This document shows positions 1 through 64,000 of a DNA stretch of 64,000 nt, one piece after another. Where the stretch lies: NCBI GenBank assembly GCA_002104985.1, contig MCGO01000025.1, positions 459,974 through 523,973 on the forward strand. The letters are read 5' to 3'. The notes beneath the pieces are model-generated. The model did not search any database. It had not been told where the DNA came from and saw nothing but the letters and a program-made list of their open reading frames with translations. Within the stretch, counting starts at the first letter, position 1; each line of letters starts with the position of its first letter. A program made the translations under genes and the position numbers. Source of the DNA: Rhizoclosmatium globosum. Its lineage: Eukaryota > Chytridiomycota > Chytridiomycetes > Chytridiales > Chytriomycetaceae.

Positions 1-1
1 G

Positions 2-291
2 ATTCTCAAGTTATTGATGAAAGTGGATCGTCAATATTTGGATTGGATAGCGAAAATTGCGTGTGAGAAGGGGAGGCTGTTGGTTTTCAAGTGGTTGGTG
101 TTGGAGGAAGGGTGGAGGTTTGTGGAATGGGATATCTGCAAACTGCCGCATCACGTGGATGGTATGAGATTGTTCAGTTCTTGGTGGAAACTGGGAGAGT
201 AGATTTGAATGAAGATGATGGAATTGCGTTATCCCTGGCAAGTTTATTGGGACATGACAAGTGTGTGCAAATTCTGAGGGAGCACTCGTAG
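2..291 (+). CDS. Ankyrin-repeat protein, 3' end (cut by window edge, frameshifted)
   Basis: The window opens inside this gene. One frame reads ankyrin-like sequence from base 2 (EKGRLLVFKWLVLEEGW) but stops at 202. The next frame continues the same kind of sequence from about base 112 (TAASRGWYEIVQFLVET, then GHDKCVQILREHS) to a TAG at 289-291. The helix-loop-helix pattern (AxxxGxxxxVxxLL) is ankyrin, a protein-binding scaffold, so the function cannot be narrowed. A single-base frame change between about 105 and 130 is needed to join the halves. It could be a sequencing indel or real decay. No intron of usual size fits between them. Confidence 0.5.
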
Positions 292-324
292 ATCCCTTTT
301 CTATGCCATAAATCTTATTTACAT

Positions 325-1737
325 TTATTCATTCGACCACATTGGTGTTAACGAATTGTTATGTGTTGTTGCGGAATGCTCAACCGAAACAGATGTTATC
401 TGAAACGAGGCTCGACGGTCTTTCGGTTTTGATCGTCGCGGCTGGATAGCAGTAACCAAGTTGACTGATTCTGATGATATTAGAATGCTGCTGTTATCAT
501 TGTTCTTGAAACTAGTCTTTTGTCCCTCGGATGGTAGCTTCACGGAAAGTGCCGATGGCCTCCGCAACGTTGGATTGGGACTTGAACGTCTAATATGTTC
601 GGCGGCGGGATCAAGATCAATTGATAGACTCTTTCCTCCCGTACTACGATTGTCGGTAATACCCAAGGTTCGGGGCATACTGTGATGATTACAGTGACTT
701 GCAATGGAATATTGGCTTTGATTTGTCGATTTATCCAACCTTCCTATTCTGTCATTGCTTAAGAATAAATCAGGTGTATCCTGTGAAATGAGCCTTGACG
801 ACGGGTCAAAACTATTTTTGCGACTTGCGATTTCAGTCCATGCTTGTTTAACTTCGTCGTCAATAATATTTTGAGGCACTCGAGACTGGGACATGGATCG
901 TTTTAAAGATTGAGTTAGTTTCTTGGCTACTGTTCCAACTGTTTGCCACTTGTCCGGATCTACAGTAAAGAGCAAGTCATAGTTAACGCAGCGCGCAAGG
1001 ATATAGGTTTGCATGTTCCAAGCCATGGCGAGGGCGTATTGGTCAGTCCAAGCGACAGAAGCATACATCAAAAAAGAAGCTTGTGCTATGATAACAATAG
1101 AACGAGATACTAAACGAAATGTTTATGGTTTAACAGCTCACTTATGAAAAGAGAGTTATTTAGAAGAACATACCATTTTTCTCGAGAATAGAACGAACGA
1201 GTTGTGAACTTGAACTAAATCTCTTACTTGTGATCCACAACACAGTAGCTGTTGCATAAAAGTCGCATATAAGATCTGAACAGTTGTATCCAAGACCTGT
1301 TATTTCATACTGATTATAATTGCAGGAAAATGCCTCGGAGTCCCAACTTGCTGATGAAAGAATAATGTCAGCAACAGCCCAAACCAATCTATTCAATAAA
1401 ACCAAGCAGCTCAATCGATACACTATTTTATCCTTATTGGCCACGTAGAAAGTGACAAAAAGGACGAACACGTCAAATGAGACTAGAAACAAGTGACTTG
1501 TAAGATTCAGTGCAATACCAAACCCCTGACAGGTTTTTTCCGTGGATACATAAGAAAAACTCATGGATACGGCGGTATAGAGTATACAAACACGTTTGAG
1601 GTGAATATAAGAGCTAAGCCAAGTCGCGACTTTATAGGGCCATGTAGTTTGCTGATAATATTCAATATTCCTCCGAAAGCGACTTCAATACAAAGACCTG
1701 AGATAAGTCCTTCGTACAACACTTCTCGTGCAGGCAT
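325..1737 (-). CDS. Multi-pass membrane protein, tandem paralogue A
   Basis: Unrecognised integral membrane protein, closely similar in layout to the next gene (1813-3541). Hydrophobic segments run through the first two thirds, followed by a Ser-rich, basic, probably cytoplasmic tail of about 200 residues. Shared landmarks with the paralogue are SGLCxEVAxGG, a GP(I/L)KS loop, CxxYxxxxITGxGYNCxD, the basic loop KRFxxxSxLVRxxxEKN, and RCxNYDLLFxVDPD. An intron at 1086-1173 joins EKNA to the last membrane segment (QASFLMYASVAW). The start at 1737 is the first Met after an in-frame stop. Alignment to the paralogue needs a one-base frame change near 1585-1600 (SNV to CILYT), so this copy may be a pseudogene or carry a sequence error. 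Seven-pass topology is plausible but not proven. Confidence 0.6.
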
Positions 1738-1812
1738 AGGCGAGTGGAACGGATAGATTTACAGCTGGTTGCTGATGAAATGAAAATCCGTTTTCTTTTT
1801 AACCCTATCGTT

Positions 1813-3541
1813 TTATTTTGAGACTCGAATTCTTTTTAAGAATTGATTTTTGGATGTTCCGGTTGCGCTGTCCACTGATCGTATTGAGCATTGGCTGCCT
1901 GTTTCGGCGCCTTGTGGTTTCAGTCCAGCGCTTGTTCGACGTGTTCTTGGAGAGAATTTCGTGTTGATGGAAGGTTGAGAGCTTGATATGATTGCATCTG
2001 TTGCTTGTAGAGGTACAAGGCCGCTCTGTTTTATGGTAGGTTTTTGGCTGGGAATTCCCATTTCGCTGCACGTTGATCTTCGAGGGTGCGAACGGTTTAT
2101 GCTACTGTTGCTTCTAACTGAAGCCATGCTTCCGTTCGTGCTATGACTCGCTGGACTCGCTGCAGAACTAGTTCGATCATTGGGTGGGGGCATGGGTACT
2201 TCCTCAACATCGTTTTCCCGTTCCTGTATACTCGTACTCGATATCTTTCCGCGAATCACGGGTATTTTGTTCATACTGTGTTGCGAAACCTTTCGATCCA
2301 TTCCCAACTTTGACCGTATGGGGACGGGGTGAAATTCAGCCTCTTCAAAGAGTCGCGGGGAACCGACTGTGGTACTAAACATGGATTCCATGCTAGCTTC
2401 GAGGACGATTGATACACAGCTTTTCGCGTTGGGATTCAAAACAACAGAATCGCGGCCTCCTTGAAGTGATGGGGCTATACTTCCACGGCGACTGTGAGTT
2501 ACAGATCCATTACCTCCCATGTTTTCGCTCATTGCTACACTGCAACGACGACCGGCTTCTGAGGCAAGGGCGACCCATGCTTCTTTCGTTTCCTCACTGT
2601 GAATCTTTCCTGGTACCACAAGACTTTTGATGCTCTTTGAAGCTCGCCGTAATGCACTTCCGAGTGTTTGATAATTATCTGGATCGACATTGAATAGAAG
2701 GTCGTAGTTTAGACATCGTCCCATTGTGTATGTTTGAATTAGCCACGTTACGGATTGAGCGAATTGAGTTTGATTTGTAGCACTGAAAACTGTGAGTGTT
2801 ATGCTCTGTAAAAAAATTATTGCCGTTCTGCAAACTAGCAATGTTGTTGAGCAAATTCAAGGTCAAAAATCACAGCAGAAAGCCACACACCGTTCTTTTC
2901 CATCAAAGCTCGGACAAGTAGGGATTTAGGATTGAATCTTTTTCTTGATGCGTATATCGCACTGACGGTTGCAAAGATGTCTGTGATGATGTCGGCACAG
3001 TTATATCCAATTCCTGTAATTGAATTTTGGGTATACGAGCATTGGTTCCCATCCCAATAGCCTCTGGACATGTATATATCCGCGATAGCCCATACAAATC
3101 GATGTATCAGCAGTATGTAATTGACTTGACGTAGTTTCTTGTCCTTGTTTGTAATATAATACGTCACAAACAGCACAAAAGCGTCTGAATAACATGATAT
3201 CAATCATCAGAGCTTCCAATTTATCATTAAATACTACCAAATGCTAAGAAAAACAAGTGGCTGGAAATATTGCTCACGATCGCAAAACCAAAACAAGTTG
3301 TCGGATTAGAGATGAGCCAAAAGCCCAGCTGCATACCAGTATACCAGAGACAAAGTATATTGCAGGCTCCGACTATTGAGACAGTCACTTTTGACTTCAA
3401 AGGTCCTTGAAGCTTTGTGGCAATAGTCAGGAGACCACCAATCGCGACTTCAAAACAGAGGCCACTGAGTGCCCCAAGAACAAAGAAATGTGGTGGAAAG
3501 GAGGGCCAATGGGGGAATATGTGCGTGGGCAAGGTGGTCAT
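1813..3541 (-). CDS. Multi-pass membrane protein, tandem paralogue B
   Basis: Intact partner of the gene at 325-1737, in the same orientation. Exon 1 (3541 to 3238) encodes MTTLPTHIFPHWP and three or four hydrophobic stretches. The intron at 3185-3237 joins LFFLAF to DAFVLFVTYY. A second intron at about 2806-2888 follows EKNG. The membrane part ends near TWLIQTYTMGRCLNYDLLF. A long Ser/Arg-rich tail with many RRxS-type sites ends at 1813 and looks like a phosphorylated cytoplasmic domain. The arrangement (many membrane spans, conserved Cys and NYDLLF, long polar tail) resembles a receptor. I do not recognise a named family, so no ligand or signalling role is claimed. The pair clearly arose by tandem duplication. 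Confidence 0.7.
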
Positions 3542-3610
3542 TTTTGAAGTGAGATTTACAATCCCATAGAATATGGAAAAGGATAATCTTCTGACATAAT
3601 TTTCAATGTT

Positions 3611-4610
3611 TTATTGGAGTTCTGGATCCTTTTCTGAATCCTGAGTATCTACGTTCTCGCATAGCTTCCAAAACTGTTCTGCGTTGACGTCGCCTTCTAG
3701 CTTCTCTGTGTTTTCGAACGTGTGATAACTAGTGTTGTTGAAAACGTCAGCTCGATCATATGCTTCCTTTGTGAGTGAGACTTCAGTTACGTAAGGAACG
3801 ATTCTTGTTAGGTATGGGCTTTGTGATTCCAACAGTTTTTGTCGAGGCCTGTTTGGCGACATAAACGTGTGAAACAAAATACTAATGAATAAATTACATG
3901 CATGCGTATCCTGAGAAGCTGTTGCCGATTATTCCAATCAGGTTGAGCTTTCCTTTGACCCAATTTGCCCCCAGCACATTCGAATACATACTGTTTCCGC
4001 AGTGTGGCATGTAAAACAACGTTTCGGATTCTATAGGTCGTTTTCCTTGCTCGTTGTCGGTGATAACTTCAACCTTCAGTTCATTCAAGATTGATGTGTC
4101 AAGGTCTGAGAAGATTGGGTCAAACGCTTCCATCTTTGAAAACTAAGTCGAAAATAGAAGAATTAGAGCAGTTGTGGATAATTTGTCCGATATGTACCTG
4201 ATACTCTTCAGCTAACAGGAGCAGAAATGCCAGTTGGTGTCGAGAGATGACGCTTTCAACGATTGAACCTATGCCGTAACAGATGCAATGACAGTCCTTC
4301 GAAACTGGTTTTGTTGATTCATTCATGTCCTTGATGGCTTGTGTATAGAATGATGTTCGCTTCATGGCATCCCTGTTGACAGGTTTAGTGAGATTGGAAC
4401 AAGGACAGCATGAACTAACATTATATCTCTTATTGAAGTAATGATAGAGCTTGCTGAAGGTACTGCTGTCTTTGCATTCTGTTTTGGAGACTGTTTGTAG
4501 GTGAATCCAGACTGAGCTTTAGAGGTAGTTGGAAGTTGAGGCGATGCTGGCTTTGCAGAAGACGAGCTCTTTCCCTTCTTTTTGACTAGTGTGAAGCCAT
4601 CATCTTCCAT
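3611..4610 (-). CDS. SRR1-like domain protein
   Basis: Four exons encode a protein of about 280 residues with the SRR1 signature: CYGIGSIxxSxxSRHQLAFLLLLAEEY, then FxxLDTxILxELKVEVI, then TLFYMPHCGNSMYSNVLGANW and IIGNSF. The N terminus (MEDDGFTLVKKKG, then a Ser/Pro/Gln-rich stretch) is typical of SRR1/Ber1 proteins. Introns at 4373-4419 (IRDIM to DAMKR), about 4134-4189 (AEEYQ to MEAFD) and about 3850-3898 (GYACM to PRQKL) have GT...AG ends and restore frame. Family members have been linked to circadian or light signalling in plants and to microtubule or haem-related phenotypes elsewhere. The biochemical activity is not established. Identity of the domain is secure; the role here is not. 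Confidence 0.85.
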
Positions 4611-4731
4611 GATTAAGTTTGTTGAGTGTGAGTTTTGGAAAAAAGAAAGAATTACAGTTATAACATTAACTTTCGAGTAAAGTCTTGGCCGATTTAAACA
4701 ACTGCCTTTATTATTCTATTATTATTATCAC

Positions 4732-5648
4732 TCAGAGATCCGGCATCTCAATCTCTATATCATCAAATAATGTGTTTAACTCCTGCTTTACTTCGTCTGT
4801 GATAACAATGCCACCAATCTTCAACGGCTTTCGTCGAAATCCGAATCTTGGCAGCCTCCATTTACTCTTCTGAAGTCGAGGCACATTTGTTGAAGAAGAA
4901 TGGGTTGATGGAAGGGGTTGTCCCACCAAGGTAGAATCTATCACTTCTTCGTTCTGCAAATATTCAGACAGAGAGGCAAGGGTATTGGCGTCTAATGCAG
5001 GGGTGAATAAGCTTGCAACTGTTGCAGGCTCCAATATACGTTTCGGCAGTGTTTCACCATCTCCCCGTCTAAACATACATTTATTTTACTTTTTAAATAA
5101 ATAGAAAAAGAAGATTGAAATCGAGGGAATCGCACTCACGCCAGTGAAACGTCAAACGACAGATCATCAAACACGCTACTGACTTCCTTCCGCACCTTCT
5201 CGTCCACTACCACACCACCAACAGTAATCGTCCTTTCCTGGCCGGCCAGGCTTCGCAGTCCGTTCATGAGCATTGCAATTCTTGTTGTTTCTGGGGCGAT
5301 CGAGGCTGAGGAAACGGAGGCTGCGTCGTCGGATTTGTCAGCCGCCGTCGTTGCCGTCGCCGCTTCTTTCGGTGCGCCAAAGCCAAGTGCGCCGAGAAAC
5401 GACATTGTTTGGCGCTTGGCTTGGGCGGCGAAGGTTTGGGCTTGTGCTTGGACGGGGACGTCTTTGAGTGACTTGAGTGACGGTGGGCGGGAAGCTGAAG
5501 AGTCCATTGACGGCCGAGGTTGCTTTCGGTCTGTCGGTGACTCCATCGAAAGTTGCGCATTCAGTTTGAGCAGATCGGTTAGTTCATCGAGATTGGTCGT
5601 TGGCGGCGGCAGAGCTGTCACAGATCCAGGGACACTCACTTCTACCAT
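4732..5648 (-). CDS. Unknown protein with a duplicated GG(V/I)V...FDD motif
   Basis: Two exons (5648 to 5140 and 5068 to 4732) joined by a 71-bp intron (GTGAGT...TTTAG) give about 280 residues. The end of exon 1 and the end of exon 2 carry the same roughly 28-residue motif: ITVGGVVVDEKVRKEV...VFDDLSFDV and LKIGGIVITDEVKQEL...LFDDIEIEM. Between them is low-complexity Ser/Ala/Pro sequence. The first copy sits beside the donor site and the second at the C terminus, so the exon pattern may reflect an exon duplication. No membrane segment, signal peptide or recognised domain is seen, and I assign no function. The start at 5648 (MVEVSVPGSV) is the first Met of the open frame. Confidence 0.7.
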
Positions 5649-5748
5649 CTTTTCTTTATTGCCAATTTATTAAGATACGAAACGAGAAAGAGACTCAAAT
5701 AATAATTGGTATTTATTCATATTGAGGCTAAATATATGCACTCGTCTT

Positions 5749-7040
5749 TTATTGTGATACTGATTGGGCCAGAGGTCCTTCCAACTCCTCTTCGTACTCC
5801 ACAGTAACCTTGGCTTTGGCTGTAACAAAAGAGGAATGCAAATTAGAATCGAACTATTTTCTAGTTTATCAAGAAACAACTCACGTTTCTTTGGTGTTGC
5901 CTTCTTTCCTTTACCAGACTTTTCGTCGTCACTGTCGTCATCGGCAGCAGAGCCACGCTTTCGTTTCGACAACGCAGCAAGAATCTTTTTGTTTGCAGCA
6001 GCACTAGCCCCCGATTCTTCAATATCATCGTCACTTTCGTCATCTGAAGGATCCGAAACAAACTCTCTATCAAACTAACCCAGAACAAAGTCAGTATCCT
6101 GTTCAAAAGCCAACGAAACCAAAGTTAAAAGAACTTACCGCATCCACATCCTCCTCATCCCATCCTCATACTCAAACTCTCCACCCTCTCCATCCTCCTC
6201 CTCCTCTTCATCTTCATAATCCTCCAACTCCCCTTCCTCCTCCATCTCATCCTCAATCTTATCCAACGCCTTCTCAAACACACTCTGGTTCAAATTCACA
6301 ATCCCATCCACAGAGTCATACACACCCTTCCTCAACCGTTCCATCAACTCCTTCTCAATAGACTGCTCCAACCGCGCGGCGGCTTCGGCTTTCTGCTCCC
6401 GTCGCGCCTCGCGTCTGTCAATCTTCTTTTTGATTCCTTCGAGCTTCTTTGTCGAGGTTTTCATGAGCAGGCGGCGGGATCGGATCAGCATTTGGGTTAG
6501 TTTTGTCGCGCGTTGTTTGCATTTGTGGATTGTGAAGGAGGGCCAGTGTTGTAGTTCTGTGTCAATCTAATTTGGGCAAAGGTGTTTAGTGTTTTTTTGT
6601 TTTTTTCGAAGTTGATGAGGGAGGGGGGGAGAGAGTACTTTGACTTGAAACACATCCTTTCCTATACAGGCCCAATAATAAACAAAGACAGCAACAAGAC
6701 GAACCTGTTCCAAAGCCTGCGCATAATTCTTACTCAACTGCACACGTTCCCACATCTTGGCTGGTGTATGCGCTCGTTCGATCGTCTTCATGTACAGATA
6801 CAAGACACCCTTATCCTCCTTCACAGTTGCATATCGCGAGTTTGCAAGTGGACATGATTGACGGTTGCAGAGTCCTGTCACGTTGTATTCGTTCCTGCAA
6901 AAGTTTGCTTTCACAGTTTTGACCTTGTATGAACAGAACTGGTGGTTGATTGTTGTCCAAATGACCTTTTTTTTTACAGGGTTGTATGTTAGTAGGGAAG
7001 GGGAAAAGGGAGGGGCAAGGTGTACCTCGTCGATTTGCAT
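5749..7040 (-). CDS. MAK16: MAK16, ribosome biogenesis protein
   Basis: Nuclear/nucleolar protein needed for 60S ribosomal subunit assembly. The N terminus [19 protein letters not shown] is split by a 60-bp intron at 6966-7025. It is followed by the family hallmark [28 protein letters not shown] and by [33 protein letters not shown] further exon continues [19 protein letters not shown], then [12 protein letters not shown]. The second half is a coiled, basic then strongly acidic region ([21 protein letters not shown]) and a Lys-rich tail ([17 protein letters not shown]). The last short exon ends [13 protein letters not shown] at 5749. Gene order, Cys/His pattern and length (about 320 residues) match known fungal MAK16. 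Start at 7040 is fixed by the conserved MQxDE. Confidence 0.95.
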
Positions 7041-7248
7041 CTTGGTGTGTGTTTGACTTTCCAAAAAGAAAAAAGAAAGAGAAACAGTGGAATACAAAAG
7101 AATCATAAAAGGCATCATTTCCTATTTTTTCCATGGAATATATTATCCAACATAATAACCAGTATCCCCACCAACCTGCCTTACCTACACCACATCAAAA
7201 CACATTTCCCCCCCAACATCAAACCCCAAACAAAAAACCCTAAACAAC

Positions 7249-9907
7249 CTAATCATCTTTACTCAACACCCCTCTCCCACCCTTCCGTCTCCTCTCCCCT
7301 TCCTCCTCCTCCAAAAACTGACTCGCACCAGGACTCAACTCCTCAATCCCACTCTCCGTAACCATCCCAATCGACTTCCCACCAAGGTTCAGGAGCCCCA
7401 AGTACCCACCCGCCGTTGAAAAGACAATGTATGCAAAGAGAGAGAACATGTGGAATACGTTGTTACGTTTCTAAAGAGAGAGGAGGAGGAGGGGGTATTA
7501 GTGTAAGCGCGGGGGGGCGAGAGGAATGGGAGAGGGCGTACAGGGTATACTTCAAAAATCTTGTTTCGGTACATGATGTTATAATGGGGTGGGGATTTAC
7601 TCTTTTGGAGAATCTGGATGGATGCTGTTGAATCTGTTTTAGGAATCAATTCAGTTAAAAACCTGAGTTGATTTCTTATGGAAATCGAGGAGGTCACCTG
7701 GTTTCTGCTCTACACCCACGTAATACTTTGTCGTGAACGCGTTGTTCCATCCACCCATCTGTTCATCGAAAAACTTGCATACAAGGTGCACAACGATTTC
7801 CGCGTCGCTGGGGACTTTCACTGGAAGTGTGTTTGTTGCTGTTGTTGTGTTGTTGTTTGAAGGTGTGGCGGTTGAAGTGGAGGTTGAAGACTGTTTGTCG
7901 TTGATGGACCGTTGTGCTGTAAAGAACCCGACAACACTGCTGAGGGACTGTGAGAAGAGGGCGGTTCCAGTGGTTCCGGACGTTGACACGTCCCATTGGA
8001 AGGAAGCGAGTCCTCCGCTTCGTGCGAGTGCTTGGATGCGGTCAATGACGTAGGAACGGGAGCCGGGGTATTCAGGCATCCAGAGGTACGTTTCAATCTT
8101 GAGGCGTTCTTGGGCGAGTGGATTTGTGCCGTACATGTTTTGGAGGTCGTATAAGTTTTGGGGCTTTGGACCTGTTCCTGGTTGTTGCTGGGGTTGCTGA
8201 GTGGATCCACCAAAAGTGGATGTAGATGCGCCGAATCCTCCAAACGTACTAGTGGAAGCACCACCACCAAAAAGGCTGGAGGTTGCTGGTTGGGAAGCAC
8301 CAAATAAACTTGTTGCTGCAGGTTTGGCACCAAACAAACTCCCCCCACCAAAACCACTTTGTGGTTGCTGTTGTTGCTGTCCACCAGCCATAGGATTCAA
8401 AACCCCACCACCCCATACACATCCAACGCCGACATTAGCCAAATCCCAACCAAGACTTGGAACACTCTTCTCCCACGCCTCAATCCGTCCAACCAGTACC
8501 TTGACAACCCGGTCACTAATCCACCATCGCATTCCTTCACCCCACGCATCAATAACAGATTCGACACCGAGATGGGTAACGACAGAGAGGGGGTCACGAA
8601 TGAGGAAACCACCTTCGATACGGTCTTGCTTTTTAGTGGAGGTTGTAGGTTTTGAGGTGGATGCTGGTTGGAATTTACCAGCGTTTGAGAGGGGCATTGT
8701 TGAGAGGGAGGGTTGGGATTGGCGAAGTGGTGTGGAGGATGTTGATGAACGAGGGAAGGGGGATTTTTGGTTGGAGGGAGTTAATGTTGCTGTTGAGGTG
8801 GTGTCGGATGACTCTTGGAGGAGTCTTTGGAGAGAGTTGAGGTCTCGGATGGGTGTTGTTGTTGAGAGAAGAGATGTTTGTGCTGTCAAGGGACTGTTTG
8901 GAAGAGTTGAAGTTGAAGGAGATGCAAAGATAGATTGTGGAAGTGACTTCGCGTTTGCATTTGTGGAGTTTTGTGCTGGTGTTTGTGGTTGCGATGCAGC
9001 CGTTGTGGATGCAGCAGAAGGACGGGTCAAAGGAGTCGAAAAGAGGGACGAATTCATTGAACCGGAACCACGAAGAAACGACTGTTGTTTGATTGGCGTT
9101 CCATTTGATCTTTGGTGGGCAACAAGTTCTTCTGGTTTGAACGACTCTTTCTTGTCAACGCCCAACAACACTTTTTCACGCGGAGTCAACGGAACCTTTG
9201 AAAAGTTTGGCTTCTCGTCCTTTTTAAGCAATTTTGGGATGAGGAGAGAGACATTGAGGGTTGGGACAGCGAGAACGACGAGGAAGGCTGTGATGATCGA
9301 CTGGTACGAAGTTGACGTGAGGGCGGCAATCAGACTGGGGTTGATGAGTGGGTTAGAACGAGAACGAGAACGAGAACGAGAACGAGAACGAAGGGAGAAA
9401 AGAAAGACACGCACGTCAGGTAACCACCCGCCCAAGTTGCAACAAGAACGACCAGGGCAAACACGTTCCAAACAAGACGCGTTGAATCGAGAGTGGAAAA
9501 GGCGGTCGACTGGTGCAGCGACTGGACTAGGGCGAGCTTGGGCGTCTCCCACTGCTTTGGTTTGATTGGTTGGATTGGTTGGACTGTGGTGGTTGTGGTT
9601 GTGGTTGGTTGTGCTAGTAGTTGCTGCTGCTTTGAAGAAGGACCACTCTGCTTCGATGTTGATGCAAGAAGTCTGTTTGGGTTTAGTTTTAAAGTTAGGG
9701 TGTCGAAGGAGTCCCTCACTTCTTCAACGGCGACAGAGTCTCGTTTGGTGTGTAAAACTGTGTTTGGTTCTGGTTCTGGCTCTGGCTCTGGCTCTGGTTC
9801 GGCGACATTGTCTGCGAAAGTGGTGTGCGTGGGACCGGACTCTGATTTGCGGAAAAGAGTGGCCGTGTCCGTTGTTGTTGCTGCTGTTGCTTCAATGGTG
9901 TTTCCAT
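7249..9907 (-). CDS. TMEM209-like nuclear envelope protein with an FG-repeat insert
   Basis: Five exons: 9907-9720, 9672-9415, 9334-7698, 7633-7542, 7470-7249. The Gln-rich N terminus (METPLKQQ) is followed by two membrane helices (VWNVFALVVLVATWAGGYL and IITAFLVVLAVPTLNVSLL). A long Ser/Thr linker leads to the C-terminal TMEM209 domain: LAQERLKIETYLWMPEYPGSRSYVIDRI, LASFQWDVSTSG, DAEIVVHLVCKFFDEQ, SPPHYNIMYRNKIFEVYPKRNN and FHMFSLFAYIVF. Vertebrate TMEM209 is an inner nuclear membrane protein reported to bind NUP205. Between linker and domain (about 8200-8400) lie GFGG, SLFGAK, SLFGAS, SLFGGG, STFGGFG and STFGG, which are nucleoporin-type FG/GLFG-like repeats. The intron at 9335-9414 contains a GAACGA microsatellite. 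Exon joints were chosen because each has GT...AG ends and restores conserved family sequence. Confidence 0.85.
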
Positions 9908-9998
9908 TTTTTCATAGTTATAAAATCAATGTTTATTGGTCTAACAGAAAGAGAAGCAAAAAACCAAGAAAAAGATATGTACTGTCCTTCTAGCTCAA

Positions 9999-11845
9999 TC
10001 AACGAGAACTTCCGAGGAACACTCCGGATAAATGCCCCGTCACATCACGAATTATAGTTGCAATCTTCGGGACAGCCTCGGCTCTGGATACATTAGGGAC
10101 AGCCTCGGCTCTGGGTTCATACTTTGGTAATGGGTCCCCCAAGGCATGGTTGACGTAAGCTTGAACGAGAAGTTCAACCTGGTCGGCAACAATGCTTCGG
10201 TTGTCAGCAACAACACTCTTGTACAAGTCGATACATCCAATAAAAAACCGTAAGTCACACATTTCGCTCTTACATTGCTGAAGCGCTTTCTCATACTGAG
10301 CCAAAGAGTTGTTTAACGAGTCCAATGCAGTCTCATTTCCTCCCAATTGCATCCCAACCTGCTTCAAATGCGCCTTTTGACTGATAAGTAATTCTTTCTT
10401 GGATTCTATCGTGCTTTTCAAGACTGCAATACGCAATTTATAGACGTCACGTCTTGTCGTGAACAAGCGCACGCGACCATGCCAACCACGAATAACGCCA
10501 CCCATCAATCCAACCGAATATTGTTTTTTTTGCTGCTTTTCATTTCTCCATGGATTTTCAAATGGAACCATTTTGACCTTTGTCACGTCTACAATATCAA
10601 ACTCCGTAACCGCTTCCTTCACTTTCACAATGTGCGGCTGAAAAAAAAACGTCGGATTCTCATTCCACTCCAAACTTCCGCATTCAATGTACTCCTCAGT
10701 GTCAAGATTTTGAAGCTCCTGAGTCATCGTGAAGATTTTTCCTGAAATTTCAGCCACTTCATCTGCCAGTTTGCTGTACTTTGCATTTTCCGCTTCATTT
10801 CCAATAGAATACTTTGCAAGTTCAGATTTTGTCTTTTCAATATGATATTTGATACGTTGAAGAATGTGCTGATCTCTATCAAGAAAAATAAGTGGCTTCG
10901 TCACTTGAATGTTCTGGACCTGCGTTGGTTTCAAGTCCTGTAAAATACTCAAAAACTTTGACATTCCATCGTAGAAAAAGGCGCGGTGACATGGTTTGGA
11001 ATATTTATCCGCCTTGTTGTCCATTGCAACATGTATTGGTTGGGATCCCCACTGAATTCCGTATGTAACAAAAAAGTCGTTCAAGGCATTCACACGTGGA
11101 CTGATATCACCAAGAACAAAATTGGTATTGTTCCGTTTCGCTTCTTCCATGGCTTGTTGAACATTGTACTTTGTGTGCAGAATGATGAAGTTCTGAGTGA
11201 GCTGGGACAGGTTTTTGGAGTAAGTCAACAACGCATTTGCGAGTGAGCCTGAAAATGAGGAGGTCATGCCCAAAACTAGTACAACTGCGTGGATTTCTTT
11301 AAAGGCTTTGACTTTCATTAGAACATTGGCCAGATGCGTGACGTCAACTGTGTCGTCCTTGACAGTATCGGTATCGTCAAGTCCGGGGGTATCAATTCTG
11401 CAAATCATTGAGAAACAGTGTTTGATGAAGATATCGTAACTTACATATTTAGTAGGAATGGTGTCTCCATCTGCTTGGACTCAATTTCAAAATCATTGGT
11501 TTTCGCACTCGCATGGTAAAAGTCATCCAGCTCATCCACTTTGAATTCAGCTTCCGTCTTACGCTCCTTTTCAAATACGTGAAAACGTCCCTTGATTTTG
11601 TCCTGGACAGACTTGACAGAGTTTTCCCATGCATCCACAAACGGCTGTTTGTTGATTTTCGGAACTTTGAAGGCATTGAATTGGAGGGTATACAAGTCGG
11701 ATGCTTTTGTGATTGCTTCGTTTCCTTTTCCAATTTTCAGTCGAGTTGGTTCCACTTCGCAGCCTGCATAATCGTGGAGACCTTTGATGAACTGGCTCTT
11801 GCCACTTTGAGTGACTCCAATGACAATAACGTTGAATTCTTTCAT
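9999..11845 (-). CDS. P-loop GTPase (AIG1/septin-like) with coiled-coil C terminus
   Basis: Two exons (11845 to 11445, 11397 to 9999) around a 47-bp intron give about 600 residues. The N terminus MKEFNVIVIGVTQSGKSQFIK is a Walker A/G1 loop (GxxxxGKS). IDTPGLDD just after the splice is the G3 motif, and IILHTKYN is a candidate G4. The C-terminal half is rich in heptads (HIEKTKSELAKY, VLKSTIESKKELLISQ, LNNSLAQYEKALQ), so dimerisation by coiled coil is likely. The tail has a short direct repeat, RAEAVPNVSRAEAVPK. The family resembles the AIG1/immunity-associated GTPases and other small fungal TRAFAC NTPases. Substrate GTP is inferred from motifs, and the cellular role is unknown. No membrane segment or signal peptide is seen. 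Confidence 0.75.
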
Positions 11846-12119
11846 GATGTAGTTTTCAAAAGGAGTACTGTCAACCCTTAAATAGGCTGGTTTCCCTTAA
11901 ATCTCCTCACTCAATAAACTCAATTTTTAAGGGGCCACCTTCCAAGGACATCTGTTAAAGATATCTCACCAATACTATTTGGTCACAAAGTCAGCACCAT
12001 TTGTTGTTAAACCAACTTTTATGTATTCATGTTTAAATTGAGTCTCGTGATCAATCTTCAAATTTTATTTTCTTTCAAAGACAACTGCTTGGTCAACGCC
12101 GTCTGATAGTGAAGGAAGA

Positions 12120-13814
12120 ATGAGATCTTATGGGCAGCGACTACGCTCCCCGCAGCGATCACCTGCTGAATCGCGGAACACCAGCAATGACCCCACGGAG
12201 TTTTGGACGTCGTCATATAGAAGCTGGATTGAATACTATGCCATGGTTGTGTCCAATGCCGCTTACAATGATGTGAATGAAGGACCAAATGTCTACTTTT
12301 ACAGAGGTGGATCTGATTCAGAGAGTTTCCTCATACATTACGTCAATCAAACGGCATTCATTGGTTTTGGAGGAACAAACATCAAGAATTCTGAACATTG
12401 TCATCAAGCTCAAGACATTGACTTGGCTGGAATCCGAGATGGAAGTAGCAAAAAAGGAATGTCGGGTTACTTGAAGGTTATGAAAACTGTTAAGTCTTTC
12501 TTTCACTTCCGGAAATTTTTTGGATTTTTTTCTCCTTCCTTTAAGCTGACACTGCCTTAAAACAGATTTCTCTTAATCTGGAAACGGTTGAGGCCAAGGG
12601 AGTTACGCACGTTGTGTTTTGCGGTCACTCGAGAGGCGGTATTCTTGCAATGCTCAAACTTGCCGAATACTTCCTCAACCCGTCCACAAATTTAAATTCT
12701 AAGATTGTCTATGAAGCGATTGCGTATGGTGCACCTTACTGTTTCAATCAAAGCGCCTCAAACTATTTTCTGGACATGAAATTGAGCAAATATTTTACGA
12801 CTCTCGCAAATACTGGGGATGTTGTTCCGACCGTGTTTTGGGCTATTGGCCACGCAAACAACTCGGATTTTGGTACACTCTTGCATGAATTGGGATGGCT
12901 GACCATCAAGGTTTTTCACTTTTTCGGAATGTTCTGGTTGGATATAACAAATATTCAACATATGCGAGAAATTCTGAAGCAATATTTCCCAGTTGGATCT
13001 TATAGAGTGTTGGGGGATAATGATTTAATGTCGCCTAATGCCTATGTGAGTTGGATGGTAGCGAAATGGAGAACCTGTAATAGGGATCCATCTCTGTTTT
13101 TTCAAGCTCATATGAGCGAAAATTACTTGAATTTCGTGAAGGAGGTCTTTTCTGGCGTTGAGAACACTGGGATGCCGCTAATGACTGCCGCACAGAATGA
13201 CGATATGCAAACCTTGATGCTTCTACTTCCGCAGTTTGCAGCAAATAATTTCAAACGGAGAGATAAAACAGGAAAAACTCCATTAATGGTAGCTGCTCAG
13301 TTTGGGCGAATGGCAGCCACGGAATATCTTCTGAAATACGAAGTTTATTTGAAACTACTGGAGACAAACAAAAGTATTCAATTTGAAAAAGTGGATGTAA
13401 ACGTTGAGAAAAAATCTGTATTTGATGTGCTTCGTATTTCAGGTGAGCCTTTATCTTTACTTATTTGTATTAATATTTTTTATTAGACAATTATGGACAG
13501 ACTCCATTGATGTTTGCAATTTGTAATCGTCAGACCAAGTTAGTCAAATATTTCTTGCTTGTGGTGCGGATGTCAATTCTGACAACAATTACGGAGAGAC
13601 GCCATTAATCATGGCAGCCAAGATTGGGGAAATAGCTTGTGTTCGTCTGTTATTGGAGTATGGAGCAGATGTAAATGCTGAGAGTCATGTTGGTTTATCT
13701 GCAGTGCATGCTGCCGTGAAAAAAGGGCATATGGAAGTTGCTGACATATTAATTGAAAATAACGCTTCAGTGAAAGACGTGACATTGCAGATGATTCGGT
13801 TGGCAATTAGTTAA
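12120..13814 (+). CDS. Class 3 lipase-like domain fused to ankyrin repeats (frameshifted near the end)
   Basis: The first part (from MRSYGQRLRSPQ) reads as an alpha/beta-hydrolase of lipase class 3 type: AFIGFGGTNIKN, then HVVFCGHSRGGILAMLKLAEYF with the nucleophile serine in GHSRG, then IAYGAPYCFN and TLANTGDVVPTVF supplying the acid region. An intron at 12489-12565 lies just before the nucleophile exon. After about 350 residues come ankyrin repeats (GMPLMTAAQNDDMQTLMLLL, GKTPLMVAAQFGRMAATEYLL). An intron at 13443-13486 leads to NYGQTPLMFAICN, CGADVNSDNNYGETPLIMAAK and GLSAVHAAVKKGHMEVADILI. Between KLVKYFL and CGADV one base is missing (13,551-13,562), so the last two repeats are out of frame here. 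No signal peptide is visible, so an intracellular lipase with a protein-binding tail is the likeliest reading. Confidence 0.75.
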
Positions 13815-14067
13815 AAAACAAGATTTTGTTACTTTTGCAAAGTCTAGAAAAGATCAGGCGTTATTACAATTTTCTTTTAGTTCCTGAAAGAGGCATTTGA
13901 CTGGAATATATTTCTATTTAGAGTATGTGTGATCACACCCGAACTATGTAGGTATGTAGGATTGATTTGCCGGAGAGTTTGGTGCAATCAATTTATTAAG
14001 AATATGAATATACTTAAACAAAAATTGAAGTTGTGAAAATGAATTATTATGAAGAATATGAAAATCA

Positions 14068-16257
14068 TCAAGAGGGTGGAGGAATGCAGGAAATGCCTTT
14101 TGGATATCCAGAATACTGACTCTTGAGAGTAGGATTATCAATAGTTGCCCATGATGAACTTATATTTGGTCTAATAAAGACCGGGCAAGGTCGGTAGCCC
14201 ATTTTAGAATATTGGCCAGCATTATATCCAGGGTATCCAGACTGATAAACCAAGGGCGAACTTGTAATAGGCCAGTTCAAGAAGGGTGGACGCTTTTGAC
14301 CGTTCACCGTCTCAATGGGACTCTTGATCATCCAATCATCTCCTGCATTAGCCATATACGCATATTGCTTCCAAAGAGTGTTTCTATTGCTGTCCGTGTA
14401 AGTCAAGTGTGCTCTCAAAATAGAGCTTTGAGGATCTTGAAACTGGAACAAAGTTGAGTTCAAGATTTTGCTTTTGAATGCAGTGAGTTTATCCAGCAAG
14501 GTAGAGCCAACAAAGTCGTTCGGATTCGCAGCTTCGACAGCAAAGCCAGCCGAGTCATTTCTGGAAAGATATGCATGGAAAGAACGATCGTTTTGATACT
14601 TGAAAGCAGTCAAGTCCAAAACCTGACTCGATGCTATTGAAATCAAAACAGAGTTATTTCCGAACCCGTAGAAAAGATAGTAAACTGGGCTTGGAGAATT
14701 CGGGTTACAAAGTTTCGCTGCACAGTCAGAAATCAGAACGCTATCGGGAAACTCTTTGGATGATGGCATATTTCCAATAACAAATGGTTGTGGAATTAAC
14801 GTCTTGTCAATGCTGTTCAAGGCGTTGTCTACCACAAGGAGGTAAGTTGATTTTTCAAGCATCCATTCTTGCGGATATCCGTTCCATTTATAGTCACCAC
14901 TAAAATAGTCGTTGGACGGTACACCCATGTAAAAGTTGGATCTAGATGCGTTGTATGTAGAGGAATGACCATTCCAAAAAATGCCTGGAAGTGTTGATTG
15001 GCCGGGAATCGCTTCATGTGAAACCACTGGAGTGTTACCTATGGGATATTTGAATTAACTTGAAACCTTATAATCAATTTCTAACTTACTGATGTAGATT
15101 GCATAAGAGTCAGTAATAAACGATTGGAGGAAGAATGTGTACTCTCCCGGGCCGTAAACTTGGACAGCACGTGGGCCAGTCAGCTTTGAAACAGCCAAAA
15201 TAGTGGGATCAATATGATAATTCACAGACGCAGAATAGGTGAGAAGATAACTTGAAGCGCTTTGACCCAAAATATTAATCTCCGAATCTCCAAAGTAAAC
15301 CCACAAATCTGCCAAGAACCACCAAATATTGTTATTGTGATATCCGTTTGACTCACATCTCATGCACTGTGTTGCGAGCCTGTCGGACCACCAAACCGCG
15401 GCGTATCTGGCCATTCCGACTTGGACTCCAACATCAGCTATGGATGCAAGAGCAGAATCATTTGAAAAATGCGCAATTGTTACAAAACAGAACAGGTCGT
15501 ACACGCCATAATCTTGACTTGCATATTCCGCCACTTGGCCATAGTATAAAGCTCTTGCTCGGTCCTTTACTAACTGGTAACCTGTTTTATCCGAGTTATA
15601 CGATACAAATGTACTGTTTGGAAACGTTTGGCCAATAAGGTATCGCGTTGTAGCTGCCAATAGTGCCAAATTCGAAGTCGTCCATCTTCCTGCAGTGAAG
15701 TCCACAGTTTGATAATACTTAAGCACACTTGCAGTGATTTCTGGTGTAACAAGACACTGGGCACGAAGATATGCGTCAAGGAATAACCAATTTTCGAATT
15801 CCATTGCTGCGTTGATAAGAGGCTCGTTTTTGGAAAGGATCAAAGCCATCACCTTATTGGCGTAATAAACGTCGGTAAGGTTGTATCCGTCCAGAGCAGT
15901 TTGATAGAACATAAAGTTCATAATATTACGACTTGGGTTCGTTTGGGCTAAAACGGCTTGGTATGTTGCGGCAGAATCATAATTTCCGTTGGAGAACTTG
16001 AGTGCAATCTGACGAACTCCTAAACGACGCGATTCGATTTCTGGAATCGGGGCATGATTGTTTGGGTTTTGATTGTTGCAAATTCCGTTGGGGAATGGGT
16101 AGACTGGGAGTTCAGATCTGGATTTATTTACCAAGAAGGTGGGAGTGTAGAGAGTTGATGGCGCCGAGCTTGTTTGAGTTGTAAGGGGTTGATTGACTGG
16201 AAGAGTAAAACCAGAGCTGACGAGTATGAGCAGCAATAGAGACTGCAGACTTGACAT
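14068..16257 (-). CDS. Large secreted protein, toroid lyase/hydrolase-like
   Basis: Two exons (16257 to 15090, 15038 to 14068) around a 51-bp intron encode about 710 residues. Start 16257 is preferred over upstream Mets because it opens a clean signal peptide, MSSLQSLLLLILVSSGFT. The mature part is rich in aromatic residues and Asn-X-Ser/Thr sites and lacks membrane helices. The first half looks all-helical and contains AVWWSDRLATQCMRCESNGY and HNNNIWWFLADLWVYFGD. The Asn/His/Trp pattern recalls (alpha/alpha)-toroid polysaccharide lyases. The second half looks beta-rich (LRAHLTYTDSNRNTLWKQYA) and ends at 14068. I do not recognise a specific family, so an extracellular carbohydrate-active role is an inference. 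The gene lies between the lipase-ankyrin gene and a decayed copy of that gene's 3' end. Confidence 0.65.
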
Positions 16258-16404
16258 TGTTTGCAGTTTTCGGTAGATTTTCGTCATGTACATCCCTTCG
16301 TTGTTGATTGACCGCCGAATTAGCGACATAAATACACAACAGTGATTAAGAAAAATCTGCATTGAGACGGCGTCAAAAGCTGTTTATGGAAAGTCCAATA
16401 TATT

Positions 16405-16730
16405 TCGGAAGCAACACCGACAACAATTACGAGACGCGATTAATCAGTCATGGAAATAGATTGTGTCGTATGTTATTAGAGTATGGAGCGAATTTAAACA
16501 TTGTTATTGGTATTTGCCGTGAAAAATAAGCATATGGATGTGGCTGGTTTGTTGATCGAAAATAAAGCTTCTGTGAATAACGTGACGATGCAGATGATTC
16601 AGTTGGCAAATAGTTAAACACAAGCAAATAAACTGAGGTTTTGTTCATTTAGCAAAGTGTCACTTTGAAATATGGAATAATAAGTCAAGCGTTATAATTC
16701 CGTTTATTTTCAGTTGAATTCCCTCATGCA
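16405..16730 (+). pseudogene. Decayed copy of the lipase-ankyrin gene 3' end
   Basis: Bases 16,405-16,618 align with 13,577-13,814 over their whole length: ACCGACAACAATTACG, then TTATTAGAGTATGGAGC, GCCGTGAAAAATAAGCATAT, TTGATCGAAAATAA and GACGATGCAGATGATTC, ending TTAGTTAA as in the parent. Internal deletions and frame changes leave no usable reading frame. Similarity continues into the 3' flank (TTTTGTT...GCAAAGT, CGTTAT, TTTTCAG) to about 16,730. This is a relic of a segmental duplication of the final ankyrin exon and downstream sequence. It now flanks the secreted-protein gene on the opposite side from the parent. Confidence 0.85.
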
Positions 16731-16773
16731 TTCTTTAACCAACATTAATTTTGTTTCCCCAAGAACTCCTTCT

Positions 16774-18152
16774 TTACTCCTTCTTCTTTGAGATTGAAGG
16801 ATCCTCAAGGATCTCATCGAGAAGAGAAGATAATCCATCTGTTCGTTTTTGAAGGTACTCTGGCATCTTCTTGGTTTCTCCGTCACTCTTTGTTACGTCC
16901 GAAGCAGCGGCACCAGCGTTTCTCTTTCTCTGGTTAAAGTTGTTGTTATTGTTGTTTCCACCACGCGCACGCATATTCTGAAGAACTGAAGAAGAATCCA
17001 ATGAAGAAGCAGAAGATTTTGCAAACGCCGAGTTCTTGGAAGCATTCGAAAGCCAGGCACCCGTACGGTTATTCGCCGAAGCACCCAAAGGATTCTTAAA
17101 GAAAGATTGACCCGACGGAGAATCAAACAAGAAACTCTGCCCAGAAGGATCCTTTTGAGAAACCCCGATTCTCCAGCGACCCAACGCTGCATCCCACGAT
17201 ACATCTTGAATGTACACGACAATTTCGTTTCCTGGTTTACGTTCATGTGAGTCGGCGAATTCTCTGAGGAGGTGGCTTCTGCCTGACTCTGAGGTTGGGC
17301 GGGCAGAGATTGAGGACGAGTTGGATGAGGAAAAGGAGACTGTTTCTGCGTCTGGAAGGAAAGCCACGAATCCAGAGATACCAATTGCGTGACCGTTGTG
17401 GACGGGGTTGAGGTAACGGGCAGTGATTGGGACTGAACGTGGGTCCTTTTGGGAAGCTGTGGAAGTGGATGGATCAGAGGAAAGGACTACTGGAGCAGCA
17501 GCGTCCTGAGTCGTTGAAGCAGATGATGGGGACCAGTAAATTGGAGCGTGGATGTTCTTTTGGTTCTCGTTCGCAGGAAGGACATTGAGAGCAGATTCCC
17601 ACGACAGTTTATCGCCTTCTGAAAGAGCCTTTGCCTTAGCGACCAATGCTTCGAATTCCGAGTCTGAGATAGTTGCGAGATCGAAGGCCGGAGCAGTACT
17701 AGTAGTAGTAGTAGTGGTAGTAGTAGTAGTGCTAGGAGTAGTAGTAACCAAAGAAGGAGTCGACACAAAAGCAGCAAAGAGTCGCGTGAATCTATTTTGG
17801 GCAGCCACGTCTTTTGTCGCAGTTCTCCAACTTGATTTGAGTGGCGATGCGACATTCGAAACAAAGACAGTTGATGGTTTTGTGTTTGGAGGAAGCGAGT
17901 GTTTGGTGCCCCATTCGCCTGTGTTTTGTCGTTGTTTTTAGATTGAAAAGAAGGTGAATCTAGGACTGGTAGTTCCTAGGAGGTGCTAGGAGGTGCAAGG
18001 AGATACTAGGAACAGTCCTTACCTTTCTCACGGTGTGCCAATGGTGTTGTCAGCACGTGGTGTCCAATGCTTTCCGAAGTGTACGTGACGGATGCAAACT
18101 TGGATGCTCGGAAGAGACTCGCGAATGACTGGTGCGTTGTTGCTCCGGCCAT
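16774..18152 (-). CDS. MRP51-like mitochondrial small-subunit ribosomal protein
   Basis: Exon 1 (18152 to 18023) encodes MAGATTHQSFASLFRASKF and continues VLTTPLAHREK. The 104-bp intron at 17919-18022 rejoins as HREKGEWGTKHSLPPNTKPS, then VFVSNVASPLKSSWRTAT and NRFTRLFAAF. An N-terminal helix of FxxLFRxSxFAS type, then a short basic segment and (W/Y)GxKxxLP, is the layout of the fungal MRP51 (bS1m) family, which acts in translation initiation on the mitoribosome. The middle has a Thr run encoded by an AGT/GGT microsatellite near 17,700. ITARYLNPVHNGHAIGISGFVAF and the C-terminal helix (KMPEYLQKRTDGLSSLLDEIL) follow. Total is about 424 residues. The family call rests on pattern, not on a search. 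Confidence 0.7.
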
Positions 18153-18509
18153 CCTTTCTTTCTTTTGTTGGTTGTTGGTTCGGTTGTCAAGAAAAACGAA
18201 GAATGGGAAATGTGAACAAGAAAAGGAGTAACTACTCAGAAGATCTTTTATTCATTGGTAATTATCAATGCATCTTTGCTGTTATCAATATAGTAAATGT
18301 GTCTTTTTATGCTCTGCCGCTCTTGGCAATACACATTCTAATTCTGTCTCTGGAAAGATTTAAAGTAAAGCACCTGTAAGCATTTACTAAAATAATCCAT
18401 GTCACATTACAAATGAAATAGGTTTGTTTTGGTGGCTGGAACGAAAGGCAAATGAAACGAGACAAACCAATCAAAAGAAGATTCTTCTTCTGATTCCAAG
18501 CCAGAAAGA
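18153..18509. other. Intergenic region between divergent genes
   Basis: This 357-bp gap separates the divergent MRP51-like (minus) and CSC1-like (plus) genes, so it should hold both promoters. I see no open frame of note, no tRNA and no repeat. It is AT-rich, with no motif I can name with confidence. Confidence 0.5.
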
Positions 18510-21333
18510 ATGTCAAACGAAACATTGTCAGTTCCAGACGACCTCAGTTTCTCCAACTTTCAAGCATCGTTACTATTCAATGGCCTCGTATCATTAGCAC
18601 TTCTCTCAGCCTTCCTTGTCCTGCGCCCGCTCTTTCCTCTCACTTACTCTCCCCGTCAAAACTCTGGTTCAAAACTAACACTCCACTGGTTCTCTGTCTT
18701 TAATGTCCTCAGAGCAAGTGATACTGAGCTACTCCTGTCCTGTGGCCATGATGGTAACCAACTCTTGTAATTGGTCTCCTGTATTAAACCCTTTCCCCTT
18801 CCACAACCACCCCCACCTAGCATTCGCAATCATCTTTTACACACGAACACTCTTCTTTCTCTTCATATCAATCTCCCTCCCGGCACTCGCTCTCATCCTT
18901 CCAATCAACGCAACTGGCCAACAAGGGCTGATAGGCCTCAACCTCTTGACGATGGGGAACGTGAAGGATCAACGGGTGCTTTGGGTTCATTTTGCGTTCA
19001 CGGTTTATGTTGTGGTGGTGACGTTGTATGCCGTGTTTAGGTTGGTTGGGATGAGTGCTAGGTTGAGACAGAATTTCTTGGCGGTGCCGCCTGGCGGGGA
19101 TGTGTATCTTGCTGCACGGTGAGTTGTTTTTTAGTTTTTCAGTGGTGTGTGGAGTGTTGGTGGGGAGTTGTGTGGTGAAGGAGGAATGGATCGAAATGTG
19201 AGCAAAGAAGTGAATGAGGGGTTTTGACGAAGCAAAGTGTATGAGCGGAGCTTGTTGGTGCATAACTATGAGCGCAGCGAACGAGATTTGGCAAAAAGAA
19301 GAGTGCCCAAGCGATGAATATATGGAATGAACTAACAGTTTCGATACACAGAACGGTAATGGTCAGAGATGTTCCGGTAGAATGGCGGAACCAATCGACA
19401 ATGAAACAAGTCTTTGGGAAAGTGTGCCCAGGTGGACCTGATGGTGTCGAGAAAGTGTTTGTGGGCAGACAGGTTCCATTCTCCGTCCTTGTCAAGGCAT
19501 TGGATGTGAAGCGGGCGAGGAGGAAGTTGGAAGACGCTGTTACGCGATTCTTTTCAAAGACTGTTAGGAGGAAGAGTCGGGGAGACGGTGATGTGGTTGA
19601 ACGTATTTTGGTGAGGGAGAAGGGTCTGTTTGGAGGGAGGAAGGTGGATGCTGTTCAATTGTGTTTGGAGCAGTATTGTAAGTTGCAAGGTGAAGTTAAG
19701 AAATTGTGGGAGGAGCAGCGGGAGATGGAGATCGATAGCACTGTCTTTGTAGTTTTCAAGGAGCCGTTTATGGCGCAAGTTGCGAGCCTTGTTACACTGC
19801 ATGATGCTCCTGCTGTTGCGAGTGAGCGGATTTGTTGTGTGGATTCGGGGGATGACGTTGTGTGGGAAAACTGCAATGTGAATTACTTTGCACGACAGTG
19901 GCGGGGAGTTGTTACCAAGGCTGGGCTTGTCGCGTTGATTTTGTTCTGGGCCAGTATGGGTAAAATCGACTTTCATCCGTCTCACTTTGCTTGCTAAATG
20001 GTTCTCCAGTCGCCTCGATCTCAACATTAACAAACCTCAACAACATTGCCCAGTCAAGCCAACAAGTAGCCAATTTCCTCCGCGACCATGCAGACCTCGC
20101 TAAAATGATTGGCGGTATCTTACCTCCAGCAATCATCGCCCTCCTCATTCAATGCATCCCTCCACTTCTCCGATTCCTCATCATCGTCGCAGGATCTCCT
20201 CTAAAATCAAAAACCGAGCAAGAAGTATATACCCAATTCTTTTGGTTCCAAATCTGCAACGTTGTCATCATCAACATTGTCGGCGTTTCCCTCCTCACCA
20301 GTTTCGACAGCTTGAAACAAAACCCATCGAGCGTGATGGACACGCTTGCGAAAAGTATACCAAAGAGTGCGAGTTTCTTTATCCAGTATTTGCTCGTGAT
20401 TGGACTCATCAGGCCGTCTGTGGAGGTTGTGCAAGTCTTGCCACTGTTGATCAACCCCATATATTTGTGGTTGTTTGGGAAAACTCCGCGGACGATATTT
20501 CACGCGAAGCAAGCGCCTGAATGGCAATACGGTCCTGCGCTTGCGTTTCACGATGTGACAATCACGATTGGACTGGTTTATTGTGTCATTGCGCCGCTCG
20601 TTACTGTCTTTGTCACGCTGTATTTTTGTCTGTATACGTTTGTGTATTTGTACATGATGCAGCATGTGTATGTGTTGAAGAGTCAAACGGGAGGACGATT
20701 TTTGTTTTCAGCGGCGAATCATATGTTTGTGGGGCTTTTTGTTATGGGTGAGTGTTAAAAATGATTTTAATTTTGAGTTGCTCATCATGTTCGTGTTCAT
20801 TAGAGTTCATGGTCTTTGCACTGTTTTCGTTGAACCAGAACATCACTATCTCCTCGTTAATGCTCTTGATTGTGATGATGACTGTATGGGCTTATAGCCG
20901 CGCAAGACAGTTTACCAGCGTGATTGATACGATTCCTGTTCAATCTGTGATGGAGCTTGAGGCGAGGACATTTGGGCGACGCAAATCGGAGGGGAAGCCG
21001 ACGATGTACAGCAAATTGATCAATTTGTTCTTTCCGGGACTTGTTATCCCGCTGGATCATGTTGAAGTTGGGTTGATGAGGGGGTCGGAAGGTGATGGAC
21101 ATCGGATACCGGAGAATGCGTTTTTGCATCCTGCTGTTGGATTGGATTTGTTGAATGTATGGATTCCTCATTGTGGGGATGATGAAGTGACTCGAAACAT
21201 GATTGAAGAAATTGTTGAGGGCTCTATGGCGTGCATTTCTCCAGATCGTGTTGTGACGACGGGAGCGACGATGGATGGGAAGGGAAATGTCGTTCTTGCT
21301 GATGGTCTAAATGAGGTGATGGTAAAGTTGTAG
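18510..21333 (+). CDS. CSC1/OSCA-type osmosensitive cation channel
   Basis: Calcium-permeable, stretch-gated channel family (RSN1_7TM/DUF221) of fungal plasma or internal membranes. Five exons, with introns at 18754-18820, 19119-19351, 19960-20009 and 20748-20803. The N-terminal helix (FNGLVSLALLSAFLVLRP), the pre-channel motif (SCGHDAFAIIFYTRTLFF) and LILPINATG are followed by a helix ending before the cytosolic domain. That domain opens TVMVRDVPVEW (RNA-recognition-like) and includes STVFVVFKEPFMAQVA. The seven-helix core begins WASMVASISTLTNL and contains GGILPPAIIALLIQCIPPLLRFL, SFFIQYLLVIGL, GPALAFHDVTITIGLVYCVIAPL and RFLFSAANHMFVGLFVM. The C terminus (PDRVVTTGATMDGKGNVV) is soluble. 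Total is about 800 residues, usual for the family. No key element is missing. Confidence 0.9.
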
Positions 21334-21360
21334 ATTATATAAAGACGTCATATTTTTATA

Positions 21361-24335
21361 TTATTTTGACTTTGACGTTGAGAGTAATGATACGTTGTCC
21401 ATCTCAGACTCAGCTCGTGCCTCCTCTGCCAACCTGAGAAGTTTTTCACGTTCAAAAACCAGCAAGTCAATTCGCTGTTGAATATCAGGAAATTCGGCGA
21501 TGATTTCATGGAAATCTTGGTGGGAGAGGCGATAAAGTACAGAAGGTGCTGACGCTTTGACAGACGCAGTTCTCAAGACCTTTGTTATCAAAGCCACCTC
21601 TGTGATAATAAATTAATGCTTTACCTCGGTTAATGTCCTGTTAAGTACCTCCAAAATAGGCTCCGTCATAGAGTGCCACTTTCCAATGGCCATTGACAAA
21701 TACATCAACCTTTCCAGAAAGGATAAAAAACATATCGTTTCCAGACTCTCCTTCCTTTGTAATATAGTCTCCAGGTATGAAATACCGAACATGCAGAGCT
21801 GATGCGATTCTACTGTAAAATATTTCGTCTCTATGATCACCAGTTTCACGGCGAAGAAACGGAACCTTGACAATCAAGCTGCGTGTATTATGAAGTGAAA
21901 TTTCCTGGCGAAGTGAGTCAGTAAATTACACTGAAAAATGTGGGATGCAAACGAACAGTACGTAAAGACTCGTTCATTTCTGAGAGCAAGGTATCTTCTT
22001 CAAAATACTTCCCGCGATATTTTGTTTCGTAATAGCTTACGAGTTTTTGGCGGGTTTCTGGAGAAAGCTTCTTCCATTTGATGTAGTCTATAAGTTCCTC
22101 CATTTTTTGGTTATATAGCCGACCTGAGTTGTCGATGGATATAGCTGCCGAGGAAATGTATCCGACAAGAATACCATACTATATCGGATAACTCGGGTTA
22201 GTTTCGTTTTGACTTACAAAGGACCACGAACCAGTCCGGCTCCAATAAATATATAGAAAATTGCAACGAATTGCTCCATGACTGTTTGCGGCCTACATTG
22301 AAAGATTTAAGAAACAAAAAAAGGAAAAACTTAAGAGTCACTTGAAAGACATGGGGAACATATTTCCGACTCCCTGCAAAATGAAAATCAATATATAGTT
22401 CAACGTTAAATAATCCTACCAGTAAGAATGCGAGAGTATAGCTCTCCCACAGATTCGCCGTCTTCAACTCAAACCAAAAAGTTTCCCATCCAACAAATCC
22501 ATTTGTCCGAGCGGAATAGTAAAGCGAGCAAGCATTATAATGGATAAAAAAATATATGCCTAATCCTATCGGTGCGATCTTTGATCCCCCAACTCCAAAC
22601 ATCTTCTCAAATAGAATTCTAATTCGTCGATAATGCGAACACCGCGCTATTATCACTGGTAAGCGTATCACTCGAATTAATCTGAATATCATAAAGAATT
22701 CCGTTCCATTGAAAGGTGCTATTTCGTGGAGAAACCATGAAAACGGAATCTATGATGTCCTGTCAAACACGAAAAGAACAAAAACCATCGCCATACCACA
22801 GAAAATAAGTCAAACAGAAAGTACCCCGTGTACCAAATTCTTGTCCATTCATACAGCGAAGGTCTCATTTGCTCGAATTCTCGAATATTATAAATTTGGC
22901 TTTTGAGCTTTGATTGAGGTGTCAATAACGATGCTATTGAGTCCAGCAAATACACTATTGTGTATCTACACATCAAATCATTAAGATTAAATAATGCATA
23001 ACAAAGCAAGTAAGCTTACAAGCACTCAAAGTAAGTCTTGGTTGTTGATTCGATGAAAAACCCAAAACCAATCAAAAAAGGAACAAGGAATATGCACAAA
23101 ACGTGAAAGACTATTGAAAACCTTGAATGGTTTGTCTTACAATCAAAGGATTCAAACTTACGTGACATGATGAAATCAAAATTTGTGATGAACCTTGACT
23201 TTGGGTGAAATCCGTTTCGCAAAAAACTAATGGCCGCAATATCGACTTCGTCAAAATTATCTACTGAAATTAAGGCTCCCTTGCTGTCGTACGCTGGAAT
23301 TAGACAATAGAAGGAGAATATCGGTTGCAGCCAAGGATATCGGAGGGGTTGAGGCGGTGTTTCGGGTTTTTGATTTCTTTCGATCGTTGTGTCTGGCAAT
23401 GTTTGGTGCTGTGAGAATGAGATTTTACGTCTGGATGAAATTTGGTTTCTTTCATGATTTGAGGTTCGTCCCATCTCGCCTCCATTTAGGTCTGGCGGAG
23501 CCAAAAGAGAAGATTTGATTGGAACTTTAATTTCAATCGATGATTCGGATGTATTTGCAACGATTGATGTGACCGAGTGTCGTTGAGTTGTGGTTGACTC
23601 TCGATTCATTCGACTAGTTGCGTTGACTTCGATTGGCGGTGTTTCGGAATTACGACCATTTTCATGATCTTTTGGCAGCGATTTTCCCGACCCTGTACGC
23701 AATTCCCTGTCTTGATACGGAGTCTCCTCATCTTGGTTGTCGCTGTCTGCATTTGTTACAACAAATGCACGTTTTGACAAAAAGCCTGGGCTTCGCTTCA
23801 TTGATGGAATATGGCCTTTGTCCATAAGATTGTTCGCGGAATCAATAGTTTCTAGTGTGATAACATAATTGCCGTTGTCTAGCCTTTTCTGTGATGTTTT
23901 CTTGCGCAGCTTTACAGCCGAGGTTTCCCTCTGCGCCACAGACGACCGAATATGCTTGTTTCTGTATTCTTCAAATTGATTCGTGGCTTGAGATTTTGGT
24001 GACTCGGTTTTTGAGGAGCGATTGCTTCGTGACTTTCTTCGTTCAGGTTTCCCGAATATGCTTGGACGGTTTGACTCGACGCGTTCTGAGGCGGCTGTTG
24101 CGTAGTCATCACCGTCCCATCGGATTCCCATGTCTGATGAAAATGTTGATTTGATTGAGTGGTTTGATCGTCGATGTGATGAAGCAGCTTTCACGATGGG
24201 GGACGCCTGTGACGATTGAAGTCCTGACGGGCCATTGAGGAGGCTGACTAGCTTATCTACTTTGGAGACGAGTTCTGATTTTAACTCCAGTATGTTTTGA
24301 AGGAGGATGGAATTGAGAGTTGGAAGGTGGGTCAT
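21361..24335 (-). CDS. HCN/cyclic-nucleotide-gated cation channel
   Basis: Voltage-sensing channel with a C-terminal cyclic-nucleotide domain. A disordered N terminus of about 330 residues precedes PWLQPIFSFYCLIPAYDS. S1 is RFSIVFHVLCIFLVPFLIGF. S2 spans the first splice (TYFECL to YTIVYLLDSIASL). S3 is YTGYFLFDLFSV. S4 has regularly spaced arginines (FRLIRVIRLPVII, RCSHYRRIR). S5 is KIAPIGLGIYFFIHYNACSLY. The pore spans an intron (SYTLAFLL to GVGNMFPMSF), so the filter reads GVGN. S6 is EQFVAIFYIFIGAGLYGILVGY. The C-linker (GRLYNQKMEELIDYIKWKKL) and the nucleotide-binding fold (ALHVRYFIPGDYITKEGE, then FFILSGKVDVF) end with FGE and RTA of the phosphate-binding cassette, split by an intron. 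Two introns use a GTTCGT donor. Relatives in flagellated fungi could act in zoospore signalling; this is inference. Confidence 0.9.
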
Positions 24336-24410
24336 TATAGGAAGAAGATTTACGGACGATCTTAGTCGCTCAAGTTGTAATAAATTCAGAAGTTTATTTT
24401 TTTTGAATTC

Positions 24411-25082
24411 TTACATTCTGATTTTTGCCTGGACGGACGGAACAGGGATTCCAGTGACAACGGTGCTTTGAGAAACTTGAGATACAGTAGCAGTGGAGGA
24501 AGCTGAAGAATTAAAAGGCGAAGTTGAATTATTGGCTAACGTTTGAGCAGTAGTGGGGGCTGGAGGGGGCATCAGTGTAAATGGGAGATAGAAGGTCCAG
24601 TACAAAGAGGAAATAATAGTACTTGGAGAGCATCCAATATCTCCTAAAATATATGCGGTTGGATTTGGGGGTATGCTGCAGGATGACAACGTGAGTACAC
24701 CACTACTGATTGTTGCCGTCACACCAGTTCCCAAATGTGAATTTGGAGAGCAGTAGTTGAGAGCGCTTGCAATCAAAGAACTAGGAGGCCCATTGGCTTC
24801 CGAACACGTCATGTCTCCGTTGAAGAATTTTCCAATCACGTACTGTGGATGTGTGGAGGGTCCAAACAGTGTCGAAGCTTTCACGAAAAAGTCCGTTTCA
24901 AACGTTGGGGTGGTTGGAATGCAGCTGACTGTTTGGAACCCTCCTTCACGCAGGGGTTGACAGGTCACTGCTTGCTGTGCACAGTCGGACGCGGCCATCG
25001 ACGGTTTAAGAAAGTACTCATAAAAGTTTCCTGGGGTACAGATTGGGTCACTGAAGTACTGAATCGTCATGGAGACGGCCAT
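24411..25082 (-). CDS. Cys-rich, Ser/Thr-tailed hypothetical protein
   Basis: Single open frame of 223 residues starting MAVSMTIQYFSDPIC. About ten cysteines are spread through the first 170 residues (PICTPGNFYEYFL, DCAQQAVTCQPL, SCIPTTPTFETDFF, YCSPNS, SSCSIPPNP, DIGCSPS), then a Thr/Ser-rich tail with N-glycosylation sites (ANNSTSPFNSSAS). The disulfide-like spacing and glycosylated tail suggest a cell-surface or secreted protein. No signal peptide is seen at the present Met, so an upstream exon may be missing. I do not recognise the family. It lies 84 bp downstream of the membrane protein at 25166-25635 on the same strand. Confidence 0.55.
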   Translation of the reverse strand: MAVSMTIQYFSDPICTPGNFYEYFLKPSMAASDCAQQAVTCQPLREGGFQTVSCIPTTPTFETDFFVKASTLFGPSTHPQYVIGKFFNGDMTCSEANGPPSSLIASALNYCSPNSHLGTGVTATISSGVLTLSSCSIPPNPTAYILGDIGCSPSTIISSLYWTFYLPFTLMPPPAPTTAQTLANNSTSPFNSSASSTATVSQVSQSTVVTGIPVPSVQAKIRM

Positions 25083-25165
25083 CTTTGTTTGGTTTATGTG
25101 ACAATTCTAGGAAGAGAATAGAAAGTTCGTCGCGTTTGCAAGTAAACAAACATTATCATATTCAT

Positions 25166-25635
25166 TCAAAATGTAAAGTTAAAGTCAGCTAGAGTCTTTT
25201 GGTCAAACTCCTTCATTCGTGAAATGGCAAGAATCAAACGCGAAAACCGATTCCAACAGTAGTACAAGTCTGTTTATCGAAAGTGAGCGAAATTAACAGC
25301 AAAGCAAGTAATGTATTCTTACAAAAGCAAAGTGAGCTGGCAATGAAACTTAAGACGGGGCTTTCGAAGGGATTGTATTCGTCGTTCATAAAAATGAGTA
25401 CAAACAGGCTCATTGCTAATGTAGTCATGGCAGCATATCCCAATATAAGAAACAGATTGAATAGTTTTTCCCAGAATCCGCCTAGTGTTCCGAGTTGGGT
25501 TGAGGTCGGCTTTTGGGTCCATTGGGGATAGAGTACAAATACACTCATATGATAGAGACGCGCTGAAGACAAACAAGCTGTTACACCAGTGATGTAGAGA
25601 GAAATGATGTCTTCGAAGGACAGCGTGGGTTGCAT
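25166..25635 (-). CDS. Small multi-pass membrane protein, unknown
   Basis: Two exons joined across a 53-bp intron at 25270-25322 (GTAAGA...ACAG) give about 138 residues. Hydrophobic segments are IISLYITGVTACLSSARLYH, LFNLFLILGYAAMTTLAMSL and SFIASSLCFYLYYCW. The loop QWTQKPTSTQLGTLGGFWEK separates the first two, and the tail RFSRLILAISRMKEFDQ is basic. Reading through the intron would give a different hydrophobic end, but the donor, a GTTAAT branch-like site and the acceptor make splicing more likely. Family not recognised. Confidence 0.5.
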
Positions 25636-25747
25636 CTCCTGATCGCTGTCAAATTCGAATTAAAAGATAATTGTCAATATTCCGATAGAAGAACTAATAA
25701 CAAGGAAAAGAAGATGAAAGAAATGAGAAGGAAAAGAACAAGAAAAG

Positions 25748-27413
25748 ATGATTTTGGAAGGGCGCAAACCTGGATCAACCCGCACGTTTTCATGTCCTTC
25801 ATGCAAGACACTTGTTGAATTCACAGTTCCGAGTGGAACAGGCACAGACTATTCAGTCCGTTGTTTCTCATGCAACTCCGTGTCAAGTGCAACTGGATCA
25901 GCGCCGGCTCCTTCAAGCACTGCACCACCATCAGGTAACAGTCCATACTCTGCCACCTTTTAAGCTTAAAGCACCCAACTTAACAAACCAGGCCGAGTTG
26001 CGGACCTCGAATACTACGAGCTCCTCGGCGTAACCCCCGATGCATCGCCAGCCGACATCAAGAAAGGGTACCGCTCCGCCGCCCTCAAATTCCACCCAGA
26101 CAAGAACCAGGGCGATCCAGACGCTGAGCGCAAGTTCAAGGCCGTCAGCGAAGCCTACCAAGTCCTGTCGGACCCGCAACGACGCGCAGCCTACGATCGC
26201 CAGGGCAAGGCAAAGGAAGGGAAGGAAGGATCGTTCATGGATCCTCAGGAATTCTTTATGCAGCAGTTTGGTGGCGAGAGCTTCAGGGATATCATTGGGT
26301 ATGTGGCTTGCACGTGGGTTGTCTCACACTCACACTCACCTTTATTTTTATTACTTCAGAGAGATTTCAATGGCACGCGACTTTAAGGGAATGATGTCGG
26401 AATCTGGAGGCGAACCTCAAAAGGAACTGACGATGCAGGAACGAATGGCGATTCGTGAAGAGCGAGTGGATCGGCTGGCACGAAAGTTGAAGGACAAGTT
26501 GTCCATTTACGTGAATGGATTTCCAATGGACGAAAAGTATACTTATGAAAGTGCACCGAATCCTGCGCTCGGTGCTACAAGCTGGACTTCTGCACAATTG
26601 GGTGAGTTTTATTGGATTAACGTCATACCAATCTAACCTTTTCAGACTACGAAATAGATCAGGACTCAATTGCACATGGACCGACACAGAAATCAGCTAT
26701 GGAGAACTTCAGAAAGGAAATCGAACGTGAAGCGGAAACCCTTAAACAAGAGTCTTTTGGAGTCGAGCTGCTCCATGCCGTCGGGTTTACTTACTCTTTG
26801 AAATCATCGCAAGCAAAAGCAAAATTGGATGCCGAGAGTGGAAGTACGGTATATGCCCGTTGGCTAGGTGCTGGAAACAGATGGATCGGTGCAGCTCGGT
26901 AAGTTATACCTTGACACAACACACACGGAAAGAATCTCAAGTCTCTAAATTTATACCAATTTTAGCGAGAAGGCGCATATTGTAAGTGAGACTGTCGGTA
27001 CAATCAAAACAGCAATCGATCTACAATCCTCCTTTGCCAAAATCCAAGAACTCGACAAAAAGGCAGACCCTAATGCTCCTCCCGAAGACCCAAAGAATGA
27101 AAAGAAGAAGTCAACTATTCATGATGGACCACGTGGACCTGATGGAATGACAGATGCCGAACGTGAGTTACGATCAAAGCTCGAACAGGAAGCAGCCAAG
27201 AAAGGATTGAATGCAATGTGGCGTGGAAGCAAATTGGAGATCGAGAGTGTTCTGCGTGAAGTATGTGACAAAGTCATTTCTGATGTCGATGGAGGACTTG
27301 AAGTCCAAAGACGAAGAGTGGATGCTTTGGGTGTGGTTGGGGAAGTGTATTCCAAAGTCAAGGGCGAATCCGGTGATGTAGGAGCTGCTGGAGAAAAGAA
27401 AGATGAGGAGTAA
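25748..27413 (+). CDS. DnaJ (Hsp40) protein with DnaJ-X domain and N-terminal zinc motif
   Basis: Hsp70 co-chaperone of the fungal Caj1/Djp1 type. Five exons, introns at 25935-25991, 26299-26359, 26602-26645 and 26899-26965. The N terminus has a CxxC...CxxC pair ([14 protein letters not shown], then [11 protein letters not shown]), which reads as a zinc ribbon and is not part of the usual Caj1 layout. The J domain follows: [20 protein letters not shown], then [12 protein letters not shown] with the HPD that stimulates Hsp70 ATPase, then [20 protein letters not shown]. After [17 protein letters not shown] (X-domain start) come EKTMQER-like helices ([20 protein letters not shown]), the long helical DnaJ-X region ([30 protein letters not shown]) and an acidic-basic tail. 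Length of about 450 residues is normal. Likely cytosolic or at the surface of an organelle. Confidence 0.9.
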
Positions 27414-27686
27414 ATTCATTACAGTATATTTGCTACATAATATATCAGTTTACATAGTTTGGCATGTTGTTTTTTGGTTGAACCTTTTCAAGACCATGTT
27501 GGAACCTTGTTGATGAACAATGAATCAGAATGAGTAGGATTAAATTGAAGTTCCGCCCTCCCGCCGTCGGGATTCAATTTCTCCACCTCGAACCTTGAGC
27601 CAACAAGGGATATCCCTCCTCACTTTCATTTCAGAGTCAAAGCACTCAACCAAACCAAAACTTATCACCAAAACACATCAACAAGA

Positions 27687-28300
27687 ATGTCAAAATACCC
27701 AGCATTGACTAAGTCACTCCCACCTATTGTAAATGCCAAGGTTGGCGATGCTTGCTCCGCGGTTGGAGTTTTCGCTTGTTCGTGGAATGCAGCCACCAAG
27801 TCAGACTCTATCGTGATGTGTGCTGGAGGTGAGACAACCTCTGCAATTGCATTTCTTACAATAACTGCTCGCGTATATAAGGAGCTGTACAACAGGTCCA
27901 AGATTGCGTTGCTAGTGCTGGAGGTCAAGGCCCAGTATGCCAGTATATGGAGCCAGCGGTTACTGCCGTTAATGCCACTGCATACTATGTCCCATATTGT
28001 AACAAGGGCACGGTGAGTCAATATTTTGGGAGAAGGTTATGCTTGGCTGATGGTATTTTGTTGAAGGCACCAACTGCTCCTGCCACCCAGGCGACAGTAG
28101 TAATTAATGGCACTGCTATTCCAGTGAGCTTTGATGGAAAGGTTATCAACGATGCTAGTGCGAATGGAAATGGGGTTTCGACTGGTGGTTTGTCTGCACA
28201 AGGAACTGGCACTGGTAGTGCAACGAAAGGATCATCCAGTGGTGCTTGGACTTTGACTGTTGGACTTTTGTCGACGGTCGGGGCCATGTTGTTAGCTTGA
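27687..28300 (+). CDS. Probable GPI-anchored Cys-containing surface protein
   Basis: Three exons joined by introns at about 27829-27902 and 28014-28067 give about 160 residues. The centre has paired cysteines (GDACSAVGVFACSW, MCAGDCVASAGGQGPVCQY, YYVPYCNKGT). The C-terminal third is a Gly/Ser/Thr-rich linker ending with SSSGAWTLTVGLLSTVGAML, a small-residue site plus hydrophobic tail typical of GPI attachment. The first Met (MSKYPALTKSLPPI) does not start a convincing signal peptide, so an upstream exon may have been missed. Reading through the second intron is also open, so the gene model is uncertain there. Function unknown; a cell-wall or membrane surface role is inferred. Confidence 0.6.
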
Positions 28301-28560
28301 AAGAATCCTTGGAACTTTAATGTATTTAGCGATAATAAAGCATCTTTAAGTGAACAGGAAAGACGCAGCTCTGAATCGCGACATGCACGGTCGCGTGCCT
28401 GTTGCTATCAGCCAAAGAGATCAAAGAGATAACTTGGAAAAGGACCCCTTTCTCCACAAAGGCTTTCCCGACAAATCTTCCGTTATCAAAGAACCTTGTG
28501 ATATCGAATTGTCTAACAAATTTTAAGTACCCAACCAAAGCGCGTCCAGCCTGAGCTTTG

Positions 28561-29946
28561 ATGGAGCCAGTTGACGGGAGCAAATTGCCGTCGTTCAGTG
28601 CATTTGTGGCGTCGGTTGAACTTGGACGGCGTTCGGACGGACCATTGACACCGGCTGAAGGGGGGACATTGACAAACTCTGTAGCTTCCTCAGCGGGATC
28701 ATCCTCACTGAATTCAGAGACTTTAAATGGTGTAAATCAATCAGTAGAAACTGGAAACGGTGAAGGAGGACAAGGAGAGGGACAAGGACAAGGACAGGGA
28801 AGCAATGGAGTCCTGCACATGCAACCACTCTTGAATCAACCTACTCCTATTGGAACTCCGCCCGATGCTCCTGCTTCATCAGCAATGTTTCCCAATTCTC
28901 TGCTTGGATCTATGAACCAATCCATCCATCAGAGCATCAGTGCTTCGTTATCTCCGTCAGAGATAAGCTGCGATCCACCGATTCCCTTCCCTTTCAACTA
29001 CGGAATCCTGCACCAGGATGCTTTTCAACTTCAACAACATATCCAGAATCGATTGGTGCAACAGTCTGATACTGGGATGGTTTCGGCGTCACCCCTTTCA
29101 ACTCAACACCAGATACCAATCCATTCCCTTAATCCGCAGCAACAATTGCAACAACAACAACCACCACCACAGCAACAACAACAATCTAGTAATCACCACC
29201 AGTCACACTTTCCTGCACACAATCGATCATTTGCATGTAGTCATCCGGGCTGTGGAAAGCAGTTTGCATATTTAAGCATATTGAAAGTCCATACTCGAGT
29301 TCACACGGGAGATCGGCCGCATAAGGTATATTATCGTATTTGGACGTTTGTGTTTCTATTCTCGCCCAACTCAACAATCGACTCACCCAGTGCACACTCT
29401 GTGAAAATTCATACACAACGAGCTCTCGTCTTAAAATCCATATGCGAAGTCATACCAACGAAGCTCCTTACATCTGTGAATACCCGAATTGCGGAAAACG
29501 GTTCAAAAGCAACAGCAACCTCGCGCAACACTCTCGAGTCCACATGGATAAACGGGAACGAGAAGAATTCGAGGCAAGAAATAAGCGGACGATTGTTTGT
29601 AAAGTCTGTGGGAATTTGTATAAGGTAATTCTTTTTTGGGTGTGCATATTATGTTTCGTAACCATAAACTCTTATTTATATTTAGACTGTGAAAAGCATG
29701 GATCAGCATTTTTGGAGGGAGCATGTGGGGAAGGGGGGCGATAGAAGTGACGGTGGTGGTTCTAAAGGAAATGGAAGTGGCAGTGGAAGTCGGGACTCGG
29801 TACGAGAAAATGAAAATCGAAACAATGGATCCAGTAGCAGTAACAATAACGGCGTTGGAAAACGTGGGATGTCTCAATCTGCAGGAGAGGATGACGACGA
29901 GGACGACGAAGATGACGAGGAAGAGGTGGACGAAGAAGAAGATTAG
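28561..29946 (+). CDS. C2H2 zinc-finger transcription factor
   Basis: Three exons (introns 29326-29390 and 29625-29685). A long disordered N terminus with Gly-Gln repeats and a Gln-rich tract (encoded by CAA/CAG near 29,145-29,190) precedes classical C2H2 fingers. Finger 1 is FACSHPGCGKQFAYLSILKV then HTRVH. Finger 2, across the first splice, is CTLCENSYTTSSRLKIHMRS then H. Finger 3 is YICEYPNCGKRFKSNSNLAQ then HSRVH. A fourth, partial finger (VCKVCGNLYK/TVKSMDQHFW) ends the DNA-binding part. Linkers TGDRPHK and TNEAPY are of the usual TGEKP kind. The tail is Gly/Ser-rich, then strongly acidic (EDDDEDDEDDEEEVDEEED) and may activate transcription. Target genes unknown. Confidence 0.9.
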
Positions 29947-30219
29947 ATGTAATGTGATGTGGATGCAATATGGTTTTTGAATATAATGTCTGTATACTTA
30001 TATTAAAAAGAGCTCCAGGTCTTCGTAGTGAGTGAAAGTAACAGAAACTGCTGAAGACTTGTAAGACACACAAGTATTCTGCAATACATATTAACGTGTA
30101 TGAGCGGGGGGCCTTCTATCGTCTTTTTCTCCATTTCTATTTAACTTGCCGAGCGGCGAAACGGAATTAAAAGGAAGGAGTGCCCGCTCTTCCAAAACAT
30201 CAAACTTACACCCATTTGA

Positions 30220-31132
30220 ATGATACGCCATCCTATCCTGGTGTTTGCTATCGTGATCGCCATCGCGGTGTTATCAGCAGCGGATACATCTACAGAATGC
30301 CAGGCGTTGAACTCTTTCAATTCTCAGCTTTTTAGCAACACAGATGCACCGTCATGTCTTAACTATAACTTTCAGAATGGAAACAGTGTCATGTAAGTAT
30401 ACAAGATTGAAGCAATCATTATGCTAACGAGAAAGTTAAGTGACATAAAATCTACAAATGGAGAGAACATTGACTCAATGTAAGCAATAGAAAAACAAAG
30501 CATTCTTTAACAATTCTGTGCGTAGCAAAATTACAGGATTTGAGCTGACATGGCAACTTCTCCTTTTTCAAAGTGACAAATTTCCACTCCTCACTTCGCT
30601 TGACTTATCCAACAACAAACTTTCTGGCGCTGTTACTTCCTCGACAAGTCAATACTTTGGCTGTGGTCTAAAGTTATTCGACCTTTCACACAACCTTTTG
30701 ACATCAGATTATGTTTGCAATGATGGCATTTATACGAAAACCAATAGCTGGATTGATTATAATTGTTTCGCTGATTATGCAGACTTTGGACTGACCTTAA
30801 ATCCCGCATGCCCGTTTTTCTGCGATGATTGCGGGCTGCTGACAACTTGGTGGCCTCAAGTCTTCACATATAACTCATCCAAAACATATCATTGCCTGAG
30901 AGTTAACATAACCACAACGGACTCCACCGCGTGAGCTTTCAATTCTGTCGATTTTTCCCCACTGATACTTACTTCATATAGCATTACTAAGTCAAAAAAT
31001 CCGCACACTTCTATAAGTACACTGTAAGCTATCTTTTTCTACATTTGAATGACTTACGAAAGTGCAGCGTCGCATCTGGATTTGGTTTAAGTGGATCCTT
31101 GCCTGACATCACACAATTGAAAGACTTGGAAT
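30220..31132 (+). pseudogene. LRR surface protein gene, 5' part (split by retroelement)
   Basis: The start at 30220 opens a signal peptide (MIRHPILVFAIVIAIAVLSA) followed by a Cys-containing cap (ECQALNSF, SCLNYNF). Several very short exons follow: 30220-30392, one ending at about 30479, and a longer one ending at about 30930. They splice to NGNSVIDIKSTNGENIDS, then KITGFELTWQL, FPLLTSLDLSNNKLSGAV and LKLFDLSHNLLTSDY, plant-like leucine-rich repeats. The next small exon leads to VASGFGLSGSLPDITQL, KDLE. Translation is cut at GAAT (31,129-31,132), where the LTR element begins. The reading frame resumes exactly in phase at 43,156 with the same GAAT, giving KDLE-SLDLSKNNFAGTL across the empty site. 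The intact allele would encode a GPI-anchored LRR cell-surface protein. Confidence 0.85.
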
Positions 31133-31838
31133 TGTGACCGGGATACCGGCTCGGCCGTCGCCAAGCACGTCAGGTTGTCCATGTCCGACGTAACGGTACC
31201 TAGCACGTAGTCAATAGTATCTCACTCATACATAAAAAAGGAAAACGTCACCTTATCACCGATCCCCTCATCTCGGATGCGCCAGTGGAAGTCCCCTCCT
31301 TCCCACAGTCCGTCCAGTAGGTCCAAGCCCACATTACAGCGAATCCCTGTCGCAAGCCGTCCTGTTCGCATCCGCAGTCGATCACTGTCCTCGGTCCACA
31401 TCCACCGAACCCGTCCAGTGATCCCCGGTTGATCGTTGATCAGCTCCCTATTCCCGTAGCGCGGGTCTGGGTAGGTGGGAAACCATCCAGCTTTGAAACC
31501 CGTACTAACCCTCCTGTCCTTACATGCCTGCAGTCATGGTGCCTCCCTTCCATCCCTTACAGGAGGTCAACCCGACGCTCAGGCTAGACACTACGCTCAA
31601 AAGGGGGAGAAACGTACCTAGGCCACCTCGCTCAAGTATGTCGGGTGGCGCCCCGTCCTGTTCCAGACGCCCTCCACCAACGAAGCCCGTTCGCACGCTG
31701 CTTTGTTCACAAGGTAGTTTCTATTTTTACATTTTCCCCTTCCGGTGCTTTCTCACACAGCCACCGGATAATAAACAAATAAATAAAGAAAGAATAAAAG
31801 AGAAGTCCGAAACCCTCCCTCCGTCAGATCCCCTGACA
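31133..31838 (-). repeat. LTR (3' LTR of the retroelement), complete, 706 bp
   Basis: Complete copy. Up to 31,708 it matches 38,244-38,819, and from 31,709 it matches 43,026-43,155. The two LTRs are the same length (576 + 130 bp). By eye I see one substitution, G at 31,341 against A at 38,452. That points to a recent insertion. Confidence 0.92.
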
Positions 31839-32130
31839 GTGGGCCCTTTTCCAAAAAACCCCTAGGTACTCCGTTACCTTGAGTCTGAAACAAGGAAAGG
31901 CTACTGACATGTCCAAACGAAACTAAAAAACCAACACAACCAACTCCACCACTCATCCAGCTGCTGAAGAAATGAAAGGGCTGTTCTCAACTCGCTCCAG
32001 GGCGCGAGCCATGAGAACACCTTTCTTGCCATAATTATATGAGTAGGCGCGTTCGTCCTAGTAGTGCCCTGGTCACCAGTGGATCTAAAAACCTTGTATT
32101 TAATTACCTAAAAGTGGTGTTAGGAAGGGG

Positions 32131-35100
32131 CTACTTGCGGGTAGCCTCATCCTCTTTTTGATTCCTCTTAAGTAATCTTAAAGCTCTTTGTTCAACGGCG
32201 TCGGTAACTACAGGTGGTTGGATAATCTTTTCTACCGGTTTGGCTTTTGTCTTTCTTTTCTGCTGTTGGACTTCAGTTGGAGTCGTGTCAATCTCAAGTG
32301 GTATTGCTAAGTCACCACTAACTTTCTCAGACATTCGCTCTTTCATCTTTTTGTATTCATTCCATAAAGGCCTATACTTTCTTTTATTTTGTTCCCAGAA
32401 GTCACTTATAACTTCCAAGGGCATATCCTCTTCTCGTTGCCAATGGCGTTCCTTTCGTCCCCACATCTCCCAACTGGTGAGATACTCAAAGGAGGTTGGA
32501 TTGACAGTCTTTTTAACATCTAAGATTTTATCAATAATTAATTTTGGGTTATCAATGTCTTCTTGACTAAAAGTAGGGTCAATCTTTGCAAGTAGCCAAG
32601 GGCTTGCGCCGGATGCATATTGTTGTTTGTGGGTAGGTCTTCTTGTTAGCTTCTCATCGTCTAACCATTTCTTGTACTCAGTCTCAAAGTCATCACCTGC
32701 TAATTTCATGGCATCCTCTGCACTGTCAACAGGTACTCGCGCTGTGAATGGTCTGAGTCGACTAGCATGCACTGTTCTAACAACAATTTGGTTACCAGGG
32801 AATCGTTCAACGACTCTATATTTTGTTTGAGCGTCTCCTTCCGCTCGGTCAACAATTCTAACAGGTCCAACCCATCGTGGAATAAACTTCTTTCCAACTT
32901 TAAGGCGTTGCGCTTCAGCAGTAAGGGGAACCGCCAACCAGGCGCGCTCTCCTACTCTAAATTCATGAGAAGGGTCAACATTACTATTTGTTTGGGTTGC
33001 ATACTTTTCTTGTTCTTTATTAACATTATCTATAATGACAGATCTAGAAGCTTGTAGGCCTCTTACTAATCTCTCAGTAAATGATTTGATGTCTTCTGGT
33101 GAGGTTTCGCCAACCACCGCTACATCATCAAAGTCACTGTCCATCTCGTTCACTAAAGTAATGGGAGTTTCATCATTTGTGGGTTCAAAGTCATTAATTA
33201 TAAAAGTTTGGATAGGAGCTTCATCAAATAAGAAGGATTCACCAACTGTAAAGAATTGAGTGGCTCCATCCCACAAAGGGACACCTCTCACTACAACAAA
33301 GTCTTTAGTAGTTGCATCAACTAAAGGTATGATGTAATCCACATATGTTTTAGTGGTAAAGTTATAGGCGCGGTACATACAGCGTAAAATACCTGGTGTT
33401 CCCAAGAACAGCTGAGGTTCAGGGTTATCTTCAGGGAGACTATCAGGTAAGTTGTTTCCTATTTGTATTAAGTTCTTTCGGGAGAAGACATTTATTATTC
33501 TTTTTGCAGGTTTGTTCTCAAGTACAGTTCTGGCTTTGCCATCCGCTGTTGCCGCTCCAATGCGGAAGTTCCCAATTCTTGGGATATCTGTCCCATCTTC
33601 TAATTTAAAAGTATATGGAACTGGGTAGTCTGTTCGATAATCTTGTTTTGGGTGTAAGTTGTGAATGAGGACTATTGCATCTAAGTTGTATTTTTCAAAC
33701 AGTTTCCTCAATACGCGTTGTGGGTTATATTCTGTTTCGTATCCATAAAGATGTTTGGATAGTTTACTTTGAATAAACTGTCGAAAGGATCGGTAGGACG
33801 CGATGGCTATTTTAGGGAGTTTTTCCGGGAATGGTTCTTCAACAGTTTCTTGGGAAGTCATAGTGAGTGTCTGTGGGGTGGGGTCAAGAGAAGTTGGTTT
33901 TTCAGTAAGGTCTGCCTCACAATCAGGTAGGACTTTTTCAATGTCAATGGGGTTAATTCCCAGAAGTAAGTCAGAAGGTAATCGCGCGTCAAATCCATGG
34001 AACATAAAGAATGGTGTTTCTCCTGTAGTGCCATGGGCATGAGTTCTATACGCAAATAAAACATAAGGGAGTATGGTTTCCCAATCATCAAAAGTGTATT
34101 TATTAATGTAATGTCTTATTCGTTCTGATAAGTTTTTGATAAGTCGCTCGACCATCCCATTTGCTCTGGGCCAGTAGGGACTGGTGAACGTCTTATAAAA
34201 TCCAAATCTCCTGGAGAGTTGCAACATAAGATTGCTGTTGAAGGGTTCTCCACCGTCAGAATGTAAGTAAACAGGGACGCCGGTATGGCAGAATACTTTC
34301 TCTACTAACGCCTCAGCGACTGTTTTGGCTTTAAGGTCCGGTATTGGGATGGCTTCTGCCCATTTAGTGAAAGAGTCTACAACAACCATGATGTATTTGT
34401 TACCTGTTTTCTCATCTGGTTTTGGTGGTTGCATAAAGTCAACAAACACTCTTTCCCAAGGGTGTTTTCCAATTGGAATTGGAAAGACATATCCAGCTTT
34501 TTGCCGGAAATCTTTGGCAGTATTACATTCAGGACAAGATTTTATTTCATTTTCTAAATCGTTCTTTACTGTTGGCCACCAATAGCGATCAAGGAGGGGT
34601 GTATAAACTTTCTCAAACCCATAATGTCCAGCAAACAGGTCTGAGTGGAGGAGATCCAGGATTTCTCGTCGCATGTTGTCTGGTACACATAACGTCACGC
34701 GCGCTGGTTGCTTTCGAACTTGTTGTTTTGAGGCGTTATGGATTTTGAAAAGGAGTCCATTGCTGTCGACGATGAGGTCCTTTGACAATGCAATTAGGTT
34801 ATCTTTTGTTAAAGTTGTTTCACCCTCCTTTGGTTCAGGTACTGTACCATACTGGCGAAATCTTAAAAGTGGGCCAAAGTGGGTATCGGCGAGTTGAAGT
34901 TCACAGATTTCCTTAACTGTTTTACCTGAATTCGGTAATGTTATGTTAAGATTTGTTTCAAAGTTATCAATGTTTACATCTGAACAGAAGGTATAGTATT
35001 GAGGATTCTCTTTATTTGTCCATGATGTTCTGTCAATCAAAATCGATTTATCATTTCCGTGGAAAGTTGTGTGTAACTGCAGGGCGACGTGGTCGCTTTC

Positions 35101-37403
35101 CCATTTTCTTGAGTCGATCCTCACGTCGAAGTGTTTCTTATCAATCCTATTGTCTATAAGTATGTGGTCAACTCTCCAAAAAGGGTATACTTTATTATCA
35201 TATGCTTTTAAAAGCCAAGTAGAGCCATGAGGTTCTGGGTGTTTTACTCGAAAGCCGTCGTGGAAGTGTTCAGTCATTGATTTGAACCAAATTTGTTCTT
35301 CGGCGCTGATAGTCGAACCGAAACAATCCACCAAGTTTTCTTCGACGGCAAACGGCATCACATCTTTCTCCGAATCTGGGGCAATGTTTAAGTCGCCCAT
35401 AAGCAGAACAAAGTGTTTCTTACGTAGGTGTAGGCAGTGTCGTTTTAATTTTTCAAGGAAGTTTATTTTAAATAGATGTCTTTTCTCATCTCTATTCCCA
35501 CTTGGTGCGTAACAGTTGACAATAGCAAAGTCGCCGAGTGTAATGGTAAGGATACGACCCTCCGGGTCAGCTTCCTCCATCGCGCCGTACGAGTGAATCT
35601 CGCCTTTCAAGTCCTTTCTCCATAGAGTGGCTACTCCGTAATGTCCCGAAAGGTTGTCGCTTATAGCGCAACTCCAATTTGGAAGGGTTTGCATTTGTGA
35701 AAGGAGTTTTGTGGACTTGCGTCCCAGTCGCGTCTCTTGAAAACATATGACGCTTCCTCCTAACATGTCTAAGTATCGTTCCATAATTGTAGCCTCGGTC
35801 TGTTCTTCATTTATTTCGGTATTACTCTTCTTCCAAGCTGTGTATGAATTACTAAAACCATTTAGGTTCTGAGACGTGAAGTTCAGACTTGGGCATCGCG
35901 TTCCTTCGAGTGGTTCGCAGTGTTTCTTATAGGCCTCGAAAGATGGGATCTTTTTATTGACAGCACGTAGCTGGTCGTTCTTCTTTTGTAGTTTCTTCCA
36001 TATTCCTCGCATCGTATCACCAAGTGAGGTAAATTTGTTGATTGTTTCGTTTGCAAGTTTAATAAAAGCAGTTTTATTGTTTTGAGATAAAGCTTGAACC
36101 AATGTTGTTGGTTCTGTTTGAGTACCAACGTTCTCAAATTCTTTTTCTTTTCGTCCTAAATATACTCTTGATAGAGTGTCGGCAACAATTTGCGTGTCGC
36201 CGGGAACATGGACTAGTGTCAAGTCGTAATGCGAAAGGGCATAGGCCCATCTTGAGAACCGTCCGGTAAGTGCTCCATTTTTGAAAAGGCTTAATAAGGC
36301 GCTATGATCGGTTTCGATAGTCGCCGGTTGGTTGAAGATATATCGATCGAAACAGGTTACTGCCCATATCACCGCGAGCCCTTCGCGATCCGTATTTGAG
36401 TAACGTTTTTCGACGTCTGTAAGTGTTCTAGATATAAATGCGACCGGTTTACGGTCAGTTTTCTTGTTCGATTCTCCTTGAATAAAAAGAGCTCCGCCAA
36501 GTCCCGTGCCGGACGCATCGCACTCAATCACTAATTTATCACCTTCTTTTGGAATTGTCATAAGCGAATCCTTGCAAAGTTCGCGTATAAGTGTATCGAA
36601 GGCGTGTTGACACCAAGGGTCCCAAATAAACTTTACACCGTCTTTTATTAGGTTATAAAGAGGTGCTGATATATTAGCAAAATCTTTAATAAAACGTCGG
36701 AAGTATTGCGCGAACCCTAAGAATCGTTGCATTTTGGAGACGCTTGTTGGCCGTTCCCAATTTCGTAGGTCCTGCATTTTACTTGGATCTTTTCTGAGGC
36801 CGTCCTCGGAGATTACATGTCCTAAGAAAGGGAGTGAAGTATGGAAGAGTTTACATTTACTTGGTTTCAATTTTAAGTTGAACTGTTCGAGTCTACTGAA
36901 AATCTCTTCTAAGTGTTTGAAGTGTTCGTCAACCGAGTCACTAAATATTATAATGTCGTCGACGTAAACGGTAAATACCCATTTAAAACCAAAAAGGACT
37001 CGATTTGCACGTTGGGATGTTGGGAGTGCGTTAATCAATCCGAAAGGCGTAGCTTAAGTCTTCAGTGATGGGGATTTGTCAAACCACCGAGAGTTACCAC
37101 AATGTGGTCTTTAAGCATTGCTGTCCTTCCTAAACCTTCAAAAAGGGGAATCTTTGCACCTGGGTTGAATTTAATTTCATGTGGTGGTAGTCTTTCCGTA
37201 CCAGTCACGATGCCTTTGCGGAAGACATTCGCGAAGCTTCGTATCATAGCGTCCATTCGAGCGAGAACATTGTCGCCAAAAGTTCTAGAAATATGGGAGT
37301 GTGGAATCTATTCCCAGATTTCATCGTCCGTCAATGTACTTGCCGGCGGTAGATAATTGAGATGATCTTCCCGACTCTTATCTTTTGTTGGTATAGAGTT
37401 CAT
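32131..37403 (-). pseudogene. Retroelement polyprotein: RT (deleted) - RNase H - APE-like endonuclease - integrase - chromodomain
   Basis: The main frame is open from 37038 to 32131 (1635 residues). Residues 1-60 are the RT palm with VYVDDIIIFS; the thumb follows. RNase H occupies about 168-291 (IECDASGTGLGGAL, TDREGLAVIWA, ETDHSALLSLF). An exonuclease/endonuclease/phosphatase domain fills about 385-655. Integrase follows, with its zinc-binding His/Cys (H798, H805, C835, C838) and catalytic D867, D928 and E964. GPY/F is at about 1385-1430 and a chromodomain at about 1498-1552 (IIDKILDVKK, YLTSWEMWGRKERHWQREED). Upstream in other frames are MNSIPTKDKSREDH, an in-frame TAG at 37,308-37,310, then FANVFRKGIVTGTERLPPHE, the RT start. 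RT jumps from VVTLGGL to TPFGLINA near 37,045-37,085, so roughly 100 residues of fingers and palm are gone. This copy cannot make active RT. Confidence 0.9.
35076..35886 (-). other. Endonuclease/exonuclease/phosphatase (APE/ExoIII-like) domain inside the gypsy polyprotein
   Basis: Residues about 385-655 of the polyprotein carry the complete EEP signature. FTSQNLNGFSN is the first strand with its Asn. VICFQETRLG has the metal-binding Glu435. FAIVNCYAPSGN holds Tyr510. FVLLMGDLNIAP holds Asp549 and Asn551. PFWRVDHILI holds Asp624/His625, and KWESDHVALQL ends with the Ser-Asp-His triad at 648-650. No stop or frame change separates it from RNase H upstream or integrase downstream. LINE elements use such a domain to nick target DNA. 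Its presence in an integrase-bearing LTR element is unexpected. Confidence 0.88.
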
Positions 37404-38243
37404 GATGAGATTAGAATTGTGGTCTTCGCCTATTTCAGTTGTAGACGTCAAAGATCAACGGTGTTCGGGGTGATTTCGATCGATAAAGTAGTGAATAGAT
37501 TTTATCAAAGTTTGGGACTTTGGCTTGTTCGCAGATCGACAGTGTTGACCAATTCGATTCATTCGAGATTAAGCTACAACAGTCGTCATCAAATTCTTCG
37601 GCGGCGTCGATAGTCGGTGTTTTGAAGTAAAGGGCCGTTTCTGAATAGTCAGTTTTTTTTTTTATTCAAGAAATAATAGGTAAGATGTGAAAGAAAGGGA
37701 AGAAGAGAGGACTTGCGTTCCTCTGGCTGGTCAGAATATTCCGACGTACCCAAAAATTTCATTTGTCGTTTTCTTCCTTCACATCCTTGTCAACCAGGCA
37801 AGGCTCAAGTGATTCATATTCGTAAAATAAAGAGTTTATTCGATTCGTAAAGTGTAAAAGGTATTAGGGTAGGTGAGGGGAGTTGGAATAAGCCTGCTCC
37901 TTCCATCCTCCAGTCACTACAGTCTTGTGTTTGTTACACTACTGAATCGTTTCGGAATCGATTTCGAAGTGTATGGTGCTGTATTTGTAGTTGTTGTTGT
38001 TGTAGTTGCTGGCGATCCTCGATGATTAGTCATCTATTTGTCAGTGTCATTACGACACCATAGTTTCATCATTTATAAAGGTAGGCCGGAGCCCTGTATA
38101 GAGGCGGAGTAAACTCAACGCAGTGCGGAGCTAAGCTCAACGCTATAAACAATCATCTCGACGGCCCGAAGGCCGGAGGAATAAGACCAGCGATCGACGG
38201 ACCAATCGTCTCGCTACACTCGCATTTGGTGTTGGGCCCCCAC
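37404..38243. other. 5' leader region of the retroelement, no gag recognised
   Basis: About 840 bp between the first Met of the degenerate reading frame and the 5' LTR. I find no Cys-His knuckle, no protease DTG/DSG motif and no long frame on the coding (minus) strand. A short frame upstream of 37,403 (containing FKTPTIDAAEEFDDDC) may be a remnant of coding sequence. Near 38,085-38,225 there are repeated words (GGAG, CTCAACGC) but no clear structure. Gag and protease are either lost or encoded elsewhere. Confidence 0.5.
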
Positions 38244-38819
38244 TGTGACCGGGATACCGGCTCGGCCGTCGCCAAGCACGTCAGGTTGTCCATGTCCGAC
38301 GTAACGGTACCTAGCACGTAGTCAATAGTATCTCACTCATACATAAAAAAGGAAAACGTCACCTTATCACCGATCCCCTCATCTCGGATGCGCCAGTGGA
38401 AGTCCCCTCCTTCCCACAGTCCGTCCAGTAGGTCCAAGCCCACATTACAGCAAATCCCTGTCGCAAGCCGTCCTGTTCGCATCCGCAGTCGATCACTGTC
38501 CTCGGTCCACATCCACCGAACCCGTCCAGTGATCCCCGGTTGATCGTTGATCAGCTCCCTATTCCCGTAGCGCGGGTCTGGGTAGGTGGGAAACCATCCA
38601 GCTTTGAAACCCGTACTAACCCTCCTGTCCTTACATGCCTGCAGTCATGGTGCCTCCCTTCCATCCCTTACAGGAGGTCAACCCGACGCTCAGGCTAGAC
38701 ACTACGCTCAAAAGGGGGAGAAACGTACCTAGGCCACCTCGCTCAAGTATGTCGGGTGGCGCCCCGTCCTGTTCCAGACGCCCTCCACCAACGAAGCCCG
38801 TTCGCACGCTGCTTTGTTC
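38244..38819 (-). repeat. LTR (5' LTR), first 576 bp, interrupted
   Basis: Matches 31,133-31,708. It breaks off after CTTTGTTC, where the DNA transposon begins. The LTR resumes at 43,026 after a second copy of CTTTGTTC. Confidence 0.92.
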
Positions 38820-41800
38820 GGGCTGGTGGATATGGCGCCGGCCTCCGGCCGGCGCCATATCCGACAGCTCGGAAAGCAACTCCGACAAACCTCCGCCGCG
38901 CAGCGGCGGAGGTTCTGTCGGGTCCTTTGCAGTTATCTCGAAATAATCGAATATCATTGAAACTGTCGGGTCCTTAGCAGTTATCTCGAAATGATCGAAT
39001 ATCATTGAAACAATTTAAGTTTATTTGCGAATAAAACGTAAAATAGATGATTGTAGGTTGTCGCGCTTCTTGTTCATGCAACCACTCTGAGAGCCATCAC
39101 AAGCCTTCTTCTTTGAAACACAGTAATCGCAAGACGACTGTTTGGTGCGCTTCGCTGTTGATAACAACGTAGAGCCTTTTCGCTTGTCAACTGAGCTGGG
39201 TTCAGCGGCGTTCGAATCAACTGGTGGAGCTGCTGTAGGAACTGTAACATTGCTCGAATCCTCTTGCTCTTGCTGCGGTGGTTGTGATAGTTGTGAGGAA
39301 ACAATATCTGGTGGAATCAATGGAGGCCGAATAATGGGGGATAACGTTGCATCTTGAGGGACGATGGACTTTTTGGCATTTCGACTATCAACAAGTTAAC
39401 TATATAATTAACTGAACGAACAATAATGATCACCTGTATTTAACGCGTAATGCTTCTTTGTTGATTCTGCTGTAGGCTGGATTCAAAGTGACAGCATAAT
39501 CTCGAACAGCCTTCCAATCTTTCAATCCGGTCGGAAATTGTTCATCAACGAACGCAGATATTAAACTCCAATGTGCAGAAGATATTGAAGAAGTTATTGA
39601 AGCCATTGGAGTTGTTGATGAGTTAACCGGCGATGGGGAAGGAAGTGGAATGGATGGTTCCATCGTCAGAGTATGATTCAATAACGGGTTAGGGACTCGA
39701 ACAGCGGCAGTTGAAGCAGGCAGAGGGGGCAAATGGTATGGATGGTGAGATTCACTCGTAAGTAAGCTCGTGAAGTAATTGTCCAATTCATCAGGAGCAC
39801 CAAACACTTCTTCCGATGTATTGGTACACAATGGTGTCTGCGGCATTGACAGAGTGGTAGCATTGGAATCACTGGCAATTCCCATTGATTTTTGGGTTCG
39901 ACGGCTCCTTTGTTGCAGCTTATTGTTCCAGAGAGTCCTCAAATGAGTTTCAGACCGCGAGAAAATGTTATCACAAGAACATGCGGCAAAGTTGTAAAGA
40001 ACAATGTATTCCTTGACTCGATTTGGTATGGATACTTCGGACAAAATTTCGAAGAACTTGGTGACCAAGTATTCCTCTTCCGGAGTAAGATTTACCGCTT
40101 TTGCAGGTTTTGGAGGCCGAAAGTTAAACAACTTGGGCATATCAGGCAACACCAACGAAGATACACGAACAGTTTGCTTTCGGTTGACAGCTGAAAAAGA
40201 TCGCGGGAAAATCTGGAGAGAGCTGTTCAAGTTGTTGGAAACAACATGATTGTAGAGAATGGTTGTGACAAACGGCGAATCCGACCAAGTAGCATGAGCA
40301 GACAGTTGCTCTTCGCGAACACGTTGAAGAAGTGTAATTTCATGAGCATTCCAGCTGATTTGTGATTCAACACTATCATACTCAATTTGAAGCTGCTTCA
40401 GAATAACATCCTTGTCGAACGTCACAGAAGTTGCCACGTGGGTCATGGCGTTTGCAAACAGCCTTTCATATCCATTTCGTTGAGAATCGCTGATTGATGC
40501 GGACTCGATGGCAAGCTGAGACGGTCGTGACGCAATAGGCAGTACGCCAGTGAACTTAAACTGCCAAACGTCCTTGTTTGACATTCCTTCAGGACGATAT
40601 CTCATAAACTTTGATGGTGGACGCTTCGACATCAGCGTTAAAGCAAAGGTTGTTTGTTCGGAATCAACAACAAGCTGATTTGTAGTCACGGCCGCACGCA
40701 TTAAATCATGGAGCGGGACGCGATTTAATTTTGGTATTCTTGCAAATCTTTCGCCCGCTGACAGGTTTACCTGTGAAGGAAATAGATGAGCTTCATCCTC
40801 CAAAATGTTACGTATCTTACATAAACAACGTGAATCAACATTAACCTCAGTCCCACTCGTATTGAGACAGAACGACGAGGTAAAATAAAGTTCAACAGAC
40901 TATTGAATGACTCACTGATACTTGTCTCGATTTTGCTACGTGTGATACCATTTTCTTCGAATGTATTTCCGTCAATAGGCGAGAGGTCTCCAAGCCAAAT
41001 ATGCCTCAAACAGTTCAGAAAAGTGTTATCCCACTCGGATTGAGTGCATGAAATCCAGTCTTGTGGCGTTTCCAAGATAAACTTCCTCAGGCCATAGAAC
41101 ATAATTGAACGTTCCCATAGATGTCGGGGCTCGGAATACAGCTTTTTCGTCAATTCTGAAGAGAACTGGTCGCGGTGTTCTGCTTTAATTTTCATATTTA
41201 GGCGTTGCATCAAGTGCTTTGGGTCTTGTGTCACACGCCATCTACAGAAGAATCAGCCAATTTAAACGAAAGGGAAAACAATACCTGTCACCAAAAATAT
41301 CCTTCAATATCGCCCGATAGCTATTGGCGTTGTCACAGCAGATGATTCCAATCTGCGTCGGATCAAGTTCTGGAAAATCAACCACATCAGCCATCAAAGC
41401 TTCTCGTAAATCAGATGGAATTTGAACTTCAGGGGGCCCTTGCATGCCATCGTCTAATATAACAGGATGTTGTGGCGACACGTCATTTTGAGACGTGGAC
41501 GCAAATCCTTGTTCAGACAACGATGTCTCCGAATCTATTTCGTCTGCAATACCATCAAACTCATACTCGTCTTCGTCAAAATTGAGATCAGCTGTTAAAT
41601 ATTGAATTAGTATCATTATTGAAGGAACAAGAGAGAAGAAAAGTAGAAAGAAACATTCATACCAAGTACAGCAGGCTGCGAGGAATTACAGATGTTGATG
41701 TCATAAACAGATTTGAAGGCAGCTCCAATTTCTTCGTGGTTTTCAGATTTAACGAAACAGATGTGCAGCACTTGTCCGATTTCATTGAGAAGGACAAGAA

Positions 41801-43017
41801 CCATTCGACATTCTCTCAATGTTACAGGGTGACCATTTGCATCAGTGGTGGTTCGCTTGAGATATATACGCATACGCTTGGCAAACGTGCATGTTGCATC
41901 AACAGAGATTTTGTGTTTAACTTCTGCAGTTTCCATCAACAGATTGGCAGCCCATTCGTAATCTTTCGTATACTCGAGCCAAAACTCGGTTAACGTCTTG
42001 GGGTCAGGAACTGCGTGTTTCAAGAGGTAATGTTCAATACTGATGGCCTGAGGCAATAAAGCAGCTAAAAACAATGACGTCAAACACAACTTTGCAGGAG
42101 GAATGTTTGAATACGAACAAGGATTAGCGGACCGGGCGTCTTTGCACATCGCTGCAAATATCTCCAATAAATCATAATAGCGACTTGCGCGAAACGATTC
42201 GACTTCTTTAATTCCTTGCGCAAGGCCAGCGGGAGAACGAATTGACGCGTCGATGATTTGAGCCGCAAAGTCTTTGGAGAATCCTGACTTCAACGTGAAG
42301 ATGTATGGGAGGCTTTTGATGATACGGGGATGAGAAGCAGCAATAGATTCAAGAAAGGATTCCGAGAGTGTACTGAAATAACGACCAGTTTTGTCTGCAG
42401 CATTAAGGTCATCTTCGTCATTTTCGTGGTCCTATTTAACGTTAACTAACAACAACTAACCCAGGGCTCTCATACCTGCTTAGAACGGCTCTCTTTCTTC
42501 ATTACCGAGCACTCATATGCTGCGTAAATGATCTCCGTAACATGATTAATATCATGTACTTGTCGGAACTTGTATTTCGAGAGGCTCGGTGAACATGGGC
42601 ATGCACGGCGCTGGCAGGCGGGTCTGCGACCAGGCAGGACTACTTCTGGACACCAAACGAAGTAAGGAGTGCCATGTAGTTGAGCTGCGGTACTTTCGAG
42701 TCGAGTTTCTGGTCTCACGACGACAGGGGGAAATTGGTTCGTCTTGAAGGCCAATTGGAAGCGCTCTTTTGCACGGTTTGTGCGATGCTTGTTTTCTTCT
42801 TTTTCGCTTGAGCCTTTGCCCGTCGTTGCGTTGGAAGGAGCTCCAACCATTCGGACAATCAAGTTTTTTCCCGTCTTCTCTTTCTTCTTCTCTCTCTGGC
42901 TGTTCTCTCACTGTGTTGGGAAGGGAAAAATTTTTGCGGTCTGCCTACAGACATCACGTGGTTGTTCGTTCGCGAACGTTCGCGAACACTGACGACCGGC
43001 AGCATATCCAGCGCCCT
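38820..43017 (-). mobile_element. TIR DNA transposon (4.2 kb) nested in the retroelement LTR
   Basis: The insertion is delimited exactly by comparison with the intact LTR. CTTTGTTC is present once there and twice here (38,812-38,819 and 43,018-43,025), an 8-bp target duplication. The ends are imperfect inverted repeats: GGGCTGGTGGATATGGCGCC on the left and, on the minus strand from the right, AGGGCGCTGGATATGCTGCC. The left end folds into a 15-bp perfect hairpin (GATATGGCGCCGGCC with its complement) and a second one of CCTCCGCCGC. A roughly 50-bp direct repeat (TGTCGGGTCCTT...TCATTGAAAC) follows at 38,914-39,010. The right end has two TTCGCGAA palindromes. A spliced gene on the minus strand fills the interior. 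Superfamily is unresolved; 8-bp duplications occur in several DDE families. Confidence 0.88.
39021..42862 (-). CDS. Putative DDE-type transposase
   Basis: Seven exons with good splice joints encode about 1,100 residues. The N terminus is basic, then holds a Cys-rich motif (YFVWCPEVVLPGRRPACQRR, ACPCSP) and YAAYECSVMKK, which look like zinc ligands. The central part has HKISVDATCTFAKRMRIYLK (candidate first Asp), then GIICCDNANSYRAILKDIFG (second Asp). WRVTQDPKHLMQRLN follows directly across an intron, and SISESFNSLLNFILPRR may offer the acidic third residue. The C-terminal half is less conserved (PPSKFMRYRPEG, FNFRPPKPAKAVNL). It ends with another cysteine cluster (SCDYCVSKKKACDGSQSGC) before the stop at 39,021. 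All exons are open, so the gene could be functional. The DDE reading is inferred from motif order; the exact family (MULE-like, KDZ-like or other) is not settled. It fills the TIR element. Confidence 0.7.
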
Positions 43018-43025
43018 CTTTGTTC

Positions 43026-43155
43026 ACAAGGTAGTTTCTATTTTTACATTTTCCCCTTCCGGTGCTTTCTCACACAGCCACCGGATAATAAACAAATAAA
43101 TAAAGAAAGAATAAAAGAGAAGTCCGAAACCCTCCCTCCGTCAGATCCCCTGACA
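43026..43155 (-). repeat. LTR (5' LTR), last 130 bp
   Basis: Continues the interrupted LTR after the transposon. It matches 31,709-31,838 and ends CCCTGACA, followed by the target duplication GAAT at 43,156-43,159. Confidence 0.92.
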
Positions 43156-44456
43156 GAATCACTTGATTTGTCCAAGAATAATTTCGCCGGAACACTAAAT
43201 GCATCAATCACATCATACTTGCTTGGTCTCTCTGATTTGTGAGTTTCGTTTGGATATGTTCAATTCAACCTTTTCTGATGTGATTTGTCGCAAAGCAATC
43301 TTACGAACAATCTTTTGACTGGAAATATTCCTGCCGAGCTTAAGGGAAACACAGCCAGTCTCAATCTCAACTGTTTCGACAATAGTCAAGAATTTGGGTT
43401 GAAAAACAGGGATGATTGCCCAGGCACAGCAACAACTTCATTAAGTGTGATTAGCTCGACGATTGTGCCATCCAGTCCAACGTACACAAATAGCGTATCG
43501 TCTACGATTATTGCTGCAAGTACAATACAGAGCACTGGCAACGTAAACAGCTTGTCAGATGTTGCGCATTCCGCATTGGTCGTTTCAACTACAGAGATTC
43601 CTGCCAGCGACACACTCACCGGATCCACGAGATCGACTAATCCGTCAAGTACTGCACCTACAACCTTGGATGATAAAACAAAGGCTTCTGCCACGGCCTT
43701 GTCTACAGATACTCCGCACGCCTCATTGCCATCGTCAGTCGCTCCTGCCACAACCCTCCCAACTGCAACGCCTGCATCCACAGTCGTTGCGTGTGCTGAT
43801 CAAATACCCTCGGCAGTACTCACGTCTATTGCGTCCGGACCGATTCCAACGGCAAATCTGATGCAAAAGTATTCTGGTGATGCGACAAAGATCATCGCAA
43901 CGTTGAACAAGCTGAGAGAGAGCAGCTGAACCGAGGGTAACAGTCACACACTCTGTGTCCTGGTCAGCTATGACTCCTCTCCTCTCAACGTCACTTGCAC
44001 AATTTGGCACAAACAAACTCTATATCTGTTTCCGTGGTACCAAAAAGACGCGAGGATCAGATCTCTACTGGATTTGTGGTTGTAAATGGAGTTGGAGTGG
44101 CCAACAAACCAGTCGTGGCAGCAGATACTCCAACTGCGATTGTGGCTTCAACCTCATTGGCTACTTCAACCTCGGTCTCGACATTAACCATATCTAAATC
44201 CCCGTCTCCCACTTCTTCCACTTCTTCCACTTCCCTCTTGATCACTTCAACTAATCCTGTTACAACGACCCAAACGCCAACAACACTGTTTATTGAGTCT
44301 GTCACACCAATCACTTCTATTACTGCCACTGGTTTGTCTGGGAGTACTGCCATCACAAAATCGACCACTGTTAAAGTCAATGTCGTTGTCAATGGTATCA
44401 CGCCAAGATCTGTTTCCATTTTCATCTTGGGTATCCTTCTTTCTCTCAGTCTCTAG
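43156..44456 (+). pseudogene. LRR surface protein gene, 3' part
   Basis: The exon resumes in phase (SLDLSKNNFAGTLNASITSY) and splices over an intron at about 43,240-43,298 to NLTNNLLTGNIPAELKG, the last leucine-rich repeat. A Ser/Thr-rich stalk follows. After TKIIATLNKLRE the reading passes through three frames: EPRVTVTHSVSWSAMTPL in the second, then SISVSVVPKRREDQISTGFV in the third. That needs one-base changes near 43,915-43,927 and near 44,005-44,015. The C terminus (TVKVNVVVNGITPRS, VSIFILGILLSLSL) is a GPI-type tail. The gene is therefore broken by the nested elements and perhaps also by frameshifts. The latter may be sequence errors. Confidence 0.75.
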
Positions 44457-44568
44457 TGTACTCTAGTGTACTTTGCTCAAATGAATTCTCGAATATCACT
44501 TTATTTGAAATAAACATACATATCTTATTCGATGATCATTGTTCTCAAGCTTATTTGAATTATTTGTT

Positions 44569-46077
44569 ATGCCCAACCGAGCCACACTTGGGCAAAGTAC
44601 GCAGCAAGTGCAGCGAACACGGCGCACGGGATCAGGGCGGCGGGGATCACTCGGCGGCTTTTTAGAGCGATTAAAGGGACTGTTTGCAAAGGACGACCTT
44701 GCAGGACCAGGCCCAGGACCAGGACCGGTGTCTCGACCGCACTCGTCTCCAACTGTCACCGCCGCCGCCGCCGCCACCGCCCACCAGCCACCATCGCCAT
44801 CGACGCCGTCTGTTCTTGTCGAAGGAAGAGACGACGGCGCCAGCGAGTACGACGCCGATGCCCGGTTTGTCTAAGTGAATTGTGTTGTTGGCGCTGGTTT
44901 GCTGACCGTCCGCCTGCGCAGGTCCTCGCTGTTCTCTTACGAAGTCGATGTCGAAGTCGATGCAGAATCCGAGTTCGAATCAGACGCGTCGCAGTCGTCG
45001 TCTGTCTTCATCCCGAACAACCAACTCCAAAAACACAGAAACACCAGAAAACATCGACGCAGAAAACGTAGAATTCCATCCTCAAATCGGCTTTTGATTG
45101 GCGATTCAATCAGGGATCGCAGAGACCCGTCGTTGTCGCTGTCTATCCACTCAACTAATACTACCCTCGAACCACTCGAACCGACAAGCAGCCGTGTCGT
45201 CTCATTCACCCCCGACGTGAACTTGCGCTCTCTTCCTTTTACAAACCCTTTTCCCATATCGGCTCCTGCCACCGCAAACACGGGCTTCACCTCCTCTCGT
45301 GCATCCATAAACTCAAATATCTCTATTCCACTCCACCATGAACATCTCACCTACAACCAATCTATTGTCTCCTCTTCTCACCGGCCGCCCAGTATTGCGT
45401 CTACAACAAATACGTCTCTGCGGCATTATGGAAGTCTTGCAACAGCTGATAAAGAAAGACCAGATCGTGGTGCAGGCGCCCGCTCTATTCAGAGTCTTGG
45501 TTACAATAATTCTATTTATACTACGGGTACGGATCGTATTACTTCAAACCTTGGAGGGACAGTCGTCGTTGGTAGTAGTAGTTCAGGTGTGAATGCTAAT
45601 GGAGTTGCTGGTGGAACTAGAGGCATTGGTGGATCCGAGTATGCACATGCATCTTCAATAACAGGAGGAGGGGGCGCCGGAGGAGGAGGAGGTGGGATTG
45701 TGCTTCCTGGAAATGCAAGCACATTTAGTGCGACCACATTTGATCCTCGCGATACTATCATCCGTGAACGAGAACGAGAGAGAGAACGAGAACGTGAAAA
45801 TGGTGGTACCAGTTTAGGTGGGACATTGGCTGGTGCCGGGAATGGTAGTACAATGGAAGACTATCGAGGAAGTCGAGCCAACATTGATAATGCTTCCATT
45901 CGAGGCATTCCTCCTGCCACGATTGTTGAACGCGCTGAAAGGGAACGGGAGCGAGATCGACGTATTGGGGATGTCTTTAGTGTCGTGTCTGTCAAGACCG
46001 CTCTGAGCTTTGGGGAAAAGAGCGGTGTGACGGGAACAATGGATACGCGTAGTGTTTGGAGTGTAGGAAGCAATTGA
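44569..46077 (+). CDS. Disordered low-complexity protein, unknown
   Basis: Two exons (44569-44864 and 44922-46077, 57-bp intron) give about 480 residues. The N terminus (MPNRATLGQSTQQVQRTRR) is basic and may bind membranes or nucleic acid. GPGPGPGP and poly-Ala tracts follow. After the splice, alternating acidic residues (YEVDVEVDAESEFESD) lead to a basic patch (KHRRRKRRIPSSNRLL). The rest is Ser/Thr/Gly-rich with a poly-Gly stretch near 45,670, an Arg-Glu run (RERERERERERE) encoded by a GAACGA-type microsatellite at about 45,770, and a conserved-looking end (DVFSVVSVKTALSFGEKSG, then DTRSVWSVGSN). No catalytic domain is seen. It reads as an intrinsically disordered regulatory or scaffold protein. 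Confidence 0.65.
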
Positions 46078-46152
46078 TCTGGGCATTGGAAGCATTTTGC
46101 TTTGAATACAATTCTTCATGATATTTACTGTTGTTTTTCGATTTTTCATTAA

Positions 46153-49100
46153 ATGGAAGGAGTGAGCTCATCACTAGTGATCCATCGCGAAAAGCAAATT
46201 GGCGAAGGTGGCTTCAGCATAGTGTATGCTGGCACGTACGGGGACGTTCAAGTGGCAGTCAAGGCTCTGAAGACCAAGGACAAGCTGCGTCAAGATCTCC
46301 TTGACGCATTTGAAAAGGAGGCAGCCATCAGCGCCAAACTCAGACACCCCAACATAGTCAACTATTGGGGAAAGACAATTGATCCAACAAATGCAAATCC
46401 GGTGCTCATATTTGAATGTATGGGGATAAGTCTCGAAAATGCCATCCTCGAGGAACCTGCACCGTTAAATGTCTTGCGCAACAAGTGGCTATTGGGTATT
46501 GCTCATGCGATCAAGTACTTGCATGAACAAAATCCACCAATCATTCATCGCGATCTCAAGCCGGATAACATTCTCATTCGTAAGTTGCAGTGGCTTGTAC
46601 TTCTTCATGCTTAATGCCTTCATTACAGATCCTAGTGATAAACGAGCTGTTCTTGCCGACTTTGGTTTGTCCACAGCCGAATCAACTCACACAACCTATT
46701 CCAAAAGGCAGGGTCCTATTTTCGGCCAGGCTTGCTTTACTCCGCCTGAGGCTATGCTTCCAGGATACAAACCTTTGACTTCATTTGATGTCTTTAGCTT
46801 TGCCATGATAATGTATTACGTCAAATTGCGTCATAGGCCATTTGAGGGCGAAACAATGCTTGGGAATCAGACTGTTGTCTCCAGTTGGATTCAACAAATG
46901 GAACGGCCAAAGCGAAATGGCACACCACATTATACCAAAAAGATTGATTCAATTTCTGATGATGTCTGGAATCTTATGGAACATTGTTGGAGTCAAAATC
47001 ATGTGGATCGCCCCACCCTCACTGATATCTGCTCTGAAATTAAAGGTAATACAATCACTTGATATTTTAATTAACAGTCAAATCAGATAAATGGATTCAG
47101 CAAAGTTACCAGCATTATCCTACCAAAGAATATCTGGAAGCTGTGGAATATTTGGTGGAAACTATCAAAAATCAAACTTCAGGCCTGGCCTTACTTGACT
47201 ATTATTACAAAGCAGTAGATGAAGGAAATGCTTCAGATCAATGTTTGTTGGGCAATTCCTTTTATGATGGAATTGGGCTGTCTCAAGACTACAGACAGGC
47301 TGCAATCTGGTATAAACAAGCTGCAGATCAAGGACATACAACTGCTCAATTTAAACTGGCATTTTGCTATGCCAATGGACAAGGAGTGGCCCAAGACTAT
47401 GAGGAAGCTGTTGTCTGCTTTAAGAAGGCTGCTGAACAAGGACATTTAGCAGCTCAATATAGTTTGGGCAATTGCTTCTACATTGGACAAGGAGTGGCTC
47501 AAGACTATGAGCAAGCTGTTGTTTGGTATAAGAAGGCTGCTGAACAAGGATATTCAGCAGCTCAAGATAGTTTGGGTGATTGCTTCTACAATGGACAAGG
47601 AGTGGCCCAAGACTATGAGGAAGCTGTTGTCTGGTTTAAGAAGGCTGCTGAACAAGGACATTTAGCAGCTCAATATAGTTTGGGCAATTGCTTCTACATT
47701 GGACAAGGAGTGGCTCAAGACTATGAGCAAGCTGTTGTTTGGTATAAGAAGGCTGCTGAACAAGGATATTCAGCAGCTCAATATAGTTTGGGCAATTGCT
47801 TCTACAATGGACAAGGAGTGGCTCAAGACTATGAGCAAGCTGTTGTTTGGTTTAAGAAGGCTGCTGAACAAGGATATTCAGCAGCTCAAGATAGTTTGGG
47901 TGATTGCTTCTACAATGGACAAGGAGTGGCTCAAGACTATGAGCAAGCTGTTGTTTGGTTTAAGAAGGCTGCTGAACAAGGACATGCAGCAGCTCAATAT
48001 AGTTTGGGCAATTGCTTCTATAAAGGACGTGGGGTGGCTCAAGACTATGAGCAAGCTGTTGTTTGGTTTAAGAAGGCTGCTGAACAAGGATATTCAGCAG
48101 CTCAAGATAGTTTGGGTGATTGCTTCTACAATGGACAAGGAGTGGCTCAAGACTATGAGCAAGCTGTTGTTTGGTTTAAGAAGGCTGCTGAACAAGGATA
48201 TTCAGCAGCTCAAGATAGTTTGGGTGATTGCTTCTACAATGGACAAGGAGTGGCTCAAGACTATGAGCAAGCTGTTGTTTGGTATAAGAAGGCTGCTGAA
48301 CAAGGATATTCAGCAGCTCAATATAGTTTGGGCAATTGCTTCTACAATGGACAAGGAGTGGCTCAAGACTATGAGCAAGCTGTTGTTTGGTTTAAGAAGG
48401 CTGCTGAACAAGGATATTCAGCAGCTCAAGATAGTTTGGGTGATTGCTTCTACAATGGACAAGGAGTGGCTCAAGACTATGAGCAAGCTGTTGTTTGGTT
48501 TAAGAAGGCTGCTGAACAAGGACATGCAGCAGCTCAATATAGTTTGGGCAATTGCTTCTATAAAGGACGTGGGGTGGCTCAAGACTATGAGCAAGCTGTT
48601 GTTTGGTTTAAGAAGGCTGCTGAACAAGGACATGCAGCAGCTCAATATAGTTTGGGCAATTGCTTCTATAAAGGACGTGGGGTGGCTCAAGACTATGAGC
48701 AAGCTGTTGTTTGGTTTAAGAAGGCTGCTGAACAAGGATATTCAGCAGCTCAAGATAGTTTGGGTGATTGCTTCTACAATGGACAAGGAGTGGCTCAAGA
48801 CTATGAGCAAGCTGTTGTTTGGTTTAAGAAGGCTGCTGAACAAGGATATTCAGCAGCTCAAGATAGTTTGGGTGATTGCTTCTACAATGGACAAGGAGTG
48901 GCTCAAGACTATGAGCAAGCTGTTGTTTGGTATAAGAAGGCTGCTGAACAAGGATATTCAGCAGCTCAATATAGTTTGGGCAATTGCTTCTACAATGGAC
49001 AAGGAGTGGCTCAAGACTATGAGCAAGCTGTTGTTTGGTTTAAGAAGGCTGCTGAACAAGGATATTCAGCAGCTCAAGATAGTTTGGGTGATTGCTTCTA

Positions 49101-50412
49101 CAATGGACAAGGAGTGGCTCAAGACTATGAGCAAGCTGTTGTTTGGTTTAAGAAGGCTGCTGAACAAGGACATGCAGCAGCTCAATATAGTTTGGGCAAT
49201 TGCTTCTATAAAGGACGTGGGGTGGCTCAAGACTATGAGCAAGCTGTTGTTTGGTTTAAGAAGGCTGCTGAACAAGGATATTCAGCAGCTCAAGATAGTT
49301 TGGGTGATTGCTTCTACAATGGACAAGGAGTGGCTCAAGACTATGAGCAAGCTGTTGTTTGGTTTAAGAAGGCTGCTGAACAAGGATATTCAGCAGCTCA
49401 AGATAGTTTGGGTGATTGCTTCTACAATGGACAAGGAGTGGCTCAAGACTATGAGCAAGCTGTTGTTTGGTTTAAGAAGGCTGCTGAACAAGGATATTCA
49501 GCAGCTCAAGATAGTTTGGGTGATTGCTTCTACAATGGACAAGGAGTGGCTCAAGACTATGAGCAAGCTGTTGTTTGGTTTAAGAAGGCTGCTGAACAAG
49601 GATATTCACCAGCTCAAGATTATTTGGGTGATTGCTTCTACTATGGACAAGAAGTGGCTCAAGACTATGAGCAAGCTGTTGTTTGGTATAAGAAGGCTGC
49701 TGAACAAGGATATTCAGCAGCTCAATATAGTTTGGGCAATTGCTTCTATAACGGACGTGGGGTGGCTCAAGACTACGAGCAAGCTGTTGTTTGGTTTAAG
49801 AAGGCTGCTGAACAAGGATATTCACCAGCTCAATATAGTTTGGGCAGTTGCTTCTACAAGGGACATGGGGTGGCTCAAGACCTTGATCAAGCTTTAGTTT
49901 GGTATAAGAAGGCTGCTGAACAAGGATATTCACCAGCTCAATATAGTTTGGGCAGTTGCTTCTACAAGGGACATGGGGTGGCTCAAGACCTTGATCAAGC
50001 TTTAGTTTGGTATAAGAAGGCTGCTGAACGAGGAAATTCAGCAGCTCAAGGTTATTTGGGTGATTGCTTCTACTATGGACGCGGGGTGGCTCAAGACTAT
50101 GAGCAAGCTGTTGTTTGGTATAAGAAGGTTGCTGAACGAGGACATTCAGCAGCTCAATATAGTTTGGGCAGTTGCTTCTACAAGGGACATGGGGTGGCTC
50201 AAGACTATGAGGAAGCTGTTGTTTGGTTTAAGAAGGCTGCTGAACAAGGAAATTCAGCAGCTCAATATGATCTAGGATTGTGTTACGAAAATGGCCAAGG
50301 GGTGGCTCAAGACTATGAACAAGCTGTTGTTTGGTTGAAGAAAGCTGTTGAACAAGGAAATATGAATGCAAAAGCTGCCTTGACAAGGTTACAGAGTTGC
50401 ACAATAATGTAA
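46153..50412 (+). CDS. TKL-like protein kinase fused to about 30 Sel1 repeats
   Basis: The kinase domain begins at residue 1: IGEGGFSIVYAGTYGDVQVA (glycine loop), VAVKALK (lysine), IIHRDLKPDNILI (catalytic loop), then, across a 49-bp intron (46580-46628), AVLADFGLSTAE and FTPPEAMLPGYKP (APE-like). It ends HCWSQNHVDRPTLTDICSEI. A 32-bp intron at 47046-47077 joins EIK to VKSDKWIQQSYQHYPTKEYL. About 30 Sel1-like repeats of 36 residues follow (consensus GVAQDYEQAVVWFKKAAEQG, then AAQxSLGxCFYxGxG), forming an alpha solenoid that scaffolds partner proteins. Repeats 3-25 are almost identical in DNA; the first and last few differ. The product is about 1,380 residues. Phosphotransfer activity is inferred from intact motifs; the targets are unknown. 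Confidence 0.92.
47207..50380 (+). repeat. 108-bp tandem repeat encoding Sel1 units
   Basis: About 30 head-to-tail units of exactly 108 bp (36 codons). A variant unit containing AAAGGACGTGGGG recurs near 48,020, 48,560, 48,670 and 49,210, spaced 540, 108 and 540 bp. Blocks of five units have therefore been duplicated as groups, with one unit doubled. Confidence 0.95.
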
Positions 50413-50657
50413 TTTTTTTAAGAACTAAAACAGCAAATCCATCCCTGAGAATTCCTTGTTGATATCAAGAATTTCTAAGATTTCTGCAAATATTTCAAAT
50501 TTTCCATGGAATAAACAGAATATATCGCTAGGCTAGGGTTTATACCCTTAGTGTTGGGATGGGTTAAGATGGTCAACTGGACCATACCTTCATAGGTTTT
50601 AGGGTCAGTGTTCTATACTGTTGGATCAACAAGAGTTCAAATTAAAAGACGAGAACA

Positions 50658-50744
50658 AAAAGATGGATCAACAAGAAAGGTATGAATTGAGCGTGAACGG
50701 GAGCGGTGTGGTGAAATTTTGGAGACAGAGTGGGGGTGGGTCAA
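50658..50744 (+). repeat. Left terminal inverted repeat (87 bp)
   Basis: Identical to the reverse complement of 54,593-54,679. It contains the proposed start codon of the recombinase gene at 50,663 (MDQQER) and the donor site of the first intron. Confidence 0.93.
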
Positions 50745-53700
50745 GGTTTGATCATCTGTGTCTGTGGGAATGGGTTGGGCCTAGGGTTGGTGGGTTTGTG
50801 GCAAGAGTGAGTTGTTGATCAAGTTTGGAAATGTTGGTGTTGGTGTTGTGTGAGCTGTAGTTGGTTGTGTTGGGTGGTTGGATCATCAAATAATAGCTCT
50901 TGAAGTACTCTCTTTACATATCCATCTTAAAACTATCTGTCTATTCTCTATTTTGAGGCAATTATTGCTGAAGTGTTGATTCTTGTTTGAAATTCAGACA
51001 AGAACTTTAAAATCATTTTCTGACTCTATGAAACAACAGATCCAAAGTTGAATGCCCCAACCCAGAGTGCAAAGACATTGCACCTTTCAACAACAAATTT
51101 GCTTTGGGAAAACATTATAGATTAGTCCACCAGAAGGTTGTTTCTGTTCGTTATTGGATAAATGACTACACAAGTGAGTGCTTTGATCTCTTTTCTTATT
51201 AAATTCTAAACTTTGATTGGTTTGTTAGAAGAGGATGAGCTCACTTTCATTCCGAGGGATTCTGAGGACAATTTGTTTCACTGCAACAAGTGCAACCTTG
51301 CAGTAGACTTTCCCGAGAAGCTCCAAAGCCATGTCAAGAAAATGAAATGTGGTCTGACCCATCCTGCCAGATTTGGATTCATGTGCCTGGACTGCAACTA
51401 TGTTTGTGTGTCTCAAAGTGCCATCAGGGTACACTGCAGGGCTGAACACCAAAAGAATCAGTATTGGGGGTACAGGCCAACTCAAGTTGTTAAACTATAT
51501 GCACGGGTCTTTGGAATGTATAAGCCAGAAGAAAGATTTGATGCTCGCGAAAGAGCCAAGGAACTGAAAAGCCTTGCACGTAAACAGAAACAGATCAAAA
51601 ACACAGCCGGATCACGTTCGAGAGCTTACTTGTCTACTGGATTGGAAACTGCTGGTCTGATTGCCTCATCAAGCAAAACCAATACTCCCTTCCTGAATAA
51701 CGTAAGTGTTTTGGGGGTCAAAAAACACCAGTTAACTTTTTTGGTTTAGATGGGATGGGACAAGTTGGTTTTTGGTATTGATGCCATCAAGAACCCAGCA
51801 AAGTACATTTCTATCTTGACAGAGACAAAGGATACCAAGACAGTGATTATGTTGTGTCGTTTGTTCTTGGAAAAAGTCAATGAGTTGGCAACTTTACCTG
51901 GGACCCAACCGACCCGTACTGCCATCAAGAATGCTGGTCGCAAATCCACCAATGATACTGGGTATGCAGGAAAGGCTTTCAAGCCTATTGACGTGAAGGG
52001 GACCATTCCAACGTATGCGAGAACTCTTGGGTTATTTGTCACAATGTTAATTGCTCGTATGCAAGGTGCCAACACAGGCACCAAAATGCCCAAGTTGCGT
52101 GATGATGTGAACGAAGCTGTTGAGGCATTGTTGGAGACACTTGATGTTCCCCTGCTTTGTAGAACTAATGCAGTCATTGAGAATCAGCAAGAAGCACTGA
52201 TCAAGTTGTTGCGCATTGTTTTGTTTGAAGACATTGGCTTTGAAGGCCTCGATACTGGTCGGATCCATTTGGTTGAAGAATACCTGTTGCTCAGGTTTTT
52301 ACAGCCTGATGGCACCTTTTGCAAAGAGCAACTCATGACTGGACCTTGTACTCATTTCCTGTTTGCTTCTCGTTGCTTAGTCTTGGAATGGTGCCAAGAA
52401 ATTGCTTCGTTTGGTTCATGGATGGCAAGAGCCGATAAGGACAAGTGAGGCATACTTGTTTGATTGAAGTCTTTTATTGATATCTGTTAAAAACAAGGGA
52501 AATCAATCAAGTCATCGAGCTTGTCAGTTACGGAAAGCATAGTCTCCCTTATGCCAAAATGAAGCAGTTCAAGTCCACATGTGGATTAATCATGATGGGC
52601 AGCAATACAGCCAATCTCATTAGCAAACATTGGGATTACAGTTTGCCAAATGAACCCAAGTTGGTTATCGATGGTCGCTTGGGCGTTTCAAAGACTATGT
52701 TCCGGGAAGGTCGAGCAAACTACTTTAGAGTGATCACAACAGAACTCAGTAATTTACTGTTTGGGATGGATGTTTCTGACTTCACGTTTGACCCAAAACG
52801 ATTGACTGACAATGTCGCAAACTCAAGACCAGGTTACAGCTTCATGACAGAGCAAGCCAACAACTCTACATTTAGTGAAGAAAACGGGAACAGACTTGAA
52901 ATGCACATTAAAAAGACCAAGAGCTTGAGGACTGACTTTTTTGAGCCCACAAGACTTATCTACAAAACTGAGGCAATGGAGTTGTACACTGGTATTTAGT
53001 TTTTATTGGTTGCATACCTCTGAGCTCTTATCTTTTAGCTAAAGTGGACAACTTTATTTCTCTGTTGATGCTCGGTCTTGCCTTATTTTGTGGAATGCCT
53101 CCCCGAACAACAGAGTTCCAAATGACCACCATTGTGAATTCCGGTTTAGGCAAAAGAAATTTGATGATTCTTGAACATAGATTGTGCATCAACTTGAGGT
53201 AAGTTGTGTCCTTGTTTTGAGTGACTCACTTATAAACATGATTTGAATAAGATACAACAAGTCGAGTGCCAACTCTGGATTTCATAAAGACTTGTTTCGG
53301 TTTGTTCCAGATGAGCTTGCACAGATTCTTGTAAAGTATCTGGTCTTTGTTTACCCACTCTACATGTAAGCACTTGTAGTTATGGTTGACTACTAATAAA
53401 ACGACAAAGTGCATTCTGGGCTGACATGAGAAACCGCAAAAAGCTTACGTTCTTGACCCATGAAGATGAAATCCAAGCCAAGACTTATCTGTTTTTGAGA
53501 AACGGAATCCCTTGCAAAGTATCCAAATTGCATGGCTTGTACATTCAGAATTTCTGGAGCGTTTTTGGGGTAAATCTGGGAATCCGCCACACTCGACAAA
53601 TGATGGCGTCATTTGCAGATCATATTGACTTTGAAGAGACAGCAGTGGCAGAAGTGAACACTACTGTAAGCAGTCAATTTGGACACAGCTCTCAAGTGCA

Positions 53701-54372
53701 TCAGAACAATTATGGGGCTACAACTGATGGAGCTGCTGTTATCCGTAAAATGAAGAGCATCTCTGATAAGTGGTGGAAGTGGTGCAGTTTGACGGGGGAG
53801 GGTGATTCCTCTTTGTATGCAGCAGGACCACAAGTAGGTTCAGGTTCAGGGTCTCGCTCAGATTCAAGAGTGATTGAAGTTGACTTGGATGGCAGTAATG
53901 ACAGTGAAGCTGAGGGCAGTGAAGATGGTAGTGACAGTGTGGGGGCACTATTGTGGAAGAAGATGCAGATGATGAGATTTCGGAGGAGGGTCGCAACAGC
54001 AGTGTTTCTGAAGATGACCATGAAATCCAAGAGAGAGAAAGTGATGCCGACTTCAATGATGAAAGTCCTTTTGGTGATGATGAGATGCAACTTGATGGTG
54101 GTATCAGTGATGGCTGTGACTCTATTGTTGATTCAGAAGAAGCAAAACCAACTGAAGTTACAGACCAAGCAGGCACTGCAAGTGAATCAACCAATGACAC
54201 CCGCCTTCACCCACGTTATCCCCGAGAATTTAATGATCCTGCATTGGCAAACTTTTACTCCATGATTTACGAGTTTCTCGATGATCACGCTGAAGTTCTT
54301 GGATACAATAATACACCAAGTGAGGATGAAGCTTGGGCCACAGATTATGACAATGACAATGATGATGAGTGA
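50663..54372 (+). CDS. C2H2 zinc-finger tyrosine recombinase (Crypton-like)
   Basis: Proposed start at 50,663 inside the left inverted repeat. MDQQER splices over 360 bp to SKVECPNPECKDIAPF, then KHYRLVHQKV, a C2H2 finger. Two more finger-like motifs follow (FHCNKCNLAVDFPEKLQSHV and FMCLDCNYVCVSQSAIRV, HCRAEH). A long helical region (MGWDKLVFGIDAIKNPAKYI onward) leads to the recombinase fold: LGLALFCGMPPRTTEFQM (box I Arg), VKYLVFVYPLYIAFWAD, LGIRHTRQMMASF (box II Arg-His) and QFGHSSQVHQNNYG, where His and the presumed nucleophile Tyr are nine residues apart, as usual. The position normally held by the first His of HxxR is Leu, which may be a family trait. The acidic tail needs one extra base in the G run at 53,941-53,945 to reach the stop at 54,372. 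Probably eight exons. Confidence 0.75.
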
Positions 54373-54592
54373 CAGACTTAAGTGAATGAGTCTCTGTAGT
54401 CTAAAAATGGTAGACATCTTGGACAAGTCATGAAGCACATTAATTTATTTTCTTTCCACTTCATAATTAAAATTTCAGTCTGTCTTCTTTATTTGACAAA
54501 AGCTTTGACAGAGGAGAGTACTTTGTATTTGTAGTGTAAGACACCAGTAAGTCTTACAACCATATCTTACACGCAGTGAATACAACCATTTA

Positions 54593-54679
54593 TTGACCCA
54601 CCCCCACTCTGTCTCCAAAATTTCACCACACCGCTCCCGTTCACGCTCAATTCATACCTTTCTTGTTGATCCATCTTTT
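54593..54679 (-). repeat. Right terminal inverted repeat (87 bp)
   Basis: Exact reverse complement of 50,658-50,744. It lies about 220 bp downstream of the recombinase stop codon and directly abuts TTCTATACTCTTGGG and the 8-bp minisatellite. Confidence 0.93.
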
Positions 54680-54708
54680 CTATACTCTTGGGTTAGTTGG
54701 GTTAGACC

Positions 54709-54806
54709 ATGCTACCATGCTACCATGCTACCATCTACCATGCTACCATGCTACCAATTCATGCTACCATGCTACCATGCTACCATGCTACCAATTCATG
54801 CTACCA
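54709..54806. repeat. 8-bp minisatellite ATGCTACC
   Basis: Tandem copies of ATGCTACC broken by spacer AATTC. It begins after TCTTGGGTTAGTTGGGTTAG, a sequence repeated at 58,560 before the largest such array. Because 8 is not a multiple of 3, all frames read the same MLPCYHAT pattern. Those apparent proteins are not genes. Confidence 0.92.
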
Positions 54807-54807
54807 A

Positions 54808-54885
54808 AAGCCCCCCTTTGGGGTTTGAACCAGGAGCATTCACATCTGCTAGCACAATGATTAACCAATGTACTAAATCAAACTT
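54808..54885 (-). repeat. tRNA-like module (A and B box), SINE-head candidate
   Basis: On the minus strand an A-box-like TTAGTACATTGGTTA is followed, at tRNA spacing, by the B box GGTTCAAACCC. The GGTAGCAT (complement of ATGCTACC) array follows directly. It resembles 55,478-55,555 in sequence and in position relative to the array. No complete cloverleaf is evident, so it is not called as a functional tRNA. Confidence 0.5.
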
Positions 54886-55185
54886 GCATCATGAAAAAAA
54901 GACGTAGCTACATTGAGTCCATGACTCACCAAATAGATAAACTATTTCTAAGGTTACTGAAAAAACAATCTGAAAAGCTTTTGGATGTTGCAATAAGATG
55001 AGAATGATGCTACCAAAAATTGTTCAGTATAAATAGTCAGGCTGATATTTTTTAGACCTGCAAAAGTCAGTCTTTTAACACTAATCTTGAATTCTCTCCT
55101 ATGCTACTTTGCTGGTATCCTGCCATCATACCTAAATTCATGGTGCCATGCTACTTGCTGGTATCCTGCATCATACCTAAAATTC
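54886..55185. other. Spacer without recognised gene
   Basis: About 300 bp. The second half holds two degenerate copies of a unit TTTGCTGGTATCCTGCCATC...TTCATGGTGCCATGC (near 55,108 and 55,154) that grades into the next ATGCTACC array. Otherwise I see nothing I can name. Confidence 0.5.
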
Positions 55186-55470
55186 ATGGTGCCATGCTAC
55201 CATGCTACCATGCTACCAAAATTCATGCTACCATGCTACCATGCTACCAAAATTCATGCTACCATGCTACCATGCTACCATGCTACCATGCTACCAAAAT
55301 TCATGCTACCATGCTACCATGCTACCATGCTACCAAAATTCATGCTACCATGCTACCATGCTACCATGCTACCAAAAATTCATGCTACCATGCTACCATG
55401 CTACCATGCTACCATGCTACCAAAATTCATGCTACCATGCTACCATGCTACCATGCTACCATGCTACCAT
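55186..55470. repeat. 8-bp minisatellite ATGCTACC
   Basis: Runs of two to five ATGCTACC units separated by AAAATTC, giving a higher-order pattern. Open frames through it are repeat artefacts. Confidence 0.92.
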
Positions 55471-55477
55471 CAAAAGT

Positions 55478-55555
55478 TCACCCTTTTGGGTGTTGAACCC
55501 AGGGTGTTAATATCTACCAACTCAGGGAATAACCACTGTACCAATGTAACTCCAA
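55478..55555 (-). repeat. tRNA-like module (A and B box), SINE-head candidate
   Basis: On the minus strand TGGTACAGTGGTTA fits an A box and GGTTCAACACC a B box, spaced as in tRNA genes. The GGTAGCAT array follows immediately, as at 54,808-54,885. Promoter-like boxes plus a repetitive tail suggest a tRNA-derived SINE or fossil. Confidence 0.5.
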
Positions 55556-55650
55556 GAAAATAAACACAAAGTTACAAGTATCATTTGGAGGTCTTTGTTT
55601 AAAGGAAACCAGAAAGTCTTTATTATTCCTTGGATAAGAGAGAAATAATG

Positions 55651-58558
55651 TTATACAGAAGGAAGATAAACCAACCCAGTTGACTTTGAGCTGTAGGTTG
55701 CACCCATAAGACCATCCCTGTGAAACACTCGTAAGAATTGCATCTTTCCTTGGTCAGTATCAATGGTCAGGCTCGCCCACATTACGTTATTTGTTGTAAG
55801 ACCTGCTGACGGCAATACTTCTAACTTATTTCTCAGTGCAATTGTTAACTTCTCTCGAAATGTCTCTCTTGCTGCATTCGCGGCTGAACGATTACCAAAA
55901 ATTATGGCTGAGTCAAAACTTTTAATATGGTTAACTAGCCTTCCAAAGTATCCAGCAAATGGTCCCAACTTTGTTCCCTTTGTCATATAGTAACTCTGAA
56001 CTTCAGATAAGTTGAAATTAACAAATTTGGCTAATTTTTTTTCATAAGTGTTGATTTTATCAGCTGAACCTGTTTCTTTCACAACATGATAGGGGTATCG
56101 ATTGTAAGGATCAATTAACCTTTTCAGTCCTAAGGTTGTTATTTCCACTGCATCAAGCATACTTTGTTCATGTTGTGGATATCGTTTAAGATTGGAAGGG
56201 AGTTCCATTATTAACGTAGGGACCAACAAACCCACTAATTCTTCAATTTGTTGATCAAGGGTTATTGCATTTGGTGTCGAAATAATATGCTGTTCAGAGG
56301 GGCGATAATGAACCAAAGTAGCATTTGAAACTTGGTCTGGATGCAACTGTCTGTTCATAACATTGATGGGCCTGGTGTCTCCTCGCTTTCGCTTCCTTGA
56401 TTCTATGGTAAGTTGGTCTTTTGATAAATTGTACGATTTAAGTTTCCTTGGAAGTTGATTTCGGTATTCAGTAACTGTTATTAACTCAGGGTGGGCAAGC
56501 ATATGGAATATAGGAAATGCCTCAATTGGAATGCCTCCAAAAACCTGAATTTGCTGGAAAAAGTAATTCATAGTAAAGATATCAAATTGCTGTGCACGAT
56601 AACCAGGAGGCTGAGAAACCAGAGTTATGTATTCTTTGTGGATGTAATTTGCGGTTTCTTCCAAGTAAATTCTGGTGTTTGGTTTTACTTTCAAGAAAGC
56701 ATGTACCAAATGAACGAGAGTATTCAAACAAGTTATTCTATGCTCTATGTATGTCAGAATTGTTTTTGTTTGATGGCACGAAACCAGGTGAGATTTAAAT
56801 TTGGCATCTAGTCTTTGAATGTCACGCATCATACTCTGCTGAAACTGTTTTACAGCATCAGGTGTTCCCCTTATTTCTACTCTGAGGCAATAGCTTTTGT
56901 GATGTGCTTTTTTGATATAGTCTTTAAAATATGTTGCTTTTTTCTGAGTTTGAACAGGGTTTGACATAATCTCAGCAACACTTATGCTTGAATATCCATA
57001 ATCAGCATCAACATGATCCACTAACAGTACTTGATCCCAGGGTATACAATAACTTTGAAAATACCTTTATGAGTACACTGCTGTTTTGGCTTTGCAGTAA
57101 TGCCACCCCAATGAATACAGCCCAATGCAATATTTTTCTCCACTTCAAAGCCCATAGAATCAAAGAGTCTTTTCCAATTTTTAATATTGGCAAATACTGT
57201 TGTGCCTACACCCTCAACAGTATTTTCAAACATTATGTTGAAACCACCATCAACAGCTTGAAAATCAGCACTGGGCTTTGTTGATTGGCCAATTGCTGAG
57301 TTAAGACGTTTATAAAGGGGATGGCCATTTCTCCAGCTGGGTAGAGTTCTTGGAGGTACAGCTGAGCCCATGTAGATTTCAGATGTATACAGATCTTTTA
57401 CACCTTGATGAATGCCAAGAAAAAAGTAGTCTCCCAAAATTGATTTAAGTAACTCATTTTGATCAATTTTTGATTGAAATGCGGCTGAAAACCCAGTAAG
57501 ATTTGATCCTTCAGCAGGGCATGTAGGGAATCTCATTCCTTGCCTACCAATCATTGAGTTTAATTGTTTTCCTTTTGCGTCATGAGTAATACGTTGCAAA
57601 TTTGAAAAAGGCATAAGTTCCTCTAATGTTGGTGCAATAGCTTTGTCCCAAAGAAGAGTCGTAAAATTATCCAACGAAATATTATCAGGCAATGCATTAT
57701 AGACAAGATACACTCTAAAGTTTTGACCCTTAACTTCTCCCAATCTGAACATTCTTTAAGTCTCCCAAGTCTTTTAACTCCATAATTTCAACATTATTGT
57801 TATCAAATTCACCTGTAGGTCGATTAACCTGATAACCAATCTAGAGAACGACAATTAGACTAAAGTTTAAGTATAAATTAAGTCATCCTACTTTTTTCTC
57901 TAAAATAAATTTGAAGTCCGATTTTGGGAGAAAGTCACAAAATCCTCTGTGAACAACGTCCTCCAATTGTTTTGAATAAAAGAAATCTGAATCAATATCT
58001 CCTGAATAATCTGAAACCAACTGCAGGCTATTGTCACCCCAATTAACAACTTTCTTAATGTTTGAAGTAACCAACTCTAGAAATTTCTTTAGTTTACTTC
58101 TTGAGCTTGATAAATCAACATTAAATTTTGAGCTATCTTGTGTAGAAAGAATATTGTTATTTCTAAATTCTTCCATGTGCTCATTAAGAGCTCTTTCTAA
58201 GGTGCAGTTTCCATAGGCTTCATCTGGAATGTTATCAATAAGGTTGTCCAATACCTCCCGCCTCCATCCTGTTCCAGACCCAATAGCAGCTATTTGTTCT
58301 CCAGCAGCTGAATCTTGACTTTTAGTCCATTGATTTTCAATATCCCTTGGCAAATCTTCATGTAAGTGGCTGATCCAAACACCAGGGCTTTGATATCTTG
58401 GAAAATTAAGAAATTGATCAGCCCCAAAAGTAGTTGCTAAGCTTAAAGTATAATCTAGAATTTGTTCAAAAATCAGAAAACAAAGACAAAAAAATATTAC
58501 ATACCAGTTGTATCATTGGATGGATTGTAAACAATTTCAGGTATATCGTGAACTACTT
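55651..58558 (-). pseudogene. Unknown large-protein family, copy 1 (5' truncated, two frameshifts)
   Basis: Paralogue of the gene at 60,587-63,603. Shared landmarks are LPKSDFKFIL(E/D)KK, TLLWD(K/H)(A/G)I, LQRI/VTHD-like, GIHQGVKDLYTSEIYMGS, NIMFE, DHVDADYGYSSISVAEIM, YPYHVVK, KLAKFVNF and the end TGLVYLPSV. Domain family not recognised: no signal peptide, membrane helix, or nuclease or helicase motif seen. Frame changes are needed at the CCC run 57,739-57,741 (QIG to EVKG) and near 57,025 (GIKY to VDHVD). Exon 1 starts abruptly at about 58,556 (VVHDIPEIVYNPSNDTT), where the TTCTATACTCTTGGG repeat and the 8-bp minisatellite replace the acidic N terminus present in copy 2. An inactive copy is likely, unless the indels are sequence errors. 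Confidence 0.7.
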
Positions 58559-58559
58559 G

Positions 58560-59080
58560 TTCTATACTCTTGGGTTAGTTGGGTTAGACCCATGCTACCA
58601 TGCTACCATGCTACCAATTCATGCTACCATGCTACCATGCTACCAATTCATGCTACCATGCTACCATGCTACCAATTCATGCTACCATGCTACCATGCTA
58701 CCAATTCATGCTACCATGCTACCATGCTACCATGCTACCATGCTGCCATGCTACCAAAATTCATGCTACCATGCTACCATGCTACCATGCTACCAAAATT
58801 CATGCTACCATGCTACCATGCTACCATGCTACCATGCTGCCATGCTACCAAAATTCATGCTACCATGCTACCATGCTACCATACTACCATGCTACCATGC
58901 TGCCAAATTCATGCTACCATGCTACCATGCTACCATGCTGCCATGCTACCAAAATTCATGCTACCATGCTACCATGCTACCATGCTACCAAAATTCATGC
59001 TACCATGCTACCATGCTACCAAAATTCATGCTACCATGCTACCATGCTACCATGCTGCCATGCTACCAAAATTCATGCTT
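58560..59080. repeat. 8-bp minisatellite array ATGCTACC, longest copy
   Basis: Begins TTCTATACTCTTGGGTTAG as at 54,678, then about 500 bp of ATGCTACC/ATGCTGCC units with AATTC or AAAATTC spacers. It cuts into exon 1 of the unknown gene on its left and runs into telomere-like DNA on its right. Confidence 0.93.
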
Positions 59081-59117
59081 TAAGGTTAGGGTTAGGGTTA
59101 AGGTCAGGGTTAGGGTT
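59081..59117 (+). repeat. Interstitial telomere-like repeat (TTAGGG)n
   Basis: About six units of TTAGGG with TTAAGG and TCAGGG variants, directly after the minisatellite and before TTCTATACTGTTGG. This is the canonical fungal telomere repeat in degenerate internal form. Confidence 0.85.
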
Positions 59118-59157
59118 CTATACTGTTGGATTAGGGTGATTAGGATGAGTCACCTTC

Positions 59158-59255
59158 ATCCTGCAGGACCGTAACCCACAGGACGCTGACCTTGCAGGAC
59201 CGTAACCCACAGGACGCTGACCTTGCAGGACCGTAACCCACAGGACGCTAACGTT
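59158..59255. repeat. 31-bp tandem repeat, three copies
   Basis: Three copies of a unit starting CTTGCAGGACCGTAACCCAC and ending AGGACGCTGAC. Read on the other strand, it resembles the GTCCTGTGTTACC/GTCCTCCAACAGC array at 59,857. It looks like the same repeat family in opposite orientation. Confidence 0.85.
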
Positions 59256-59261
59256 GTGTGC

Positions 59262-59345
59262 AGGGGCCGCTACCCTCTAGTGGGTTTGATCCCACCACCT
59301 CGCGAGCGGAAGCAGTGTTACATACCAACTAAGCCAAAAATGTTT
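59262..59345 (-). repeat. tRNA-like module (A and B box)
   Basis: On the minus strand TTGGCTTAGTTGGTATG matches the A box of a tRNA D-arm, and GGGATCAAACCC can pair as a T-arm-like stem (GTGGG...CCCAC). It lies on the same strand and on the same side of a repeat block as the two modules at 54.8 and 55.5 kb. The anticodon region is not convincing, so a working tRNA is doubtful. Confidence 0.45.
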
Positions 59346-59522
59346 ATTCTGAGAGATGGAAATCTACATCTGATGGCACATAGGCACAGGAGGTGACACT
59401 TTAACAGGATGATATTTCAGTCACACTCTATGTATGGTGGTTAATTCAGAGAGTAAATTCAGAGAATATCAGTATGTTTATTTAATATGCCATTGAATAT
59501 GCCCACTTTCAGCAACATTACT

Positions 59523-59828
59523 TCACTGTTGAACTGTATACTCAATTTTGGCTTTTGTACTTGAGTGCCTTCTCTTTGATCCACTTTGAGAAGCATCTTC
59601 AATTGTTCCCTGCAGAACTTGCATTTGCCTGAGTTGATCCAATGAGGCAGTGACTTGCTTCAATTTTTGCTCCAGCTCAGAGTTGCCATGATTCACTGTG
59701 CCTATTTCCTCATGAAGGTCATGAATCTGCTCTGATTGCTCCTTCACAATGGCCTCCAGATGCTTAATGAAACGCAGGGCAGCCTGATAGCCATCCATCA
59801 ATGTGTCTCTATCAATTTCAATGATCAT
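59523..59828 (-). CDS. Small coiled-coil protein, unknown
   Basis: An uninterrupted frame of 101 residues, MIIEIDRDTLMDGYQAALRF onward. Heptads run through HLEAIVKEQSEQIHDLHEEI and ELEQKLKQVTASLDQLRQMQ, so it is almost wholly a coiled coil. The tail (SGSKRRHSSTKAKIEYTVQQ) is basic. Codon pattern and lack of low complexity argue that it is real. Its start codon lies about 30 bp from the 13-bp minisatellite, on the same strand as the unknown-family gene beyond that array. Confidence 0.6.
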   Translation of the reverse strand: MIIEIDRDTLMDGYQAALRFIKHLEAIVKEQSEQIHDLHEEIGTVNHGNSELEQKLKQVTASLDQLRQMQVLQGTIEDASQSGSKRRHSSTKAKIEYTVQQ

Positions 59829-59856
59829 TTTGGTGATTAAAAAAGTCTTTCCTCCC

Positions 59857-60447
59857 TCCTGTGTTACCGTCCTCCAACAGCGTCCTCCAGGTTACCGTCC
59901 TCCAACAGCGTCCTGTGTTACCGTCCTCCTACAGCGTCCTCCAACAGCGTCCTGTGTTACCGTCCTCCAACAGCGTCCTCCAACAGCGTCCTCCAACAGC
60001 GTCCTCCAGGTTACCGTCCTCCAACAGCGTCCTGTGTTACCGTCCTCCTACAGCGTCCTCCAACAGCGTCCTCCAGGTTACCGTCCTCCAACAGCGTCCT
60101 CCAACAGCGTCCTCCAGGTTACCGTCCTCCAACAGCGTCCTCCAACAGCGTCCTCCAACAGCGTCCTCCAACAGCGTCCTCCAGGTTACCGTCCTCCAAC
60201 AGCGTCCTGTGTTACCGTCCTCCTACAGCGTCCTCCAACAGCGTCCTCCAGGTTACCGTCCTCCAACAGCGTCCTCCAACAGCGTCCTCCAGGTTACCGT
60301 CCTCCAACAGCGTCCTCCAACAGCGTCCTCCAACAGCGTCCTCCAGGTTACCGTCCTCCAACAGCGTCCTGTGTTACCGTCCTCCTACAGCGTCCTCCAA
60401 CAGCGTCCTGTGTTACCGTCCTCCAACAGCGTCCTCCAGGTTACTGT
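59857..60447. repeat. 13-bp minisatellite GTCCTCCAACAGC and variants
   Basis: About 590 bp of GTCCTCCAACAGC, GTCCTCCTACAGC, GTCCTGTGTTACC and the 15-bp GTCCTCCAGGTTACC in mixed order. It lies just upstream of the coiled-coil gene (minus strand) and downstream of the unknown-family gene. Long frames through it are artefacts. Confidence 0.93.
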
Positions 60448-60586
60448 CCTCTGATTCTGATTGCAGTCTGCAAAAAAGTTCTGCAATATTGTTTTGAATT
60501 TTTCTGCAACATGAGGAAAGGTTATCAAAAGTGTATTCTATTTCTGAAACTAAAACACCGATACAAATTAAAGCAACACAAATAAA

Positions 60587-63500
60587 CTATACAACTACAT
60601 TCTGTTTTGCGGACGGAAGATAAATTAAACCATTAGTTTTGGCATTATATGGTATTCCTCTTCCATCAATATGATACATTCGCAGGAATTGCATTCTTCT
60701 TTCACCAGGCAAATTAAGATTAGAACATGCCCAAACTGCATGATTGGGATCAAGGTCACCACATGGCAACACCTCAAATCTTTTCCTTGCTTCAGCAACA
60801 AGCTTATTCTTCAATGTCTCCTTGGCTGAATTGGCCTCATTTCTGCTACCATAAATAATGATAGATTGAAAAGAACGTAGTTGTTCCAGGAGTAATCCGA
60901 AGTACTTTGAATAACGTCCCAGTCTTGTTGATCTATTTGGTGGGGACTGAAAAAAGGAAGCCACTTCTTGTTCATCAAAATTGATAAATCTTGCCAACTT
61001 GTCGTCATAACATTTTACCCGATTTCCAAATATTCCCTTTACCAGGTGATAGGGGTAAGCATTTTTGTTGTCAATAATCAGTCTCAGAGCATCAACAGTC
61101 AGCATCTTCCGACTCTTTACTTGCTGCATATTTTCAGGAAACCGAATCATATTTTCAGGCAAATCTTCTATAAGACCATCAAAAAGCATGTCTATCATTT
61201 GAGTAACTAGTTCATCAACAGTCCGAGCATTTGGTGTTACAAGAATGTCTGTGACCCTTGGCTGAGATTGTATTGTTCTGACAATATCCATAATATGTGC
61301 CACCCTATCAGGGGCAAATGACTGATGCAACACAGATTCAGGATTATTCTTTCCTTTGCTTTTCTTTTTCTTGGAATACTTGACAAGAGCGGCCTTGTCA
61401 ACAAACTTGGGAACCAAACTCTTTGGCAATGGATCTCTGAATTCATCATTCAGAGACTGTGGATTAGCCAAAATCTGAAGCAGGGGAAAGGCTTGATATG
61501 GTACACTCCCGAAAGCATGGACTTGTTGAGTAAAGTAATGGAGAGTGAACAAGTCAAAGTTGGGTGTGTAATAACCTCTTGGCTTTGAAACCAAACAAAG
61601 AAACTCTTTTTGGATGTAATTTGCTAATTCCATCCAGTATGGCTTTAGTCTAGAATGGCGGGACTGCAAGGCATAAGCAACGTCAGCCAAACTCAAAAGT
61701 GCTTGCGATCGAATGTCAATGTACTGAATCAAGTCCTTTGTTCTTTCAACAATCAAAAGTGTAGATCTTGCAAGCCGATCAAACTGTTGGACCTTATTTT
61801 TAAAGTCCTGCAGGAATGCCGCAACAGCCCCTTCTTCACCTCTGACTTCACATCGCATCCCAAAACACATATCAACTGCCTTACGCAGATGGTTCTGGAA
61901 AGCCACAACTTTTTTACGAAGAGAATCAGAGTTGTTCATGATTTCCTCAACAGATATGCTGCTGAACCCATGTTTTGCGTCAACATGATCAATGGTCTGA
62001 TACTTGAAACCAGAATAGATTATAACCTTGAAAACACCTTCATAAGCACAATTTTGAGTGGGGACAGCTTTCAATCCTCCAATGTGAACACAATCCAACA
62101 TTATCTCTCTTTCAACAGAAAACCCCAAAGATGTGAGTAAAGCTTCCCAGTTACTGACAGGAGCAAGAGTAGTAATTCCCTCACTAGGATTTTGACTTTC
62201 AAACATCATGTTGATGGCACCATCAACAACTGTAAATCTAGTTCTTGGAGTTGATGCAATACCTACAGCTGTATTTTTACGTTTATACATTGGATTTCCA
62301 TCTCTCCATGCAGATGGGGGGCCCATATAAATTTCAGATGTGTACAAATCCTTTACACCTTGATGAACACCAATGAACCGAAAATCACCCAATGCCGTCT
62401 TCAATTCTGCAATTCTTGGTATATTTTGTGTATTTAACAATCTCTTGAATTTTTCTGTAAATCCAGCAAGGTATTTTCCTTCAACAGTGACAGAAGGAAA
62501 TCGAAGTCCAGGACGTCCAACCATTGCATTGATTTGAAGCCCATGAGAGTCATTTGAGACACGTTGTAAAGTTGCAAGGGGAAGGATATCAGCAAGTACT
62601 GGTCTGATTCCATGATCCCAAAGAAGTGTTTGGAATTGAGACAGAGTAAAGTTTTCTGGGCACTTATTGTATGTGATATACAAGCGAAACCTCTCTCCCT
62701 CTCCTATTTGAAAATTTGGAATGTCTGCAAGATCCACTGGTTCCAAAATAGGTTGGCCACGTGCATCCACATCTCCAGTTGGTTGATCAATCATACAACC
62801 AAGCTAAACAGAAGTTCAGATAAGGTTGTTGAAACAACGTGCTCACCTTTTTGTCCAGAATATACTTGAAATCAGATTTGGGTAATAGCTTATACATTCC
62901 CTGGGGAAGTATATCTTCCAAGTTTCTAGTAACTGTGATATCTGAGTCAATATCACAAGAGTAGTCAGATATGAGCTGTGCATGCAGTGCAGTGTTTCCC
63001 CATTTAACAATATGAGGAATCTTTCCAGTCACTAGCTCAATAAACTTTTTCATTTTAGGAGTTTGAGCATTAATAGAAATATCAATTTTTGATTTATCAG
63101 TTGTAGGCTTCAAGCCATGCCTTGTAAACATTTGCTTATGACTGTTGACAGCAGTTTCAAAGGACACAGAAGGGATTTGGGCTTGAGGAATGGATTCAAC
63201 CAAGTTAACTATGGCCTGCTGTCTCCACTCCATATTGGGATGGAGGGAATCAATCAATGTACCAATATTCGTAAGAATATGAGACTCCCACATTTCACTA
63301 ATATCACTCTTTAGGAGAAGGTGTAAGCTTGCCAGCCATAGACTCTGAGTCTCATAGTTTCGGAATGAAAGAATGTCTTGGATGCAAAATATTTTAGAAG
63401 TATTAAGCCGGTAGGCTGTAAAAAAGTTCAATTAATATTGAGAATGTTCAACTGAAAACTTCACTGTTGGTGTCCTGCGCAGCATCATATACAAACAACA

Positions 63501-63603
63501 GCTCATCATCATCTTCTGAGGTGTTGGATGAGGAAGCACTGGAGTCACTGGACGATTCAGACAATGAGTCAGTATCCGGGTCAATTGGAGGCCAATGAGC
63601 CAT
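60587..63603 (-). CDS. Unknown large-protein family, copy 2 (intact)
   Basis: Three exons give about 980 residues. Exon 1 starts at 63,603 (MAHWPPIDPDTDSL) and is very acidic and Ser-rich. The joint DTNT-YRLNTSKIF uses a GTGAAG donor. Exon 2 ends DFKYILDKK and joins LGCMIDQPTGDVDA over about 50 bp. Exon 3 is open to 60,587. Motifs shared with copy 1 are listed there. Additional marks are MVGRPGLRFPSVTVEGKYLAG, FTVVDGAINMMFES, LPENMIRFPENMQQ and MQFLRMYHIDGRG. A basic patch (KYSKKKKSKGKN) may be a nuclear signal. I cannot place it in a known family, and no catalytic motif stands out. The conservation of whole-protein architecture between the copies indicates past selection. Both copies sit among subtelomere-like repeats near a mobile element, so a mobile or subtelomeric multigene family is possible. 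Confidence 0.75.
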
Positions 63604-63699
63604 TATGTGAAGGGTTTGAATGATTCTACTATGGAGAATCAAGGCCTGTCTTTATAGTGTTTGTTTGGTGAATGACAATTCAAGTGACAATTTTGGCTG

Positions 63700-64000
63700 C
63701 GTCCTCTAATACCGTCCTCTAATACCGTCCTCTAATACCGTCCTCCAACAGCGTCCTGTGTTACTGTCCTCCAACAGCGTCCTCCGACAGCGTCCTGTGT
63801 TACTGTCCTCCAACAGCGTCCTCCGACAGCGTCCTGTTTTACCGTTCTCCGACAGCGTCCTGTGTTACCGTCCTCTAACAGCGTACTCCAGGTTACCGTC
63901 CTCCGACAGCGTCCTGTGTTACCGGTCCTTCAACAGCGTCCTGTGTTACCGTCCTCCCAACAGCGTCCTGTGTTACCGTCCTCTAACCAGCGTCCTCTAT
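63700..64000. repeat. 13-bp minisatellite, second array (runs off the window)
   Basis: Units GTCCTCTAATACC, GTCCTCCAACAGC, GTCCTCCGACAGC, GTCCTGTGTTACC and GTCCTCTAACAGC, same strand orientation as the array at 59,857. It begins about 100 bp upstream of the start codon of the unknown-family gene. Confidence 0.92.

What the first reader, a model, noticed from the sequence alone, without database searches (positions are those of the whole stretch)
35076..35886. APE/ExoIII-type endonuclease domain in frame between RNase H and integrase of a gypsy chromovirus
Seen: one uninterrupted frame runs RT palm, RNase H, a complete EEP domain (Glu435, Tyr510, GDLN 548-551, Asp624, SDH 648-650), then a DDE integrase with chromodomain. 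Established: APE endonucleases belong to LINEs, where they prime reverse transcription at a nick; LTR elements use integrase. I know of no described LTR element with both. Inference: the element may have captured a LINE or host APE and could have two ways of attacking target DNA, or may use the domain for cDNA processing or repair of its integration site.
Basis: partly seen in the sequence, partly recalled or inferred. Interest (0 to 1): 0.88.

Follow-up and report, generated by a model that had tools for sequence, protein, structure and literature searches.

The report
ExoIII-type nuclease inside LTR retrotransposon Pol
A family of jumping genes in what is probably a chytrid fungus carries a complete DNA-repair-type nuclease built into its own replication protein, between the part that destroys the RNA template and the part that inserts the DNA copy, an arrangement I did not find described in the papers I could search.

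Summary
It is not a secondary insertion: of 60 RNase H loci detected in this genome, 39 have EEP between RNase H and integrase and 4 have EEP upstream of RT. Two environmental metagenome proteins also join EEP to integrase.

Best mechanism (inferred): the domain cleans, trims or repairs the cDNA between RNase H digestion and integration. Whether it was gained once and moved, or gained several times, is unresolved. Closest precedent: DEDDy exonuclease ORFs of bdelloid LTR elements.

The parts
31129..31132 (.). 4-bp target duplication GAAT, left copy
31133..31838 (-). 3' LTR, 706 bp, TG...CA
32131..37053 (-). open Pol frame (stop to stop, 1640 codons)
32392..32538 (-). chromodomain-like stretch, below Pfam cut-off
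32944..33816 (-). conserved region of unknown kind between integrase and C-terminus
34171..34464 (-). integrase core (rve)
   Evidence: DDE invariant
34513..34686 (-). integrase zinc domain (H2C2)
35059..35916 (-). ExoIII/APE1-type EEP domain as analysed (Pfam stretch 35089-35871)
36226..36624 (-). RNase H
36811..36984 (-). RT, C-terminal remnant
37062..37307 (-). other-frame remnant that reads like the stretch just before the RT core (by eye) and aligns with relatives
38244..38819 (-). 5' LTR, first piece
38820..43017 (.). nested insertion with 8-bp duplication CTTTGTTC (38812-38819, 43018-43025)
43018..43155 (-). 5' LTR, second piece
43156..43159 (.). 4-bp target duplication GAAT, right copy

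Best explanation
The domain is a structurally complete ExoIII/APE1-type (xth) nuclease that is a standing part of the Pol polyprotein of a clade of Ty3/gypsy-like LTR retrotransposons, in a genome that is probably a chytrid's. A second, divergent clade of LTR elements in the same genome carries the same kind of domain. Shown: the domain, its position, its conservation, paired LTRs, intact integrase, and 4-bp target duplications in two copies. Inferred: it acts in cis on the new cDNA, after RNase H and before integrase. There it would incise abasic lesions, remove blocked or extra 3' ends, or remove leftover RNA, so that integrase meets clean CA-3'OH ends and the element does not depend on host AP endonuclease for this step. 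The prediction is AP-endonuclease, 3'-phosphodiesterase/exonuclease or RNA:DNA-hybrid nuclease activity, not nicking of chosen target sites.
Against: No activity has been measured. EEP changes faster than RT in 7 of 7 pairs and faster than integrase in 7 of 8, and one copy (L037) lost it by deletion, so it may not be indispensable. 17 of 60 RNase H loci have no EEP, so other LTR elements of this genome do without it. Groups B and C lack the Trp of the WRxD motif of group A, so specificity may differ. L030 scores below the xth cut-off (68.0 bits). In group C the domain lies upstream of RT, so position does not tell timing. No host tRNA was found to match the putative primer site (one pattern), so priming is open.
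Confidence: 0.5

Rival explanations
1. Target-side endonuclease: the EEP domain nicks chromosomal DNA, alone or together with integrase, giving the element a second, LINE-like way in.
For: Same superfamily as LINE endonucleases; a catalytically complete active site; group C places EEP ahead of RT as in LINEs.
Against: ExoIII-type rather than LINE-type; integrase complete; TG...CA and 4-bp duplications in 2 of 2 copies examined.
Confidence: 0.1
2. RNA-side or priming function: the nuclease acts on the RNA template, the tRNA or self-primer, or host RNA, adding to RNase H.
For: Lies next to RNase H in groups A and B; the putative primer site TGGGGGCCCAAC is shared by two diverged families but no host tRNA was matched by one pattern; that ExoIII enzymes can degrade RNA in hybrids is recalled.
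Against: The element already has RNase H; in group C the domain is not next to it. No direct evidence.
Confidence: 0.2
3. Passenger or non-enzymatic part: the domain persists as a DNA-binding or scaffold module, its cleavage not needed.
For: Faster change than RT; one deletion copy; Trp of WRxD not kept in B and C.
Against: All catalytic residues invariant in 12 of 12 divergent families, which a mere binding module would not need.
Confidence: 0.12
4. Artefact: nested LINE insertion or misassembly.
For: Nested insertions do occur in this element (38820-43017).
Against: Same fusion in many contigs and families of this genome and in metagenome proteins.
Confidence: 0.01

Closest known systems
DEDDy (DnaQ-like) exonuclease ORF3 of bdelloid rotifer LTR retrotransposons Juno and Vesta (PMC5408684; passages seen)
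   Same: LTR retrotransposons that took up a nuclease, there acquired at least twice, with hints of exchange among element types; catalytic activity not demonstrated there either.
   Different: Another nuclease superfamily, in a separate ORF3. Here an ExoIII-type domain lies inside Pol, between RNase H and integrase or ahead of RT.
Exodeoxyribonuclease III / APE1 (xth) family
   Same: Sequence, predicted fold and catalytic residues; passes the curated cut-off.
   Different: Not a free-standing repair enzyme but part of a retroelement polyprotein.
APE-type LINE endonucleases (for example LINE-1 ORF2p)
   Same: Same EEP superfamily, in a retroelement that encodes RT.
   Different: Much weaker profile match (8e-16 vs 1e-49); here with LTRs, Ty3-like RT-RNase H and integrase.
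Kuafuorterviruses (PMC11673190; abstract and one passage)
   Same: Exo_endo_phos noted in some of these LTR elements.
   Different: Animal elements; the domain is called sporadic there and perhaps host-derived. Their YXDD reads IADD/VADD/LADD; here YVDD or YIDD in group A, FVDD in B, FVDD, FIDD and LQDD in C.
Symbiodinium DNMT-carrying retrotransposons (PMC5890265; one passage)
   Same: Retroelements that took up enzymes; Exo_endo_phos is among the domains listed.
   Different: The passage names LINE-type and tyrosine-recombinase elements; no EEP inside Pol of an integrase-bearing element is mentioned in it.

Membership tests
EEP superfamily (PF03372) | Curated Pfam score | tested here: met
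   37.4 bits, cut-off 24.5
Exodeoxyribonuclease III (TIGR00633, xth) | Curated NCBIfam cut-off 99.05 bits | tested here: met
   window 106.2 bits; 7 of 8 element EEPs pass, L030 (68.0) does not
Exodeoxyribonuclease III (TIGR00633, xth) | Catalytic E, Y, D-x-N, D, SDH | tested here: met
   invariant in 12 of 12 families
Exodeoxyribonuclease III (TIGR00633, xth) | Predicted fold of ExoIII/APE1 | tested here: met
   [not shown]
Exodeoxyribonuclease III (TIGR00633, xth) | AP-endonuclease or 3' exonuclease activity | not testable with these tools
   needs biochemistry
APE-type LINE element | Endonuclease ahead of a LINE-type RT, no LTRs, no integrase | tested here: not met
   LTRs, Ty3-like RT-RNase H and integrase
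APE-type LINE element | Endonuclease closer to LINE endonucleases than to ExoIII | tested here: not met
LTR retrotransposon | Paired LTRs with TG...CA and short target duplication | tested here: met
Ty3/gypsy | RT, RNase H, integrase in that order | tested here: met
   L009 of the same family; window copy with truncated RT. Protease only a weak match in L009 (16.2 bits, cut-off 24.3)
Chromovirus | C-terminal chromodomain | tested here: inconclusive
   window 12.9-14.9 bits, P0009 23.8 bits, cut-off 25.1

The most novel reading that the evidence does not exclude
ExoIII-type nuclease is an obligatory replication enzyme of a separate functional class of LTR retroelements in chytrid fungi. It does a step between RNase H and integrase that other LTR elements leave to the host, it was gained more than once or moved within Pol, and these elements now hold the only recognisable ExoIII-type genes of this genome.
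Probability: 0.3. Interest if true: 0.88.

Novelty: new variant of a known kind. Interest (0 to 1): 0.7.

Why it matters
That LTR elements leave cDNA repair and end clean-up largely to the host is general knowledge, recalled. A repair-type nuclease built into Pol, kept across divergent element families and seen in metagenomes, gives a defined enzyme with which to ask what happens to the cDNA between RNase H digestion and integration. It also shows that an APE-type domain next to RT need not mean a LINE, which matters for automatic annotation.

Tried and rejected
LINE capture: rejected on profile scores. The two rows called LINE (L044, L045) are presumed: they lie in open frames of 1675 and 1196 codons and match PF14529 below its cut-off; I did not check them for RT. 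In the EEP tree L044 joined a host row, L045 joined both, and L048 stood beside group A with weak support (87/32). These are long branches, so I left them out of the later tree.

Host source: with a bacterial ExoIII as query the genome gave 47 matches; with TIGR00633 67 matches, 35 over the cut-off (one of them, C411, only with its neighbours in the frame), 32 below. All 35 have an integrase zinc domain 304-2986 bp downstream on the same strand. Among the 32 below are the presumed LINE endonucleases, fragments and a probable APE2 exon (C113:179074, also found with APE2); a host gene broken by introns could hide there. C368:92077 proved to be a truncated group C copy. Endonuclease IV is present.

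Number of gains: one search seemed to reject one clade of all EEP-bearing elements by RT (p 0.0002). That was an artefact: L037, an EEP-deleted copy inside group A's family, had been counted among elements without EEP. Without it p is 0.215 (0.208 with three long rows also left out), and 0.149 with integrase added. The EEP tree does not reject one origin either (p 0.34); there group C as one clade is close to rejection (p 0.057). One gain with relocation, or several gains, stay open.

Searches that led nowhere: EEP part of the window Pol against the protein collection, none of 378 candidates; viral contigs, two and one loci at 28-29% identity, not examined further; viral structure library, the 50 rows shown bear names of standalone viral proteins or no name, none named as a retroelement. 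Literature: ten searches listed no title or abstract describing this fusion, and the papers opened gave none in the passages seen; this covers openly licensed PMC papers only, not Repbase or subscription journals. PMC3248453 (passages) mentions fungal 'complex transposons' with additional domains from multiple insertions; its figure was not seen.

Full report
What is there. The minus-strand frame 32131-37053 is open for 1640 codons. In order it holds the end of a reverse transcriptase, RNase H, an EEP nuclease, an integrase zinc domain, an integrase core and a weak chromodomain-like stretch. The frame lies in an LTR element: a 706-bp 3' LTR at 31133-31838 and a 5' LTR split into 38244-38819 and 43018-43155 by a nested 4.2-kb insertion with an 8-bp duplication; the whole is flanked by the 4-bp duplication GAAT. 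The LTR pieces differ at about one base in 576 (99.8%). This copy is defective: about 265 bp of RT are missing relative to L009, L010 and L027, and L009, which has a zinc knuckle and a weak protease match ahead of RT, shares no sequence with the window between the RT remnant region and the LTR, whereas L027 does.

It is not a one-off. A search of the genome (56.9 Mb, 420 contigs) with the EEP region gave 55 matches, eight of them in open frames of over 2500 codons. I compared coordinates of RNase H, integrase zinc domain and EEP matches (plus two EEP places). Of 60 RNase H loci, 39 have EEP between RNase H and integrase, 4 have EEP upstream of RT, 11 have integrase but no EEP, and 6 have neither. 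The tool calls such counts lower bounds. Pfam shows RT-RNase H-EEP-integrase in one frame in L009, L018, L019, L024 and L025 (group A; EEP identity of the group A families in A1 to the window 38-47%). In L012 RT is not recognised, and in L026 the frame ends after EEP. More divergent families have RT-RNase H-EEP-integrase zinc domain (group B: L028, L032, L033; EEP identity 23-25%); there the rve core gave no match, but the DDE residues align. L029, L030 and L031 have EEP-RT-RNase H-integrase zinc domain (group C; rve over its cut-off only in L030). Groups B and C are LTR elements too: the stretch after pol recurs ahead of the same element on C13, C203, C383, C301, C146, C347 and C411 (98-100% identity to the query). 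Group A has pairs of 759 bp (L018) and 706 bp (L027) at 100%. One copy, L037, lost EEP by a 1172-bp deletion.

Is it kept by selection? Synonymous differences are near saturation between related families while nonsynonymous ones are fewer (EEP: L018-L019 pN 0.11, pS 0.76; L024-L026 0.18, 0.81). Window vs L009 gives dN/dS about 0.10 on few changes. By pN, EEP changes faster than RT in 7 of 7 pairs and faster than integrase in 7 of 8.

Where else. The EEP profile found a partial protein of Obelidium mucronatum and one of Blyttiomyces sp. JEL0837, both Chytridiomycetes; that the window comes from a chytrid is inferred from these. Two environmental proteins carry the fusion: P0009 (RNase H 13-117, EEP 290-551, H2C2 679-736, rve 752-848) and P0010 (EEP, H2C2, rve). 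By integrase they join group A at 100/99, apart from 14 no-EEP rows and 6 rows of B and C.

How many gains. By EEP, A is one clade and B plus C another. By RT-RNase H, A is one clade and B plus C another; with integrase added likewise. One clade of all EEP-bearing elements is not rejected (p 0.215 and 0.149), which corrects an artefact. Since B and C hold the domain at different places, at least one relocation or extra gain occurred.

The host. All 35 genome matches over the xth cut-off are upstream of an integrase zinc domain. Endonuclease IV is present and a probable APE2 exon was seen. A host ExoIII/APE1 gene broken by introns could have been missed among the 32 weaker matches.

How it may work. 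Integrase is complete and two of two copies examined show standard ends and 4-bp duplications, so target cutting is accounted for. The likeliest remaining substrate is the element's own cDNA. My inference is that the domain clears abasic sites, blocked or extra 3' ends or residual RNA between RNase H action and integration. No step of this has been shown by experiment.

Comparison. Bdelloid LTR elements have DEDDy exonucleases in an ORF3, acquired at least twice (PMC5408684, passages). Kuafuorterviruses show Exo_endo_phos sporadically (PMC11673190, abstract and one passage). A paper on accessory domains names chromodomain and DnaQ-like exonuclease as well known in LTR elements (PMC6338049, passages). 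The searches listed under Tried and rejected gave no paper with ExoIII inside Pol of an LTR element. I rate it a new variant of a known kind: an LTR element with a captured nuclease.

Noticed in passing
38820-43017: 4.2-kb insertion in the 5' LTR with 8-bp duplication CTTTGTTC and imperfect inverted ends; its two longer frames (39433-40899 and 40770-41234, minus) have no Pfam match.
   Followed up: partly
L029, L030, L031 (C368, C383, C146): LTR elements with the order EEP-RT-RNase H-integrase in one frame; their RTs and those of group B form a clade apart from the other Ty3/gypsy rows, with FVDD, FIDD or LQDD in place of YxDD.
   Followed up: partly
[not shown]
   Followed up: partly
P0009 residues 1009-1086: Weak aspartic-protease-like match (16.6 bits, cut-off 28.2) after the integrase of the metagenome polyprotein.
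   Followed up: no
39021-39395 (minus): Short frame in the nested insertion with a cysteine pattern (CDYCVSKKKACDGSQSGC) like fungal zinc clusters; named from the motif by recall.
   Followed up: no
L037 (C384:147901-151500): Copy of the L026/L039 family with a 1172-bp deletion that removes the EEP region.
   Followed up: yes
next to the 5' LTR in L018 and L027: TGGGGGCCCAAC is shared by two diverged families as a possible primer site. One tRNA-shaped pattern had two hits in the genome, both reading like the element's own leader by eye rather than a tRNA.
   Followed up: partly
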